Origin: Bernardetia sp.
Lineage (GTDB): Bacteria > Bacteroidota > Bacteroidia > Cytophagales > Bernardetiaceae
Reading direction: 5' to 3'
DNA: 60,916 nucleotides
Assembly: GCF_020630935.1 (NCBI RefSeq)
Contig: NZ_JAHDIG010000021.1
Location: 1-60,916 of the forward strand
Shown: piece after piece, positions 1 through 60,916 of the stretch
How positions within the stretch are numbered: the stretch's first letter is position 1
Layout of the letters: each line of letters begins with the position of its first letter
Notes under the pieces: model-generated
The model's database searches: none
The model's input: the letters and a program-made list of their open reading frames with translations, nothing else
What the model was told of the DNA's origin: nothing
Position numbers and translations under genes: made by a program

Positions 1-96
1 AGACTATTTAGAACAAGTCGTCTTTGCATAAATCTTTCATGCGTTTACCCTAAAAGTTTATTAAAATACTTGGCTGTAGATTAAAAGTGACAATTA

Positions 97-119
97 ATTA
101 TCGTAATATTGCAATAAAT
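97..119. promoter_or_regulatory. Putative ArsR operator 1 (upstream of acr3)
   Basis: The sequence ATCGTAATATTGCAATAA (100-117) is an imperfect palindrome about 30 bases before the acr3 start. Nearly the same sequence recurs before arsR and before arsM. Three copies in one small locus that encodes an ArsR repressor make an ArsR-binding site the simplest reading. The assignment is inferred from position and repetition, not from a known binding motif. Confidence 0.65.
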
Positions 120-149
120 TAATACTTTAAATACTAAATACTAAATTCA

Positions 150-1160
150 ATGAGTAATTTTGAACGCTATCTAACACTTTGGGTAAGTATCTGTATCGTT
201 GTAGGAGTACTTTTGGGAAAATTTTTTGGAGAAGGTATCTCCGTAATTAGCAACTTAACAATTGCTACTATTAATATTCCTGTTGCTATTTTGGTTTGGC
301 TAATGATTTATCCCATGATGGTGCAGATAGATTTTGACTCTCTTAAAGACGTAAAAAAGAATATAAAAGGTTTATGGCTTACCCTTACCATCAACTGGCT
401 AGTAAAACCTTTTACAATGGCGTTTTTTGCTTGGATATTTTTTGATTATCTCTATCAAGCTTACATAACTCCTCAAGAAGCTACCGAATATTTTGCTGGT
501 GCTGTTCTTTTGGGAGCTGCACCCTGTACTGCTATGGTTTTTGTTTGGTCTTATCTTACTCATGGAGATGCAAATTATACGCTTGTACAAGTTTCGGTAA
601 ATGATTTAATTTTATTAGTGCTTTTTATTCCAATCGTACGTTTTTTATTGGGAGTTAATAATATTGAGATTCCTTATAATGTTCTGATTACCTCTGTTGT
701 TATTTTTGTCGTTCTACCTTTAAGTGCAGGCTATTTATCAAATAAATACCTCATCAAAAATAAAGGAATAGAATGGTTCAAAGATGTATTTTTAGCCAAG
801 TTAAAGCCTATTTCTATTGTAGCTTTACTGACAACCCTAGTTTTATTGTTTGCTTTTCAAGGAGAAAAAATTATTCAAAACCCATTCGCTATTTTGCTTA
901 TTGCAGTTCCTCTGACTCTACAAACATATTTTATATTTTTTGTATCTTGGACTATAGGCAAATGGATAAAACTACCTCATGCTATCTGTGCACCTGCTGC
1001 AATGATTGGAGCTAGTAATTTTTTCGAACTTTCAGTAGCAATAGCAATTTCTATTTTTGGTTTGGACTCTGGAGCATCTTTAGCAACTGTGGTGGGGGTA
1101 TTGATAGAAGTTCCAATTATGCTTTCTTTAGTAAAACTAGCTAACAAATGGAGTTTTTAA
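150..1160 (+). CDS. acr3: ACR3-family arsenite efflux permease
   Basis: This inner-membrane protein of 336 residues has about ten hydrophobic segments and should export arsenite (and possibly antimonite) driven by the proton gradient. The ACR3 signature APCTAMVFVWS is present; its cysteine (Cys126) matches the conserved essential cysteine of the family. The late-helix motif GASNFFEL carries the conserved glutamate (Glu293). It is the first gene of a four-gene arsenic cluster and has a putative ArsR operator just upstream. The start ATG follows a typical AT-rich leader without a clear ribosome-binding site. Family assignment is firm. Confidence 0.95.
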   Translation: MSNFERYLTLWVSICIVVGVLLGKFFGEGISVISNLTIATINIPVAILVWLMIYPMMVQIDFDSLKDVKKNIKGLWLTLTINWLVKPFTMAFFAWIFFDYLYQAYITPQEATEYFAGAVLLGAAPCTAMVFVWSYLTHGDANYTLVQVSVNDLILLVLFIPIVRFLLGVNNIEIPYNVLITSVVIFVVLPLSAGYLSNKYLIKNKGIEWFKDVFLAKLKPISIVALLTTLVLLFAFQGEKIIQNPFAILLIAVPLTLQTYFIFFVSWTIGKWIKLPHAICAPAAMIGASNFFELSVAIAISIFGLDSGASLATVVGVLIEVPIMLSLVKLANKWSF

Positions 1161-1207
1161 TAAAAAAACTACTAAAATAGAAATCATATTTGGATATAAA
1201 ATTTATT

Positions 1208-1228
1208 AATCGTAATATTGCAATACAA
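1208..1228. promoter_or_regulatory. Putative ArsR operator 2 (upstream of arsR)
   Basis: AATCGTAATATTGCAATA (1209-1226) is almost identical to the site before acr3. It lies about 28 bases before the arsR start, where an autoregulated repressor would bind. Confidence 0.65.
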
Positions 1229-1253
1229 TAATTAATTAAAATGATTTTTGAAT

Positions 1254-1592
1254 ATGGGACTTACCAAATCTGATATTTTTACAGAAGAACAAAACAGATT
1301 AGCAGACCTTGCTAAAGTTTTGGGACATCCTGCTAGAATAGCCATCTTGCAGCATTTGATAAAAGTAAATGCATGTATTGGTGGGGATTTGGTAAATGAA
1401 ATTGGACTGGCACAACCTACCATCTCTCAACACCTAAAAGAACTCAAACGAGTAGGTATTATACAAGGAACAATTGAAGGAACAAGTGTTTGCTACTGCA
1501 TACACCCTCAAAATTGGAAGGAAATACAGCTCTTATTCAATATTTTTTTTAATGACTTTAACTCAAAGATAGATTCTGATTTGTGTTGTTAG
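1254..1592 (+). CDS. arsR: ArsR-family metalloregulatory repressor
   Basis: This small winged-helix regulator of about 112 residues belongs to the ArsR/SmtB family and should repress the ars genes until arsenite binds. The helix-turn-helix segment GLAQPTISQHLKELKRVGII is typical of the family. Cysteines that could bind arsenite are present in NACIGG, in SVCYC and as a terminal Cys-Cys pair; which of them form the sensor site cannot be told from sequence. I chose the ATG at 1254 over the TTG at 1248 in the same frame. An operator-like palindrome lies directly upstream, suggesting autoregulation. Confidence 0.9.
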   Translation: MGLTKSDIFTEEQNRLADLAKVLGHPARIAILQHLIKVNACIGGDLVNEIGLAQPTISQHLKELKRVGIIQGTIEGTSVCYCIHPQNWKEIQLLFNIFFNDFNSKIDSDLCC

Positions 1593-1630
1593 AAGAGTAA
1601 AGTGCTTTATCACTTATTTTTTATATTATT

Positions 1631-1650
1631 TAATCGTTAAATTGCAATAA
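1631..1650. promoter_or_regulatory. Putative ArsR operator 3 (upstream of arsM)
   Basis: TAATCGTTAAATTGCAATAA resembles the other two operator-like sites and ends only four bases before the arsM start codon. A repressor bound here would cover the promoter or transcript start. That arsM has its own copy suggests arsM is a separate transcription unit. Confidence 0.6.
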
Positions 1651-1654
1651 ACAA

Positions 1655-2536
1655 ATGAAAAATTCATCAGAAAAAGAAATCAAAAATATGGTTCGTGAGC
1701 GTTACGAACAAGTTGCTCTACAAGACAAAAAAGCTAATGCAGCTTCTTGTTGTGGAACTACCGATAGTTCGACAGAAGTTTACAATATCATGTCAGAAAA
1801 ATATGACAACCTAAATGGTTATAATTCTGATGCAGACTTGGGCTTGGGTTGTGGACTTCCTACACAGTTTGCACAAATTCAAAAGGGAAACACGGTTCTT
1901 GACTTGGGTTCGGGAGCAGGGAATGATTGTTTTGTAGCACGAGCAGAAACAGGTAGTGAAGGAAAAGTTATTGGAGTAGATTTTTCTCCAACAATGCTTA
2001 AAAAGGCTCGCCAAAATGCTGATAATTTAGGCTATAATAACGTAGAATTTAGAGAAGGAGATATTGAAAATATGCCTGTTTCTGATAATTCAGTTGATGT
2101 TGTTGTAAGTAATTGTGTATTAAATCTTGTCCCAAACAAAAAAGCCGTTTTTAGTGAAATATATAGAGTTTTGAAGAATGACGGACATTTCAGTATTTCT
2201 GATATTGTACTTTTAGGAGATTTGCCAACAGCCTTACAAAAAGATGCTGAAATGTATGCAGGGTGCGTTTCGGGTGCAATTCAGAAAGAAGAGTATTTGA
2301 ACTTTATAAAAGAAGTTGGCTTTGAGAATATTACTTTACAAAAAGAAAAGACGATTTTTATCCCAGATGATATTCTTCAGAAATATCTCTCAAAGAAAGA
2401 GATAGAAGAGTTGAGGAATGGAGAAACAGGTATTTTCAGCATTACTGTTTTTGCTCAAAAGAATCCTACTCAATCACCTAAACAAACTTTACAAAAAGAG
2501 GCTACTTGCTGCCCTCCGAATAGTGGTTGTTGCTAA
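1655..2536 (+). CDS. arsM: Arsenite S-adenosylmethionine methyltransferase
   Basis: The 293-residue protein has a class I methyltransferase fold with the SAM-binding motif LDLGSGAGND near residue 90. The cysteines that ArsM enzymes use to hold arsenite are visible in LGCGLPT, SNCVLNL and AGCVSGA. It should methylate arsenite stepwise to volatile or less retained methylarsenicals in the cytoplasm. N-terminal (AASCCGTT) and C-terminal (CCPPNSGCC) cysteine clusters are extra thiols seen in many bacterial homologues. Its place behind acr3 and arsR supports the call. Confidence 0.93.
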   Translation: MKNSSEKEIKNMVRERYEQVALQDKKANAASCCGTTDSSTEVYNIMSEKYDNLNGYNSDADLGLGCGLPTQFAQIQKGNTVLDLGSGAGNDCFVARAETGSEGKVIGVDFSPTMLKKARQNADNLGYNNVEFREGDIENMPVSDNSVDVVVSNCVLNLVPNKKAVFSEIYRVLKNDGHFSISDIVLLGDLPTALQKDAEMYAGCVSGAIQKEEYLNFIKEVGFENITLQKEKTIFIPDDILQKYLSKKEIEELRNGETGIFSITVFAQKNPTQSPKQTLQKEATCCPPNSGCC

Positions 2537-2568
2537 TTTTATTTTTTTTCTATTCAACATATCTCACA

Positions 2569-3315
2569 ATGAAAACTTCAAAATTATTTATTCTCTCATT
2601 TTTATTTCTTAGTTGTATGTCTTTCAAATCATCATTTCAAACGGATAAAAATACTTTGTTTCCAAGACTTCAAAGCTATTCGGATGGTTTAGCTTCTAAT
2701 TTTGAAACCATTGACAAAGAACGCAAGGAAAAACTAAAAGAAATTGGAGACTATATTACCAAAATAAAACAAAAGCAAAACAATGATTCTGAAACGATTG
2801 ATTTTACTATCATTTGTACTCACAACTCACGTAGAAGTCATCTCGGACAAGTTTGGTTACAAATTGCTGCTTATTATTATGGAATAGATGGTATCCAAAC
2901 CTTTTCTGGAGGAACAGAAGCAACTGCTTTTAACCCTAGAGCTGTGGCTGCACTTCAAAGAGCAGGTGTAAAACTAGAAAAAACAACTGCTTTTGAAGGA
3001 GATGAAAATCCTGTTTATTCTATGTCAGTAGGTAAAAGTTATTCAAAAACAGTTATGTTTTCAAAAAAATATACACATAAACAAAATCCTAAAAAAGATT
3101 TTGCTGCAATCATGGTATGTAGTGATGCTGACAAAAATTGTCCCTTAGTATTGGGGGCAGATGCTCGCTTTGCTATTCCATTTGAAGACCCAAAAGTTTC
3201 AGATGGTACGCCTAGCGAAACTCAAACTTATGATGAGCGTTGTAAGCAAATCGGAACAGAGTTTTTCTTTGTGATGGATTATGTGAAGAAACAATTATAC
3301 CAAAATAAAAACTAA
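2569..3315 (+). CDS. LMW-phosphatase-like arsenate reductase, possible signal peptide
   Basis: The protein contains the CX5R phosphate-loop motif CTHNSRR (Cys83 in a 248-residue reading) and a downstream EDP acid loop. This places it in the low-molecular-weight tyrosine phosphatase/arsenate reductase superfamily. As the last gene of the ars cluster it probably reduces arsenate to arsenite for Acr3. The start is ambiguous. From 2569 it begins with MKTSKLFILSFLFLSC, a good secretion or lipoprotein leader, which is odd for a thiol-dependent cytoplasmic reductase. An ATG at 2617 would give a protein without the leader. Thirty-two bases separate the 2569 start from the arsM stop. Confidence 0.85.
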   Translation: MKTSKLFILSFLFLSCMSFKSSFQTDKNTLFPRLQSYSDGLASNFETIDKERKEKLKEIGDYITKIKQKQNNDSETIDFTIICTHNSRRSHLGQVWLQIAAYYYGIDGIQTFSGGTEATAFNPRAVAALQRAGVKLEKTTAFEGDENPVYSMSVGKSYSKTVMFSKKYTHKQNPKKDFAAIMVCSDADKNCPLVLGADARFAIPFEDPKVSDGTPSETQTYDERCKQIGTEFFFVMDYVKKQLYQNKN

Positions 3316-3713
3316 ACGACACCTAAAAATCGCATCAGTACTGCCCTACGAGAGCAGACTGATAAAAAAGGACAACATAGTTATATTGGTATTAGATAAA
3401 AAATAGCTTTCAGAGTTTTCAGTAGATTCAATAAGCACTTTATTTCTATTATTTTCAGAAATAGAGTGCTTTTTCTTAATAAGCAAAAAAACAAAAACAT
3501 AAAACCTTCATTGTCCGTATCTATAAAATAGAACCTTTGGTTTATTCTAAGAGGGTAATAAGAAAAAATGTAGAAATGAGTTTTTTTAAGAAAAAAAGGA
3601 TACATATTTTACTTTTTACACAAAAAAATCTTATTTTAAAGGATTAATTCAAAAGACTTATACATAAGTCAGTGTAAGACTTAACATTCAACAAATTTAA
3701 CTTATCAACTTGT
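3316..3713. other. Gene-free stretch between ars cluster and ybjN-like gene
   Basis: This 398-base AT-rich stretch holds one clear hairpin (listed separately as a terminator) and a short GAGAGCAGACTGAT-like fragment at 3347-3363. I see no credible coding frame; the open frame on the minus strand at 3381-3605 has no recognisable protein and spans the terminator. Confidence 0.6.
3433..3475 (+). terminator. Intrinsic terminator after the ars cluster
   Basis: The 15-base arms AAGCACTTTATTTCT (3433-3447) and AGAAATAGAGTGCTT (3457-3471) pair almost perfectly with one G-T pair, around a nine-base loop, and are followed by TTTTCTT. It lies about 120 bases after the arsC-like gene. Confidence 0.7.
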
Positions 3714-4136
3714 ATGAAAGATCACTTTCAGATTGTAAAAGATTATTTATTAGAACTTGGCTACGACATCACAGCAGAAGATGCTGAAGAAGAGCTATTC
3801 ATTATCAATGATGAAGAAGAAGGCATTCGTAATTTGGTGGTTGACTGTGAAGACCCTATTCTAATTATTGAGCAGTATATCCTTGAACTCAAACACATTG
3901 ACGAGAAAACGCTCACTCATTTGCTTCAAAAGAACCGAGAAATTGTACATGGCGCTTTTTCATTGGATGAAACTGGAAAAAAACTTCTCTTTAGAGACAC
4001 ACTCCAAATCGAAAACCTAGATTTGAATGAACTTGAAGGTTCTATCAATTCCCTTAAACTACTGATGGCAGAGTATTCAGAGAATCTCTTAGAATTTGCC
4101 AAAGCAGGAGCAAGCGCAGTAAAAGCTACTGTTTAA
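3714..4136 (+). CDS. YbjN-domain (type III chaperone-like fold) protein
   Basis: This 140-residue acidic cytoplasmic protein has the YbjN / type III secretion chaperone-like pattern: an N-terminal helix followed by alternating strands (EELFIINDEEEGIRNLVVDCEDPILIIEQ, described here by pattern only, residues about 26-54). No secretion system lies nearby. The following gene, 62 bases away on the same strand, encodes a PspA/IM30 protein, so the two probably act together in envelope stress. The biochemical function of this family in Bacteroidota is not established. Confidence 0.7.
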   Translation: MKDHFQIVKDYLLELGYDITAEDAEEELFIINDEEEGIRNLVVDCEDPILIIEQYILELKHIDEKTLTHLLQKNREIVHGAFSLDETGKKLLFRDTLQIENLDLNELEGSINSLKLLMAEYSENLLEFAKAGASAVKATV

Positions 4137-4198
4137 ATCTAGTATTCCCAATAGAGAGAAATAAAAATATTACAGAACTTTAAAAAGCAAAATATAAT

Positions 4199-4972
4199 AT
4201 GTCTATATTCAAACGACTTTTCAGCATGGGTAAAGCAGAAGCCCATAGTGCAATAGATAAATTAGAAGACCCTATCAAAATGACTGAACAGGGTATCCGT
4301 GATTTGAAAGGAAACCTCAATGAGAGTCTTCAAGGATTGGCAGAATTGAAAGCATTGGCAATTCGTGCTAAAAGAGACCACCAACAGTTTCTCTCTCAAT
4401 CTAAAAATTATGAGCAGAAAGCTGTTTTACTTTTACAAAAAGCACAAACTGGAGAGCTAGACCCATCAGAAGCTGACCGTTTGGCATCTGAAATGCTTCG
4501 TAAGAAAGAAGAAGCACAACAGCAAGCTGACCGTACTGGAAAAGAAATGGCGATGCACGAGCAAAGTGTTGCTAAGATGAATCAAAACATTCAGACACTA
4601 AAATCAAAAGTAGGTTCTTATGAGAACGAACTTCGTACTTTGAAAGCACGCTCTAAGGTAAGTACAGCTACTAAGAAAATCAACAAGCAAATGTCACAGA
4701 TTGATTCTAGTGGAACGGTAGCAATGCTTGAGCGTATGAAAGAAAAAGTAGCTCAAGAGGAAGCACTAGCAGAATCGTATGGAGAAATTGCTTCTATGAA
4801 CACATCTGTGGATGATGATGTAGCGAAGGCACTAGGTACAGGTTCAGAGGCTTCATCTTCGGCTTCTCTTTTAGAATTGAAAGCAAAATTAGGTTTGGCT
4901 CAGAATGCTTCTCCTAGTTCGGATGCAAGTACAGATTCTTCAACTCCTCCTCCTCCAACACAAGAAGGATAA
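4199..4972 (+). CDS. pspA: PspA/IM30 (Vipp1-like) membrane-stress protein
   Basis: The 257-residue protein starts with the amphipathic helix MSIFKRLFSMGKAEAHSAID and continues as a long coiled coil (residues about 25-200), as in ESCRT-III-like PspA and Vipp1. These proteins coat and repair damaged inner membranes. The C-terminal tail is rich in Ser, Asp and Pro and ends PPPPTQEG, likely disordered. It is paired with a YbjN-like gene upstream and followed by a strong terminator, so the two may form one operon. No PspF-type regulator is visible. Confidence 0.9.
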   Translation: MSIFKRLFSMGKAEAHSAIDKLEDPIKMTEQGIRDLKGNLNESLQGLAELKALAIRAKRDHQQFLSQSKNYEQKAVLLLQKAQTGELDPSEADRLASEMLRKKEEAQQQADRTGKEMAMHEQSVAKMNQNIQTLKSKVGSYENELRTLKARSKVSTATKKINKQMSQIDSSGTVAMLERMKEKVAQEEALAESYGEIASMNTSVDDDVAKALGTGSEASSSASLLELKAKLGLAQNASPSSDASTDSSTPPPPTQEG

Positions 4973-4992
4973 AACTAACAGTTAGAAGTTTC

Positions 4993-5032
4993 AAAAAAAC
5001 CTATTTATTTCTGAAAATAAATAGGTTTTTTT
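4993..5032 (+). terminator. Strong intrinsic terminator after pspA
   Basis: Perfect 18-base arms (4993-5010 and 5015-5032) with core AACCTATTTATTT, a CTGA loop and a run of T on both sides. It starts 21 bases after the pspA stop and could work in both directions. Confidence 0.85.
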
Positions 5033-5047
5033 CGTTTTACTACGCAG

Positions 5048-5196
5048 AAGTTGTTTAAGACCTGAAAGTGAGCGAAGCTAATAGAGAAAAAACAAATTAC
5101 ATTACAATCTGCTCTAACGAGACTGACCTAATAAATCAAGGTCAGACTGACAGGTCAGTACCGATAACTGTACAAAAATACATTCTTAAACAACTT
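5048..5196. repeat. Intergenic element with 13-bp inverted ends (family B)
   Basis: AAGTTGTTTAAGA (5048-5060) and its exact reverse complement (5184-5196) bracket a 149-base unit. Inside is CTGCTCTAACGAGACTGACC. A related sequence recurs at 35024-35098 beyond leuS. This suggests a small dispersed non-coding element lying between the convergent pspA and AsmA-like genes. Confidence 0.55.
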
Positions 5197-5210
5197 TAGC
5201 ACACTACATT

Positions 5211-8189
5211 TTATTCTCCTCCTTTTTTCTTACCCAAACCTCCCCAGTTTTTGAGTTTGTTTTTCAATTCTTCCTTAGCTTTATCTACTGGATTAGTAGA
5301 TTTGGTAGAATCTGTTTTTGTAGTTTTAGTAGAATCACTCTCTTTATTTCCAAAAAAGTCATTTAAAATTTCTTTTCCTGTTTTGGTAGCTTCATCTTGA
5401 AGAGTTTGTTTGGCTTTCGATTTGATTTGTGCTTTTATAGCAGAATTATCCATTGAAATATTAGGACTGTTATATGTTCCTCCAATATTGAAAAGAAGTG
5501 GTATATTCTCATTCTCAATCTCTTCTGGCTTTATTTTTATAAAACTACTTACTAAAGAGAGTGCCTCTTCTTTTGGAACATCAACTTCCATGTGAAAATC
5601 AATTCCACCATCTAACGATGTTGTTCCACCAACTTTAGATATATAACCTGCAAAATCAAGATTAAATGGTTGAATATTCATCTTTCCATTTTCAATTTTA
5701 GTTTGCATCACGACATCTTTGAGGCGAGTATTCTTAAACTTAGGCATATTGGTAAGATTTGCCAGTTTATTGACAGACGGATTTTCCTTCATCATAGCAT
5801 CTACAATTTTCATGATTCCACCTCCAGAAAGAGTTGCCATATCTGGCATCATATCCGATTTCAAAATACCTGTAACATTGAAGTTGTTGAGTGAGAATTT
5901 TCCATCTAGGTGTTCTGCAAGTGGTGCGAATGCTTGAGCAGTAGAGAAAGTTTTAAATGCCTCTCCCAAATTAGCTTCAATAATATCTAAGTCAAATGAA
6001 AATACTGGACGGTCTATTTCTTTGCTACTATATAATCCACTTGTACGGAATTTTCCACCCACAGCATCAAAAGTAAGATTATCCATTCTGACTTCTCCAT
6101 CTTTTACTCTGACAAGTCCACGCATATTGTTGAGTTCCATATTGTCATATAAAACTTTTTCAATATTGGCATTGAATGTAAAATCTATATCTTTCGGTAC
6201 TTCTACTACTCCAGTTTCGTCTTCTACTGTTGTTGGGTCATCTTCTTCGGTCATCCACTCATCTACATTAAACTGATTGGAAGTCATGTTCATATTTCCA
6301 CGAATTACAGGAGTTCCATCTTGGAAACCTGCCATTGCAAGAGCATAAGCGATATAATTTGAAAGTCCACCAGTGAGAGCTATATCACTTTTACCTAAAA
6401 AACCTTGAAACGAATCCAAAATCATTTGTTGAGGTGTAAAACTTACCTTTGCATTTGTGATTTTCATTCCTTGTGGTAAATCTACGCTAGAAAAAACAAG
6501 ATTTTGAACAGATAAATCTCCACTTGTAGGAAGCTCTCCATATTTTTCAGCGTCTAAGGCAGCCGTTGAGCCTTTGGTTTCAATGTCTGCTTTTATCAGT
6601 CCTGTAACAGTCATATCTTCCAAGGGAACAATTTTGGTAATGGTAGCCAAATCTAATTCGCCTTTTATAGCCAAATCATAAACTAAATTTTCTATGCCTT
6701 CGGTATGTCCAACAACTGAAAAAGGTTTTCCATCTACTTGCATCGTAATTTTTTCTAAGTCCACACGAGTATTTTCCATTTGTCCCGTATTATTTTTGGC
6801 GTGAGCTTCTACTTCTAAGTTTTCTATGGGAACAGGATAAGCCAATGATTTGACATAACCATTTTTGAGCGTCATATCTGCATCAATGGTAGGAATACGG
6901 TTTTGAGCTTCATCATAAATACCTTTTGCCAATAACTTTAAATTGTACATTCCTTTTATTTCTAGGCTGTCCATTGGATAGATTTCTGCTAACTCAGCAA
7001 GATTGACAGTAGCATTTATGTTGGCATCAATATCATATTTTTCTAAACCTTGCACTCTAACTTTTCCATTGACAGGATTTTTACCGAGGTTCATTCCAAA
7101 AGTCTTGATGTCTATGACAGTATTATTAAGGTCTGCTGTAGTATTGATAACCTGCATATCTACATTTACATTATCAACGGCTGTTGGAAGTTCTGGATAT
7201 TTAAAATAACCATCTTTTACCAAAAGAGAAATATCAAATTGAGGATAGAGTTCTTTTTCAGAATTAAATTCTCCTTTTGTCATCCCCTTAAATACAAATT
7301 CTCCTTTAGCATCTAGTCCTTTATAGTCTTTCAAAAATACTGGAGGAATAAGAGAAAGAAGGCTTTTAAAGCTGGTTTCTGGTGTAGAAAAATTCAAATC
7401 CATCAAGATAGATGCTGTATTTTCTGGCATACTTAACCATCCATCCATTTTCAAAGGCAAATCATTGACTTTAAATTCATTTTCTTTGAAGGTAAATTTC
7501 ATTGCCTTCATATCCATTTCAAGAGTTGCATCTGCCGAAACTGGTCGGTGATCTAAATAAGCTACGTTTTCAAAATTGATATACAAATCTTTGATAGTCG
7601 TATTGGTACTCAAATCATATTTATCTGAAGTAATATTTCCACTTCCTGTATGGTTTAGTTCATCGATAATCGCAATCATCTTTAAAGTATCATCTTGATA
7701 ACGGATTCTGCCATCGGAAATATTCCATTTTTCCAATCCGATTTCGAAGGCTGCTGTGTCGGTTGTTGTGGTTGCTTCCTCTGTACTTCCTTGATAAATA
7801 TCATAACTTGCTCTGCCATCTTTCAAAACACGTACATTAACAAGAGGCTTGTCAGCATAAATACTATGAATTTCTACTTTATCTTTAAAAACAGACATAA
7901 AATTGAGGGCAAGTTCAAAATTTTGTGCTGCTAAAAGTGTATCTCCCTCAAAAGGCTCACGATTGACTACACTAATATTTTCTAACTGTACTGTTAGTTT
8001 AGGAAAATGACTCAAAATGGAAATATCAAAATCTCCAAACTTTACATCTGCCAAAACTTGTTCGCTGGCAACTTTTTCAACTTTAGCTTTTAGCTGGTCT
8101 TTGAATAAAACAGGAACAAGCAAAACTGCTCCTATCAACAAGACCAACAAAACAATTATAGCAATGGATATTTTTTTTAAGATTTTCAT
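5211..8189 (-). CDS. AsmA-family (AsmA-like C-terminal region) envelope protein
   Basis: The 992-residue protein has an N-terminal membrane anchor (KISIAIIVLLVLLIGAVLLV, residues 6-25) and a long repetitive beta-rich periplasmic body with alternating hydrophobic residues. This is the pattern of AsmA/TamB/YhdP-type bridges thought to carry phospholipid between membranes. The C-terminal region about 740-920 resembles the AsmA_2 domain, and the tail is rich in Lys, Ser and Thr. It converges on pspA and shares no operon with a neighbour. Family membership is clear from architecture; substrate and partners are inference. Confidence 0.85.
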   Translation of the reverse strand: MKILKKISIAIIVLLVLLIGAVLLVPVLFKDQLKAKVEKVASEQVLADVKFGDFDISILSHFPKLTVQLENISVVNREPFEGDTLLAAQNFELALNFMSVFKDKVEIHSIYADKPLVNVRVLKDGRASYDIYQGSTEEATTTTDTAAFEIGLEKWNISDGRIRYQDDTLKMIAIIDELNHTGSGNITSDKYDLSTNTTIKDLYINFENVAYLDHRPVSADATLEMDMKAMKFTFKENEFKVNDLPLKMDGWLSMPENTASILMDLNFSTPETSFKSLLSLIPPVFLKDYKGLDAKGEFVFKGMTKGEFNSEKELYPQFDISLLVKDGYFKYPELPTAVDNVNVDMQVINTTADLNNTVIDIKTFGMNLGKNPVNGKVRVQGLEKYDIDANINATVNLAELAEIYPMDSLEIKGMYNLKLLAKGIYDEAQNRIPTIDADMTLKNGYVKSLAYPVPIENLEVEAHAKNNTGQMENTRVDLEKITMQVDGKPFSVVGHTEGIENLVYDLAIKGELDLATITKIVPLEDMTVTGLIKADIETKGSTAALDAEKYGELPTSGDLSVQNLVFSSVDLPQGMKITNAKVSFTPQQMILDSFQGFLGKSDIALTGGLSNYIAYALAMAGFQDGTPVIRGNMNMTSNQFNVDEWMTEEDDPTTVEDETGVVEVPKDIDFTFNANIEKVLYDNMELNNMRGLVRVKDGEVRMDNLTFDAVGGKFRTSGLYSSKEIDRPVFSFDLDIIEANLGEAFKTFSTAQAFAPLAEHLDGKFSLNNFNVTGILKSDMMPDMATLSGGGIMKIVDAMMKENPSVNKLANLTNMPKFKNTRLKDVVMQTKIENGKMNIQPFNLDFAGYISKVGGTTSLDGGIDFHMEVDVPKEEALSLVSSFIKIKPEEIENENIPLLFNIGGTYNSPNISMDNSAIKAQIKSKAKQTLQDEATKTGKEILNDFFGNKESDSTKTTKTDSTKSTNPVDKAKEELKNKLKNWGGLGKKKGGE

Positions 8190-8438
8190 AGTTTTAAAAA
8201 TGGGTTATCAGTAAAGATACCAATTAGAAAGGTTTGATTTTTTGTAATGATAAGACTGAGCTTATCTGCTTTAAAATTGTATTTTAAACGAAAAGTTTAA
8301 TCAGAAAGATAAGAAAAAGATAATCAATTTTTTATCAAAATAGTTAGTACAACATCAATATTTTTCCATTTCCAAGAAAATAAGTATAGTTTTGTAGTTT
8401 AAAAATTATCAGATTTTCTTGTCAAGCAAACCCAAATT

Positions 8439-9560
8439 ATGGCACTTTTATTTTTTTACGCTTCTGTCTCCATTTTTTTCTCATTTATGTGTTCGATTTT
8501 GGAAGCTGTACTTTTGAGTATCACTCCCACCTTTATCAATGTCAAGAAAAAAGAAGGGAAACCTTATGCAACTATCTTAGAAAATCTTAAAAAAGATGTT
8601 GATAAACCTCTCATCGCTATTCTTACACTCAATACGATTGCACACACCGTAGGTGCAATTTTGGTAGGCGTTCAGGCAGAAAAATTGCCTTTTCAGATTG
8701 ATATTTTGGGGGTAAATATAGTCGGCATTGTTTCTACTATCATGACATTTCTGATTTTGGTAGTTTCTGAAATTATTCCTAAAACTATTGGAGCAACCTA
8801 CTGGAAACAGCTTGCCAACTTTACATCAAAGTCTCTCATCATTATGATTGCACCTTTAAAATACACGGGTATTTTATGGCTTTTACAACTTACTACAAAG
8901 GTAATTGGAGGCAAAGGGCATCACGGCTCAGTTTTGAGTAGAGAAGATTTTTCGGCAATGACAGAAATTGCAGAAAAAGAAGGTGTTTTTGAAGAGTCAG
9001 AATCTAAGGTGATTAAAAACTTACTCAATTTTAAAAAAATTCAGACTAAGGATATTATGACACCTCGTTCGGTAATGAAAATGACAGCCGAAGGACAAAC
9101 GATTGAAAACTTTTTTAATGCCAATCAGAATCTGCGTTTTTCACGTATTCCTGTCTATCAAGCCAATTCGGATAATATTACTGGGCAAGTTTTGAAAGAT
9201 GATATTTTTAAGGAAATGGCAAATGGTAATGGTTCGAAAAAGTTATCAGACATAAAAAGGGCTATTTTCTTTACTGAAAGAGACCGAAGTATTCCAGATT
9301 TGTTCGAACAGCTAATAGAAAATAGAAATCATTTGGCGATTGTAGTAGATGAATATGGTTCGGTAAGTGGACTTGTTACGATGGAAGATGTTATCGAAAC
9401 GCTTCTAGGGTTAGAGATTGTAGATGAGTCAGATGGAGAAGATGATATGCAAGAACTTGCAAGAAAAAACTGGGAAAAGCGAGCAAAACGTTTAGGAATT
9501 ATAAAAGAAGAAAGAAAGCAGGAAGAAGAAAATATAAATCAATCATCAGAAAATGAATGA
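8439..9560 (+). CDS. CNNM (DUF21) transmembrane protein with CBS pair
   Basis: The N-terminal half (residues about 1-155) has four hydrophobic segments of the CNNM/DUF21 domain, including the signature SEIIPKT (110-116). Two CBS motifs follow (about 205-330; the second contains VVDEYGSVSGLVTMEDV). The family is linked to magnesium/cobalt homeostasis in the inner membrane. At 373 residues it lacks the C-terminal CorC_HlyC domain of longer relatives and ends in a charged tail. The reading frame overlaps the next gene by 8 bases, suggesting translational coupling. Confidence 0.88.
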   Translation: MALLFFYASVSIFFSFMCSILEAVLLSITPTFINVKKKEGKPYATILENLKKDVDKPLIAILTLNTIAHTVGAILVGVQAEKLPFQIDILGVNIVGIVSTIMTFLILVVSEIIPKTIGATYWKQLANFTSKSLIIMIAPLKYTGILWLLQLTTKVIGGKGHHGSVLSREDFSAMTEIAEKEGVFEESESKVIKNLLNFKKIQTKDIMTPRSVMKMTAEGQTIENFFNANQNLRFSRIPVYQANSDNITGQVLKDDIFKEMANGNGSKKLSDIKRAIFFTERDRSIPDLFEQLIENRNHLAIVVDEYGSVSGLVTMEDVIETLLGLEIVDESDGEDDMQELARKNWEKRAKRLGIIKEERKQEEENINQSSENE

Positions 9561-9966
9561 AAATGAAATTTTTCCAAAAATTTCTAAAGACAAAAGATTA
9601 GAAGTACGTTATGTAGGATATGAAGAACCTAGTAATGGCAGAATGCTTTGGAGAGTAGCTGTTTTTTATGAACAAACAAATTTGAACGAATTTATTTTTC
9701 CAAATGGCTGGAACTATCTCAATTTTGATATTTTTGATTGGGAACTAGAAGACCCACAAAATCGTTTTTTCTACCTTCCAGTAGAAACACAAAGTGTCTT
9801 AATCAATTCTGAAACACTACAAGTACATAGGCTCAAAAAGCAAAACCTGTCGACGGCTCGCTATGTGTGTAATTTTTTTGAAGATGATTTCTTAGTAGAA
9901 ATTTATGGAGATACTACAGTCAAAACCAGTTTAAAAACATTGGTTTCGGAAGAGATTAAATATTAG
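9553..9966 (+). CDS. Uncharacterised 137-residue protein coupled to the CNNM gene
   Basis: I do not recognise the family. The protein is soluble, without signal peptide or membrane segment, rich in aromatic residues (Trp, Tyr, Phe) and acidic overall. Its start codon lies inside the end of the CNNM gene (ATGAATGA overlap), so the two are probably translated together and may act together. Its 3' end overlaps the end of the convergent FNR-type gene by 11 bases. Confidence 0.7.
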   Translation: MNENEIFPKISKDKRLEVRYVGYEEPSNGRMLWRVAVFYEQTNLNEFIFPNGWNYLNFDIFDWELEDPQNRFFYLPVETQSVLINSETLQVHRLKKQNLSTARYVCNFFEDDFLVEIYGDTTVKTSLKTLVSEEIKY

Positions 9967-10663
9967 CAATTCGAACCAGTTTTTCCTTGTTCAAAATTCG
10001 GATTTCTTTTCCTTTAAGTTCGATAATTTTGTCTGTATTGAGTTCTGAAAGATAACGAATAGCACTTTCTGTGGCAGTTCCGACAAGGTTTGCAATTTCT
10101 TCTCTACTCAATCTGACATCAATCATATTAGGTTTATCTTTGTCTTGATAGCGATTGTGTAGGAGCAAAAGCACTTCTGCCAAACGCTCTCTAACTGATT
10201 TTTGCATCCAGTTGGTAAGGCGTTTTTCCATATCTTGTGTGTCTTTTGCCATAACTTGCATCATTCGGCGAGGAAATTCATTGTTCTCATTAATCAAATC
10301 AGAAAATGTAGAAGTGGGTACAAAACACACAATGGCATCATCTAAGGCTTCAGCCGAAACATTATAAGGCTGTCCACTAAGTAAGGAATTATACCCTAAA
10401 ATTTCGCCATCTGATGCTATCTTTACAATTTGTTCTTTGCCATCAATACCTAACTTTGTCAGCTTTACTTTTCCTTCATAAATACAATGCACACCAATAG
10501 CACGAGAGCCTTCATAGAATAAATTTTGCCCTCGTTTATAAAAATTACAACCTTTGTTGGCAGACATTTCAGCAACTTGCTCTTCCGATAAATCACAAAA
10601 AACCGAAGAAACTCGTTTTGGACACGTTTCACACTTTGGAAATTCTACTTTTTTCTTTTTCAT
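9956..10663 (-). CDS. fnr: FNR-type (Crp/Fnr) regulator with four candidate Fe-S cysteines
   Basis: This 235-residue regulator has a cyclic-nucleotide-binding-like domain (about 40-150) and a C-terminal winged helix with recognition helix GTATESAIRYLSEL. The N-terminus carries Cys11, Cys14 and Cys23. A further Cys113 lies in AIVCFVPTSTF, aligning with Cys122 of E. coli FNR (SMVCEIP). These four cysteines match an oxygen-labile 4Fe-4S sensor. In the recognition helix the E..SR pattern of FNR becomes E...R with Ile in place of Ser, so its operator may differ. It closes a cbb3 oxidase gene block, its likely target. Confidence 0.88.
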   Translation of the reverse strand: MKKKKVEFPKCETCPKRVSSVFCDLSEEQVAEMSANKGCNFYKRGQNLFYEGSRAIGVHCIYEGKVKLTKLGIDGKEQIVKIASDGEILGYNSLLSGQPYNVSAEALDDAIVCFVPTSTFSDLINENNEFPRRMMQVMAKDTQDMEKRLTNWMQKSVRERLAEVLLLLHNRYQDKDKPNMIDVRLSREEIANLVGTATESAIRYLSELNTDKIIELKGKEIRILNKEKLVRIANI

Positions 10664-10744
10664 AATAATAGTTTTGCTACTGACAGCATAAGTATAGCTT
10701 ATTTTACTATTATAAAAATAGAAAACAATTTCTGAAAAACCAAG

Positions 10745-11416
10745 CTAGTGACAATTTATAGGAGCGTTTTGCCAAGCAAAAATCCCCATTCCAAAGAACC
10801 AAATCCCCATAACTATAAAAGCATAAGGGTAGATAATTTTTAGTTTTTGAAATATAAAATGCTTTGTATTTATTTTTCTAGAAAGATTTTTTGAGAAGAA
10901 TAAGGAAGCTAAAAGGAGAGGAAGCGTTCCGATGCCAAAACCTATCATAAAAATTCCTCCTTCAAGTGTTGTGCCTGCTGCTACTGCTCCTAAAAGAGCA
11001 AAATAAACTAATCCACACGGCAAAAGTCCGTTCAAAAGTCCAGCAAAAAATAGTCTATAAGGCTTTTCATCGAAGAGAAATTGTCCTATCAAAACAGATA
11101 CTTTCTGAGAAAGCCATTTTAAAACTGAAATTTTATCTGTAATTCTGTCTAAATTAAAACTAAAAAGTCCAGCCAAAATAAGTGTTCCACCCAGCAAAAA
11201 AGCTGCATAACTTTGCCAGTTGGAAAAAAACAAAGCCTGCCCAACATATCCGACTCCCATTCCTAAAATAGAATACATCAAAATTCTTCCTAGTTGGTAG
11301 AAAAATAGTTTTTGCACAAACTTTTGTCCTTGCATAAATGCAAATGTAAGAGGAGCGCACATTCCAACGCAATGCAGGCTACCTGTAAGACCGAGAAATA
11401 GAGCTGGGAAAAACAT
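10745..11416 (-). CDS. SafE/TauE-like (UreH-like) membrane protein linked to cbb3 assembly
   Basis: The 223-residue protein has about six membrane helices and starts with MFFPALFLGLTGSLHCVGMC, the HCxGMC motif of the sulfite exporter TauE/SafE-like (UreH-like transmembrane) family. In Bacteroidota this gene commonly ends the cco operon and is thought to help metal delivery or cytochrome maturation. Here it lies between hemA and the FNR-type gene on the same strand. A metal-related role is inferred from the His-Cys-Cys motif and context; the transported species is unknown. Confidence 0.8.
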   Translation of the reverse strand: MFFPALFLGLTGSLHCVGMCAPLTFAFMQGQKFVQKLFFYQLGRILMYSILGMGVGYVGQALFFSNWQSYAAFLLGGTLILAGLFSFNLDRITDKISVLKWLSQKVSVLIGQFLFDEKPYRLFFAGLLNGLLPCGLVYFALLGAVAAGTTLEGGIFMIGFGIGTLPLLLASLFFSKNLSRKINTKHFIFQKLKIIYPYAFIVMGIWFFGMGIFAWQNAPINCH

Positions 11417-11511
11417 TTTTCTAATGAATAATTAAAAATGGACAATGGATAATTCTGAATTTATGCTATGTAGCGACTAGGCTTACCTTATCTGATTAAT
11501 ATTTCATTTTT

Positions 11512-12765
11512 CTAAGAAAAAAGACGTTGTAGCGTATCTAAAAATGGTTTTTGATGTTCTTGATTAGGATGGTTGTTAAGTTGTGTTTTTAGATTTACAA
11601 TAGGAATACGCATTGCCTTTTGTGTAAAGTCAGTTAGTATTTTTGTAATGAGCTGTTGATTTTTTTCATCTAATTCTGAACTATATTTGTTCGAAATATT
11701 ATTTTTAAGGTCTTCTAAAGCTGTTTTGAAAGGGTGTAGCATCAAAATATATTCGTATTCTGTTTTCCAGTTTTGAAAATTTTCTCTTTCCTCTTTCAAA
11801 ATTTCATATACAGCAGACAACGCCCCTATTCTTTCTTCTCTGACAGCTTTTGTCTGTTCTTTTAAATCATCAATATTATAGACTTTTAAAAAGTTAGTCA
11901 GTTTGTGTTCTACACTTCTAGGCATAGAAAGGTCAATAAAACACTGACGACAACTCACATTCCTAACATTTATAGTCAGAGAATTAAAGAAATTAGGCAA
12001 CGAAACAGAGCTAATGACAATATCAGCTTTTTCTGCTTCTTCAAAAACATCTTTAAAGTCTATCACTTCATAAGCATTTTCAGTCGCTAACATCGCCGAT
12101 TTTCCAAGAGTTCGGTTGGTAATCTTGACATTTTGGATACCCATTTTTCTTAGATTACGTACTGTGTCTGCACCAATCTTTCCCACACCAACTACTAAAA
12201 TAGAAGGCATAGAAGAAGGATTGTTTTTTACAATTTTACGTACTAAATCTGCCGTTGCAAAAGAAACAGAAGCTGCTCCACTCCTAAAAACGGTTTGAGA
12301 CGTAATTTTTTTACTTGCTTTCAAAACAAAGCTGATAAGTTTGTGAAAATATGTGCCAATAGTTTCTAGTTCGTCTGCAAGTTGATAGGCTTGTTTGACT
12401 TGATGCGTAATTTGCCAATCGCCAATAATTTGAGAATCTACGCCCACACTTATCTCAAAAAAACGCTTAATAACTTCATCCGAATGAGTGAGTTCTCTAA
12501 AACCAGCTTTTATCAATCGTTCAATAGAAACAGATTTTATCTGTGCAAATTTTTCTTTGACAATAGAAATAGCATTTTCTTTTCCATACCAATAGACTTC
12601 TGTCCTGTTGCAGGTAGATAAAATAAAGACTTCTTGAATTTCTGTAATGGCTTTTAGTTCAAGAAGTAGTGTTTCGGTTTCTCTTTCTGATAGCGAAAAA
12701 CGTTCTCTTGTCGGAACACTAGCTTCTTTGTAAGTGATGTAGAAAGTACCAAATGAGTTTTCCAT
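11512..12765 (-). CDS. hemA: Glutamyl-tRNA reductase
   Basis: HemA reduces glutamyl-tRNA to glutamate-1-semialdehyde, the first committed step of C5 haem synthesis. The catalytic-cysteine motif STCNRTE (about 51-57), the NADPH-binding region VVGVGKIGADTVRNL and a C-terminal dimerisation helix are all visible. I start at the ATG at 12765 (417 residues) because the longer frame would run into ccoH. It lies 19 bases after ccoH on the same strand, so haem supply is placed inside the haem-rich cbb3 oxidase block. The protein ends with a short degenerate tail rather than an extra domain. Confidence 0.95.
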   Translation of the reverse strand: MENSFGTFYITYKEASVPTRERFSLSERETETLLLELKAITEIQEVFILSTCNRTEVYWYGKENAISIVKEKFAQIKSVSIERLIKAGFRELTHSDEVIKRFFEISVGVDSQIIGDWQITHQVKQAYQLADELETIGTYFHKLISFVLKASKKITSQTVFRSGAASVSFATADLVRKIVKNNPSSMPSILVVGVGKIGADTVRNLRKMGIQNVKITNRTLGKSAMLATENAYEVIDFKDVFEEAEKADIVISSVSLPNFFNSLTINVRNVSCRQCFIDLSMPRSVEHKLTNFLKVYNIDDLKEQTKAVREERIGALSAVYEILKEERENFQNWKTEYEYILMLHPFKTALEDLKNNISNKYSSELDEKNQQLITKILTDFTQKAMRIPIVNLKTQLNNHPNQEHQKPFLDTLQRLFS

Positions 12766-12784
12766 AATTGCTATTATTTTACGA

Positions 12785-13255
12785 TTAGTTGGATGCAACT
12801 AATACAGTTTCTTGAAAGAATTTTTTATCATTTTCCGACCACGAGAGTTTTATTCTCCAAAGTCCTTGTTCTATTTTTTTTGTGATGAGTTGTTTGTTTT
12901 CTTGTTCTAAATCAATAGGAAGGGTAAAATCTAAATCCTTATCAGAAGGACGAAAAAACGCAATTTCTCCATTTACTTTGCGCTCGCTTTCAGCAGTTGG
13001 AAATTTGAGTTCTATATTTCCATTTTCTAATTGTTTTATGGTTGGTTTTTCTGTAAGAGTCGCTACATTTTTTTGCTCTTCAATTTGTGTTTGAAAATCA
13101 ACTCCTTTTGAATAATAATTTTCTGTAACAAGTTCGATTTTCTGCTGATGCGACATCACTACAAGTGATAACATAAAAATCACAAAAGCTGCATAAAATA
13201 AAAATAGCCCTGTTCCCCAATTAAATTTTGCCCAAAGTGTGGTTAATGTATTCAT
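12785..13255 (-). CDS. ccoH: FixH/CcoH-like cbb3 oxidase assembly protein
   Basis: The 156-residue protein has one N-terminal membrane helix (WGTGLFLFYAAFVIFMLSLVV, residues about 13-33) followed by a periplasmic domain. The early motif LVVMSHQQKIELVTENYYSKG is typical of FixH/CcoH in Bacteroidota. FixH proteins are needed for stable assembly of cbb3 oxidase, and the place behind ccoG agrees. About 100 bases separate it from ccoG, filled by palindromic repeats. Confidence 0.85.
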   Translation of the reverse strand: MNTLTTLWAKFNWGTGLFLFYAAFVIFMLSLVVMSHQQKIELVTENYYSKGVDFQTQIEEQKNVATLTEKPTIKQLENGNIELKFPTAESERKVNGEIAFFRPSDKDLDFTLPIDLEQENKQLITKKIEQGLWRIKLSWSENDKKFFQETVLVASN

Positions 13256-13279
13256 AGTTTTTTGAGTTATTTTTTTACT

Positions 13280-13355
13280 GTTGTCGGTGAGACACCGACA
13301 ACGGCAGAGTTATATTTTTTATGAACCGTCGTTGAGGTCAAGACCGTCAACGAGG
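13280..13355. repeat. Dispersed palindromes, family A (both subtypes)
   Basis: GTTGTCGGTG (13280-13289) and CACCGACAAC (13293-13302) form a perfect 10-bp stem followed by GGC. A second subtype follows at 13325-13355, with CCGTCGTTGAGG and CCGTCAACGAGG. Both recur elsewhere in the window. They sit between ccoG and ccoH, inside the likely operon. Confidence 0.75.
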
Positions 13356-13360
13356 ATTAT

Positions 13361-14818
13361 TTAATTAGCCACAAATGGTGATAAGAATTTGGTTTTTACA
13401 GTTTCAATTTTTTCTCCATTAGAAAATATTTGTAAGTGAATATCTTCTCTTTTTGGAGGTAGATTATCTTTCGGAAAGTCTATCAAGACTACACCTTTCA
13501 TTGTCTGTTCTGGTAATAATTGATAACTTTCTGCTCCAATCATTTGAATTGTGCCGTGTTTTTCTTCTAAATCTATGCTCATATTTAGCGTATCGCTAGT
13601 TTTATTGATAAGCAAGACCGTAAACATATTTCTAATATCTCCTTTTTCTGTAGTTTGATACGTTGTTCCTTGCGCTCTCAAAACAATCGTTTCTACCTGT
13701 GTTCGGATAGCCAAAAGACTAACCATAGCTGTTATGAGTAAGAATAAAACAACAGAATATGCCCTCATACGAGTTGTGAACTTAAACTTTTGTTTTTTCT
13801 CAATTTCATTTCTTGACGCATAACGCACCAGTCCACGAGGTAAATCAAACTTATCCATTATCGAATCACAAGCATCAATACAAGCTGTGCAATTGATACA
13901 TTCTAACTGTGTTCCATTTCTAATATCAATTCCTGTCGGACAAACCTCTACACACAAACTACAATCTACGCAATCTCCTCTTGGATCTTTTTCTCTTTCT
14001 ATTGGGTCTTTTTCTCTTTTTCCTCTTCCTCTTGGCTCTCCACGCACTTCGTCATACGCTACTACAATAGAATCATTGTCTAATAAAACACCTTGTAAGC
14101 GTCCGTAGGGACAAATTGTAGTACAGACCTGTTCTCTCAAAAAAGCAAACACTCCATAGAAAAGTCCTGTAAAGACAAGTAAAGCCACAAACAAACTCAA
14201 ATGCTCTGTTGGCGTATCTTCAAAGAGTTGCCAAAGCTCATCTACCCCAACAATGTAGGCTAAAAATGTATGACTTATCAGAAATGAAATCCCAAAAAAT
14301 ATGGAATGTTTGGCTGTTTTTTTACCTATTTTTTCAGCGTCCCACGCTTGTTTGTTTAACTTTTTTTGCGCTACTGCATCGCCTTCAATCAGATATTCAA
14401 TTTTGCGAAAAACCATTTCCATAAAAATAGTTTGAGGACAAACCCAACCACAAAATAAACGTCCAAAAATGACTGTAAAAATCACTACAAAGACAATAAA
14501 GAGAAGCATTCCCAAGACAAACAAATGAAAATCTTGAGGTGTAAAAAGTTGTCCAAAAATCACAAAACGCCTAGAAAGCACATCAAACAAAAGCAATGGA
14601 TTGCCATTTATTTTGATAAAAGGCGCACCAAATAAAAATGCAAGTAGAAAGGCTGCAACTACTTTCCTGTATAAATGAAACCTACCACTTGGAGCTTTCG
14701 GATAAATCCAAACACGCTTCCCAGAGGAGTCTATTGTCGAAATCGAATCTCTAAACCCGTCTTTGTCGTAATCGGTAACTTTATATTTTTTTTCTCTTTT
14801 TGGCTTTGGCGTTTCCAT
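13361..14818 (-). CDS. ccoG: Cytochrome c oxidase accessory protein CcoG (RdxA/FixG)
   Basis: The 485-residue membrane protein has the CcoG layout: several N-terminal helices, polyferredoxin cysteine clusters and a C-terminal periplasmic Ig-like domain. Visible motifs are FCGWVCPQTIF (about 130), CTTICPYGRLQG (about 235), and the ferredoxin-like CVDCSLCVEVCPTG and CINCTACIDACD (about 284-320). CcoG is reported to reduce Cu(II) for CuB insertion into the oxidase. It lies between ccoP and ccoH in the expected order. Confidence 0.95.
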   Translation of the reverse strand: METPKPKREKKYKVTDYDKDGFRDSISTIDSSGKRVWIYPKAPSGRFHLYRKVVAAFLLAFLFGAPFIKINGNPLLLFDVLSRRFVIFGQLFTPQDFHLFVLGMLLFIVFVVIFTVIFGRLFCGWVCPQTIFMEMVFRKIEYLIEGDAVAQKKLNKQAWDAEKIGKKTAKHSIFFGISFLISHTFLAYIVGVDELWQLFEDTPTEHLSLFVALLVFTGLFYGVFAFLREQVCTTICPYGRLQGVLLDNDSIVVAYDEVRGEPRGRGKREKDPIEREKDPRGDCVDCSLCVEVCPTGIDIRNGTQLECINCTACIDACDSIMDKFDLPRGLVRYASRNEIEKKQKFKFTTRMRAYSVVLFLLITAMVSLLAIRTQVETIVLRAQGTTYQTTEKGDIRNMFTVLLINKTSDTLNMSIDLEEKHGTIQMIGAESYQLLPEQTMKGVVLIDFPKDNLPPKREDIHLQIFSNGEKIETVKTKFLSPFVAN

Positions 14819-14836
14819 AACTTTAATGTATGATTT

Positions 14837-14873
14837 AATAGTAAGGAAAAGGCGTGCCTTTTCCTTACTATAT
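14837..14873. repeat. Long palindrome, family C copy 1
   Basis: GTAAGGAAAAGGC and GCCTTTTCCTTAC (within 14841-14868) form a near-perfect hairpin that extends outward through AATA/TATT. A second copy with the same GGAAAAGGC core lies at 29447-29472 inside the arginine operon. It sits between ccoP and ccoG and may be a dispersed repeat, an internal terminator or an mRNA-stability element. Confidence 0.7.
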
Positions 14874-14879
14874 TTTTTA

Positions 14880-15776
14880 CTATTCTTTTATAGGTTCGTA
14901 TTTCTCGCCTTGTGGGTCTTTTGCATTCGGTGGGTTAGAACCCTGCAATGACAAAACAAAACTAGCTACTTGCTGTATTTCTTGAGGTGAGAGCTGGTCT
15001 TGCCAAGCTATCATACCTTTTGAAGTAACACCATACTTGATAGTTTTATATACCGAACGAATATCGCCACCGTGCAACCAATACTCATCGGTAAGGTTAG
15101 GGCCTGAAAGTCCTTCTGCCTTTCCTCCGTGACAGGTTTTACATTTTTTGGCATAAATGCTCATTCCTTTTGTAACACCTGCTACATCAGCCAGCTCTAC
15201 ATTATTTTCATTGATGGCATTTGCCATGTCTGCCAAATATTGAGCTTTCAAAATATTTCCTTCTTGTACGGCTACCTCATATTCTTTAGGAGAATCTAGA
15301 GCAATTCCATTTGCATAGACATAGAGATAAATAACTCCCATGACGATAGTCAGATAGAAACCATATTTCCACCACGGTGGTAGGTCGTTGTCTAGTTCTT
15401 GAATACCATCGTAATCGTGATTCATCAGAACGGCTCTTTCAGGTTTGGCAGCATTAAACTTTTTCCAAAACCATTCAGTAAAGGACTCTGTTTCTTCTTC
15501 CACCACTTCGCCTTTAGCTATTCTATCTAGCCTAAGAACATATTTACTATGATTATATATAGAAATACTAGCCATCAAGACCAATATGACTATAAAAAGT
15601 GTAATCGTTGTTAGGATGACAACACCTAGTTCTAAAGGAGTGAAATCAGTAGAAATTCCACTTGTGTCTTGTGAAAAACTGTTTTGGGACATTAAGAAAA
15701 ATACCATTGTTAGAAAAGCAAGTTTCTTTTTGGGTATATTTTTTTGATTGAATAGATTATATATTTTCTGTTTCAT
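14880..15776 (-). CDS. ccoP: cbb3 oxidase subunit III, mono-haem CcoP
   Basis: The 298-residue protein has an N-terminal hydrophobic leader, two membrane helices (about 50-70 and 138-156) and one cytochrome c domain with haem site CKTCH (212-216). A probable axial Met lies in KGMIAW. It passes electrons to the CcoNO core in the periplasm. Proteobacterial CcoP usually has two haem sites; only one is present here, a common form in Bacteroidota. The start overlaps the end of ccoQ by 20 bases. Confidence 0.93.
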   Translation of the reverse strand: MKQKIYNLFNQKNIPKKKLAFLTMVFFLMSQNSFSQDTSGISTDFTPLELGVVILTTITLFIVILVLMASISIYNHSKYVLRLDRIAKGEVVEEETESFTEWFWKKFNAAKPERAVLMNHDYDGIQELDNDLPPWWKYGFYLTIVMGVIYLYVYANGIALDSPKEYEVAVQEGNILKAQYLADMANAINENNVELADVAGVTKGMSIYAKKCKTCHGGKAEGLSGPNLTDEYWLHGGDIRSVYKTIKYGVTSKGMIAWQDQLSPQEIQQVASFVLSLQGSNPPNAKDPQGEKYEPIKE

Positions 15777-15969
15777 TTGTATGGGTATTTGGAGTAAATG
15801 AATTAGAAGTAGCGTCTTCTAAGGGAAGGCTTTCCCAGTGTGCTACATTTGATTTTTTAGCCGAATAGACATTGACAAGCATTATCACAAAGACAGAAAA
15901 GAAAATTATCACGCCCATAATTGGATAAATATCAATACCTTCAATGGCTCTTGCTACGTCTTTATACAT
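15757..15969 (-). CDS. ccoQ: Small CcoQ-like cbb3 oxidase subunit
   Basis: This protein of about 70 residues has a single membrane helix (MGVIIFFSVFVIMLVNVYSA) and a polar tail. It lies between ccoNO and ccoP, the usual place of ccoQ, a small subunit that stabilises the complex. I start at MYKDVARAIEG (15969) rather than the longer frame at 16005. The end of the gene overlaps the ccoP start. The call rests on size, topology and position. Confidence 0.75.
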   Translation of the reverse strand: MYKDVARAIEGIDIYPIMGVIIFFSVFVIMLVNVYSAKKSNVAHWESLPLEDATSNSFTPNTHTNETENI

Positions 15970-15987
15970 TGTTTTTATATTTTTTAT

Positions 15988-16078
15988 CCTCAACGACGCT
16001 TTCAAGCTCGTTGACGGTTGTGTAAAATAGGTAGAGGTAAACCGTCGTTGAGGCTCAAAATGCAGCCGTCAACGAGGG
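15988..16078. repeat. Dispersed palindromes, family A subtype 2 (two copies)
   Basis: Two units in opposite orientation lie between ccoNO and ccoQ: CCTCAACGACG...CTCGTTGACGG (15989-16017) and CCGTCGTTGAGG...GCAGCCGTCAACGAGG (16042-16077). The second matches 51736-51775 near yebC almost base for base in reverse complement. Confidence 0.75.
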
Positions 16079-16087
16079 TTTTTAAAA

Positions 16088-18280
16088 TTATTTTTTAGGC
16101 AAATATTGAGGAGCAACTTTCTTTACATCTGTCCCCAAACGTTGCAGATAGGCAATCATTGCAATAATTTCTCGGTCAGATTTGACTTGAATATTATCTT
16201 TTGCCAATCGTTCCTGTATTTCAGCTGCCTGTTTTGCCATATCCTCATGAACTTCTTTTTCAAATCCTTTTGGATATGGTACGCCCAACGCTTGCATAGC
16301 TTTTATTTTTCTCTCGGTAAGAGATGTATTTAACTGATTTTCAATCAGCCAATAATAGGCTGGCATAATCGAACCAGGTGAAGTAGATTGAGGGTCGTAC
16401 ATGTGGTTGAAGTGCCAAGAGTCTGGCATTTTTCCACCCTCACGCTGCAAATCTGGCCCTGTACGTTTAGAACCCCACAAGAACGGACGGTCATAGACAA
16501 ACTCACCTGCTTTAGAGTAATCTCCGTAGCGTTCGGTTTCATCTCTGAAAGGTCGTATCATTTGAGAATGACAAACAGCACAGTTTTCACGGATATACAA
16601 GTCTCTTCCTTCCAATTCTAAAGGCGTGTAAGGCTTCACGGCTGCAATCGTCGGAACATTTGAACGAATCAAAAATGTAGGAACAAATTCTATAATTCCA
16701 CCAATAAGAATCGCTACTGTACTCCAAAACAAAAGTTGTATTGGACGTTTTTCAATCCAAGAGTGCCAGTGTCCTCCTTTTTCTTTTTCTTGAACCTTGA
16801 TAGCTGGAGCAGAGGCTTTTTCTTCTGGAACAAATTTTCCTTGTTGAATGGTCTGATAAATATTATAAATCATAATCAAGACACCAATTACATACAACAA
16901 GCCACCAAATGCACGCATATAATACATTGGTAAAATCTGAGTAACGGTTTCTAAAAACTCATATTTCAAGAAGCCAGCAGGTGTAAACTCTTTCCACATC
17001 AAACTTTGTGTCCAACCTGCCCAGTAAATCGGAATAGCATAGAACAAAATTCCTAATGTACCAATCCAGAAGTGAACGTTAGCTAGTTTTTTAGAGAAAA
17101 GATTAGTACTAAATAGGCGAGGCATCAGCCAATAAATCATTCCAAATGTAAGAAAGCCGTTCCAACCTAATGCGCCAACGTGTACGTGAGCAATTGTCCA
17201 GTCTGTGTAATGACTAATTGCATTTACATTTTTAAAAGAAAGCATTGGTCCTTCAAAAGTAGCCATACCATAAGAAGTAAGAGCGACTACCATAAATTTC
17301 AATACAGGGTTTTCACGTACTTTATCCCAAGCACCACGCAAAGTAAGAAGTCCGTTGAGCATACCACCCCAAGACGGAGCAATGAGCATCAATGAAAAGA
17401 CTGTTCCTAACCATTGCGCCCAGTCTGGCAACGCTGTATAAAGCAAGTGGTGAGGACCTGCCCAAATGTAGATAAAAATTAATGCCCAATAGTGAATAAT
17501 GGAAAGACGATATGAATAAACAGGACGGTTAGCTGCTTTAGGAACGAAGTAATACATCAAACCCAAATACGGTGTTGTGAGGAAGAACGCCACAGCATTG
17601 TGTCCGTACCACCATTGAACGAGTGCATCTTGAACTCCTGCGTAAAGCGAATAACTTTTAGTAAGTGAAACAGGATATTCCATTGAATTTACAATGTGTA
17701 GAACTGCTACTGTAACGAAAGTAGCTATGAAGAACCAAATCGCTACGTAAAGATGTTGTTCTCTACGCTTGATGATTGTTCCCATCATATTGACACCAAA
17801 AACCACCCAAATAAGCGCAATCGCAATATCTAAAGGCCATTCTAATTCGGCATATTCTTTTGCTGTATTGTAACCTAAAAATAATGTCAAGGCAGCAAAA
17901 ACGATAATCATTTGCCAACCCCAAAAGTGAATTTTACTAAGCAAATCACTAAACATACGAGCCTTACACAGACGAGGAAGTGCATAATATACGCCCATAA
18001 AAATACCATTTCCTACAAAAGCAAAGATTACGGCATTTGTATGCACAGCACGAACACGCCCAAAGGTAAAGTATTCGGTAAAATTGAACATTGGATGAGC
18101 CATTTGAAGGGCTGCCAGTAAGCCAACAAGCATTCCGACAACACCCCAAAACGTAGTCGCATAAGCAAAATTTCTAACAATCGTATTGTCATAAGAAAAA
18201 TGCTCTAGCTCTAAGCCTTCCCATTTTTTCTTTTTAGGAGGACTTTCTTGTGTGATTTGATTGGAGGTTTGATTTTCCAT
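16088..18280 (-). CDS. ccoNO: Fused cbb3 oxidase subunits I and II (CcoNO)
   Basis: The 730-residue protein joins the haem-copper oxidase core (CcoN, about residues 20-490) to the membrane-anchored cytochrome c subunit CcoO. CcoN motifs include WYGHNAVAFF, GPHHLLYT and DWTIAHVHVG, which supply haem and CuB ligands. The CcoO part has haem site CAVCH (567-571) and axial-ligand motif MPAYYWL. The enzyme reduces oxygen with high affinity and pumps protons. The N/O fusion is common in Bacteroidota. It follows ccoS on the same strand and leads the structural genes. Confidence 0.96.
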   Translation of the reverse strand: MENQTSNQITQESPPKKKKWEGLELEHFSYDNTIVRNFAYATTFWGVVGMLVGLLAALQMAHPMFNFTEYFTFGRVRAVHTNAVIFAFVGNGIFMGVYYALPRLCKARMFSDLLSKIHFWGWQMIIVFAALTLFLGYNTAKEYAELEWPLDIAIALIWVVFGVNMMGTIIKRREQHLYVAIWFFIATFVTVAVLHIVNSMEYPVSLTKSYSLYAGVQDALVQWWYGHNAVAFFLTTPYLGLMYYFVPKAANRPVYSYRLSIIHYWALIFIYIWAGPHHLLYTALPDWAQWLGTVFSLMLIAPSWGGMLNGLLTLRGAWDKVRENPVLKFMVVALTSYGMATFEGPMLSFKNVNAISHYTDWTIAHVHVGALGWNGFLTFGMIYWLMPRLFSTNLFSKKLANVHFWIGTLGILFYAIPIYWAGWTQSLMWKEFTPAGFLKYEFLETVTQILPMYYMRAFGGLLYVIGVLIMIYNIYQTIQQGKFVPEEKASAPAIKVQEKEKGGHWHSWIEKRPIQLLFWSTVAILIGGIIEFVPTFLIRSNVPTIAAVKPYTPLELEGRDLYIRENCAVCHSQMIRPFRDETERYGDYSKAGEFVYDRPFLWGSKRTGPDLQREGGKMPDSWHFNHMYDPQSTSPGSIMPAYYWLIENQLNTSLTERKIKAMQALGVPYPKGFEKEVHEDMAKQAAEIQERLAKDNIQVKSDREIIAMIAYLQRLGTDVKKVAPQYLPKK

Positions 18281-18340
18281 AGAGATAAAGTATATATAGA
18301 TTGAAATACAAAATGTAAAGTTTTCCTGATTGAATAGATT

Positions 18341-18529
18341 TTAGTTGAGATGTTCGGTTGTGTTATTTTCTCCTGTTTCGGAATCGCTATATGTATCGTC
18401 AAATAAAATTCGCATACTTGGTGTGTAAGTGTCTTCGTATTGGTTGTCTTTGACTGACCAAAAAAAAGCAGCCAAAAAGCCTAATGCCACGACCAAACTA
18501 CACACGACCAAAATTATCAGCACTTGCAT
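18341..18529 (-). CDS. ccoS: cbb3 oxidase maturation protein CcoS
   Basis: This 62-residue protein has one N-terminal helix (LIILVVCSLVVALGFLAAFFW) and the CcoS-type continuation SVKDNQYEDTYTPSMRILFDD. CcoS is needed for cofactor insertion into cbb3 oxidase. It is the first gene of the minus-strand cco block, 60 bases before ccoNO. TACATTTG on the minus strand (18599-18592) fits the Bacteroidota -7 box, but no good -33 box stands at the right distance. Confidence 0.9.
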   Translation of the reverse strand: MQVLIILVVCSLVVALGFLAAFFWSVKDNQYEDTYTPSMRILFDDTYSDSETGENNTTEHLN

Positions 18530-18681
18530 ATTTTTATTGATTTTAGAGTGATTAAGACAGCAAATGCCATCTTTTTTGGTTTTCTATGTTACAAATGTAG
18601 AGGATGAGGAAAGCGAAAAACAGGAGAGTATTCAGATAAAAAGATGACTTTTGACAGGTTTTGGAAATTATTATTTAGCAA

Positions 18682-18716
18682 TAAAAAAAACACCTTCCAT
18701 TTTTCTGAAAGGTGTT
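18682..18716 (-). terminator. Intrinsic terminator after the UPF0316 gene
   Basis: Read on the minus strand, AACACCTT and AAGGTGTT pair around a 12-base loop and are followed by eight T residues. It lies about 80 bases past the stop of the UPF0316 gene and shields the cco promoter from read-through. Confidence 0.75.
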
Positions 18717-18798
18717 ATGATATAAGTCGTCGTTGAGGCACTGACAAGAGCAGAGAATATGAAGCCAACAATGTTATAGCTTTTGAGAAGGTATTTTT

Positions 18799-19401
18799 TT
18801 ACTTTCTCAACTTCTGTACTTTTTGAACAATACGTGCAAACGTACCTGTTTGTGTATCTGAAATAACATCTGTATCATTCACAAATCGAATGTTTTCAAC
18901 AGTATAGAAAGCGTTGGGGTTATGCTTTTGAATGAGCTTGATAAACTTGGTAAGTTCCTTTCGTTTGACCACTGAAAAAAGAATACTTACTTCGCCATGT
19001 TTTCCTTCTGCTTCCACATGTGTAAAACGATAATTAGAGTTTTTCAGAGCTTCTGTTAAATTAGTGGCTGTTCGGCTAGTAATAATTCTGACCATTGCCA
19101 TTCCTAAGGCTATACGCTGTTCCAAGTAAATCCCTAGATAATTTCCCATTGCAAAACCTGTTGCATACGCCAAGTACGACATTACATTATTTAAGTTTTG
19201 CATAATTTGTCCGATAGCCAAAAGCCATATAAACGCCTCTACAAAACCAATTATGGGAGCAATATTGCGCCTGCCCATTGTTACTAGCACAATACGTAAG
19301 GTAGAAAGACTAACATCGGTTAGCCTCGCCAAAAAAATCAAAAAAGGCAAAATAATATAACCAAATATCCAGTCCCAGTTTTGAGAAAACCAGTTTTCCA
19401 T
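18799..19401 (-). CDS. UPF0316 membrane protein (DUF5698 + DUF2179)
   Basis: The 200-residue protein has three membrane helices in its first 95 residues, including FLIFLARLTDVSLSTLRIVL, the conserved UPF0316 opening, followed by a soluble DUF2179 domain (about 115-185). The molecular role is unknown. It separates ccoS from the divergently oriented copper ATPase gene and has its own terminator, so it need not be part of the oxidase module. Confidence 0.85.
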   Translation of the reverse strand: MENWFSQNWDWIFGYIILPFLIFLARLTDVSLSTLRIVLVTMGRRNIAPIIGFVEAFIWLLAIGQIMQNLNNVMSYLAYATGFAMGNYLGIYLEQRIALGMAMVRIITSRTATNLTEALKNSNYRFTHVEAEGKHGEVSILFSVVKRKELTKFIKLIQKHNPNAFYTVENIRFVNDTDVISDTQTGTFARIVQKVQKLRK

Positions 19402-19551
19402 AACAAAATGAGTGTTTCTTCAAGTAAAAATTTACGGCAAAGGTCGGTAATTGTCTTTTATTAAAATACCTCAAAAGCTGACAAAGTTCATTTTTTAAGG
19501 ACTTTTTTAGATATAATTTTGTCATTATCTAAAAACTATCACGTTGAAGTT

Positions 19552-22029
19552 ATGGCAACACTAGCAGCACCTCCACCAGCAGAAGCAGCTCAAAAGGCAA
19601 AAGAAGTAAAAGAAAACCACGCTTGTTTTCATTGTGGCGACAAATGTCCTCCTAAGCCTATTTTATACGATGAAAAGGCGTTTTGCTGTTCGGGCTGTCA
19701 AACGGTGTATAGTATTCTTTCTCAAAACGGACTAGAAAGTTATTATGCTCTTGAAAAAGCTGGAATTTCTCCCAAACTCAATCAAAATCCAGAACAATTT
19801 GCGTATTTAGACAATCAAGAACTGATTGCCCAGTTAGTAGATTTTACCGATGGAAATTTTACTCGTATTACATTTAATCTACCTCAGATTCATTGTGCTT
19901 CTTGTGTGTGGCTATTGGAAAAACTACCTCATCTTTTTGAAGGCGTACAGGATTCTAAAGTCAATTTTTTGAGAAGGGAAGCGAATGTTAGTTTTTATGC
20001 TGATAAAATTTCCCTTCGAAAGCTCGTCGAAGCTCTTTCTTCGTTGGGCTACACGCCAGATTTAAAATTAGAATCTAAAAACAAGAAGAAAAAAAACACA
20101 CTACCTCCTAATTTTTTACTGCGTTTGGGAGTGGCTGGATTTTGTTTTGGAAACTTGATGCTACTTAGTTTTCCTGAATATTTGGGTCTGCCGATTGCAG
20201 AAGACGAGTTTCCTCGTTTTTTTGGTTACTTGAATATTTTACTTTCTCTGCCTGTGTTGCTTTTTAGTGGGGCAAATTATTTTAAAGATGCTTTTTATGC
20301 TCTACGACACAAAACATTAAACTTTGACGTACCGATTGCACTTGGTATTTCGGCTCTTTTTGGGCGAAGTATCTATGAGATTTTGAGCCACACAGGCGCA
20401 GGATATTTAGATTCTTTGGCTGCTCTTATCTTTTTACTTCTGATAGGACAATGGTTTCAACGCCGAACCTTTGATAGTATTTCTTTTGAAAGAGATTACC
20501 AGTCTTATTTTCCTTTGGCTGCTCTTTTAGAAACGGAAGAAGACCATCAAAAAATTATAAGGTCAGTTTCTTTGTCTGATTTGAAGATAGAGGATATTGT
20601 TATTGTAAAAAACGGACAGCTTATCCCAGCTGATGGAGAACTTTTGGAGGGAAAGGCACAGATAGATTATAGCTTTGTGAGTGGGGAAACCAAACCCATA
20701 GAGGCAAAACAAGGCGAACGCCTCTATGCAGGGGGAAGGCAGTGGGGCGAACCGTTGCGTATAAAACTTCTCAAAACCGTTTCACAAAGTTATTTGATGC
20801 AACTTTGGAACAATGAAGCCTTTGACAAAGACAATAATCATTTACTCAAAAACCTAACACAGCGTTGGGGTAGAAATTTTACCGTTTTTGTACTTGTAGT
20901 GGCGTTTTCTAGTGCTGGATATTGGCTTTATGCAGCAGGTTGGGAGGCTGCAATTAATGTTTTCACTTCGGTCTTGATTGTGGCTTGTCCGTGTGCATTG
21001 GCTTTGAATGCTCCTTTTGCCTTCGGAAATGCTAGACAGATTTTGGCAAAACATCTCTTTTTCTTAAAAAATACAGATGCCATTGAAGGATTGGCAACGA
21101 AAAAAGCTCATTTAGTTTTTGATAAAACTGGAACACTTACTACCTCTACACCAAAAGCCATTTGGAAATCATTAGAACCATCGACAACAGACTTAGAAAT
21201 AGAAGAAAAACAAATTTTGGCAGCTCTTTCTTCAGCTTCTTTGCATCCAGTCAGTAAAGCAATCTATGAAGCTGTTTCTGATTTTGGAGAGGGAATAATG
21301 TATGACTTTGAGGAAAAAATAGGCTTTGGAATTGAAGCAAAAACAAGACAACAGAATCAAGAAACTATATGGAAAATTGGAAATGCAGCTTTTGTAAATT
21401 ATGAAGCAGAACATCAAAAGGATAAAAATTCAAAAGTTTTTGTAAGTAAAAACGATATCGTAAAAGGCTATTTTGAGCTTTCTAATCCTTTGCGTAAAGA
21501 TATTTTTGTTTTGTTGGATGATTTTAAAAAACAAAATTTCAATCTCTCTTTACTTTCTGGTGATAACGACTTTGAAAAACTTCGTTTTGTAGATATTTTT
21601 GGAACAAAAAATCTTCATTTCAATCAAAAACCAATAGACAAACTTAGTTTTCTTAGAAAATTAACATCTCAAAACACAGAATCTGTCTTTATGATTGGCG
21701 ATGGCTTAAATGATGCAGGAGCGTTGAAACAATCTGACTTTGGTATTGCGATAAGCGAACACCAAGAACAATTTTCTCCTGCTTGTGATGCCATTTTGAG
21801 AGCTGAAGCCTTACCAAAACTAGCTAGGTTTATGAAATATGCTCGCCAAACAATAAATGTGGTGCGTTTTGGGCTTGTAGTTTCGCTATGTTATAATTTG
21901 GTCGGACTTAGTTTCGCTGTAAGTGGTACACTATCTCCTTTAGTAGCTGCTATCTTGATGCCTCTTTCTTCTGTGAGTGTGGTGGGTTTGGGAGTGTTTC
22001 TGACTTGGTTTTTGAGTAGAAAGCTTTAA
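19552..22029 (+). CDS. ccoI: Copper-translocating P1B-type ATPase (CcoI/FixI type)
   Basis: The 825-residue ATPase opens with a cysteine-rich metal-binding segment (HACFHCGDKC, FCCSGC), then an HMA-like domain with CASC (115-118). The membrane ion motif CPC (479-481), phosphorylation loop DKTGTLT (Asp524), HP motif (LHPVSK) and GDGLND hinge are intact. The N-terminal layout is that of CcoI/FixI, which exports copper for cbb3 assembly. It sits on the opposite strand from the cco genes, behind the UPF0316 gene, unlike the usual collinear order. I chose the ATG at 19552, not the TTG at 19519. Confidence 0.92.
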   Translation: MATLAAPPPAEAAQKAKEVKENHACFHCGDKCPPKPILYDEKAFCCSGCQTVYSILSQNGLESYYALEKAGISPKLNQNPEQFAYLDNQELIAQLVDFTDGNFTRITFNLPQIHCASCVWLLEKLPHLFEGVQDSKVNFLRREANVSFYADKISLRKLVEALSSLGYTPDLKLESKNKKKKNTLPPNFLLRLGVAGFCFGNLMLLSFPEYLGLPIAEDEFPRFFGYLNILLSLPVLLFSGANYFKDAFYALRHKTLNFDVPIALGISALFGRSIYEILSHTGAGYLDSLAALIFLLLIGQWFQRRTFDSISFERDYQSYFPLAALLETEEDHQKIIRSVSLSDLKIEDIVIVKNGQLIPADGELLEGKAQIDYSFVSGETKPIEAKQGERLYAGGRQWGEPLRIKLLKTVSQSYLMQLWNNEAFDKDNNHLLKNLTQRWGRNFTVFVLVVAFSSAGYWLYAAGWEAAINVFTSVLIVACPCALALNAPFAFGNARQILAKHLFFLKNTDAIEGLATKKAHLVFDKTGTLTTSTPKAIWKSLEPSTTDLEIEEKQILAALSSASLHPVSKAIYEAVSDFGEGIMYDFEEKIGFGIEAKTRQQNQETIWKIGNAAFVNYEAEHQKDKNSKVFVSKNDIVKGYFELSNPLRKDIFVLLDDFKKQNFNLSLLSGDNDFEKLRFVDIFGTKNLHFNQKPIDKLSFLRKLTSQNTESVFMIGDGLNDAGALKQSDFGIAISEHQEQFSPACDAILRAEALPKLARFMKYARQTINVVRFGLVVSLCYNLVGLSFAVSGTLSPLVAAILMPLSSVSVVGLGVFLTWFLSRKL

Positions 22030-22057
22030 ATTACAATTTAATTTAAAAACCATCCAA

Positions 22058-23275
22058 ATGTACAAAACTATTCTAGCAGTTCTGCTCACCATTCTGTTAT
22101 CTAACATTTCACTAGCACAGGTAAATGAGAAAGAAATTGAAGCTGATTTACAGCAGATGATAAATGATATTTCAGATTATTATGTTTATTTAGAAGATAA
22201 AAATATAGAATTATCGTGTATAGAAAAAAATTATAAAGAAAAGATTAAGAACATCAAAACTAAGACAGATGTCATCTTGCTGTTTGAGAATTTGTTGAAT
22301 GAGTTCTACGATAGTCATCTTATTTTAAATACAAACACAAAATCTTCTTATCGTTTGTACTCTCCTATTTACGCTACTTTTCAAAACGAAAAAGCGATTA
22401 TTACGAATGTATGGCAAACTGAATTAGAAAATATACCTAAAGATATAATTGAAACTCAAATACAAAAAATCAATGGTATTGAGATAGAAAAAGTAATAGC
22501 TAGTTTTCCTACTCATTGCCAAGACAAAAAGAACCCTAAGGTAAGAGAATGGATACTCAATAAAATACTAGCAGGAAAATACAATGAACCAAGAATACTT
22601 ACACTACAAGCAAAAAATAATTCTATCATACATCTTGATTTAGATACACTTCAAACAAAAAAATATACTACTCTAGCAGATAGTTACAAAAAAAACAACA
22701 TAGGAGTTATCAAGATAAATAACTCGTTAGGCAACAATAATCTCATTGAAGTATTTGATAGTTTGATCAATCAATTAATGGATACAGACGGTCTAATTAT
22801 AGACCTTAGAAATACTGTTGATGGAGGAAACTCATACGTTGCTCGTGCTATTATGGGAAGATTTATCAATAGTTCACAACCTTATCAAGTGCATGAGTTG
22901 GAAGAGCAGTACGATGGCAAAACAAAAGTAGATAGAAAATGGGTAGAATATGTAAACCCAAGAGAAAACCAGTACAAAAAACAAGTTGTAGTTTTGGTAG
23001 GAAGATGGACAGGAAGTATGGGCGAAGGCATTACAATAGGTTTTGATGCTATGCAGCGAGGAAGTATTGTGGGAACAGAAATGGAACGTTTGGCTGGGGA
23101 GATGTCGTATTTTCCTTTTCAAGATCAAAATTTTGGATACAGACTATCAGTAGCAAAGTTATCTCATACAAATGGAACTCCTAGAGAGAATTATGTTCCT
23201 ACAAAATATGTACGACAAACCACAACACAAATAGATGAAACGCTGCAAGAGGCAATAAAACTTCTTAAAAAGTAA
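22058..23275 (+). CDS. Secreted S41-family (tail-specific) protease-like protein
   Basis: The 405-residue protein begins with a signal peptide (cleavage likely after NISLAQ). The C-terminal half has the S41 fold: GLIIDLRNTVDGG and a nucleophile-elbow motif WTGSMGEG with the candidate catalytic serine. A Lys four turns later is less clear than in classic Ctp proteases, so activity is not proven. No PDZ domain is obvious. It starts 28 bases after ccoI on the same strand, but no functional link is evident. Confidence 0.82.
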   Translation: MYKTILAVLLTILLSNISLAQVNEKEIEADLQQMINDISDYYVYLEDKNIELSCIEKNYKEKIKNIKTKTDVILLFENLLNEFYDSHLILNTNTKSSYRLYSPIYATFQNEKAIITNVWQTELENIPKDIIETQIQKINGIEIEKVIASFPTHCQDKKNPKVREWILNKILAGKYNEPRILTLQAKNNSIIHLDLDTLQTKKYTTLADSYKKNNIGVIKINNSLGNNNLIEVFDSLINQLMDTDGLIIDLRNTVDGGNSYVARAIMGRFINSSQPYQVHELEEQYDGKTKVDRKWVEYVNPRENQYKKQVVVLVGRWTGSMGEGITIGFDAMQRGSIVGTEMERLAGEMSYFPFQDQNFGYRLSVAKLSHTNGTPRENYVPTKYVRQTTTQIDETLQEAIKLLKK

Positions 23276-23277
23276 AC

Positions 23278-23306
23278 TACCTTGATTTCTGATAGAAATC
23301 AAGGTA
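23278..23306. terminator. Hairpin between convergent genes
   Basis: TACCTTGATTTCT and its exact complement pair around a GAT loop, three bases after the S41 gene stop. There is no strong T run on either side, so its terminator function is only likely. Confidence 0.5.
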
Positions 23307-23331
23307 TGAAAACATTCTATCAAGTAATTTC

Positions 23332-24279
23332 TTAGAAAGTATAACCTACATTAATATTCAAAACGTGTTTGAACTGAATGGCTCGTTTGGGTGCTTCTTC
23401 GTCGTCCTGTGGAATCAAAACGTCGTGGTCGTAGATAAGCTGTGTAGCAAAACTGGTAGTAAGATATTTATTTATTTTAAAAACAATTAGATTCTCCCAG
23501 TTTACGTCTATTTGTGTGAGTGTTTCATAGTTAGCAAAAAGATTGAGAGTAGAGGTAAGTTTTACATTTTCCATCACATCGTATGTCAAGTTGGCATCGA
23601 AGTTAGAACCAAATTCTGAGCGAATATTTTGTCCTTCTTCTACTCCAAAAGCTCCAATATTTGCCAAAGAATCATTCATCACAAAAGTAAACTTAGCAGC
23701 TACTGGCGAATAACGCATACTAAAAATTTTGGTTTCGTAACGAATACCTGTCGCAAATAGCAAATACCCAGGAGAAAGAAGATTTGAAATGAGCTGTCCT
23801 TGTTGTTCTTTTCCTAAAGAATCTCTATCAAAAAAATAACCAGGAGCCATTTGAGTACGGAAACTTACTGATGTTCCACTACTCCAGTTTTTACCTAAGT
23901 TGTAGTTATATTTTGAATCAAACTGAAAGTTATCATCTGTTTTCTTAAAGAGATTGAAATCACTTTTTCCAACTCTTGCCATTCCATATTGCACCAGAAG
24001 GTTGTTTTCCCAAGACGACTTTTCTGTTTTGCGAGTAGCATTGAAATTAAAAATTCCACCTAAAGCAATAGAACTTTGTCCACCTCCTGCCCAGTTACTC
24101 AACCCTACGTTTGAAAACGTAGCAGAGATAGAACCACTTTTTTTCCAAATTTCTACTTTTTTTACAGGAACAGTAGCAATGCCGTCAGTTGTTACATTGG
24201 TAGTATCTTGTGCAGAAACAGAATAACAAATAAAGAGAGAAAGTAAAAATACGATAGAGAGCGTGTTGATATATCTCAT
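23332..24279 (-). CDS. DUF3078 beta-barrel-like outer membrane protein
   Basis: The 315-residue protein has a signal peptide (ends near CYSVSAQ) and the DUF3078 opening WKKSGSISATFSNVGLSNWAGGG. Alternating hydrophobic strands run to the end. It finishes in a terminal aromatic residue (NVGYTF), as expected for an outer-membrane barrel. The family is largely restricted to Bacteroidota and has no assigned function. Confidence 0.85.
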   Translation of the reverse strand: MRYINTLSIVFLLSLFICYSVSAQDTTNVTTDGIATVPVKKVEIWKKSGSISATFSNVGLSNWAGGGQSSIALGGIFNFNATRKTEKSSWENNLLVQYGMARVGKSDFNLFKKTDDNFQFDSKYNYNLGKNWSSGTSVSFRTQMAPGYFFDRDSLGKEQQGQLISNLLSPGYLLFATGIRYETKIFSMRYSPVAAKFTFVMNDSLANIGAFGVEEGQNIRSEFGSNFDANLTYDVMENVKLTSTLNLFANYETLTQIDVNWENLIVFKINKYLTTSFATQLIYDHDVLIPQDDEEAPKRAIQFKHVLNINVGYTF

Positions 24280-24398
24280 AAGGAATAGTTAAAATATTAG
24301 AAAAATACAATAAAATCATTCTAAGTTTAAATAAGTAAACTAAGAACGTTATCTCAACTATCAAAAACAGTACAGTTTTTTACTTTATTAAGAAAAAA

Positions 24399-24866
24399 TT
24401 ATTTCTTTTTGCTTTCCGACTGAACTTCAATGACAAGTTTGTCTAAAAATTTGACAAGATTCTCTATATCCTGTGGAGTTTGATTATAAAAAATTTGCTT
24501 TTTAGAGCTTTTCCCTTTTGCAATCTCTAAAGTCGTCATGGGAATATCAAACGGACGGTTGAAACCCACAGCATCAGTTTCTAAAAACTTACTTTCAGTG
24601 ATAAGCTGTTGAAGTTCTTGATAGGCATCATCTGGAAGTCGCATCTGAATGAGTCCAACAACAGAAGTATATTCTTTTCCATTAAAGACTATCATTTGGT
24701 TTTCATCAATCTTTAAAGTATAGACAGGACAGCGACCCTTACACGCCGATTTTGAGTAGTTCAACTCAAAGAAATTATCTTTTTTAGAGGATTTACAAGA
24801 AAAAAATAAATTACTACAAAGAAATAGTGAGAAAAATAAACTGAATATAAAAAAATAGTTTTTCAT
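24399..24866 (-). CDS. DUF6438-type lipoprotein
   Basis: The 155-residue protein starts with a hydrophobic leader ending NLFFSC, a probable lipoprotein cleavage site at Cys24. The mature part carries the DUF6438 pattern SACKGRCPVYTLKID with two conserved cysteines. It is predicted to sit in the envelope. Function unknown. It is 24 bases before the PAP2 gene stop on the same strand. Confidence 0.75.
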   Translation of the reverse strand: MKNYFFIFSLFFSLFLCSNLFFSCKSSKKDNFFELNYSKSACKGRCPVYTLKIDENQMIVFNGKEYTSVVGLIQMRLPDDAYQELQQLITESKFLETDAVGFNRPFDIPMTTLEIAKGKSSKKQIFYNQTPQDIENLVKFLDKLVIEVQSESKKK

Positions 24867-24890
24867 TGATTATTGAATTAGGGTTGAAAA

Positions 24891-25517
24891 TTATTCCAAA
24901 AAACTATCAGAAGTTTTTTCCAAAGATACAGAAAATCGTTTTTCCAAAAGTGTGTACAGCCAATAAACTAGCCAAGCCATCAAAATTCCTGCTACTGCGC
25001 CAGCCAAAATATCACCCACATAATGTACTCCCAAATACACACGAGAATATGCTACAAGTGCAGCCCACACAAGAGAAGCATAACGCAAAACCTTAACCCA
25101 TTTTTTTTTAGAAAAACGCTTTAACGAAAGAAATACAAACCAAGCAATGCTAAAGGTAGTAGAAGCATGAGAAGAGATAAAACCATACTTTCCACCTCTA
25201 TAATCTCTCAAAATATGCACTAAGTTTTGAATTTCTGGACTATGAGAAGGACGAAAACGCTCAAAAAACGGCTTGCAAAGCCCTGAAGCAAAATAATCAG
25301 ATAATCCCACAGCGATAAGAATCCCTACCACAATTTTCCAAAAATGTTTTACACCAAAAAGTTTATAAAAAATAAAAATAAGTCCTAAATAAATAGGAAT
25401 CCATGTGTATTTTAGAGAAACGTACCACATCACATCATCTAAAAAAGGGTGGTGTAGTCCGTTGAGAAAAAGTAAAAGTTGTTTGTCTAGTTGGTCTAGT
25501 TTTTCTAGGAAGGTCAT
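24891..25517 (-). CDS. PAP2-family membrane phosphatase
   Basis: The 208-residue membrane protein carries the three PAP2 motifs: KPFFERFRP, SSHAS and SRVYLGVHYVGD, with the catalytic histidines in the second and third. Five or six helices are visible. Such enzymes dephosphorylate undecaprenyl pyrophosphate, phosphatidate or related lipids; the substrate here cannot be told. The gene seems to be transcribed with the DUF6438 gene downstream. Confidence 0.9.
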   Translation of the reverse strand: MTFLEKLDQLDKQLLLFLNGLHHPFLDDVMWYVSLKYTWIPIYLGLIFIFYKLFGVKHFWKIVVGILIAVGLSDYFASGLCKPFFERFRPSHSPEIQNLVHILRDYRGGKYGFISSHASTTFSIAWFVFLSLKRFSKKKWVKVLRYASLVWAALVAYSRVYLGVHYVGDILAGAVAGILMAWLVYWLYTLLEKRFSVSLEKTSDSFLE

Positions 25518-25566
25518 ATTTTATATTACGAGTAATTTTTATATAGACTGATTGAATAAGTTAGCT

Positions 25567-26112
25567 TTAATAGAGTTTGAATTTCTTTTCTGTGCTGTCG
25601 TTTATCTTCATTATCAAGACACTGTTATCAAAACGAATAGAATCAATACTTTCTCCGTTTAACAACTCGTCAGATTCATTTTCCTCTTTGTTCATTGCTT
25701 CTGAATAACTAAACTTTCCTTTTGAAAGTAAGAATGGAGAATACACTTCATATATTTCGTACTGATTGTAGGCTGGCATTATTCCATAATATGAATGAAT
25801 TTCGTAATCTTTACTCTCATAAACTGGAAGAGACGTAGAAATAAACAACACAAAAAACCACTTGATAAAATTACCTACTATTGGCACAAAAGACAATATT
25901 GGAAAAATAACATACAAAGAAAAATAAGCTGTAATGAAATTAAATGACCTAAAAAAAGCGACTAACCCCACCAATCCACTTCCATAAAAAAGAACTTTTA
26001 ATCCTATTCTGACATAACTATTCAGTCCAAAGTTGAAACCTATCGTAATGATAAAGTTTACAACTAAAATAAGAAGGATAATAAAATGAAACTTGACAAG
26101 CCGATTTTTCAT
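25567..26112 (-). CDS. Uncharacterised membrane protein
   Basis: This protein of about 181 residues has three or four hydrophobic segments in its first 110 residues and a soluble C-terminal part. I do not recognise the family. I start at MKNRLVKFHFIILL (26112); the longer frame would overlap argH and adds no conserved sequence. Its place between argH and the PAP2 gene gives no clear hint of function. Confidence 0.65.
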   Translation of the reverse strand: MKNRLVKFHFIILLILVVNFIITIGFNFGLNSYVRIGLKVLFYGSGLVGLVAFFRSFNFITAYFSLYVIFPILSFVPIVGNFIKWFFVLFISTSLPVYESKDYEIHSYYGIMPAYNQYEIYEVYSPFLLSKGKFSYSEAMNKEENESDELLNGESIDSIRFDNSVLIMKINDSTEKKFKLY

Positions 26113-26155
26113 AGAAGTTTGGTTTACTACTACAAAGATAACGCTTATAAAACGT

Positions 26156-27442
26156 TTACTCGTTGAAAACCGTATCAAACTTTGCTTGGATTTTATCTAA
26201 TGACAAGTTTCCAATGCTTCCCTCATGCGTATGTTCTACTTTGGTTTGAGCTTCAAATTTTCCTTCCAAAATTTGTTTTCCCAACACTTGATACGCCTCT
26301 CTAAAACTCATTCCTTGCATTACGAGTTTGTTTAGATTCTCCACGCTATACATATATTCATACATTGGATTTTCTATGCTTTTTGTATTGATGATAATAT
26401 TTTCCATCATAAAACGCATCGCTTGGAGGTTTTCCAAACTAACTTCTATGGAATTGATGAGACTTTCCTTGAGTTCTTGAAAATCACGATGATAACCACT
26501 TGGTAAGTTGTTGGTAATCAGAGCAATTTCTTGTGGCAGAGCTTGAATTTTGTTGCTTCTAGCACGGATAAGCTCCATTACGTCAGGGTTTTGCTTGTGA
26601 GGCATAATACTTGACCCTGTCGTTAGTTCTTTTGGAAAAGATACGAAACCAAAATTTTGGCTCATATACAAACACACATCCATCGCACATTTAGACAGTG
26701 TAGAAGCCAATGAAGAAAGAGCAAAAGCAACTGTTTTTTCTAACCTTCCTCTGCTCATCTGTGCAGCCACCACGTTGTAGTGCATCGTAGAAAAACCTAA
26801 TTCATCAGTAGTCATTTGTCTGTCGATGGGAAAAGAAGTGCCATAACCAGCAGCCGAACCCAATGGATTTTGGTCTGCAATTTTATAAGCTGCATTTAGG
26901 AGAATCAAATCATCAATCAGTGTCTCGGCATAAGCTCCAAACCACAAGCCAAACGAGGAAGGCATCGCCACCTGCAAATGCGTATAACCAGCCAGTAGAA
27001 CGTCTTTGTGCTTCTCACTCAAACCCATCAAAACATCGAAGAGTTGTTTTACTTCGCTTTTTATGTTCCCAAGTTCTGCTTTTACATACAAATGTAAATC
27101 GACAAGCACTTGGTCGTTTCTTGAACGAGCTGTATGGATTTTTTTACCAATATCTCCTAGTTTTTCCGTCAAGAGAAATTCAATTTTGCTATGCACATCT
27201 TCAAACTGCTCTTCGATAGTAAATTCTCCTTTTTCTATTGTTTCTTGAATGTGATTTAATTCAGTTACTAACTTTTCAAGTTCTGGTTCTGTCAAGATGC
27301 CAATTTTGCAAAGCATTTTGGCGTGAGCAATATTTCCCAAAACATCGTATTTAGCGAGTTTCAAGTCTAAAACTCTATCTCTTCCTGCTGTATATTCTTC
27401 TACAAACTGATTGATGTTATAGCCTTTGTTCCAAAGTTTCAT
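26156..27442 (-). CDS. argH: Argininosuccinate lyase
   Basis: The 428-residue enzyme cleaves argininosuccinate to arginine and fumarate, the last step of arginine synthesis. The fumarase-superfamily signature GSSIMPHKQNPD (about 280) and the active-site region TARSRNDQV are present. It is the last gene of the minus-strand arginine operon, about 100 bases after argE. Length is slightly below the usual 450-470, with a short C-terminus. Confidence 0.96.
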   Translation of the reverse strand: MKLWNKGYNINQFVEEYTAGRDRVLDLKLAKYDVLGNIAHAKMLCKIGILTEPELEKLVTELNHIQETIEKGEFTIEEQFEDVHSKIEFLLTEKLGDIGKKIHTARSRNDQVLVDLHLYVKAELGNIKSEVKQLFDVLMGLSEKHKDVLLAGYTHLQVAMPSSFGLWFGAYAETLIDDLILLNAAYKIADQNPLGSAAGYGTSFPIDRQMTTDELGFSTMHYNVVAAQMSRGRLEKTVAFALSSLASTLSKCAMDVCLYMSQNFGFVSFPKELTTGSSIMPHKQNPDVMELIRARSNKIQALPQEIALITNNLPSGYHRDFQELKESLINSIEVSLENLQAMRFMMENIIINTKSIENPMYEYMYSVENLNKLVMQGMSFREAYQVLGKQILEGKFEAQTKVEHTHEGSIGNLSLDKIQAKFDTVFNE

Positions 27443-27463
27443 GGTTTTTTCTATCTAAGTGTA

Positions 27464-27528
27464 ATTCAGACTTCTAGTCTGAATAAAAAATTTTTATTTC
27501 ATTCTGTAAGTCCAGTCTGGAAGACTGG
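27464..27528. repeat. Pair of short hairpins between argE and argH
   Basis: ATTCAGACT-TCT-AGTCTGAAT (27464-27484) and CCAGTCT-GGA-AGACTGG (27512-27528) share an AGTCTG core. Two related palindromes this close look like another small repeat family, or an mRNA element in the operon. Confidence 0.55.
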
Positions 27529-27541
27529 TGTACGAAAAATG

Positions 27542-28603
27542 TTAGGTCAAAATATTCCCCAAAAGCTTGATATAATCTTTCAAGCCGTTTTCAAGTTCGT
27601 GTAAATAAATAAATTCATCAGCTTGATGCGAACGCAAAGAATCTCCAATTCCTAGTTTTACAGAAGGACAAGACAAAACAGCTTGGTCAGAAAGCGTTGG
27701 TGAACCGTAAACGGTATGACCATCTTTTATTCCAGCCTGTACAAAAGGATGTTCTTTCGGAATGCTAGACGAGTTTAATCTAAACGAACGTGCTTTGAGT
27801 TCACTATTTGTATTTTTATCAATAATTTCAAAAACTTCTGTGTTCTGATACATTTCATTGATTCTGACATCTACTACAAAATGACAAGACGCTGGTACGA
27901 CGTTGTGCTGACTTCCTGCATTTATCTGTGTAACACTCATTTTTACTTTTCCTAAAAACTCTGATTCTTTTGGGAATTGATAACTTTTAATCCATTCAAT
28001 ATCTTGTAAGACTTCATAAATGGCATTTTTTGTATTGTTGTGTGCTGCGTGTCCTGCAATGCCTTTTGCGTATCCATCTATTACTAAAAGTCCTTTTTCT
28101 GCAATGGCTAACTGCATTTGAGTTGGTTCGCCTATAATGGCAAAATCAATAATTGGTAAATATTTTATCAGTTCACACAAACCATTTTGCCCAGAATTTT
28201 CTTCTTCGCCTGTGGCTGCTACGATGAGATTATATTTTAGATTTTCCTGTTCGTAATAATGAACAAAAGTAGCCAAAAGAGCCACCAAAGAAGCTCCTGC
28301 ATCGTTACTTCCTAAGCCAAATAATTTCCCATCTTCGATAGTTGCCTCAAACGGATTTCGTGTATAGCCTTTGTTCGGACGAACAGTATCATGATGAGAA
28401 TTTAGCAAAATGGTAGGCTTACTTTCGTCGAAATGCTTATTTTTTGCCCAAATATTATTATATAATCTTTCGGTTTTGATGCCAAACTCTTGTAGCCATT
28501 TTTGAATGTGTAGAGCTGTTTCAGCTTCTTCTTCTGAAAAAGACTGGGTTTGGATAAGATTTTTAAGTAAATCAAGTGTTTTTTCTTGTAAAGATTCAAT
28601 CAT
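27542..28603 (-). CDS. argE: M20-family N-acyl-ornithine/citrulline deacylase
   Basis: The 353-residue metallohydrolase has the M20 zinc-site motifs LNSHHDTV, GSNDAGAS and TGEEENSG (about 150). In Bacteroidota this gene removes the acyl group (acetyl or succinyl) from acylcitrulline made by the neighbouring carbamoyltransferase. Its start overlaps the argB stop (ATGA), so the two are translationally coupled. Whether the acyl group is acetyl or succinyl is not decided by sequence alone. Confidence 0.9.
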   Translation of the reverse strand: MIESLQEKTLDLLKNLIQTQSFSEEEAETALHIQKWLQEFGIKTERLYNNIWAKNKHFDESKPTILLNSHHDTVRPNKGYTRNPFEATIEDGKLFGLGSNDAGASLVALLATFVHYYEQENLKYNLIVAATGEEENSGQNGLCELIKYLPIIDFAIIGEPTQMQLAIAEKGLLVIDGYAKGIAGHAAHNNTKNAIYEVLQDIEWIKSYQFPKESEFLGKVKMSVTQINAGSQHNVVPASCHFVVDVRINEMYQNTEVFEIIDKNTNSELKARSFRLNSSSIPKEHPFVQAGIKDGHTVYGSPTLSDQAVLSCPSVKLGIGDSLRSHQADEFIYLHELENGLKDYIKLLGNILT

Positions 28604-29379
28604 AATTTGAGTAGTGTATAAGTTGAATTGTTGAGAGAAAGCATAGACGTATTTCCAATCATCACACGAGTTACGCCCTGCTGCAAGGCTTCAAAAGAGT
28701 TGGTAAGTTTTGGAATCATTCCAGTTGAAATAATTTCTTTAGCTTTAAGTTCTCCAAAATCTGTTTCTGAAATAATTGGAATTACAGAATCGTCATCATT
28801 AGCATCTAACAGAACACCCTTTTTTTCAAAGCAGTACATCAAGTTTACTTCAAAATTTTCAGAAAGTCCTACGGCAAGTTCTTTGGCTATGGTGTCGGCA
28901 TTGGTATTGAAAAGCTGTCCGTTTCCGTCGTGCGTAATGGCAGAACAAACTGGAACAATTTTATTTTCCAAGCATAAAGTCAGAAATTCTGTATTTACTT
29001 TTTCTACATCGCCTACAAAACCGTAATCAATTTCCTTGACAGGACGTTTTTTAGCTACCAAAATATTTGCATCTGCTCCAGTAAAGCCTAGTGCATTTAT
29101 TTTTTTTGCTTGTAATTTGGCTACTAATTCTTTGTTCACTTTCCCTGCATAGACCATTGTTACGATTTCTAGTTCTTCTTTTGAAGTGATGCGTCTGCCT
29201 TCTATAAGTTTTGATTCAATGCCTAATTTCTCACTAAGCCGAGTGGCTAATTTTCCTCCTCCGTGAACAAGCAATTTAGGAAAAGGCAGTTTTTCGAAAT
29301 GATTGATAAAACCTTCCATTAGCTCAAGATTATCAACTACATTTCCTCCTATTTTGACGATGTAAAGTTGTTTTTTCAT
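28600..29379 (-). CDS. argB: Acetylglutamate kinase (acyl-glutamate kinase)
   Basis: The 259-residue kinase carries the amino-acid-kinase motifs KIGGNVV near the start and LVHGGGK (about 38-44), plus the ATP-side region ISTGMIPKL near the end. It phosphorylates N-acyl-glutamate, step two of the pathway. I start at MKKQLYIVK (29379); the longer frame adds an unconserved leader. It lacks the N-terminal arm of arginine-inhibited hexameric kinases, so strong end-product feedback on this enzyme is not expected (inference). Confidence 0.94.
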   Translation of the reverse strand: MKKQLYIVKIGGNVVDNLELMEGFINHFEKLPFPKLLVHGGGKLATRLSEKLGIESKLIEGRRITSKEELEIVTMVYAGKVNKELVAKLQAKKINALGFTGADANILVAKKRPVKEIDYGFVGDVEKVNTEFLTLCLENKIVPVCSAITHDGNGQLFNTNADTIAKELAVGLSENFEVNLMYCFEKKGVLLDANDDDSVIPIISETDFGELKAKEIISTGMIPKLTNSFEALQQGVTRVMIGNTSMLSLNNSTYTLLKL

Positions 29380-29446
29380 TGTCTTGTTTAAAAAAAATAT
29401 TTGTGTTCTATTGGTCAAAAAAGATGGTTTAGCATTTTTTATTGTT

Positions 29447-29472
29447 AGGGAAAAGGCATGCCTTTTCCTTAC
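29447..29472. repeat. Long palindrome, family C copy 2
   Basis: GGAAAAGGCATGCCTTTTCC (29449-29468) is a perfect palindrome located between argF' and argB. It shares its arms with the palindrome at 14837-14873 in the cco operon, so it is a dispersed element rather than an arg-specific site. Confidence 0.7.
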
Positions 29473-29478
29473 AGTTAA

Positions 29479-30426
29479 TTATTTTTGATTTAAAATATGG
29501 TACAAAACAGTCTGTGCTGAATAAATACGATTTTGGGCTTGTGCCAACACTAAAGAATTTGAAGAATCCAACACTTCATCACTTACCACCACATTCCTAC
29601 GAACAGGCAAACAGTGCATAAATTTAGCTTTATTGGTCAGTTTCATTTTTTCACCATTAATAATCCAATCTTGATGCTGCGTTCTAATTTGCCCATAATT
29701 TTCAAAGGAAGACCAATTTTTAGCATACACAAAATCAGCATTTTCAAAGGCTTCTTTTTGATTATGAATAACAGGCGTATTTTTTAAAATACTTGGGTCT
29801 AGGTTAAATCCTTTTGGGTTGGTTACAATGAGTTCGGCATCAGTTTGAGAAACCCATTCTACAAAAGAGTTTGCCACAGCTTGAGGCAAAGCACGAACGT
29901 GAGGCGACCACGAAAGCACCACTTTTGGCATTTTGATTTTCTTGTGTTCGGCAATCGTAATGCAATCTGCAAAGGCTTGTAAGGGGTGTCCTGCTGCACT
30001 TTCCAAAGAAATAACTGGGACAGAAGCCGACTGAATAAACTTTTTCAAAACAACTTCATTGTAATCTTTTTCTTTGTCGTTAAGGGAGGCAAAAGTACGC
30101 AAACCGATAATATCGCAATATTGAGAAAGAACTCCAGCAGCTTCTTTGATGTGTTCTTGAGTGTTACCATTCATCACAGCACCGTCTTCTAATTCCAACG
30201 CCCAACCATCTTGATTGAGGTTCATTACCATTACGTTCATTCCCAAATGTTGAGCAGCTTTTTGTGAGCTAAGACGTGTTCTTAGGCTAGGATTCAAAAA
30301 AACTAAACCTAATGTTTTGTTTTTACCCAAATGATTAAACTCAAAAGGATTTTTTTTGATAGAAATAGCTTTTTCTACCCATTCATTGACGCTTGAAATG
30401 TCGTTAGCAGAGATAAATTGTTTCAT
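29479..30426 (-). CDS. argF': N-acetyl- or N-succinyl-ornithine carbamoyltransferase
   Basis: The 315-residue transcarbamylase has the carbamoyl-phosphate motif SLRTR (47-51) and the HCLPVRR motif (about 272-278). It belongs to the clade acting on acylated ornithine. The residue known to set acyl specificity (Pro90 in the B. fragilis succinylornithine enzyme, Glu92 in the Xanthomonas acetylornithine enzyme) is Gln90 here, in NGNTQEHI. The acyl group used is therefore open. It follows argD by three bases on the same strand. Confidence 0.9.
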   Translation of the reverse strand: MKQFISANDISSVNEWVEKAISIKKNPFEFNHLGKNKTLGLVFLNPSLRTRLSSQKAAQHLGMNVMVMNLNQDGWALELEDGAVMNGNTQEHIKEAAGVLSQYCDIIGLRTFASLNDKEKDYNEVVLKKFIQSASVPVISLESAAGHPLQAFADCITIAEHKKIKMPKVVLSWSPHVRALPQAVANSFVEWVSQTDAELIVTNPKGFNLDPSILKNTPVIHNQKEAFENADFVYAKNWSSFENYGQIRTQHQDWIINGEKMKLTNKAKFMHCLPVRRNVVVSDEVLDSSNSLVLAQAQNRIYSAQTVLYHILNQK

Positions 30427-30429
30427 TTT

Positions 30430-31566
30430 TTAAAGTAGTATTTTTTGTAAGGCTTCTACAAAAGGTTTGATTTCTTGTTTGTTGATAGACAAAGGAGGTA
30501 AAATTCGAAGTAAATTCGGATTGGCAGAAGAACCTGTCATGATATGAAATTCCTCTAAAAGTTGCTTTCTAATTTCTTTGATAGGAAATTCTAGTTCTAC
30601 GCCTAACATCAATCCTTTTCCTTTTATTTTTTGAATGGCAGGAATAGATTTTAATTCTTCTCTTAGAAAATCAGAGATTTCTTTAGCATTTATCATTAGA
30701 TTATCTTTCTCTAAAACTTCCAAAACGGACAAACTAGCCACACTTGCCAAATGATTTCCTCCGAAAGTCGTCCCCAACATTCCGTGTTTGGCTTCAATAT
30801 GAGGAGCGATAATTACACCAGCGACAGGAAAACCATTTCCCATTCCCTTCGCAGTCGTAATAATATCTGGTCTTATATTTGGATTGCTCTGATGAGCAAA
30901 AAAATTACCTGTACGACCAAAACCACTCTGAATTTCATCTAAAATGAGCAAGGCATTGTATTTTTTACAATAGGTTTGTAGCAATTCTAAAAAATCATCA
31001 GAAGGATAATCTAAACCTCCCACACCTTGCACACCTTCCACAATGACAGCGCAAATATCATCGTAGGTTTCAAAAGCATTTTGGAATTGTTTTTCATCAT
31101 TCAAATCTAAAAATACAACAGGAAAATTATCGTATTGTAGAGGAGAATGAATTTTACAGTTGTCTGTAACACAAAGAGCTGCTGCCGTTCTGCCGTGAAA
31201 GCTGTTTTTAAAAGCGATTACTCTTCGTTTTTGGGTATGAAAAGAAGCAAGTTTAAGAGCATTTTCATTTGCTTCTGCACCACTATTACAGAGAAATAAA
31301 TTATAATCTGTGTAGCCACTTAACTCTCCTAGTTTTTGAGCTAGTTCTTCCTGCAAGGGCATTTGCACAGAGTTAGAATAAAAGGCTATTTTTTCAAGCT
31401 GCCTTTGTAAAGCATTTACATAATAGGGCTGTGAATGTCCAATAGAAATTACGCCATGTCCACCGTATAAATCTAAATAAGGTGTTTCGTTTTCGTCATA
31501 GACATAAACGCCTTTTGCTTTTTGCAGACTAATATCAAATTTGGGATATACTTCAAATAAATTCAT
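30430..31566 (-). CDS. argD: Acylornithine aminotransferase
   Basis: The 378-residue class III aminotransferase transfers an amino group from glutamate to N-acyl-glutamate semialdehyde. The PLP lysine lies in TTAKGMGNGFPVAG, preceded by the conserved LILDEIQSGFGRTG. GGNHLASVASLSVLE completes the active-site set. Length and motifs are typical. It is close-packed with argF'. Confidence 0.95.
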   Translation of the reverse strand: MNLFEVYPKFDISLQKAKGVYVYDENETPYLDLYGGHGVISIGHSQPYYVNALQRQLEKIAFYSNSVQMPLQEELAQKLGELSGYTDYNLFLCNSGAEANENALKLASFHTQKRRVIAFKNSFHGRTAAALCVTDNCKIHSPLQYDNFPVVFLDLNDEKQFQNAFETYDDICAVIVEGVQGVGGLDYPSDDFLELLQTYCKKYNALLILDEIQSGFGRTGNFFAHQSNPNIRPDIITTAKGMGNGFPVAGVIIAPHIEAKHGMLGTTFGGNHLASVASLSVLEVLEKDNLMINAKEISDFLREELKSIPAIQKIKGKGLMLGVELEFPIKEIRKQLLEEFHIMTGSSANPNLLRILPPLSINKQEIKPFVEALQKILL

Positions 31567-31578
31567 AATGATAAATGA

Positions 31579-31668
31579 GTTGTTGGTGGAGACACCAACA
31601 ACGGCAAGTTATGCCATTTTTGGTCTCCTGTTATATTTTCGCCGTTGTCGGTGTCTCCACCGACGACC
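31579..31668. repeat. Dispersed palindromes, family A (two opposed copies)
   Basis: GTTGTTGGTG...CACCAACAACGGC (31579-31604) and, in reverse orientation, GCCGTTGTCGGTG...CACCGACGA (31641-31666) lie between argC and argD. They match the elements at 13280, 32684 and 52530. Confidence 0.78.
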
Positions 31669-31674
31669 AGCCCA

Positions 31675-32658
31675 TTAAAAATAAGAGGCTTTAAGCTGTA
31701 AACCTGTTGTTTGAGGTAAGCCTAATTGTAAATTCATGTTTTGAACAGCCTGTCCTGCTGCGCCTTTCAGAAGGTTATCGATAGCAGAAGTAACCAGTAC
31801 CATGTCGCCTTTTTTCTGTACTTGAAGCAAACAATAATTTGTATTAACTACTTGCTTTAAGTGAATATCTGCATCGCTAATTTTCACAAAAGGTGAATCT
31901 TTATAAAAATCTTGATATAATTTTTTCAGTTCTTTTTCTGAAAGCTCTGTTTGTGTATAGACAGTTGCAAAAATTCCTCTTGTGAAATTTCCACGCATCG
32001 GAATAAAATGTAGTTCTTTTTCAAAATCGTTTTGCAGACTGTTTAAAGATTGTTTTATTTCTGTAAGATGTTGATGTTCAAAAACTTTATAGACAGAAAT
32101 ATTTTCATTTCTCCAACTAAAATGCGTTGTGGTTTGATGGCTTTGTCCTGCTCCCGTTGCTCCTGTGATAGCATTGATATGAATATCATTTTTTATGCTT
32201 TTAGCCTTTGCCAAAGGAAGCAAAGCCAGTTGAATAGCTGTAGCAAAACACCCTGGGTTGGCTATGTACTTTCCGTTTTGAATTTTATCTTTATTAAGTT
32301 CTGGCAATCCATAGACAAACTCTGAATCGTTGTAATTCGCATCTTTTTGAAGTCTAAAGTCTGCACTCAAATCAATAATTTTAGTAGAGTTTGAAAACGC
32401 ATTTTGTTCTAAAAAACTCTTTGCCTTTCCGTGTCCAGAACATATAAAAATGACATCTACATTCGGATTTATTTGATTTGAAAAAACAGTTTCTACTTCA
32501 AACAAGTCTTGATGGATTTTTTGAACTTTCTCTCCTGCATGAGAATGACTTTGAATGAAGTCTAGTTCTATATTTGGATGATGAATGAGCAAACGCAAAA
32601 GCTCTCCAGCTACATAGCCACTTCCACCCACTACACCAATTTTGAATTTTTTGTTCAT
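31675..32658 (-). CDS. argC: N-acetyl-gamma-glutamyl-phosphate reductase
   Basis: The 327-residue enzyme has the nucleotide-binding start VGVVGGSGYVAGELLRLL, and the catalytic cysteine sits in NPGCFATAIQL (about 137). It reduces acylglutamyl phosphate to the semialdehyde. It lies between argG and argD, in the conserved Bacteroidota order. Confidence 0.95.
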   Translation of the reverse strand: MNKKFKIGVVGGSGYVAGELLRLLIHHPNIELDFIQSHSHAGEKVQKIHQDLFEVETVFSNQINPNVDVIFICSGHGKAKSFLEQNAFSNSTKIIDLSADFRLQKDANYNDSEFVYGLPELNKDKIQNGKYIANPGCFATAIQLALLPLAKAKSIKNDIHINAITGATGAGQSHQTTTHFSWRNENISVYKVFEHQHLTEIKQSLNSLQNDFEKELHFIPMRGNFTRGIFATVYTQTELSEKELKKLYQDFYKDSPFVKISDADIHLKQVVNTNYCLLQVQKKGDMVLVTSAIDNLLKGAAGQAVQNMNLQLGLPQTTGLQLKASYF

Positions 32659-32683
32659 AAGAATTTTATTTTTTGTTTTTTAT

Positions 32684-32753
32684 CGTCGGTGAGGACACCG
32701 ACAATGGCAGAACAATATCCTAAACGACGGCTTTAGTCCTCGTTTACGGTTGG
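32684..32753. repeat. Dispersed palindromes, family A (both subtypes)
   Basis: CGTCGGTG...CACCGACAATGGC (32684-32708) is followed by TAAACGACGG...CCTCGTTTACGG (32721-32750), in the gap between argG and argC. The pairing of the two subtypes is the same as at 13280-13355. Confidence 0.72.
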
Positions 32754-32762
32754 AAATAAATT

Positions 32763-33959
32763 TTATTTTTGATTGAGTTGATTAAAAATATGAAGTGGAT
32801 TAGCTAGTATTTTGGTAAAGCCTTTGACATCATCACCCGACCAAGCTGTATTTTTCTCTCCGTACTGTCCAAACTTACTTTTCATCATATCAAAATCTGA
32901 TTCAATACCTTGCACAATGAAACGATAAGGGTGAAGTTCTACCATTACCTTTCCTGTTACATTTTGCTGTGAATCTTCTAAAAAGGATTCAATATTTCTC
33001 ATAACAGGCTCAAAATATTGTGATTCATGAACAAACATTCCATACCAGTTACTTAGCTGTTCTTTCCAATACTGCTGCCACTTTGAAAGAACATGTTTCT
33101 CCAACGTATGATGAGATTTGATAAGAATTGTAGCTGCTGCTGCCTCAAAACCTACTCTTCCCTTAATTCCAATAATCGTATCTCCTACGTGTACATCACG
33201 ACCAATAGCATATTTATTGGCTATTTGTTCTAGTTTTTGAATGGCTTCTAAAGGCTGCATTTTTTCATCATTAATTCCTACACATTCGCCTTTTTCAAAA
33301 TATATGGTTATTGTTTTCGGCTCGGTTTCAGAAAGCTGACTTGGAAATGCTTCGTTAGGAAGTGCTTGGTGTGAAGTAAGTGTCTCTGCTCCTCCTACGC
33401 TTGTTCCCCAAAGTCCTTTATTGATAGAATATTTTGCTTTTTTCCATTCCCAATCAATACCGTTTTGTTTTAAATACTCTACTTCTTCTTGTCTTGAAAG
33501 ACTTTGCTCACGTATGGGCGTAAGAATTTCTATGTTGGGAATGAGCAGTTGAAATACCAAATCAAAACGCACTTGGTCGTTTCCTGCTCCTGTGCTACCA
33601 TGAGCAATATAATCTACTGCCAGTTCTTTTGCATATTCTGCCAAACTGATAGCTTGATAAGTTCGTTCTGCACTCACAGAAAGAGGATAGGTATTATTTC
33701 TCAAAACATTTCCAAATAGTAAGTACTTGATTATTTTTTGGTAATAAAGCTCACTTGCTTCGATGGTTTTGTGAGAAACTGAGCCTAGATTTTTGGCTTT
33801 TTTCTCTATTTCTTGTAATTCTTCTTCTGAAAAACCACCTGTATTAACAATAGCCGTATGGACTTCTAAGCCTAATTCTTTGGCTAAATAGATAGTACAG
33901 TAAGAAGTGTCTAAGCCTCCACTAAAGGCTAAAAGGACTTTTTTATTTGTTGTTTTCAT
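32763..33959 (-). CDS. argG: Argininosuccinate synthase
   Basis: The 398-residue ligase joins citrulline and aspartate using ATP. The N-terminal PP-loop LLAFSGGLDTSYC (9-21) is intact, and the HGSTGAGNDQVRFD motif (about 115-128) follows. It starts inside the end of the GNAT gene (17-base overlap), so the two are coupled at the head of the operon. Confidence 0.96.
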   Translation of the reverse strand: MKTTNKKVLLAFSGGLDTSYCTIYLAKELGLEVHTAIVNTGGFSEEELQEIEKKAKNLGSVSHKTIEASELYYQKIIKYLLFGNVLRNNTYPLSVSAERTYQAISLAEYAKELAVDYIAHGSTGAGNDQVRFDLVFQLLIPNIEILTPIREQSLSRQEEVEYLKQNGIDWEWKKAKYSINKGLWGTSVGGAETLTSHQALPNEAFPSQLSETEPKTITIYFEKGECVGINDEKMQPLEAIQKLEQIANKYAIGRDVHVGDTIIGIKGRVGFEAAAATILIKSHHTLEKHVLSKWQQYWKEQLSNWYGMFVHESQYFEPVMRNIESFLEDSQQNVTGKVMVELHPYRFIVQGIESDFDMMKSKFGQYGEKNTAWSGDDVKGFTKILANPLHIFNQLNQK

Positions 33960-34620
33960 TGTAAATAACGTGTTTGAAAATGGGAAAATCTTTTAATTTG
34001 CGTTGTAGGCGAATGCTGCGAAGTCGGAGAAAGCGGTTGAAGTTTGTCCAACGTTGATTTTTTTGCTCTTTTTGTTCTTCTTTTGGGTTCTGATAAGTAG
34101 AAAGGTCGTACATCATGCCTGTACAGAGACAAAGTTTTCTTTCATTTCTCATCAGAATATCATAATTTTTACAGCTTTGGCAACCTTTCCAAAAAGCATC
34201 GTCTTGGGTAATTTCTGAAAAAGTAACAGGTTTATATCCTAAATCGGAATTGATTTTCATAACGGCAAGGCTCGTCGTAATTCCAAATAATTTAGCTTGT
34301 GGATATTTATTTTTGGAAAGCTCTAGGGTAGCTCTTTTGATAGATTTGGCGAGACCTGTTTTTCTAAAATCGGGGTGAACAATCAGACCCGAATTAGCTA
34401 CATATTTTTGATTTTCCCACGTTTCGATATAGCAAAAACCCACTATATTTTCCTCTTGCAAGGCAATAACAGCCTTACCTTCTACAATTTTCTGACGGAT
34501 ATAATTAGGGTCTCTTTTGGCTATGCCTGTGCCACGAGCTTGGGCAGCTTCTTCAATCATTTGGCAAATAGACTCTGCATACGCTTGATGCAAAATACTG
34601 GTTACAGAAATAGTTATCAT
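33943..34620 (-). CDS. GNAT N-acyltransferase, probable glutamate N-acyltransferase of the arg operon
   Basis: The 225-residue protein has the GNAT acetyl-CoA loop VHPDFRKTGLAKSIKRATLE and a C-terminal cysteine cluster (CQSC, LCLCTG) that may bind zinc. This GNAT type heads arginine operons in Bacteroidota and is taken to supply N-acyl-glutamate, the ArgA step. No argJ or classical argA is present in the window. I start at MITISVTSILHQ (34620). It is the first structural gene after the Arg-rich leader, overlapping argG by 17 bases. Confidence 0.82.
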   Translation of the reverse strand: MITISVTSILHQAYAESICQMIEEAAQARGTGIAKRDPNYIRQKIVEGKAVIALQEENIVGFCYIETWENQKYVANSGLIVHPDFRKTGLAKSIKRATLELSKNKYPQAKLFGITTSLAVMKINSDLGYKPVTFSEITQDDAFWKGCQSCKNYDILMRNERKLCLCTGMMYDLSTYQNPKEEQKEQKNQRWTNFNRFLRLRSIRLQRKLKDFPIFKHVIYNENNK

Positions 34621-34754
34621 AAGGCAAAGGAAGATAAGGCTCATACAGATGTAAGCAGCCGAAAAACAACCTACAAAACTGCATGTGCAGAAAGGAAAAT
34701 AAAAAAGAAGGAATATATAAATGGATGACCTATGAAAATATCATAAGTCTAAGA

Positions 34755-34820
34755 AATCAAAAAGCCTTAAAAGGAGTTTGAATAAACGAGTGGTTTGATA
34801 AAGTACGCAACCTTATCAAA
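34755..34820 (-). promoter_or_regulatory. Hairpin set downstream of the Arg leader (candidate attenuator)
   Basis: On the minus strand TTTGATAAGGT (34820-34810) pairs with ACTTTATCAAA (34804-34794) over 11 bp (one G-T pair) around a five-base loop. The hairpin begins two bases after the leader stop codon, so a ribosome at the stop would cover its first arm. The ATCAAA of the second arm (34799-34794) can instead pair with TTTGAT at 34761-34756, next to a small CCTT/AAGG stem and a TTTTT run. This gives mutually exclusive structures, as an attenuator needs. The terminator half is weak by eye. Confidence 0.55.
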
Positions 34821-34822
34821 AA

Positions 34823-34951
34823 TTATATAGACGCACAAAGGCGAAAAAAGCGTCGTCGTCGTCGGAAAAAATTACGAGATGCTTTCGCAGGTGTTGTAGA
34901 GCCGATGTTTTGCTCTTGTAGTGGATAATATGTAGCGTCTAGCTTGTTCAT
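34823..34951 (-). CDS. Arginine-run leader peptide of the arg operon (42 codons)
   Basis: A minus-strand frame of 42 codons starts with ATG at 34951 and stops with TAA at 34823. It contains seven Arg residues, five of them consecutive (residues 30-34, codons CGA CGA CGA CGA CGC) in the context NFFRRRRRFFRLC. It lies about 200 bases before the first arginine-biosynthesis gene on the same strand, behind a strong Bacteroidota promoter and just before a hairpin. This is the layout of a ribosome-stalling leader that senses charged tRNA-Arg. The protein itself resembles no family. Codons were checked one by one; the function is inferred from context. Confidence 0.75.
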   Translation of the reverse strand: MNKLDATYYPLQEQNIGSTTPAKASRNFFRRRRRFFRLCASI

Positions 34952-34959
34952 TATAAAAA

Positions 34960-34991
34960 CAAAGGTAGGAATGTTTTTTTATTTATCCAAA
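34960..34991 (-). promoter_or_regulatory. Bacteroidota promoter for the arg leader/operon
   Basis: On the minus strand TTTG (34991-34988) and TACCTTTG (34967-34960) are 20 bases apart, matching the Bacteroidota -33 TTTG and -7 TAnnTTTG boxes exactly. Transcription would start about 4-6 bases before the leader ATG, giving an almost leaderless mRNA. Confidence 0.75.
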
Positions 34992-35023
34992 AGCAATTTT
35001 TTAGAAAGTGGGATTTGATGTAA

Positions 35024-35098
35024 AAGTTGTTTTGAGAATAGAGATAATATTTATGGTCTGCTCTAATGAGACTGACCTTAATAAACTGAGGTCAAGAC
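35024..35098. repeat. Intergenic element, family B copy 2
   Basis: AAGTTGTTTTGAGA, then CTGCTCTAATGAGACTGACC (35058-35077), then an AATAAA..GAGGTCAAGAC segment parallel the element at 5048-5196 in the same order. The right inverted end is not seen, so this copy may be truncated. It lies between the arg promoter and leuS. Confidence 0.5.
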
Positions 35099-35134
35099 AA
35101 AAAAATAGGTCAGAAAATGAATTTCTGACCTATT
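35097..35134 (-). terminator. Intrinsic terminator after leuS
   Basis: AATAGGTCAGAAA (35104-35116) and TTTCTGACCTATT (35122-35134) pair perfectly around five bases; on the minus strand a T run follows. It starts 10 bases after the leuS stop. Confidence 0.85.
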
Positions 35135-35143
35135 ATAAAATAA

Positions 35144-38038
35144 TTAAATCACAATATTAACAATCTTCTTAGGGACTAAAATAAAACGCTTTGGTGTTTT
35201 GCCTTCTAGCCATTTTTGTACGACTTCGGTAGCCAACACTTGCTTTTCTATGTCTTCCTCCGGTGTATCTAAAGCAAAAGACATTTTTGAGCGCACCTTG
35301 CCATTGATAGAAATTGGATATTCAAACTCACTTTCTTTCAAATACTCTTCGTTGTAGTTTGGATATTCAGCTTTTATGATAGATGTATTTTTTTCTAAAG
35401 CAACGTGCCAAAGCTCTTCCGTGATGTGTGGAGCAAAAGATGAAAGAACGACCAAAAATGGCTCTAAGATTTCTTTCTTATGGCACTTCATTGAAGTTAG
35501 TTCGTTGGCACAAATCATAAACGTACTCACACACGTATTCATTGAAAGGCGTTCGATGTCTTCGCTTACCTTTTTGATGGTTTTGTGAAGTGTTTTGAAC
35601 TCGTCTTTTGTTGGTTTTTCATCATTTAAAGCCAAATCGCCATTATCGTGGTAGAAAAGTCTCCACACTTTACGTAAAAACTTCTGTACACCATCAATTC
35701 CACTTGTATCCCACGGTTTAGAATATTCTAAAGGCCCAAGGAACATCTCATACAAACGAAGCGCATCGGCACTGTATTCTGAAACTACATCGTCTGGATT
35801 GACAACGTTGTGAAGACGTTTCGACATTTTTTCTACTTGCGAACCACAAATAAATGTACCGTTTTCCTCTTTTATAAACTCTGCATTTTCTGTCTCTGGT
35901 CTGAATTTTTGATATTTTGCAATATCCAAAACATCATCTTTTACCATACTAACAGGAACATGAAGAGGTGTAATATTAACTTCTGTGTGTGCTGGAATTG
36001 CTTCGTGTCCTGCAATCTGATTGATGCCTTCTACTTTCTCAGCATCAGATTTGAGTTTTTTGATTTGCTTATAAATTCCTTCGCTCAAATAAACTTGGAA
36101 ACCATTAATTCTATAAATCAAAGATGATTTTCCTTGAATCATTCCTTGATTAACTAACTTTTTAAACGGTTCATCAAAATTTAAAAAGCCTTTATCGTGT
36201 AAAAACTTCGTCCAAAAACGAGAATACAATAAGTGTCCTACGGCGTGTTCTGCGCCACCTACATATACATCTACTTGATTCCAGTAATCAACAGCTTCTT
36301 TGGAAGCAAAAACACGCATATTTTGAGGGTCAGTATAACGTAAGAAATACCAAGAAGAACCTGCCCACCCCGGCATTGTCGTGAGTTCATAAGGATATTT
36401 GCCTTGATAGTTGAAGGCTTCTGCACGTCCCAAAGGAGGTTCTCCTTCTGCCGTTGGGCGATAACTATCCACTTCGGGAAGCATTAAAGGCAATTCAGAA
36501 TCTGGAAGCGAATGAGGAATACCCTCTTTGTAATAAATTGGAATTGGTTCTCCCCAATATCTCTGACGACCAAAAGCAGCATCACGTAATCTAAAATTTA
36601 CTTTTCCTGTGCCTGCTTTTTTCTCTTCTAATTTTTTAATTGCTGCTTGAATTGCTTCTTTGATAGACATTCCGTTGAGGAAATCAGAGTTTACTATTGT
36701 ACCTTCTTTTTCTGTGTAGGCTTCTTCTATTTTTCCGTTTTCGTCCGTTTTTGTCTCTTCAATCACTTTAACGATTTCCAAACCAAAATGAGTAGCAAAA
36801 CGAAAATCACGCTCATCAGAGGAAGGAACACCCATCACAACGCCTGTGCCATAGCCAGAAAGTACATAATCTGCCACCCAAATAGGCGTTCTTTTTCCAG
36901 AAATAGGATTGATAACATAACTTCCTGTAAAGACACCTGAAACTGTTTTTACTTCGGCTTGGCGTTCACGCTCCGAACGGTTTTTGGCATAACTTACATA
37001 ATTTGCTACGGCTGCTTTTTGCTCGCTTGTCGTAAGCTCATCTATAATTTCAAGTTCTGGCGCAAGGGCAATATACGTAACTCCGTAAATTGTGTCTGGG
37101 CGAGTAGTGAAGGCAGTAAGTTCTGTTAGTTCCTCACTTTTATTATTTGCTGGGTTTTCTTCAATTTGGAAACTAAGCTCTGCTCCATACGATTTTCCAA
37201 TCCAATTTCTTTGCATTTCTTTGAGCGCATCCGACCAATCTACTTCGTCCAAACCTTTGAGCAAACGGTCGGCATACGCCGTAGTACGCATCATCCATTG
37301 AGGCATTTTTTTTCTTTCGACAGGAAAACCTCCACGTTCTGAAAGTCCGTCCTTTATTTCATCGTGTGCTAATACAGAACCTAGTTCTGCACACCAGTTT
37401 ACAATCGCTTCTGACTTATACGCCAAACGATATTTTAAAAGAATATCAGACTGTTCTTTTTCTGAAAAACCTTTCCATTCTTCTGCTGTAAATGAAGGTG
37501 TATCCTCATCACAAGCTGCATCTACTTTTTCATTGCCGTTTTGCTCAAAAAGTGTGATAAGTTTTTGGATTTCTTCTGCTCTATCTGTTTCGTTATTATA
37601 AAATGATTCAAAAAGCTGCTTGAAAATCCACTGTGTCCAACGGTAATAATCTGGATTAGAAGTACGAACTTCTCTTGACCAATCAAATGAAAAACCAATT
37701 TTGTTAAACTGTGATTTGAAGGTCTGAATATTTTGCGCTGTCGTGATAGCTGGATGTTGCCCTGTTTCGATAGCATACTGCTCGGCAGGCAAACCAAATG
37801 AATCAAAACCCATTGGATGAAGGACATTAAATCCTTTTTGGCGTTTGAAACGACTCAAAATATCAGAGGCGATATAACCAAGTGGGTGTCCGACGTGTAA
37901 TCCTGCTCCAGAAGGATAAGGAAACATATCTAAGACATAATATTTTGGTTTTGTCTTGTCATTCTCAACTTTATAGACTTCATTTTCTTCCCATTTAAGT
38001 TGCCATTTGGGCTCTATGAAACGTGGATTATATTCCAT
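35144..38038 (-). CDS. leuS: Leucyl-tRNA synthetase
   Basis: The 964-residue class I synthetase has the HIGH motif as HVGH in PYPSGAGLHVGHPLGY (about 41-56) and the KMSKS motif as KMSKR. The editing (CP1) domain with TTRPDTIYG lies between them. It is longer than the E. coli enzyme (860), with extra insertions around residues 150-190 and 650-700, as often seen in Bacteroidota. TACCTTTG at 38115-38108 on the minus strand may be its -7 box. Confidence 0.97.
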   Translation of the reverse strand: MEYNPRFIEPKWQLKWEENEVYKVENDKTKPKYYVLDMFPYPSGAGLHVGHPLGYIASDILSRFKRQKGFNVLHPMGFDSFGLPAEQYAIETGQHPAITTAQNIQTFKSQFNKIGFSFDWSREVRTSNPDYYRWTQWIFKQLFESFYNNETDRAEEIQKLITLFEQNGNEKVDAACDEDTPSFTAEEWKGFSEKEQSDILLKYRLAYKSEAIVNWCAELGSVLAHDEIKDGLSERGGFPVERKKMPQWMMRTTAYADRLLKGLDEVDWSDALKEMQRNWIGKSYGAELSFQIEENPANNKSEELTELTAFTTRPDTIYGVTYIALAPELEIIDELTTSEQKAAVANYVSYAKNRSERERQAEVKTVSGVFTGSYVINPISGKRTPIWVADYVLSGYGTGVVMGVPSSDERDFRFATHFGLEIVKVIEETKTDENGKIEEAYTEKEGTIVNSDFLNGMSIKEAIQAAIKKLEEKKAGTGKVNFRLRDAAFGRQRYWGEPIPIYYKEGIPHSLPDSELPLMLPEVDSYRPTAEGEPPLGRAEAFNYQGKYPYELTTMPGWAGSSWYFLRYTDPQNMRVFASKEAVDYWNQVDVYVGGAEHAVGHLLYSRFWTKFLHDKGFLNFDEPFKKLVNQGMIQGKSSLIYRINGFQVYLSEGIYKQIKKLKSDAEKVEGINQIAGHEAIPAHTEVNITPLHVPVSMVKDDVLDIAKYQKFRPETENAEFIKEENGTFICGSQVEKMSKRLHNVVNPDDVVSEYSADALRLYEMFLGPLEYSKPWDTSGIDGVQKFLRKVWRLFYHDNGDLALNDEKPTKDEFKTLHKTIKKVSEDIERLSMNTCVSTFMICANELTSMKCHKKEILEPFLVVLSSFAPHITEELWHVALEKNTSIIKAEYPNYNEEYLKESEFEYPISINGKVRSKMSFALDTPEEDIEKQVLATEVVQKWLEGKTPKRFILVPKKIVNIVI

Positions 38039-38142
38039 TGGTAGCGTATTTTTACTTGTTTGTTTCTAATTTTCTGTAAGCCAAAGGTTTTTTGACCAAT
38101 AATAGTTCAAAGGTACTAAGATTTCTTAACATAATAATTTTA

Positions 38143-38429
38143 GGTGTACGACAAATTTTCCTGTTTACAAAACACTCAATATTTTGTTGGCTGCAACTCT
38201 ACTTTTCGTGCTGTTTTATTCTATCCAACAGAACTTTGCTCTGCAACTTGTGTTTTACATAAAAGCTAATAAAAATGTATTTTCTATGATAGAAAGTAAA
38301 GTAAAAAGTTACAGCGCAACATCATATTTCTAGAATTGATCACCCTAGTTTACTTTAAGATTTGCAACACAACGAAATATAAAAGCTATTTTTTTGATAT
38401 AAAAAAAAAGGGGATTTTTGTCGTACACC
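38143..38429. mobile_element. Possible MITE or insertion-sequence remnant
   Basis: GGTGTACGACAAA (38143-38155) and its exact reverse complement (38417-38429) bracket 287 AT-rich bases, and similarity runs a few bases further inward (TTTTCC against ATCCCC). No transposase frame lies inside, and no clear target duplication was found. A miniature inverted-repeat element fits best. Confidence 0.45.
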
Positions 38430-38475
38430 CATTATTTTTTATTAGGCTCAAACTTTTTTTAAAAAATGCTACTAT

Positions 38476-38510
38476 AAAAAAAGAGACTGACCTCTTCGGA
38501 CAGCCTCTTT
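38476..38510 (-). terminator. Intrinsic terminator after the GG-leader peptide gene
   Basis: Minus-strand arms AAAGAGGCTG (38510-38501) and CAGTCTCTTT (38489-38480) pair over 10 bp with one G-T pair and end in a T run. It lies 30 bases past the stop of the 54-residue peptide gene. Confidence 0.8.
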
Positions 38511-38539
38511 ACAATTGAAATGATTATGAGAGTATTTTC

Positions 38540-38704
38540 TTAACAACACTCAGCATCTAGTCCTGTTGGTTGTTGAAAATAGTGTCCTCCTTTTGGACAT
38601 ATGTAATGCCAACAGTCAGGATTGTTTACATTTCCTCCTTTTATTTTTTTTTCTTTTGCTGTTGATATAGCAAATTTTCCGAATTTTTTCTTAAGATTTT
38701 TCAT
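38540..38704 (-). CDS. Double-glycine-leader, cysteine-rich small peptide (possible bacteriocin/RiPP precursor)
   Basis: The 54-codon gene encodes a basic leader MKNLKKKFGKFAISTAKEKK then IKGG, followed by a 30-residue core with four cysteines (Cys31, Cys36, Cys53, Cys54) and a C-terminal Cys-Cys. The IxGG ending with Ile at -4 is typical of double-glycine leaders cut by C39-peptidase ABC exporters; Bacteroidota carry many such secreted precursors. It has its own terminator and lies alone between leuS and a hydrolase gene. No exporter or modifying enzyme is in the window. Codons were checked individually; its function is inference. Confidence 0.65.
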   Translation of the reverse strand: MKNLKKKFGKFAISTAKEKKIKGGNVNNPDCWHYICPKGGHYFQQPTGLDAECC

Positions 38705-38830
38705 TATAGAAAAAGTTGTAAATTAATAATTTGATAAAAATTGTCTTTATTTAGACATTGTAATATTACTACATATAATCACAATATCAAAAATTAAATG
38801 TACCTTTTTTTAATTTTAACAAAATTAAAG

Positions 38831-39631
38831 TTATACATTATTACTCTTTTTAAACTGAACGCCCATTTTTTTTGCTCTCTTGTAAATAGGCTCTCCCAAA
38901 TGCCCCATATTTGGAATATCAGACATGCAATCTTCCAAGACGATTACTTTTTTAGCAAGTTCTGGTGCATTATCTAAGATTTGTTTTAGACTTGTAGCGA
39001 CACAGTGTGATTTGGCCTGTCCTGCTAAATAGACATTTTCATACTGATTTAAAGAGTCTAAAAGTGATTGATTGAGCTGTGTTTCTGGTCGGTTGGAGAC
39101 AGGAATTTGTGCTTGAAAAATACCAAAGTGTTCAGTAAGTGGATATGTTCCCTTCGTAACAGCTTTATATTGTTTATACTTGCCTTGTTCTTTATTTATG
39201 GTTATCCATTTTTGGAGAGCTTCTGAAAGTGTTTCATCTAGTGCAGCTCCTTTCGAACCAATTAAGCAATGATGCGTCCAAATAAAATGAGGAAATTCGC
39301 CTTGTGCTTCTAGTTTTTTTAGATATTCTTTTGTTTCATTTTCATAGAAATTAGGAATCCATTTGCCTTCCTCTACCTCTTTTAATGTAATTTGAGTAAA
39401 TGGATTAGGTGGGTTGCCATCTCTGTCTCTCCAAAAAGAAGGATGTGAAATATCATTTACTGGGTGGCTGTCTAGCGTTACGCAAATGTGATTAAGTTCA
39501 GTTGCATTTTTTGTAATAAAATCTGAAAGACGTTCAATATCGTGTTCGGCATCTTGAACATATAAAGCTCCATCAGGATTACAAAAGTCGTATTGTGCAT
39601 CAATTATGAGAAGGGCATTTTTATTTTCCAT
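38831..39631 (-). CDS. Isochorismatase-family cysteine hydrolase (nicotinamidase-like)
   Basis: The 266-residue enzyme has the family's catalytic Asp in LLIIDAQYDF (about 8-17), a metal-type motif LDSHPVNDISH (about 53-63) and the nucleophile cysteine in AGQAKSHCVATS (about 219). A nicotinamidase or related amidase acting in the cytoplasm is likely, but the substrate cannot be settled. It is somewhat longer than typical PncA (about 210), with an added middle region. Confidence 0.85.
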   Translation of the reverse strand: MENKNALLIIDAQYDFCNPDGALYVQDAEHDIERLSDFITKNATELNHICVTLDSHPVNDISHPSFWRDRDGNPPNPFTQITLKEVEEGKWIPNFYENETKEYLKKLEAQGEFPHFIWTHHCLIGSKGAALDETLSEALQKWITINKEQGKYKQYKAVTKGTYPLTEHFGIFQAQIPVSNRPETQLNQSLLDSLNQYENVYLAGQAKSHCVATSLKQILDNAPELAKKVIVLEDCMSDIPNMGHLGEPIYKRAKKMGVQFKKSNNV

Positions 39632-39819
39632 TATTTTTATAGTTTAAATATTGTTTGTAAAGACACAGACAATGGCTAATTTGAGGTAAACTTATTAGGG
39701 ATAACGTAAAAAATACACTAAGGTTTGTTTTTTGCCAAAATTTCTCAATAAAATTAGTTTTTTAGTCTAATTGTATGATTTTTGAACTAATTTTTATAAT
39801 AAAATAAAGTTATTTATTG

Positions 39820-39846
39820 GTCGTTGGTGGGGACATCAACAACGGC
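39820..39846. repeat. Dispersed palindrome, family A subtype 1
   Basis: GTCGTTGGTGGGGACATCAA followed by CAACGGC is a decayed copy of the GTTGTCGGTG hairpin. A weaker half copy lies at 39657-39677. It stands 32 bases before the small lipoprotein gene. Confidence 0.65.
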
Positions 39847-39878
39847 AAGTATTAGCAATATCAAAAAAATAAAATTCC

Positions 39879-40211
39879 ATGAAATTTCAGCCTTCGTCTT
39901 TCCTCATTTTTTTTAGAAAAAATTTCTCTTTTTTATTATTACTCGTTTCGTTATTTCTTTTTACTGGAAGTATAACTTCATGCAGAAGCAATAAACAACA
40001 AGACCAAGCCAGTGAACAGCAAGGAAAGAAGAAAAAGAAAGCTAAAAAATGTCCTGACCCAACTTGTAAAGTCAGAATGTCGCACTATCACGAAGGTTCA
40101 AAGTTTAAGGGCAAACGAGGAAACTTTTTTATACGTCTTTTCACGCCAAAAGAATCAAAATACGGACAAGGAAGACACAGAAATCATGGTTGGAAATCTG
40201 GAAAGAAATAA
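39879..40211 (+). CDS. Small basic lipoprotein
   Basis: The 110-residue protein has a hydrophobic leader ending FTGSITSC, a good lipoprotein site. A Lys-rich linker follows, then KCPDPTCKVRMSHYHEG with two cysteines and two histidines, and a basic Arg/Lys-rich tail. Similar short lipoproteins with a CPDPxCxVRM motif occur in Cytophagales, without a known role. It converges on the alkyltransferase-like gene, one base away. Confidence 0.75.
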   Translation: MKFQPSSFLIFFRKNFSFLLLLVSLFLFTGSITSCRSNKQQDQASEQQGKKKKKAKKCPDPTCKVRMSHYHEGSKFKGKRGNFFIRLFTPKESKYGQGRHRNHGWKSGKK

Positions 40212-40212
40212 G

Positions 40213-40554
40213 TTATAAAAGTTCAGTTTGTGGATTCCAAAATATACTTTCAAAGTCTTGAATTTGGTCATTTTCTACTTTTATATTTTCAGTTTCTAAG
40301 AGTTCCTGCATTTTGGTAGGCGTTTCAAAATGATGTCTGCCTGTCAGCAGTCCATTGCGATTGACGACTCTATGTGCAGGAATTTTAATATTTCGCTCCT
40401 CATTGATTTTGACACAGTTATTCATTACCCAACCGACCATTCTTGCACCTCGTGTGTGTCCTAAAAACTTTGCAATTGCTCCATAAGACGTTACTCGCCC
40501 TTTAGGAATTTGCAATACTACATCAATTACATCACTTTGAAAAGTAGATTTCAT
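40213..40554 (-). CDS. Alkyltransferase-like (ATL) protein, MGMT family without catalytic Cys
   Basis: The 113-residue protein is the DNA-binding domain of O6-alkylguanine-DNA alkyltransferases. Where the enzyme has PCHR, this one has PAHR (IPAHRVVNRNG), so it cannot accept an alkyl group. ATL proteins bind O6-alkylguanine and hand it to nucleotide-excision repair. The uvrB gene is 2.4 kb away, but on the other strand, so any link is only functional. The C-terminal extension after residue 85 is longer than in short ATLs. Confidence 0.9.
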   Translation of the reverse strand: MKSTFQSDVIDVVLQIPKGRVTSYGAIAKFLGHTRGARMVGWVMNNCVKINEERNIKIPAHRVVNRNGLLTGRHHFETPTKMQELLETENIKVENDQIQDFESIFWNPQTELL

Positions 40555-40565
40555 TATGTTGTTTT

Positions 40566-42680
40566 TTAGCTAAAACTAATTCCTGCATCAAGCACTTTTT
40601 GAGGACGAGTACGAACTCTTGAATCCGTAGCATCAGCTACAATCGTCTGAATAACACGTCTTTCATCAATATTTTTTAGTGCTGCTAGTGAAGTAATTCC
40701 TGTCTGGCGAGCTACTTTTTCTATGGCAGGTGCAAAAATACGCAATGCTCCTGTAAGCCCTTGATTAACAGCTAAATCTATCAAGACAGTTATTCCTGCT
40801 GCTGAATTGATGAAGTCAGTTACAGGCTCACGGTTTACAGAAACTCCATTTGCATTCAATGAAATTTTAGCTCTCAAGGCTGGTTTTACATACTCTTGTA
40901 CGGCTGCCAATACTTGCAATTTTGCTACTTCTATATTTTGTCCTGCTCTCACAAACACTCCATGCAAGACTTTATCGGCACGAATATATTTTTCTGCATC
41001 TGTTCCTACATAACGCTTGCCATCTGGAGTAAAAACTACCATACTAGCAGGTTCGTATTTGTCATTTTTGTATGTGTATTCTACATCAATACCAAATCTT
41101 CCAAAGGCTTCCTCAAAGAGTGATGGGTTTCGGTCTTTGATAAGAGCCATCATATTTGGGAATGTTCCTCCTCCTGTTTCTCCAGCAAACTGTATAAATC
41201 CGAAAGAGAAAGCAGCTTTATCGTAGCTATTGATAGCATCAAATTTGCCTTCATTTTTAGAAACAAACTCTAAGGCTTCAGCTAGTTGACGAGAAAGTCC
41301 AACGCTTTCATAATACGAAGCTGGAATATCATGAACCACTGTACCTGAATAAGATATTCCGTACGGATAGACACTATAATTACTTCTAACAAAATTGGAA
41401 AAACTAACTCTTTCTAAGTTGCCTCTATGGTCTTTATAGGTAATATTGTAAGTAGTATGTTCTCTGAGAAGTTTGTAGGTAACATCATTTGGATTTATAA
41501 GTCCTCTGGAATAGCCAGATGCACCAATCAGACTAGATTTACTAGCCCACCAATCAATTTTATTTCTTTGTTGGAATCTATCAATAGCTGAAATAGTTGC
41601 TTGAATCTGCGAAAGACCAGCCACAGAAGTCATATAATCTAACTGAACAAAACGGCGTTGCACTTTCTCTACATCTGCTTGACGGTTTGCTCCACCACGT
41701 CCAACACTTGCAGAAAGTCCAGAACCAAAAATCTGAACGCCATTTATTGCATCAAGATTGATAACTGCTTTTTTATTTTGTTCGTATTTTGAGAAGTTTC
41801 CTGTTTCAGATACAGAAGAAGAAGAATCGCTCTTTCCACTTCCAATACTTGTATCTACATTGCTGCTACTACCTGAACTGTTTGAAGAAGAAGAGCCATA
41901 ATTTGTTGTTTTAACTTCTTTCGTTATCATAAGACGCTGCCCAAGAGAGAGTGCATTTGAGCTAAGTCCGTTACTTTCCTTTATATCTTGAACCGAAACA
42001 TTATACGCCATTGCAATACGATAAAGCGAATCTCCAGCCACCACAGTATGATAAATAATTTTTGGTTGTGCTTGTGTAGGCTGTGGATTAGAAACTGGAG
42101 CAGCACTAGAAGCAACTTCTGGTTTTTCCTCTAAGTAAAGCATCTGACCAATACGCAGAATATTACTTGTTAGATTATTAATGCTTTTAATATCCTGCAC
42201 TGAAACACCTACTTTTTGTGAAACTCTCCACATACTGTCTCCTGCTTGTACCACATAACTCGGACGAGGTGTAAAAACTGGAGCTTGTACGACTGTTGGT
42301 GAATTGGTTTGAATGGTTGGTGTAGGTGTTACAAACGAACTTCCACCACTTATTTTTAGTTGCTGCCCAAGAGAAAGCGCATTTGAAGTAAGATTATTTA
42401 AAGCCTTTATTTCATTGACAGAAACATTATGCTTGGTGGCAATTCTCCATAGCGAATCTCCTGCTTGTACAGTATAATAGGTAGCATTTGGAGAGGAAGC
42501 AACAGCCGTATTCCCTCCAGAATAGACAGGAGCAGATACACTAACTTGTAAACGTTGTCCTAAGGATAGGCTAGAGTCTGTCATGTTGTTGAGCCTACGA
42601 ATATCATCTACTGAAATTTGATATTGCCTAGAAATTCCCCAAAGTGTGTCGCCACTCTGTACTGTGTGATAAGTTGCCAT
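40566..42680 (-). CDS. Four-LysM protein with peptidoglycan-binding-like and lysozyme-like C-terminal region
   Basis: Four LysM repeats occupy about residues 3-47, 68-112, 140-184 and 208-252, each with a GDSLWRI-like core and separated by Ser/Thr/Pro linkers. A segment SVGRGGANRQADVEKVQRRF (about 322-341) resembles a peptidoglycan-binding module. The region about 460-500 (SKNEGKFDAINSYDKAAFSF, then GFIQF) suggests a lysozyme-like active site with Glu. No signal peptide is present: LysM starts at residue 3. It may need a non-classical export route. The hydrolase function is inferred. Confidence 0.8.
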   Translation of the reverse strand: MATYHTVQSGDTLWGISRQYQISVDDIRRLNNMTDSSLSLGQRLQVSVSAPVYSGGNTAVASSPNATYYTVQAGDSLWRIATKHNVSVNEIKALNNLTSNALSLGQQLKISGGSSFVTPTPTIQTNSPTVVQAPVFTPRPSYVVQAGDSMWRVSQKVGVSVQDIKSINNLTSNILRIGQMLYLEEKPEVASSAAPVSNPQPTQAQPKIIYHTVVAGDSLYRIAMAYNVSVQDIKESNGLSSNALSLGQRLMITKEVKTTNYGSSSSNSSGSSSNVDTSIGSGKSDSSSSVSETGNFSKYEQNKKAVINLDAINGVQIFGSGLSASVGRGGANRQADVEKVQRRFVQLDYMTSVAGLSQIQATISAIDRFQQRNKIDWWASKSSLIGASGYSRGLINPNDVTYKLLREHTTYNITYKDHRGNLERVSFSNFVRSNYSVYPYGISYSGTVVHDIPASYYESVGLSRQLAEALEFVSKNEGKFDAINSYDKAAFSFGFIQFAGETGGGTFPNMMALIKDRNPSLFEEAFGRFGIDVEYTYKNDKYEPASMVVFTPDGKRYVGTDAEKYIRADKVLHGVFVRAGQNIEVAKLQVLAAVQEYVKPALRAKISLNANGVSVNREPVTDFINSAAGITVLIDLAVNQGLTGALRIFAPAIEKVARQTGITSLAALKNIDERRVIQTIVADATDSRVRTRPQKVLDAGISFS

Positions 42681-42962
42681 ACAAAAATAATGTGGTGCTT
42701 AAAAAATAGGAGCTTTATCAACTCTAGTGGTAAGATACATATTTTTTTGTTTTTTGGGAATAGAAAATTAAAAACTTTGTTTTTTTCCAACGATTGACAA
42801 CCACTTAAACTTTAAAGTTGATATTAAGCCTTCTAATTTTTTAACTATTCCAAAAAACATTTTCCTTTGAGTTAGTTATCTTTGTTTAGACTAAAAAAAA
42901 TATTCTATTGGTTACTGGTAACTGTTTACTAATGACTGAATAATGATAACTGAAGACTGAAA

Positions 42963-44993
42963 ATGAAATTCCGTATAGATTCTCCCTACAAACCAACAGG
43001 TGACCAACCTCAAGCCATTGAAGCTCTCGTAAAAGGCATTGAAAATGACGAACCTTCACAAGTGCTTTTGGGCGTAACAGGTTCTGGAAAAACCTTTACA
43101 ATGGCAAATGTGATTGAAAAAATCAACCGTCCGACGCTAATCATTAGCCATAACAAAACATTAGCTGCACAGCTTTATGGAGAGTTTAAACAGTTTTTTC
43201 CAGACAATGCCGTTGAGTATTTCATTTCTTATTACGATTATTATCAGCCAGAAGCCTATATTTCAGCATCGGATACGTATATCGAAAAAGATTTAGCCAT
43301 TAATCAAGACATCGAAAAATTGCGATTAAGTACGACGGCAGCCCTTCTTTCTGGGAGAAAAGATGTAGTGGTAGTAGCTTCGGTTTCTTGTATTTATGGT
43401 TTGGGAAACCCGAATGAGTTTGCAGAAAATAGTCTCAAAATCAGTACAGGCGACCAAATTTCTCTAAACGGATTTTTATTAGATTTGGTAGCTATTATGT
43501 ATAGCCGAAGCGAAGAAGAATTTGCAAGAGGAACATTTAGAGTAAAAGGAGACACCGTAGATGTTTATCCTGCTTACGCTGATATTGCATATAGAATTTA
43601 TTTTTGGGGCGATGAAATTGAGGCAATTCAGCGCATAGACCCAGTTTCAGGAAAGAAAATCAATGACGAAGATTATATGCTTTTGTTTGCTGCCAGTTTG
43701 TTTGTAACGAGCAAAGACACCATTACAAGGGCAATGGAACAGATAGAAATTGACTTAGAAGACCGTATTCGTTTTTATGAAAATGATGGAAGATTTGAGG
43801 AAGCTGCACGCATAAAAGAACGCACTGAATCAGATTTGGAAATGATGAAAGAACTCGGTTATTGCTCTGGTATTGAGAATTATTCACGTTATTTTGACAA
43901 CAGAAAAGCAGGAGAACGCTCGTTTTGTTTGTTAGATTATTTTCCAGAAGATTTTTTACTTATCATTGATGAAAGCCATGTAACCGTTCCACAAATTCGT
44001 GCGATGTGGGGAGGCGACCGTTCACGCAAAATTGCGCTTGTCGACCACGGTTTTCGTTTGCCTGCTGCTTTAGATAATCGTCCTCTTACCTTCAATGAAT
44101 TTGAAGCACTCACTCATCAAACTGTTTTCGTTACAGCTACTCCTGCTGATTATGAGCTACAAAAAAGTGAAGGCGTTGTGGTAGAACAAATTATCCGACC
44201 TACTGGCTTGCTTGACCCACTCATTGAAGTTCGTCCGACACGTACTCAAATAGATGACCTTCTCAATGAAATTGATGAAACGGTAGCACGAGGAGAGAGA
44301 GTATTAGTTACGACCATTACAAAACGAATGGCAGAAGAACTGAGCAAATACTTTGAAAAACTGCAAATGAAAGTGCGTTATATTCACTCTGATGTAAAAA
44401 TTTTAGATAGGATAGAAATTATTAGAGAATTGCGCTTGGGTGTGATTGATATTCTGATTGGTGTAAATATGCTTAGAGAAGGATTGGACTTGCCAGAAGT
44501 CTCTTTAGTAGCCATTTTAGATGCTGATAAAGAAGGCTTTTTGAGAAATGAACGCTCACTTATTCAAACTATTGGACGTGCTGCACGTAATTCCAACGGA
44601 CACGTAATTATGTATGCTGATAAAATCACGCCTTCCATGCGCCTTTCGATAGATGAAACTAACCGTCGCCGTAAAATTCAACAAGAATATAATGAAGCCA
44701 ACGGCATTACACCAACAACTGTTTTCAAATCGAAGGAGGCAATTATGCAACAAACTTCGGTAGCTGATGCCAAATCGTTACCTAAGGAGTTTTATGAAGA
44801 AACCAAAATGTCTGTTGTGATTGACCCAATTATTAAGGCAATGGATGTAAAAGAACTCACAAAAGTCATTGACCAAACCAAGAAGAAAATGGAAAAAGCA
44901 GCCAAAGAACTCAACTTTATGGAAGCTGCAAGACTCAGAGACGAATGGCAAGAATTGCAGAGTTTGAGAGAGGAGAAAGTGAATGAAGGGTAA
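42963..44993 (+). CDS. uvrB: UvrABC system protein B
   Basis: The 676-residue helicase-like repair protein has Walker A GVTGSGKT (37-44), the beta-hairpin region YYDYYQPEAY, DESHVTVPQ and the motif VI region QTIGRAARN. A C-terminal UVR domain (about 633-668) is also present. It verifies damage in nucleotide-excision repair. The last 67 bases, coding RLRDEWQELQSLREEKV and the stop, recur almost exactly 1.85 kb downstream at 46783-46849, see findings. Confidence 0.97.
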   Translation: MKFRIDSPYKPTGDQPQAIEALVKGIENDEPSQVLLGVTGSGKTFTMANVIEKINRPTLIISHNKTLAAQLYGEFKQFFPDNAVEYFISYYDYYQPEAYISASDTYIEKDLAINQDIEKLRLSTTAALLSGRKDVVVVASVSCIYGLGNPNEFAENSLKISTGDQISLNGFLLDLVAIMYSRSEEEFARGTFRVKGDTVDVYPAYADIAYRIYFWGDEIEAIQRIDPVSGKKINDEDYMLLFAASLFVTSKDTITRAMEQIEIDLEDRIRFYENDGRFEEAARIKERTESDLEMMKELGYCSGIENYSRYFDNRKAGERSFCLLDYFPEDFLLIIDESHVTVPQIRAMWGGDRSRKIALVDHGFRLPAALDNRPLTFNEFEALTHQTVFVTATPADYELQKSEGVVVEQIIRPTGLLDPLIEVRPTRTQIDDLLNEIDETVARGERVLVTTITKRMAEELSKYFEKLQMKVRYIHSDVKILDRIEIIRELRLGVIDILIGVNMLREGLDLPEVSLVAILDADKEGFLRNERSLIQTIGRAARNSNGHVIMYADKITPSMRLSIDETNRRRKIQQEYNEANGITPTTVFKSKEAIMQQTSVADAKSLPKEFYEETKMSVVIDPIIKAMDVKELTKVIDQTKKKMEKAAKELNFMEAARLRDEWQELQSLREEKVNEG

Positions 44994-44996
44994 TTA
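44930..44996 (+). repeat. 67-bp direct repeat, left copy (uvrB 3' end)
   Basis: This segment covers the last 21 codons of uvrB, its stop codon and three bases beyond. It matches 46783-46849 at 65 of 67 positions in the same orientation. The homology stops sharply on both sides. Confidence 0.9.
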
Positions 44997-44998
44997 TT

Positions 44999-45769
44999 TT
45001 ATTCTATCTCTTCATAATCATAAGGCTTTAATTTTCTCCCTTTTGGTGGTTTTATTTTGTAGCGTTTCCTTATCGTGTCTGTTTTTGTATAGATATTGAC
45101 TTGAAAGATAACTGGTTCTGTAGAGTTTTTGTTGTAAGACAATTTCCAATAGTAATCCTGTTGTATATTATCATCAGCTGATTGAATTGTACATATAGGT
45201 TCTTTCGTATGATGAAGAAATGGAAATCCTGTTGGCTGTAATGCAAAAGTTGTATCACTTGACTTCCTCACTAAATTTATATTAAAGCCACATAGAATAC
45301 CACCATATAATAAATCATGGTGGTTGTATAGATGTTTATAATAAAACTGATAATTTGCTACTGGATGAATCTGCTTCAAAATTTCATTCTCTCCTCTGTA
45401 CTTCCCTATTAGTTTTGGTAACCCTCTTAAAGCATATTGATTCCACTTATCTTGAAAGCTTTTATATAAAAAAGGCATTATTACTTCAGTTTGAATTTCT
45501 CCATTTTCAAACATAGAATCTATCAAAACTCTACCCATCTCTATTGTGTCTTGTACTTTTCTATATCTAGGATGATTTCTAAAAACATTTATATGCTCTT
45601 CGGCATTGTTAATTTCTTTATCATAATATTCTTTATGTGTATTCAACACAATCATCTTCGTAATAGCAATAGCTTTTAACTCTTCCTCTTGATTTTCTAA
45701 AGAATAAGAAACTATCAAAATTATGAAAGTGAGCCATAAAAAAAGCGATGTGTATAATTTAGTTTTCAT
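44999..45769 (-). CDS. Uncharacterised single-anchor protein 1 of the repeat-bounded pair
   Basis: The 256-residue protein has one N-terminal hydrophobic segment (LYTSLFLWLTFIILIVSY) and a long extracytoplasmic part: first helical and charged, then strand-rich with basic KPPKGRKLKP near the end. I recognise no family. Its start overlaps the end of the next upstream gene by 11 bases, so the two are co-translated. Both lie between the two copies of the uvrB 3' end. Confidence 0.7.
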   Translation of the reverse strand: MKTKLYTSLFLWLTFIILIVSYSLENQEEELKAIAITKMIVLNTHKEYYDKEINNAEEHINVFRNHPRYRKVQDTIEMGRVLIDSMFENGEIQTEVIMPFLYKSFQDKWNQYALRGLPKLIGKYRGENEILKQIHPVANYQFYYKHLYNHHDLLYGGILCGFNINLVRKSSDTTFALQPTGFPFLHHTKEPICTIQSADDNIQQDYYWKLSYNKNSTEPVIFQVNIYTKTDTIRKRYKIKPPKGRKLKPYDYEEIE

Positions 45770-46601
45770 ATTCTTCTTTGTAATAATAAGTAGTATCTGA
45801 TTCTGAACAATTAATTCTAACTCCTATTTCAGAGTTTCTATTTCTTAGTGAAGAAGGAATTATCAAATGTCCCTTTTTATCAAATTGAGTTATTACTTCC
45901 TTTGGAAAAACAATTCTTGTATGAAGCGTATCAAAGGGAAAAGTTATGTGTAGGTATATCTCTCCAGTCTTATCTCCTATATAAGGAGCGATATGAGGAT
46001 TACTTGTTTTTTCTTTTATTATTTTCTCAATACGATGCCTTATTAATAGTTCGATGTCATCATGATACATTTTTGCTAACTGCATTTTAAATCTAGCCAA
46101 ATGATACATACTTTGTACACTGTCATGAGAAAAATAAACTTGATTGATTTCTTTATCTGAAAGTCCATGTTCTAATTCAAAATTTTTATACTTTTCTGCT
46201 AAGAGAATATCTAGCTTTTTAGCTTCCTCAATATAAGATTCAAAGACATGCTTGATAGGTATTTCTTCTGAAAAATTAATATCATAAAAGTTTTCATCAA
46301 CAAGTTTATTCACAAAATCACCCAACTTTTTTCCTCCTCCTCCAATTTTCACATACGACCCTCTCAAACAATATTCATATTCAAAGTCCCAACTCATATT
46401 ACGTATCAGATTGTAAGCATCACTATGGTACATTGCATACAAGCCTTCAACTCCTCCAATCGCATCACCAAAATACATTTTCTCTTCTTCCGTATATTTC
46501 TCCTTAAAAAAACTATCGTATCCTATCCAAGCAAAAGCAATCAGTAAACATAAAGATGGCAAAATGGGGTGTAAAGGATTTAATTTTTTAATAAATTTCA
46601 T
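45759..46601 (-). CDS. Uncharacterised single-anchor protein 2 of the repeat-bounded pair
   Basis: The 280-residue protein has an N-terminal anchor (PILPSLCLLIAFAWIGY) and a largely helical, charged outer region. A strand-rich end carries FPFDTLHTRIVFPKEV and ESDTTYYYKEEYE. A Gly-run KIGGGGKKLG lies at about 87-96. No family recognised. Its topology parallels the downstream partner: anchor, helical part, beta end. The pair may be distant paralogues or interacting subunits. It is the first gene of the two-gene unit. Confidence 0.7.
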   Translation of the reverse strand: MKFIKKLNPLHPILPSLCLLIAFAWIGYDSFFKEKYTEEEKMYFGDAIGGVEGLYAMYHSDAYNLIRNMSWDFEYEYCLRGSYVKIGGGGKKLGDFVNKLVDENFYDINFSEEIPIKHVFESYIEEAKKLDILLAEKYKNFELEHGLSDKEINQVYFSHDSVQSMYHLARFKMQLAKMYHDDIELLIRHRIEKIIKEKTSNPHIAPYIGDKTGEIYLHITFPFDTLHTRIVFPKEVITQFDKKGHLIIPSSLRNRNSEIGVRINCSESDTTYYYKEEYEN

Positions 46602-46939
46602 GAAGTATTTATTTTAGGTGTATCACCAAGATAACAAAAAGCAACTTAGGCAGAAAAAAACAAAATATTTTTCTATAAGCAAATAGATAATCAAAAACCA
46701 CATAACTAACTGTATTTTAAATACTTACACAAACTTTTGATATAAAAAATTGTTCGCTTACTTATTTAAGCGAAATTATTATAAGACTCAGAGACGAATG
46801 GCAAGAATTGCAGAGTTTGAGAGAGGAGAAAGTAAAGGAAGGGTAATTAACAAGTTTTAAGTTACTGAAAACTAGGGGCAAGGTGTTTTTATTGTCGTCG
46901 TTTGAGTAAAGATTCATAATTAACTCAAACATCAAAACA
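46602..46939. other. Stretch holding a hairpin and the uvrB end repeat
   Basis: The 338-base gap contains an 8-bp perfect hairpin, TTCGCTTA/TAAGCGAA (46753-46774), ending nine bases before the right-hand 67-bp repeat. The remaining 90 bases lead up to the TonB receptor gene. No further coding frame was found. Confidence 0.6.
46783..46849 (+). repeat. 67-bp direct repeat, right copy (orphan uvrB 3' end)
   Basis: This copy would encode RLRDEWQELQSLREEKVKEG and a stop, but no uvrB sequence precedes it. Only two bases differ from the functional end at 44930-44996. It marks the far border of the 1.8-kb unit with the two orphan genes. Confidence 0.9.
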
Positions 46940-49363
46940 ATGAATACTTACCTTTCTCATCTAGCAAAACATAAAAACTCCTTTGCTTCTCTTTATCAAG
47001 TAATGGTCTTCTCAAAGTTTAGCCATTTCAAATCTATATGCTTTACACTATTAGCTTTGTTGTTCATAAACCATACTGCAAAAAGCCAAACCCTTACCCA
47101 AACGATTAGTGGAAAAATAACAGAAGAAGCTACAGGACAGTCTGTTCCTTTTGCTAATGTCATTGTTGTAGATATAAAACCTCTCATGGGAGTTACGACA
47201 GATAGTGCAGGAAATTTCAGAATCGAAAATGTGCCTATTGGTCGCCATGTTTTACAAGTAAGTTATGTAGGTTATCAAACTCGCCAAATGGAAATTATTC
47301 TTACTTCTGTCAATGAAACTGTCGTAGAGATGCGTTTGAAAGACGGAGGAACAGAACTGGAAGGTGTTGTAATTACAGCACAAGAAGAACATGGTACTCC
47401 CCAAAATGCGATGGTATTGTCTGGAGGAAGAACATTGAGCATGGAAGAAGCTCGTCGTTATGCAGGGGGATTTGATGACCCAGCTCGTTTGGCATCAGCC
47501 TTTGCAGGAGTCGCCACCAGTGAAATAGATAATAACGGCATTGTAGTACGTGGAAATAGCCCTAAGGGAATGCTTTGGCGAGTAGAAGGAATAGAAATTC
47601 CTAACCCAAACCACTTTGCAGACTTAGAGACTTTTGGGGGAGGAGGACTGACAGCTTTAAGTAGTCATTTGATTGCTAATTCCGATTTTCTTTTAAGTGC
47701 TTTTCCTGCTGAATATGGAAATGCTTTGTCTGGTGTTTTTGATTTGAATATCAGAAATGGTAAAACAGATAAAAGAACTCATGCTTTTCAAGTGAGTGCC
47801 TTGGGGGTTGATGTGGCTTCTGAAGGAGCTTTTGTGAAAGGAAAAGAGGCATCTTATATTTTCAATTATAGATATTCTATGTTAGGATTACTTGCCCCCA
47901 TATTGCCCGAAAATGCAGGGGGTACAAATTATCAAGACTTGACTTTCAAAATTAATATTCCTACCAAAAAAGCTGGTACATTTTCACTATGGGGGATTAG
48001 TGCTTTAGATAACTCAGGACAATTTGCTAAAGAAGACTCTACGGAACGTGAATATAAGAGTGATTTTGAAGAAGCTGAAAATAAGCAATATATGGGAGCA
48101 GTAGGTTTAAATCACCGTATTAGTCTAGGAAAAAAAGGATATTTGAACTCTACTCTTGCAAGTTCTGGAAGTGGAATTTCTATAAAGACAAGTGTATTAG
48201 ACCAAAAACAGATTTTACAGCCTGAATCAAACATAAAAAATAACCTTTTCAAGCATACATTTTCTAGTTATGCCAATTTTTTAGTTGGAAAACGACACAT
48301 CAATCGTACAGGAATCATTACAAATCTATTACAATATGATATTGAACTGAAGCAAAGACAAGAAACAACAGCCTTAGAAACTTTAGTCAAAACGAAAGAC
48401 CAAGCTCTTCATTTTCAAGCCTATACACAGTCTTTAATAGACCTAACACCCAATTTTACCATAAATATTGGTAGTCATTTTCAATATTTAGCCATCACAG
48501 AAAAATTCAGTATTGAGCCTCGTTTGTCAATGGAATATAGACTACCTAAAAAACAAAGTCTTACCTTCGGATATGGGTTGCATAGCAGAGTTGAACCTAT
48601 TTACATTTACTTGATAAAAAACAGAAATACGTCCGAATATCTGAATAAAGATTTAGATTTTACAAAAGCTCATCACCTTACTTTAGGCTATCAGAAAATG
48701 CTTTCTTCTACCTTACGCTTAAAAGTGGAGACCTATTACCAAGAGTTATTTAATGTGCCTGTGATTGAAAACAGCTCTTTTTCTTTGCTCAATTTGAATC
48801 AAAGTTGGTTTATTGATGATAAATTTCTCAATGAAGGAAAAGGCAGAAATTATGGTATAGATATTACGGCTGAAAAGTTTTTAGATAAAGGATTTTTCTA
48901 TTTATTTACGCTTTCTCTATTTAACTCTACTTACCAAGGAGGCGATAAAGTTTGGCGTGATACACGATTCAATCAGCAGTTTCTTGGCAATCTTTTAGTA
49001 GGAAAAGAATGGAATGTTGGTAAAAACAACAATAATGTATTAGGACTAAGTGTAAGAATTGCCTACCAAGGAGGACAGCGCATTATGCCAGTAGATTTTG
49101 ATACTTCTATCAACAACCAAAAAATTATTGAAGATGAAAGTCGTGCCTTTGAAGAACAAAAGCCAAATCCATTCCTTACTCATTTGTCTCTCAATTATCA
49201 GAAAAATAAAAAGAAACATCGCAGTATATGGTCTTTACAAGTTCTGAATGCTTTAGGAGCTGAAGAGTTTTATGGCTATGAATATAATTTCAGAACCAAT
49301 ACGGTAGATAAGAGCAGGCAAACCTTAGTCATTCCAAATATTGCTTACAAGATAGAGTTTTAA
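46940..49363 (+). CDS. TonB-dependent outer-membrane receptor with carboxypeptidase-like N-domain
   Basis: The 807-residue protein has an internal hydrophobic signal (ICFTLLALLFINHTAKSQ) followed by a carboxypeptidase-regulatory-like domain (about 57-135; GKITEEATGQSVPFANVIVV). The plug domain (about 150-270) and a beta-barrel ending in an aromatic residue (IAYKIEF) follow. Such receptors import siderophores, glycans or cofactors; the substrate is unknown and no SusD partner is present. An ATG at 47003 gives a shorter, more typical signal peptide and may be the true start. Confidence 0.88.
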   Translation: MNTYLSHLAKHKNSFASLYQVMVFSKFSHFKSICFTLLALLFINHTAKSQTLTQTISGKITEEATGQSVPFANVIVVDIKPLMGVTTDSAGNFRIENVPIGRHVLQVSYVGYQTRQMEIILTSVNETVVEMRLKDGGTELEGVVITAQEEHGTPQNAMVLSGGRTLSMEEARRYAGGFDDPARLASAFAGVATSEIDNNGIVVRGNSPKGMLWRVEGIEIPNPNHFADLETFGGGGLTALSSHLIANSDFLLSAFPAEYGNALSGVFDLNIRNGKTDKRTHAFQVSALGVDVASEGAFVKGKEASYIFNYRYSMLGLLAPILPENAGGTNYQDLTFKINIPTKKAGTFSLWGISALDNSGQFAKEDSTEREYKSDFEEAENKQYMGAVGLNHRISLGKKGYLNSTLASSGSGISIKTSVLDQKQILQPESNIKNNLFKHTFSSYANFLVGKRHINRTGIITNLLQYDIELKQRQETTALETLVKTKDQALHFQAYTQSLIDLTPNFTINIGSHFQYLAITEKFSIEPRLSMEYRLPKKQSLTFGYGLHSRVEPIYIYLIKNRNTSEYLNKDLDFTKAHHLTLGYQKMLSSTLRLKVETYYQELFNVPVIENSSFSLLNLNQSWFIDDKFLNEGKGRNYGIDITAEKFLDKGFFYLFTLSLFNSTYQGGDKVWRDTRFNQQFLGNLLVGKEWNVGKNNNNVLGLSVRIAYQGGQRIMPVDFDTSINNQKIIEDESRAFEEQKPNPFLTHLSLNYQKNKKKHRSIWSLQVLNALGAEEFYGYEYNFRTNTVDKSRQTLVIPNIAYKIEF

Positions 49364-49558
49364 GTATTCTTTATGAAGAGATAGAATAATTTAGAATCTG
49401 GACATCAATAGAAATTTACTGTTCTGTAAATCACAGAATAGTAAAAAGTACCGTTCGTTGGCATTTTAGTGTAGCGATACCAACAACTTTTTATCTCATG
49501 TCATACTCTAAGAATAATTATAATATTTTGTCTCTTCATATTTTTTACATATCAGCCA

Positions 49559-50401
49559 TCAAACCAATCGCAGCAATGGATTTTCTTGTAAGTGCCAAAA
49601 GAAATTATGGTCTTGATAGTTGTCTGGAAAAGAAACAAGTTCTACTAGCGTTTTTTTATTGCATTTTGAAATAGAACTTATGAGTTGTTTGACGTGCATC
49701 GTTTTTATTTCAGCCTGTGCAATGCCATCTTTCCAGTCTTTTATATCTACTTTAGATTTATCTTCCGACTGGTAGGTAATAATTATTTTTTCTACTTGGT
49801 TATAATGAATCGTTGCTTTTTGTCTTCTCTCTGAAAAATAAATAATTAATTCACTTTCTCCTATTCCCAACATAGCTTTATCTGTATTGGAGGAATAGAC
49901 TAAGTTGATATAATAGCGAGCCAAAACTAACAAAACAGGCGAACTAATAATACCAAAAAATCCAGCAGAAACGCCAAATGTCGTCATTATAAAAACATAA
50001 ACAAATATTGCTAAGAGTAAGATTAGTCCTGTGCCTTCTTTCTCATTGTGAACAATCACATTATTTTCTATTTTTTCATACTGACTTTTCCAAGAACTAT
50101 TTTTAGTGAGTTTTCTAAACTTTTTAAATGATTTTGCACCCTCCAAAGGAAAAAAAACGGTTTGTTGTTTTGCCTTTACAAGCACAAGACTTTTTCCGAA
50201 GGTAGGATGTTTTAGTGTTCTTCTTTGATGACAATGCTTTTTGCCTAAATACTCCCATGTGTCTTTCAAAAAAGCAGACTTACAACTCGCACAAAAAACA
50301 ACCTCATCGCCTTCCTCTATCAAATCGCCAGTAATAGGGTCTTGACGCTCTTCTTTTAAAAACTCTGAATGAATTTGACTATCTATTTTATGGATATGCA
50401 T
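49559..50401 (-). CDS. Membrane protein with N-terminal RING-like zinc ribbon
   Basis: The 280-residue protein opens with ITGDLIEEGDEVVFCASCKS and, after 18 residues, GKKHCHQ. This Cys/His spacing resembles prokaryotic RING-like zinc ribbons. Two membrane helices follow at about 125-165 (LILLLAIFVYVFIMTTFGVS; FFGIISSPVLLVLARYYI). The C-terminal part is soluble and PH-like in hydropathy. Function unknown; the combination suggests a membrane-bound adaptor. It is transcribed away from prfB. Confidence 0.7.
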   Translation of the reverse strand: MHIHKIDSQIHSEFLKEERQDPITGDLIEEGDEVVFCASCKSAFLKDTWEYLGKKHCHQRRTLKHPTFGKSLVLVKAKQQTVFFPLEGAKSFKKFRKLTKNSSWKSQYEKIENNVIVHNEKEGTGLILLLAIFVYVFIMTTFGVSAGFFGIISSPVLLVLARYYINLVYSSNTDKAMLGIGESELIIYFSERRQKATIHYNQVEKIIITYQSEDKSKVDIKDWKDGIAQAEIKTMHVKQLISSISKCNKKTLVELVSFPDNYQDHNFFWHLQENPLLRLV

Positions 50402-50478
50402 ATCATTTAATTTTATCTTATCAATCTTTCTTTAAACCTATTTTTCAGTAGTATAGTTTTGATTGCTACTATTTATAG

Positions 50479-50509
50479 TTGTTAAACTCTCTTTCAGTAT
50501 TTACCTTTG
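50479..50509 (+). promoter_or_regulatory. Promoter upstream of prfB
   Basis: TTG (50479-50481) and TACCTTTG (50502-50509) are 20 bases apart, fitting the Bacteroidota promoter pattern. The prfB ATG is about 97 bases further on. Confidence 0.6.
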
Positions 50510-50605
50510 TAGTTATTTAGAGCTATATCAAAATAGATAAATATTTTTTTTAGATTGAGAATAAAACAATTCTGACTTCTAAAATCTAAATTCTTAATTT
50601 AATTT

Positions 50606-51683
50606 ATGACACCAGACCAACTCCGTGCCTTGCAAAGCAGAACAGAAGATTTGCGAGGCTATCTTTGACTACGAAGCAAAAAAGGCTCAAATTGAAGAAG
50701 AACAAGCCAAAACATTAGAGCCAGACTTTTGGAACAACCCAGAAGAAGCTGAAAAGCTACTCAAAACCATCAAATCTAAGAAAATATGGACAGACAGATT
50801 TGAAAATCTATATGCTCAACTAAGCGATTTAGAAGTTTTATACGAATTTTATCAAGCAGAAGAAGCTACTGAAGCCGAACTCAACAAAGAAGCTCAAAAA
50901 GTTACTAAAACGTTAGAAGATTTAGAGTTTCAAAAAATGCTTAGTGGTGAGGAAGACAAGCTAGATGCTATTTTAGAAATCAATTCAGGTGCAGGAGGAA
51001 CAGAAAGCCAAGACTGGTCGGAAATGCTCCTTCGAATGTACAGAATGTGGGCAGAAAAAAATAATTACAAATACCAACTCATAGACCTTGTCAATGGCGA
51101 TGTAGCTGGCATAAAATCGGTTACAATTCGTATTAGTGGCGATTTTGCGTATGGTTATCTCAAATCTGAAAACGGCGTGCATCGTTTGGTTCGTATTTCT
51201 CCATTTAATTCGGCTGGTAAGCGTCAAACTTCTTTTGCCTCTGTTTATGTATATCCGTTGGTGGATGATTCTATCGAAATTGAAATTAACCCTGCCGACA
51301 TAGAACGCCAAACGTATCGTTCTGGGGGTGCTGGAGGGCAGAATGTCAATAAAGTAGAAACAGCTGTTCGTTTGAAACACATTCCAACAGGAATCGTAGC
51401 CGAATGTCAGCAAGAACGCTCTCAACTTCAAAATGCAGAACTAGCAATGGAAATGCTCAAGGCAAAACTTTATCAGATAGAAATTGAAAAGCGAAATGCT
51501 GCACGAGACGAAATAGAAAGTTCTAAAAAAAGCATTGATTTTGGTTCACAAATTCGAAACTATGTTTTGCATCCTTACAAGCTCATCAAAGATGTACGTA
51601 CAGGATATGAACGAACTGACGTACAGGCTGTTTTGGATGGCGACCTTACCGAATACATGAAAGCCTTTTTGATGGAAAATTAG
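50606..51683 (+). CDS. prfB: Peptide chain release factor 2, with programmed +1 frameshift
   Basis: Translation begins at ATG 50606 ([10 protein letters not shown]) and meets an in-frame TGA at 50666-50668 after 20 codons. A +1 shift at CTTTGAC enters the main frame at 50667 (DYEAKKAQ) and gives a 358-residue RF2. The GGQ loop appears as [12 protein letters not shown]2 releases chains at UGA and UAA; the shift lets RF2 level control its own synthesis. A start at 50625 in the main frame would produce a wrong N-terminus. Length and sequence are otherwise normal. Confidence 0.95.
50657..50669 (+). promoter_or_regulatory. RF2 programmed +1 frameshift site
   Basis: GGC TAT CTT TGA C matches the classic shift sequence TAT CTT TGA C. 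The preceding CGA GGC is a weak version of the upstream AGG GGG stimulator of E. coli. The rest of the gene is open in the +1 frame. Confidence 0.95.
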
Positions 51684-51735
51684 ACAGATTTTCTTAATTT
51701 TGTAGTAATTATAATTATCAAAAACAATAATTTAA

Positions 51736-51775
51736 TCCTCGGTGACGGCTGCATTTTGAGTCTCAACGACGGTTA
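51736..51775. repeat. Dispersed palindrome, family A subtype 2
   Basis: CCTCGGTGACGG...CTCAACGACGGTT is the reverse complement, with few changes, of the element at 16041-16078. It lies just before yebC; the TTG that begins the longest frame falls inside it. Confidence 0.75.
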
Positions 51776-51791
51776 CTTAAAAAATATAGAA

Positions 51792-52526
51792 ATGGGAAGA
51801 GCATTTGAATATCGTAAAAAAGCCAAATTAGCACGCTGGGGCGCAATGGCTCGTAACTTTACTAAAGTAGGACGAGAAATTGCGATTGCAGTAAAAGAAA
51901 GTGGCGCAGACCCAGACACCAACCCACGCCTTAGAACAGCCATACAAAATGCTAAGGGCTTCAATATGCCCAAAGATAGAATTGAGGCAGCTATAAAAAG
52001 AGCCTCTTCGAAAGAAGATGGCGATTTTGAAGAAATTGTCTATGAAGGCTATGCTATGCACGGCGTTCCTGTGGTGGTAGAGTGTGCTACAAATAACTCT
52101 AATAGAACCGTAGCCATGGTAAGAATGCACTTTACACGCTGTGGAGGAAATCTTGGAAAGACAGGTTCACTAGAATTTATGTTTGATAGAAAGGGGGTTT
52201 TTGAAATCGAAGCTGACAAAATTGATATGGATGAGTTAGAACTTGACCTTATCGATGCAGGAGCAGAAGACATTACAACTGAAACTATTGAAGTAGAAGA
52301 AGGTGTAGAGCAAGAAATCATCGTCGTTCACACACAATTTGAGGACTTTGGTCAGATGCAAAAATTCTTGGATGAAAAGGGTATTGAACCAAAAAAATCA
52401 ACTATTCAGCGCATTCCAAAAAACACACAGTCGCTCACAGATGAGCAGGAAGAAGAAGTAATGAAACTCATCGACAGACTAGAAGAGGAAGATGACGTTC
52501 AAGCTGTGTATCATAATGTTGAATAA
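51792..52526 (+). CDS. yebC: YebC/PmpR-family protein
   Basis: The 244-residue protein starts MGRAFEYRKKAKLARWGAMA, the conserved YebC opening, and keeps the motifs NMPKDRIEAAIKRA and EGYAMHGVPVVVE. YebC proteins have been described as transcription regulators and, more recently, as factors that help ribosomes through proline stretches. I reject the TTG at 51756 as start because it lies in a repeat. It follows prfB on the same strand at 108 bases. Confidence 0.93.
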   Translation: MGRAFEYRKKAKLARWGAMARNFTKVGREIAIAVKESGADPDTNPRLRTAIQNAKGFNMPKDRIEAAIKRASSKEDGDFEEIVYEGYAMHGVPVVVECATNNSNRTVAMVRMHFTRCGGNLGKTGSLEFMFDRKGVFEIEADKIDMDELELDLIDAGAEDITTETIEVEEGVEQEIIVVHTQFEDFGQMQKFLDEKGIEPKKSTIQRIPKNTQSLTDEQEEEVMKLIDRLEEEDDVQAVYHNVE

Positions 52527-52529
52527 TAA

Positions 52530-52557
52530 GTTGTCGGTGGGGACACCGACAACGGCT
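52530..52557. repeat. Dispersed palindrome, family A subtype 1
   Basis: GTTGTCGGTG-GGGA-CACCGACAAC (52530-52553) then GGC is the cleanest copy of this family, three bases after the yebC stop. Confidence 0.8.
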
Positions 52558-52601
52558 AAAATTTGTGTATAAAAGACTTGTCTTTAACACTTCATGAAAA
52601 G

Positions 52602-52638
52602 AAAAAACCTAAGAGTTTCAAATCTTCTTAGGTTTTTT
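52602..52638. terminator. Bidirectional terminator between yebC and tyrS
   Basis: AAAAAACCTAAGA (52602-52614) and TCTTAGGTTTTTT (52626-52638) pair perfectly around 11 bases, with T runs on both strands. It serves the convergent yebC and tyrS genes. Confidence 0.85.
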
Positions 52639-52644
52639 TAATGC

Positions 52645-53970
52645 TTATTTAGAAACAGAAACCAAATAATAATTCTTCTTTCCTCTCTGAACAAGCAAAT
52701 ATTTGTCTTGTAGTAAAGCAAAATCAGCTTCCATTACTGGGTCAGCAATTTTTGCTTTATTGATGCTTACGCCCCCTCCTTTTATCATATTTTTGGCTTC
52801 ACTTTTAGAAACAAAAATTCTGTTGTCTGTAACAGTAGATAAAAGCTCGGTTACATTTTCTGCTTGATGATACTCATCTAAAGAAATTTGAATTTGTGGT
52901 ACTCCTTCAAAAATCTCTAAAAGTGTTCGTTCATCAATTTGTTGAAGCTCCTTTACCACATCCTTTCCAAATAATACTTGAGAAGCTGCTACTGCATTAT
53001 CATAAGCCTCTTCACCATGTACTCGCTTGGTTACATCTTCGGCTAGAGCTTTTTGTAAAATACGCTGCCCTTTGTCTTTTTCGTGTTCAATTTCTAGGCT
53101 TTCGATAGTTTCTTTATCTAAAAGCGTAAAGACACGAATCAAACGAGGTGCAACATCATCATCTGCATTGAGCCAAAACTGGTAAAATTTGTAAGGTGAG
53201 GTAAGATTTGGGTCTAGCCAAACGTTTCCACTTTCCGATTTTCCAAACTTAGAACCGTCTGCTTTCGTAACTAACGGACACGTAACAGCAAAAGCTGATT
53301 CTCTTGTATCGTCGTTGTTATCACTTTCAGCATTGCTTATTCTTCTGATAAGTTCTGTTCCAGAGGTAATATTTCCCCACTGGTCAGAGCCCCCCATTTG
53401 AAGTTTTACACCATGGTTTTTGTATAAGTAGTAAAAATCGTAGGCTTGGAGAAGTTGGTAAGAAAATTCTGTAAAAGAAATTCCTGTTTCTAGGCGTGTC
53501 TTGACAGAATCCTTTGCCATCATATAATTGACAGACAAGTGCTTTCCTACATCTCTTAAAAATTCTAGGAAGCTAAACTCCTTAAACCAATCGTAATTGT
53601 TTACCAAAACGGCAGCATTTTCTCCTTCAAAGTCTAAAAACTTTTTGAGTTGCTCGCCAATACATTTTTCGTTGTGGCGAAGTGTTGGCTCATCTAAAAG
53701 ATTTCTTTCAGCCGACTTTCCAGAAGGGTCGCCTACCATTCCTGTTGCACCACCTACAAGCGCATACGGTGTATGTCCTGCACGCTGCAAATGCACCAAA
53801 AGCATAATGGTTGCTAAATTACCAATATGTAAAGAATCGGCAGTAGGGTCAAAGCCGATATAACCTGAAATTTTGTTTTCAAGTAAGTATTTTTCTGTAT
53901 CTGGCGTAGAGTCTTGTAACATGCCTCGCCAGCGAAGTTCTTCAATGAGATTAGGTATTTGTTTTTCCAT
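52645..53970 (-). CDS. tyrS: Tyrosyl-tRNA synthetase
   Basis: The 441-residue class I synthetase shows the HIGH motif as LHIGN (about 47-51) and the KMSKS motif as KFGKS (about 244). A C-terminal S4-like domain (about 370-430; [14 protein letters not shown]) binds tRNA. Length and motifs are typical of bacterial TyrRS. It stands alone between terminators. Confidence 0.97.
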
Positions 53971-54044
53971 AGTACAAAAATAGAAATTCAGAAGATTAAG
54001 TTCCTATTTTTTTTAAAAATATCAGAATAATAAATTGTGACACA

Positions 54045-54080
54045 TAAAAAAAGAGACTAATTCTTTTCAGATAGTCTCTT
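54045..54080 (-). terminator. Intrinsic terminator after the OmpA-like gene
   Basis: Minus-strand arms AAGAGACTA and TAGTCTCTT pair around 12 bases and end in seven T residues, 29 bases past the gene stop. It resembles the terminator at 38476-38510 (same AAAGAGACT edge). Confidence 0.8.
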
Positions 54081-54108
54081 GATTTTCTTAACAACTGATA
54101 GCTAGATG

Positions 54109-54795
54109 TTAGTCAAGCTTACCTTGCTCTGCTTTGCGCTTTAAATCATCATTAGCTACGATAACTACTTCTACACGACGGTTTTTTGCTCTACCAGCTT
54201 CTGTTTCATTACTGGCTACAGGAGCAGATTCTCCATAGGCTGTTGTATTAAGTCTTCCTCCCTTTACACCGTTTGCAATCAAATAATCACGTACAGCATC
54301 TGCACGTCTTGCTGAAAGCTGCCTATTGTAATTCTCATCGCCTTTGTCGTCTGTATGTCCTTGAATCGTAAGGCGTGTATCTGGATATTCATTCAATATG
54401 CGCCCTAGTTTAGCAACATTTTCTTTTGCGTTTGCATTCAAATCAGATTTATCAAATCCAAAAAGAATCCCCGAATCGAAGGTAACATCAATACCTTCTT
54501 CTATACGCTTTACTTCTACTCCTTCTACTTCTTCTTCAATATCTTTTGCTTGTTTGTCCATATACGCTCCAATGGCTGCACCTGCTGCACCACCAACGGC
54601 TGCACCAATAATAACACCTGCTGCTGGATTTTTCTTTGAAGCAACTCCTCCAAGAACTCCTCCTGCTGCGCCTCCAATGGCTGCACCTTTGCCTGCATTA
54701 CTCCAAGAAGCACATGAAGAAAGTCCAAAAGAACCGACAGATAAAATAAGGGTATACACTAAAAGTGTTTGAAGTTTTGTTTTCAGATTTTTCAT
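54109..54795 (-). CDS. OmpA-family lipoprotein with glycine-zipper segment
   Basis: The 228-residue protein starts at MKNLKTKLQ with a leader ending FGLSSC, a lipoprotein site. A glycine-zipper region (about 35-80; GKGAAIGGAAGGVLGG and IIGAAVGGAAGAAIGAY) precedes an OmpA peptidoglycan-binding domain (about 110-215) with IQGHTDDKGD and NRRVEVVI. It should anchor the outer membrane to peptidoglycan. The longer frame upstream (to 54909) adds no signal and is rejected. Confidence 0.9.
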   Translation of the reverse strand: MKNLKTKLQTLLVYTLILSVGSFGLSSCASWSNAGKGAAIGGAAGGVLGGVASKKNPAAGVIIGAAVGGAAGAAIGAYMDKQAKDIEEEVEGVEVKRIEEGIDVTFDSGILFGFDKSDLNANAKENVAKLGRILNEYPDTRLTIQGHTDDKGDENYNRQLSARRADAVRDYLIANGVKGGRLNTTAYGESAPVASNETEAGRAKNRRVEVVIVANDDLKRKAEQGKLD

Positions 54796-55273
54796 AATAA
54801 AATGTGGTTTAGAAAAAAATAGTTTAAAAAGTGATATATATTTTGAACTAGACACAAAACGTATCTTGTATTCTAAAATCATATTTCTACAAAACACAAA
54901 ACAAGCCAACTTGTTTTGAACCTCCCTTATTTTAGTACTAATTTTCTATCTAAAATGTAGTAAAAACAAAAGAGTTCTTGCTTCTCTAACATTTAGGAAC
55001 TTTATTTGTATAAGATATAACTAAACAATCCTAGCCAAATAGATTAAAACGATTTTGTAAATTGTATTCGTATAAAATAAGGGTTTATTTTTTTATAAAT
55101 TCTATACTCATTTTACATTAGAATAAAGGTTATCACGGTTTTTTACAAGTCTGACTGTTAGGATAGAATTGGGTTTACAAACCCAACCCTATGGAGAAAT
55201 GAACTTCACAAAATTAACCGTGATAAGGTTTAATAAAAGAATTAATTTTTTACTAAAAATTATTGGTAAATAT
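54796..55273. other. Long gene-free region upstream of aroA
   Basis: The 478-base AT-rich region between the divergent OmpA-like and aroA genes holds nested inverted repeats at 55130-55226 (see next entry). The aroA frame stays open back to 55169, but that part is not conserved-looking. No other gene was found. Confidence 0.55.
55130..55226. repeat. Nested inverted repeats before aroA
   Basis: TTATCACGGTT (55130-55140) pairs with AACCGTGATAA (55216-55226). Inside lies a perfect hairpin TTGGGTT-TACA-AACCCAA (55169-55186). The structure ends 47 bases before the aroA start and could be a regulatory leader or a small inserted element. Confidence 0.55.
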
Positions 55274-56599
55274 ATGTCTGTTTCTGCATCCCCTTTTCTT
55301 GTCTCTCCTTCTTTACATATTTCAGCTCCCAAACTCAATCTTGAAGGTGAAATATCACTACCTTCTTCGAAGAGTGAAAGTAATCGTGCCTTAATTATTG
55401 AGGCTCTCTGCGAAAAAAAATGCAACCTCATGAATCTTTCTGCTGCTAGAGATACTGAAATTCTTCAAGGACTTTTGGCAAAGTTTAGAGAAATAGAAGC
55501 ACAAGAAGAAACTATTAGAAACCAGACCAAAGGTAAGCATACAAACGATGCTACTTTAGACCTTACCCTAGATGTGCAGGATGCAGGCACAACCATGCGT
55601 TTTCTGACTGCCTTCTGTACCATAAAAAACCACCCAACACTTCTGAAAGGAACAGCAAGAATGCATGAGCGTCCGATAAAAGAATTAGTGTTGGCACTTC
55701 GTGAGTTAGGAGCGCAAATTACCTACGAAGACAAAGACGGATTTCCACCTCTTTTTATACACGGTTTTAGTCCACATGCTCAAAAACAATCGGTTTCAAT
55801 CAATGGCAGCATAAGTAGTCAGTATATTTCGGCTGTATTGATGATTGCCCCTCTGTTGCCTAAAGGGATTTTGCTAGAAATTGTTCCTCCTGTATCTTCT
55901 GAGCCTTATATCAAGATGACTTTAGAACTCATGCAGCATTTTGGTATTTTGCATTCTTGGACAGAAAATAGAGTTATCATACCTCATCAGCAATACAGTG
56001 CTAATCAGTACAAAATAGAATCTGATTGGTCAGCAGCCAGTTACTGGTACAGTATGGCAGCTATTTGCAACAAATCTGATGTTTTCTTAAAGGGACTTAG
56101 ACAAAAGTCGTGGCAAGGAGATAGTCAAATTGCAACAATGATGAAAAAATTGGGAATCAAGACTCTTTTCGAAAAAGATGGAGTTCGCTTACAAAAAACA
56201 TCATCCAAACGTTCTCCTTTCAAATATGATTTTACTCCTTGTCCAGATTTGGCACAGACTATGGCTGTTTTGTGTGTAGCTTTGGGAGTGGAGGCTCACA
56301 TGACAGGACTCCATACTTTAAAAATCAAGGAAACGGATAGATTGATGGCACTAAAAATTGAACTAGCCAAGTTTGGTGCAGAAGTAGAAATTATTGATGA
56401 TAATGCACTGCATATTCCTATTACAGAACTTCACGCTCCTACAGAACCTTTACAAACCTATCACGACCACCGTATGGCAATGGCATTTGCTCCCTTAGCA
56501 TTACTGTTTCCTATTACCATTGATAGCCCAGAGGTAGTTCAGAAATCATATCCTAGTTTTTGGGAAGATATGTCAGATATGGGCTTTAGGGTAAAGTAG
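55274..56599 (+). CDS. aroA: 3-phosphoshikimate 1-carboxyvinyltransferase (EPSP synthase)
   Basis: The 441-residue enzyme makes EPSP in the shikimate pathway. It has the substrate loop LPSSKSESNRALI (usually LPGSKS), the DAGTTMRFL motif and late motifs LKIKETDRL and DHRMAMA. Where E. coli has Pro101 in the AGTAMRP loop, this enzyme has Phe, as in other Bacteroidota (recalled, not searched). I start at MSVSASPFLV (55274); upstream in-frame ATGs exist within the repeat region. Confidence 0.93.
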   Translation: MSVSASPFLVSPSLHISAPKLNLEGEISLPSSKSESNRALIIEALCEKKCNLMNLSAARDTEILQGLLAKFREIEAQEETIRNQTKGKHTNDATLDLTLDVQDAGTTMRFLTAFCTIKNHPTLLKGTARMHERPIKELVLALRELGAQITYEDKDGFPPLFIHGFSPHAQKQSVSINGSISSQYISAVLMIAPLLPKGILLEIVPPVSSEPYIKMTLELMQHFGILHSWTENRVIIPHQQYSANQYKIESDWSAASYWYSMAAICNKSDVFLKGLRQKSWQGDSQIATMMKKLGIKTLFEKDGVRLQKTSSKRSPFKYDFTPCPDLAQTMAVLCVALGVEAHMTGLHTLKIKETDRLMALKIELAKFGAEVEIIDDNALHIPITELHAPTEPLQTYHDHRMAMAFAPLALLFPITIDSPEVVQKSYPSFWEDMSDMGFRVK

Positions 56600-56605
56600 A
56601 GTCTG

Positions 56606-57118
56606 TTATTTACTTTCAAAGTCTATCTGGTATGTGTCTAAATGAATTTGATAATCTGTATTAAGATCACTTTTGATAAATTTAAACCCTAATTTTTCAA
56701 GCGTTTTTCTTGAAGCTATATTTTCTTTCATTATCACTCCAAAAATAGAAGAGTGTTGTAGCTGATTCTTTACAAAGTCAATAACTGCTTGTCCTACTTC
56801 AGTAGCAAACCCCTTACCTTGTGCATTTTTTGAAATTCGAAAACCAAGATGAAAGGCTTCGTCTGAACCCAAATAAGGCATTACTCCTATTGTTCCGATA
56901 TATTTTTGTGTTTGTTTTTCTCTTATGACCCAGTAGAATAAATGCCCTTCTTGGGAACGTACTCTTTTATTTTCCAAAAAATCTGCATATTCGTTGTTGG
57001 AAAGATTTTGAAGATGCTTTGTGTATTTTACTGCTCCTTCTTCTCTGAATGACTTTATAACCTCTGAAAAATCTTTTTTCTCAATTAGATTGAGATGTGT
57101 TCTAGTTGTTGTAAGCAT
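56606..57118 (-). CDS. GNAT acetyltransferase (RimJ/RimL-like)
   Basis: The 170-residue protein has a RimJ/RimL-type GNAT fold, with the acetyl-CoA loop FRISKNAQGKGFATEVGQAVID (given by pattern, residues about 96-117) and the ending FGVIMKENIASRKTLEKLGF. The substrate (a protein N-terminus, amino acid or drug) is unknown. It converges on aroA, six bases away. Confidence 0.85.
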   Translation of the reverse strand: MLTTTRTHLNLIEKKDFSEVIKSFREEGAVKYTKHLQNLSNNEYADFLENKRVRSQEGHLFYWVIREKQTQKYIGTIGVMPYLGSDEAFHLGFRISKNAQGKGFATEVGQAVIDFVKNQLQHSSIFGVIMKENIASRKTLEKLGFKFIKSDLNTDYQIHLDTYQIDFESK

Positions 57119-57200
57119 TGAGGTTTCCTGTACTTTAAAAATTTATATTATACTCTAAATTTAAACATAAATTATCGGATTTCAATTCTTGAAAATACAA

Positions 57201-57688
57201 ATGATAGAATTATAACCTTTTACTAAAGACAATTTGACTTATTTAAGAGTTGGACAGATAATGAGGAAGAACTTGTCCAATTTGGAGGATAGATGTTTAG
57301 TTTTCCTCTGACAAATGAGCAATTAGAAAACTATATTGCAAAGAACGATATATAACCCTTTAAAGTAGTTTGGACAGCTACAGAAGAAGTCATTGGACAT
57401 TGTGAACTCAATTACCCAGATGGAAATCGACGACTTTCACGTATCTTGATTGGAGAAGAAAAGTGGAGAGGTAAAAAAATTGGAGAACAGATTGTCCTCC
57501 AAATGGTAGAATTATTTTTTAAAGATACGACTACAAGAAAAGTAGATTTACACGTCTTTGATTGGAACAAAGGAGCTATTAAATGCTATGAGAAAGTCGG
57601 CTTCAAAGTTGTTCCAGAAAAAACTACTTCTATAAAAGTGGGTCAGAAAACGTGGACACGCCTAAATATGGAGCTAATCCGAAAATAA
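57201..57688 (+). pseudogene. Decayed GNAT acetyltransferase
   Basis: Reading from ATG 57201, the frame gives MIEL, a TAA stop (57213), then PFTKDNLTYLR. A frameshift near 57248 leads to SWTDNEEELVQFGG, TAG (57290), MFSFPLTNEQLENYIAKNDI, TAA (57353), then an intact GNAT C-terminal half with WRGKKIGEQIVLQMVELFF and NKGAIKCYEKVGF. The pieces join into one GNAT protein of about 160 residues broken by three stops and one frameshift. The 80-codon open end (57446-57688) alone lacks half of the fold. Probably inactive. Confidence 0.85.
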
Positions 57689-57690
57689 AT

Positions 57691-58011
57691 TTACTTTCCT
57701 TTCAGTTTTACAGCCGTTCCGTAAGCAAAAATTTCAGATGCACCTTGAGAAATCATAGAGCTTTCAAAACGAATATTTACAATCGCATCTGCTCCCAACT
57801 GTTGAGCATCTTGGATTACTCTGTGTAATGCTTGTTCTCTTGATTGAGCTTGTAGTTTTGTGTACTCTTGAATTTCTCCTCCTACAAGGTTTTTCAGAGA
57901 AGCTACAAAGTCTCGTCCTGCATTTCTAGCTCGGACAGTACTGCCCCTTACAAGACCTAAAACTTCTACAATTTCTTCACCGTGAATAGTCTCTGTGTTT
58001 GTTACTAACAT
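57691..58011 (-). CDS. UPF0145 (YbjQ-type) protein
   Basis: The 106-residue protein has the YbjQ pattern: VLGLVRGSTVRARNAGRDF, a central helix with QSREQALHRVI, and GADAIVNIRFE before EIFAYGTAVKL. Members form pentamers and are sometimes called heavy-metal-binding, without a firm function. It converges on the GNAT pseudogene. Confidence 0.88.
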   Translation of the reverse strand: MLVTNTETIHGEEIVEVLGLVRGSTVRARNAGRDFVASLKNLVGGEIQEYTKLQAQSREQALHRVIQDAQQLGADAIVNIRFESSMISQGASEIFAYGTAVKLKGK

Positions 58012-58038
58012 GTCTTTATTTTTTTAAAATTAATAGAT

Positions 58039-58539
58039 TTATACTCCAAGTGTAATTTTATGAATAAATTTTGTCATTCCAGTTTTTCCATCTGCCTCTC
58101 CTTGCTTTATTTCTATCGGAGAAAGAGTCTGTTTTACAATATTTGCAATCGGAAGAGTATGGAAAGGGTGCTTTGCCCCATCAAAAGCATCTGTAAAAAG
58201 CTCTAGCAGTGCATCTATACCTCCTTTTAAGTACATAGGATTACAATGCTCAACAGCTTCTACTAAGGCTTGACTATTTTTTGTATCACACCAAATGTAA
58301 AAAACGGCAGAAATATCAGTTTGCTTTATAAGTTGATATTCCAATTCTTTAGCAACACCTTCAAGTTCATTAAAATACGTGCCTAAAATACAACATATAA
58401 TTTCTTTTTCTTCTTTTTTAAAAGATAAATTATCCATCGTTTCTCTTAGCTTCTCTAATTCTAAAGCTAAGTTATATTTACTTATTGGTGTTTTAACAGG
58501 TCTGTTGAAGACATAAATAGGATATTCTAATTCTTGCAT
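58039..58539 (-). CDS. Uncharacterised 166-residue protein
   Basis: I do not recognise the family. The protein is soluble and acidic. Helices are predicted around 20-40 (YNLALELEKLRETMDNL) and 78-100, and one segment reads VAKELEYQLIKQTDISAVFY. I start at MQELEYPIYV (58539) because the upstream part is only a hydrophobic low-complexity extension. It lies 27 bases upstream of the UPF0145 gene on the same strand, so the two may form an operon. Confidence 0.65.
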   Translation of the reverse strand: MQELEYPIYVFNRPVKTPISKYNLALELEKLRETMDNLSFKKEEKEIICCILGTYFNELEGVAKELEYQLIKQTDISAVFYIWCDTKNSQALVEAVEHCNPMYLKGGIDALLELFTDAFDGAKHPFHTLPIANIVKQTLSPIEIKQGEADGKTGMTKFIHKITLGV

Positions 58540-58735
58540 AATGGTTTTGAAAAAGTATAGATAGACAAAAAAATAAGCCATTCATCCTAACGATACAACC
58601 TGCAAAAAAACGATAGTTCTTATATTGGAAGGACTGATAACAGAATAATCGTTGTTGTTTTTCAAAAAACAATAGTAAGGCTCACAATTATATCGAATAA
58701 GCTATAAATTACTAATTTGTTTTGAAGACACTACT

Positions 58736-60238
58736 TTATTGTACTCTTTGTTTGTAGTTTTCATAAGCATTATTCATAGCATTATAAAGCATTTCGCCTA
58801 CTAAAGTCGCTCCTCTTGCATTGAAATGTGTGTAATCACTCTGTGCTAGAGAAGGTTTATTATTTACCCACGCTACCATAGAATTTTGACCTCCCATAGC
58901 CTCTCTCAAATCCCAAAATGCACAACCAGCCTTCATTGCTGCATTTTTTTGTGCTTGCCTAATAACTTCCACACTCGGATAAGATTCAAAACGAGTTCCC
59001 TTTTTTCTTGCCCTATCTGAAACGCTCACTACAAGCACACATGTATTAGGATGTAACGATTTTAAATAATTGTATTGGCGATAAAACATGTTTTCATAAT
59101 ATGAAAGACTATAATTCCCCTCTCCACTAATATTGACACCAAACTGAACAACAATGAGTCTAACTTGCAACTTATCCACCTGTTGTTTCATAAAATCACG
59201 ATTGATACGAGGGATTTCAAAGCCAGAACTTCCACGTAAAGAAACATTATCTAATGCTACTCCAGTATTACAGTCAAAGGCAACTCCCAACACTTCAGGA
59301 TTTCCTTTGCTTCCTAAATGTATTTGAATTTTATCAAAATTAGTTTTTAAAGGCACTTTATGAATGGCAAAATTTGAAGTTTGTGGAAGGTCTAAGGTAT
59401 CTATAACTTTATCGCCATTTAGGTTGAGTTGGAAAGCAAGTGGAGCAGATGGCGTACGATATAAAAACTTTACATTTTCGATAGTTGTTGCCTTTTTAAA
59501 GCCAAGTTTTGGGTCTGTGAAGCGCACCCAAGCGTGTTTCATGTCTTCGTGTAGCGAATCTGTTGGAGGTGTAAAACGGTCATATTCTGTCAAAATACCT
59601 AGTTTGTTGTGGCGAGGATTTTTCTTTTGGTCTATGTAGGCATATTTTGTCCAGTTGGGAGAAAACTTTGTAAATAATGTCGCACGAACATTCCCACGAG
59701 AATACACAGGCACAAGTCCGACCCCACAGCCACCAAATTTATTTTGAAAACGTCCTCTCAAATAGGAACTAATACGGTCGCCTTCAATCTGTGAATCTCC
59801 ATAATGAACAATACGAATCAGATTAGGAGATTTGGAAAGGGATTGCAAAGCAGCAAAAAATGGGTCTAGTGCATTCGGATTTTGAGGAGGAAACTCTATC
59901 GCTTGGCGAGCAGGAACAACAGGTTCATATTTTTCTTCCTGCAAAGTAGTATCTTCTACATCTACAAACTGTATAGAATCTTCTTTAGAAAGCTCTAAAG
60001 TATCTTTTTTAGCTAAATTTTCTGCATTCTCTACCTTAGTTTGAATATCTGCAATAAAATCTAGTTCTTTTTGCTGGGTTGTATCAGGCAATAAATCCTC
60101 AAGTGTAAAAACATTCATCGACAGATTCTCACTCAAAGAAATTTCTCCTGGTGAGAGCATCATTATTACAAGAGCAATACAAGTAATATAAAATAGAAGA
60201 ATAAGTGGACGAATAGGTTCGACAAGAGGTGTTTTCAT
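58736..60238 (-). CDS. Membrane-anchored SGNH/GDSL hydrolase-like protein
   Basis: The 500-residue protein has an N-terminal membrane helix (LILLFYITCIALVIMMLS, about 12-29), an acidic linker and an SGNH hydrolase fold. The Ser block is HYGDSQIEGDRI (about 145-156), a block with VQFGVNISG carries the Asn, and DYTHFNARG (about 470) gives the catalytic Asp and His. Bacteroidota relatives often work with MBOAT O-acetyltransferases on cell-surface glycans; no MBOAT gene is in the window. Confidence 0.85.
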   Translation of the reverse strand: MKTPLVEPIRPLILLFYITCIALVIMMLSPGEISLSENLSMNVFTLEDLLPDTTQQKELDFIADIQTKVENAENLAKKDTLELSKEDSIQFVDVEDTTLQEEKYEPVVPARQAIEFPPQNPNALDPFFAALQSLSKSPNLIRIVHYGDSQIEGDRISSYLRGRFQNKFGGCGVGLVPVYSRGNVRATLFTKFSPNWTKYAYIDQKKNPRHNKLGILTEYDRFTPPTDSLHEDMKHAWVRFTDPKLGFKKATTIENVKFLYRTPSAPLAFQLNLNGDKVIDTLDLPQTSNFAIHKVPLKTNFDKIQIHLGSKGNPEVLGVAFDCNTGVALDNVSLRGSSGFEIPRINRDFMKQQVDKLQVRLIVVQFGVNISGEGNYSLSYYENMFYRQYNYLKSLHPNTCVLVVSVSDRARKKGTRFESYPSVEVIRQAQKNAAMKAGCAFWDLREAMGGQNSMVAWVNNKPSLAQSDYTHFNARGATLVGEMLYNAMNNAYENYKQRVQ

Positions 60239-60343
60239 TAGGCTGATGTATTATATTTCTGTTCTACAAAAATACATTCTTTTTGGCTAAGTTATAATTT
60301 TTTTATTTTTTGCTTATCAAGAAAGCACACGCCTTTCAAAAGT

Positions 60344-60916
60344 TTAGTTATCATCCAGTTCAATATCATTTTCTACTTCTATTATTTCCTCTTTTTTAGG
60401 CGTATCTGCTGGCGATTTCAAGATTTTGATTTTTATCTCTCGTTTTTCTTCGCTCTCAAAATCTCCTTCTAAAAACGGATTTTTAAGTTGCTCTTTAGTT
60501 ATTACATTTTCAACTATAATATTTACATAGCCATCTCTTACAAAAAATGCTTTTTTGTAGTTATCAAAATTAGGAAACTTTCCCATAGGATGATATTCAG
60601 TTATTACTTTATCTTTCAGAAAAATCCACTTGCTACCATCTTGAAAAATTGTATCTCCTTGATAGTAAACACAACAACAAGAATAACCTTCGCTCACATC
60701 ATTACAACCTACAAAATTCTTATTATTGAAAAGCATCACCACAGGAGAAGGAACGACATATTTCACACTATCTTCATTATATGTTGCTATCAGATATGTA
60801 GTATCTTTTTCGTCGTAACTTTCTACTCTTACGATTTTTTCGTTTTGATAAATGTATTTATTTGTGCTGCCTCCTTCTTTATCTACTTGTAATAATTTTC
60901 CTTCTTCAAAAATTAA
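60344..60916 (-). CDS. Uncharacterised protein, cut by the window end
   Basis: The frame is open from the stop at 60344 through the last base of the window, so the start is missing; 190 residues are visible. It is strand-rich, with NKYIYQNEKIVRVESYDEK, and has a CCC run and an acidic tail (EVENDIELDD). The GTG at 60766 is not the start. The repeated short strand pairs recall YD-like or MORN-like repeats, but I cannot assign a family. Confidence 0.6.
   Translation of the reverse strand, partial: LIFEEGKLLQVDKEGGSTNKYIYQNEKIVRVESYDEKDTTYLIATYNEDSVKYVVPSPVVMLFNNKNFVGCNDVSEGYSCCCVYYQGDTIFQDGSKWIFLKDKVITEYHPMGKFPNFDNYKKAFFVRDGYVNIIVENVITKEQLKNPFLEGDFESEEKREIKIKILKSPADTPKKEEIIEVENDIELDDN

Follow-up and report, generated by a model that had tools for sequence, protein, structure and literature searches.

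The arginine biosynthesis operon of Bernardetia sp. is probably controlled by an arginine-sensing, ribosome-mediated attenuator. In the window (the whole stretch of DNA analysed, 60,916 nucleotides), a short leader ORF with a run of Arg codons stands behind a promoter, and is followed by a hairpin, here called hairpin B, and by the arg operon (Table 1). The anatomy of the locus, the selection on Arg coding in relatives, the conservation and covariation of hairpin B, and the absence of the arginine repressor ArgR are established at the level of sequence. In the best reading, the amino acid and the RNA element are new, and the general kind of control, ribosome-mediated attenuation, is known. If true, the proposal would explain the control of arginine synthesis without ArgR in much of the Bacteroidota. 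It would also make arginine a further amino acid under leader attenuation, bring this type of control to the Bacteroidota broadly, and add a conserved RNA hairpin as a directly testable element.

A sequence-only reading of the window had described a 42-codon Arg-rich ORF, its promoter, an 11-bp hairpin, and a downstream arg operon; all were recovered, and their positions were confirmed. The promoter is an exact copy of TTTG-N20-TACCTTTG, which we take to be the Bacteroidota promoter motif, and the leader ATG lies 8 nt behind the TACCTTTG box (-7 box). The 301-nt leader RNA has a fold z-score of -4.5, and 0/100 shuffled sequences were equally stable. The 4.75-Mb genome has three places with a tract of five CGN codons, namely infB, a 51-aa Arg-rich ORF, and the leader, in a search with 14 of the 15 bases fixed or free as searched. 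The earlier reading had also given CGA a special role in stalling. This codon accounts for 4/7 Arg codons in the window leader, 1/4 in the leaders of congeners (which use CGT, CGA, CGT, and CGC), and 9.1% of the Arg codons in the 39 ORFs of the window that are 200 aa or longer. With one in four Arg codons in the congeners' leaders, CGA as a special stall codon is not general, and the idea was dropped.

Table 1. Features of the leader region and the arg operon in the window.
Feature	Position	Strand	Remark
leuS terminator-like hairpin	35134-35104	minus	separates upstream leuS (by TIGR00396) from leader promoter
Promoter, Bacteroidota-type, TTTG-N20-TACCTTTG	TTTG 34991-34988; TACCTTTG 34967-34960	minus	exact match
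Leader ORF MNKLDATYYPLQEQNIGSTTPAKASRNFFRRRRRFFRLCASI	34951-34823	minus	42 codons, 7 Arg
Predicted pairing TAGACGC (leader 5' part) with GCGTCTA (3' part)	34941-34935 with 34834-34828	minus	
Small hairpin AGAGC...GCTCT within leader	34916-34898	minus	fold prediction and alignment; sequence kept in congeners
Arg run CGA CGA CGA CGA CGC	34864-34850	minus	codons 30-34; other Arg at codons 26 and 37
Hairpin B TTTGATAAGGT-TGCGT-ACTTTATCAAA	34820-34794	minus	11 pairs, loop 34809-34805; 2 nt after leader stop
C-rich, G-poor stretch	34797-34738	minus	60 nt with 12 C and 6 G; overlaps the last 4 nt of the hairpin B 3' arm
Second downstream hairpin GACTTATGA-TATTT-TCATAGGTC	34749-34727	minus	predicted; no U-run directly after; not conserved in congeners
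argA-like GNAT acetyltransferase, first gene	33943-34620	minus	PF00583 above cut-off
argG	32763-33959	minus	TIGR00032 above cut-off
argC	31675-32658	minus	TIGR01850 above cut-off
argD-like acetylornithine transaminase	30430-31566	minus	best match TIGR00707, below its cut-off
argF', N-acetylornithine carbamoyltransferase	29479-30426	minus	NF003384 above cut-off
argB	28600-29379	minus	TIGR00761 above cut-off; internal ATG start, ORF list starts at TTG 29418
argE/dapE-like deacylase	27542-28603	minus	best match TIGR01910, below its cut-off
argH	26156-27442	minus	TIGR00838 above cut-off

The operon begins about 200 nt after the leader stop, and its genes follow in the order argA-like, argG, argC, argD-like, argF', argB, argE-like, and argH. 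The argA-like protein had no match in NCBIfam at 1e-20. Comparison with congeners prefers its start at 34620 to the start at 34644 in the ORF list.

Six congeners were sampled, three of which contain the argA-like gene. All three (3/3) have a homologous leader, MTKNYCTYYPSQEQISISSTNIKRSRRFRLGASI and variants, with four Arg codons and an ATG 8 nt after an imperfect -7 box. The hairpin that follows, GACAGAAC-TACGT-GTTTTGTC, has the same geometry as in the window and a different sequence. Conservation of the Arg codons and the hairpin in close relatives, on which the sequence-only reading had staked its proposal, was thus found in every congener with the argA-like gene. By eye, the start of the congener leader can pair with its end, as AAACTAT/ATAGTTT or, compensated, as AAATTAT/ATAATTT. 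No argA-like match was found in the other three congeners, in one of which argG is cut by the contig end.

The regions upstream of 110 argA-like genes were collected: a set of 59 genomes gave 36 matches, of which 30 were used, and the best 80 of 209 matches in named genomes were added. Three pairs share DNA, which leaves 107 distinct loci. The genome G019 falls into the order of the window and is identical over the tested stretch to L068 of Runella aurantiaca, a member of the Cytophagales, which identifies this order as Cytophagales. A crude count of any Arg-rich ORF within 700 bp matched the antisense strand about as often as the sense strand. At four or more Arg, the counts on the two strands were 7 and 8 among the 30 loci (2.3 in shuffles), and 31 and 23 among the 80 loci (8.9 in shuffles). 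Since CGN runs are read as Arg runs on either strand, this antisense control was dropped; promoter-linked ORFs, shuffles, and other residues were used as controls instead. The promoter-linked test took ATG ORFs no more than 40 nt away from a promoter-like site and required 4 or more Arg in 8 codons. Such clusters occurred in 17/110 loci (17/107 distinct), including the window and the three congeners; the antisense strand gave 0/110, and 0.03 were expected from shuffles. At level 3, Arg was found in 19 loci vs 0.25 expected, Ser in 6 vs 0.45, and Thr in 6 vs 0.2.

A second sample covered the phylum with 66 loci (65 genera), of which 6 are shared with the 110, and considered ATG ORFs ending 40-330 nt before the argA-like gene. 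At least 4 Arg in 8 codons were present in 24/66 loci vs 2.7 expected, and at least 5 in 10/66 vs 0.5; the remaining 42/66 loci have fewer than 4. At level 4, Ser, Leu, Lys, Thr, Pro, Gly, Ala, and His were found in 0-6 loci, which is near expectation. At level 3, the counts were 42 vs 11.1 expected for Arg, 16 vs 6.7 for Ala, and 12 vs 6.8 for Pro. These counts indicate that the Arg signal before the operon is general and mostly residue-specific. Among the f42 genera, 8/8 have a leader that reaches 4 Arg in 8 codons; the Runella leaders are Arg-poor.

Coding selection on Arg in relatives is documented by codon comparison. Among 17 leaders of Dyadobacter and Telluribacter, synonymous differences outnumber non-synonymous ones only in the leader frame (608/446); the other two frames gave 220/803 and 106/882. 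The first Arg codon of these leaders alternates between CGA and AGG, and its third base covaries with the base predicted to pair with it (A-U to G-C). Of the 22 pairs in the Dyadobacter-type consensus fold, this is the only one with a both-sided change.

Hairpin B was searched in the 400 bp upstream of the argA-like genes, with a stem of at least 6 pairs and a loop of T[AG][CT]G[TC]. It was found in 44/110 loci (43/107 distinct), against 6/110 on the antisense strand and 0.85 expected from mononucleotide shuffles. For the alignment, identical segments were removed (43 to 36), and L053, likely a chance match, was left out. Among the 36 distinct sequences, both-sided changes occurred in 8/8 tested pairs, and the covariation score was 0.499, compared with 0.198 for shuffles; slid versions did not exceed 0.169. 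Since only sequences with a stem of 6 pairs or more had entered the alignment, it is biased towards pairing, and the 44/110 search is the fairer test. The outermost pair of the alignment is unpaired in 24/36. Four loop variants were observed: UACGU, UAUGU, UACGC, and UGCGU. In the phylum sample, hairpin B was present in 5/66 loci, all from the order of the window (f1, f10, f19); one Flavobacteriales MAG (L039) also has it. Hairpin B is, by comparative criteria, a conserved RNA element that recurs in other Cytophagales, with the loop U(A/G)(C/U)G(U/C) and a covarying stem. Pairing of the loop with the leader, and mimicry of the tRNA-Arg anticodon by the loop, were considered as well. The loop varies, and the UAUGU variant breaks the mimicry, so neither is claimed.

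A covariance model of hairpin B was run over the 59 genomes. Among the matches listed, 13 had E <= 0.05: 9 before an argA-like gene, 3 inside ORFs, and 1 intergenic elsewhere in the Bernardetia genome. Eight of the 9 argA-like copies are represented in the training alignment; a copy outside the training set, in G043, lies beside the Arg leader MPNFSPLRRNRFTFRV. The window copy scored 26.3 bits in the window alone, and is absent among the genome-search matches listed. The model used alone is weak. A hairpin-B-like intergenic match in the Bernardetia genome (L163, C83:6947-6979; 26.5 bits) has no obvious Arg leader, and is probably due to chance. Rfam gave no match at the gathering score in window positions 34300-35300, the one hit, mir-14, being far below it (19.5 vs 53 bits). 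A search of 10 related loci yielded two Thr_leader matches. Both stayed below the gathering score, and both were located in L098, at the end of its argA-like gene or behind it.

The attenuator would work as follows. Transcription would start just before the leader ORF, as judged from the promoter, and a ribosome would begin the leader while RNA polymerase continues. When charged tRNA-Arg is scarce, the ribosome would stall in the Arg run and mask the RNA around the Arg codons; hairpin B would then be free to form, and the operon would be expressed. When Arg is ample, the ribosome would reach the stop codon and cover the 5' arm of hairpin B, and expression of the operon would be reduced. We infer this direction of control, as well as the manner of shut-off described below. 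Textbook attenuators use the stretch immediately behind the leader stop for the antiterminator; by this analogy, hairpin B fits best on the side of expression.

Modelling of the ribosome footprint gave probabilities of 0.62-0.99 for hairpin B when free, and the hairpin also formed with the ribosome on most Arg codons. With the ribosome at the stop, the probability was at most 0.15 in 9/11 loci, the exceptions being L051 (0.99) and L025 (0.40). Two Arg codons of L112 and one of L051 were exceptions of the other kind, where the ribosome blocks hairpin B. In L098, the leader frame extends into hairpin B. The sequence-only reading had proposed that a stalled ribosome frees the hairpin and that a ribosome at the stop blocks it. 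The modelling is in line with this part of the scheme, but its terminator half and a conserved alternative partner were not found.

One scan found no intrinsic terminator with a U-run between the leader and the operon in the window, and a second scan found none there in the window and the three congeners; the proposed terminator half was not supported. The alternative pairing ATCAAA/TTTGAT, which the sequence-only reading had put forward, is present in the window and absent from the three congeners. It was rejected as the switch mechanism for this lack of conservation, and inspection of the alignments by eye found no conserved alternative partner of hairpin B.

With no intrinsic terminator found between the leader and the operon, Rho is the most likely off-switch. 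Rho would act on the RNA behind hairpin B, which is rich in C and poor in G and in which 34797-34738 is a candidate Rho-loading region, and hairpin B would shield this region or bind a factor. C exceeds G after hairpin B in 14/15 groups, with a mean of 14.7 to 6.9 per 60 nt; the control regions before 39 window ORFs gave 8.9 C to 9.1 G per 60 nt. This C excess fits Rho, and is suggestive only. Rho is encoded in the Bernardetia genome (PF07497, 117.6 bits). Together with the C excess, this favours Rho as the off-switch, a tentative assignment with a probability somewhat below even.

Some relatives have intrinsic terminators. In the Marinifilaceae, strong ones lie behind the Arg leaders in 13/13 loci. 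Three loci of this family (L074, L078, L080) contain up to four tandem Arg-containing short ORFs, all within the 700 bp or so that precede the argA-like gene, and three of those in L074 are each followed by a terminator-like hairpin; they form an apparent tandem attenuator. Terminator-like hairpins behind Arg leaders were also found in L090 (Chlorobiota) and G101 (L216; f46). In both, leader sequence directly following the Arg codons can pair with the 5' side and loop of the terminator, over 10 bp in L090 and 9 bp in G101; these pairings came from a complement search, and their sequences differ. In L110, a longer leader-terminator pairing including G-U pairs was seen by eye, and the U-run scan had not picked out the stem-loop there. 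The arrangement of these Chlorobiota/Kapabacteria-type Arg leaders (L090, L110, G101) appears near-textbook. No leader of the L090/G101 kind was seen in L076.

Equilibrium folding made the terminator likely in most ribosome states of the relatives with terminators, and therefore says little on kinetic switching. For the first leader of L074, the terminator probability was 0.08 with the ribosome stalled at the first Arg codon and 0.84 at the second; for its third leader, it was 0.01 with the ribosome at the stop. In L081, it was 0.57-0.92 in all ribosome states.

ArgR (PF02863) was absent from the Bernardetia genome and 58 sampled relatives (0/59), and was detected in 8/14 control genomes. Among 296 genomes of the phylum, the argA-like gene occurs in 124, ArgR in 109, and both in 3 (G091, G282, G290); because the families are not independent, this exclusion is a strong pattern and not a test with a probability. 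The ArgR match of G091 has 25 bits, is at the cut-off, and contains a stop. In G282 and G290 (L205 and L206, one genus), ArgR directly adjoins the argA-like gene. Neither has an Arg cluster of 4, and G282 has one of 3; this genus may have switched from RNA to protein control. A wider reading concerns all Bacteroidota without ArgR. They might share a phylum-wide family of Arg-codon leaders, whose output in the Cytophagales would be a new factor-binding hairpin, switched by ribosome position and replacing the intrinsic terminator. This wider reading is doubtful, though conceivable. The factor may be Rho, a NusG-type protein, or arginyl-tRNA synthetase, the last because the loop often shows the ACG of the tRNA-Arg anticodon.

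The leader could also act without premature termination, if the ribosome and the hairpins set the access to the argA-like start or the decay of the mRNA. Such translational or stability control would suit the window and the three congeners, where no intrinsic terminator was found, and the stretch from hairpin B to the argA-like gene is predicted to fold into more hairpins. In S. aureus, translation of rbf is subject to a leader that has two Arg codons, as stated in the relevant passage of PMC13009471. However, the leader stop and the argA-like start are about 200 nt apart, too far for direct occlusion of the rbfL type, and relatives have terminators behind their Arg leaders. We regard this mode of control as unlikely. 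An arrest peptide, whose nascent chain would sense free arginine or another ligand and not charged tRNA-Arg, is still less probable. In the Spirosomataceae, the motif HTTPFRFRS is conserved beyond its Arg codons, as such a peptide might require, but RNA pairing may account for part of this conservation. Between families, the leader peptides share only Arg-richness, and their Arg codons swap synonymously.

Two further explanations leave regulation by the leader aside. The ORF might encode a small, functional Arg-rich protein, with the hairpin as part of its own transcript, and other Arg-rich short ORFs do exist in the Bernardetia genome. But the leader peptide has no Pfam match, and it varies across families while its position before the arg operon is kept, which makes a functional protein very improbable. 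Coincidence of a chance ORF and a chance hairpin might be suggested by the crude counts, which are alike on both strands, as expected where CGN runs give Arg runs either way. The promoter-linked clusters on one strand only (17/110 vs 0/110), the conservation in congeners, the phylum-wide Arg excess, and the hairpin statistics make chance almost negligible. Control by an arginine-sensing attenuator thus remains the preferred reading.

Leader-peptide transcription attenuators are classical for trp, his, thr, leu, phe, and ilv. The present locus shares with them a short leader ORF behind a promoter, a run of cognate codons, hairpins near the end of the leader, and a matching biosynthetic operon. 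It differs in the amino acid, arginine, and in having a conserved-loop hairpin in place of an intrinsic terminator, which was found in neither the window nor the congeners. Given this lack of an intrinsic terminator, the locus was not filed with the classical attenuators. Attenuation at a leader can also depend on Rho, as in tnaC. With the Rho-dependent mgtL, the locus would share a decision by leader translation, besides C-rich RNA after the leader and an encoded Rho, as far as the consulted part of PMC11282234 describes that system. Unlike mgtL and tnaC, the candidate here would sense Arg codons in a biosynthetic operon. Arginine T-boxes act through the charging of tRNA-Arg, and the locus would resemble them in controlling arginine genes at the RNA level through this charging. 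It differs in that no T-box match was found in the leader region, and in that sensing would go through leader translation. The conclusion of PMC1262725 assigns RNA-level control of arginine genes to T-boxes; the amino acids for which it names attenuators are histidine, threonine, and phenylalanine. The rbfL leader of S. aureus, according to passages of PMC13009471, shares Arg codons in a leader and pausing under Arg limitation. As described there, it has 8 residues with two Arg codons, overlaps the ribosome binding site, and represses a biofilm regulator at low arginine by acting on translation (PMC13009471).

With Bacteroid-trp (RF01692), the locus would have in common that it is a cis-regulatory RNA of the Bacteroidota. 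Bacteroid-trp has the nature of a leader peptide. The locus itself is without a match to it; the single match obtained lies at another place in the genome and falls short of the cut-off. This family is listed in a table of PMC2864571. Leader attenuation is suspected before amino acid operons of Flavobacterium psychrophilum in a passage of PMC9723704, which does not mention arginine. The long 5' UTRs of Bacteroides thetaiotaomicron hold short ORFs resembling leader peptides, as reported in an excerpt of PMC7366714. Structured uORF motifs were described upstream of cysS and aroF, with none from the Bacteroidota in the part of PMC8632094 that treats them. A report of 2010 states that, to its knowledge, leader peptides had been unshown outside the Proteobacteria and Actinobacteria before its Firmicutes case (PMC2965389, in the passage concerned). 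In the consulted parts of the open-licence literature, no description of an Arg leader before an arg operon was found.

Two minor features accompany the leader. Counted from the A of the leader ATG, the hexamer ACATAT follows at a distance of 17-18 nt in loci such as L066, L070, L040, and L058, and also in the window and the congeners, as seen by eye. Its reading frame in L040 and L058 differs from that elsewhere, and it is possibly an RNA or DNA element. A dispersed repeat is located at 35094-35018, with another copy at 5108-5144. Its core of about 47 nt, TTGACCTCAGTTTATTAAGGTCAGTCTCATTAGAGCAGACC, is partly palindromic, and has at least 39 other matches in the Bernardetia genome (40 of 160 candidates scored).
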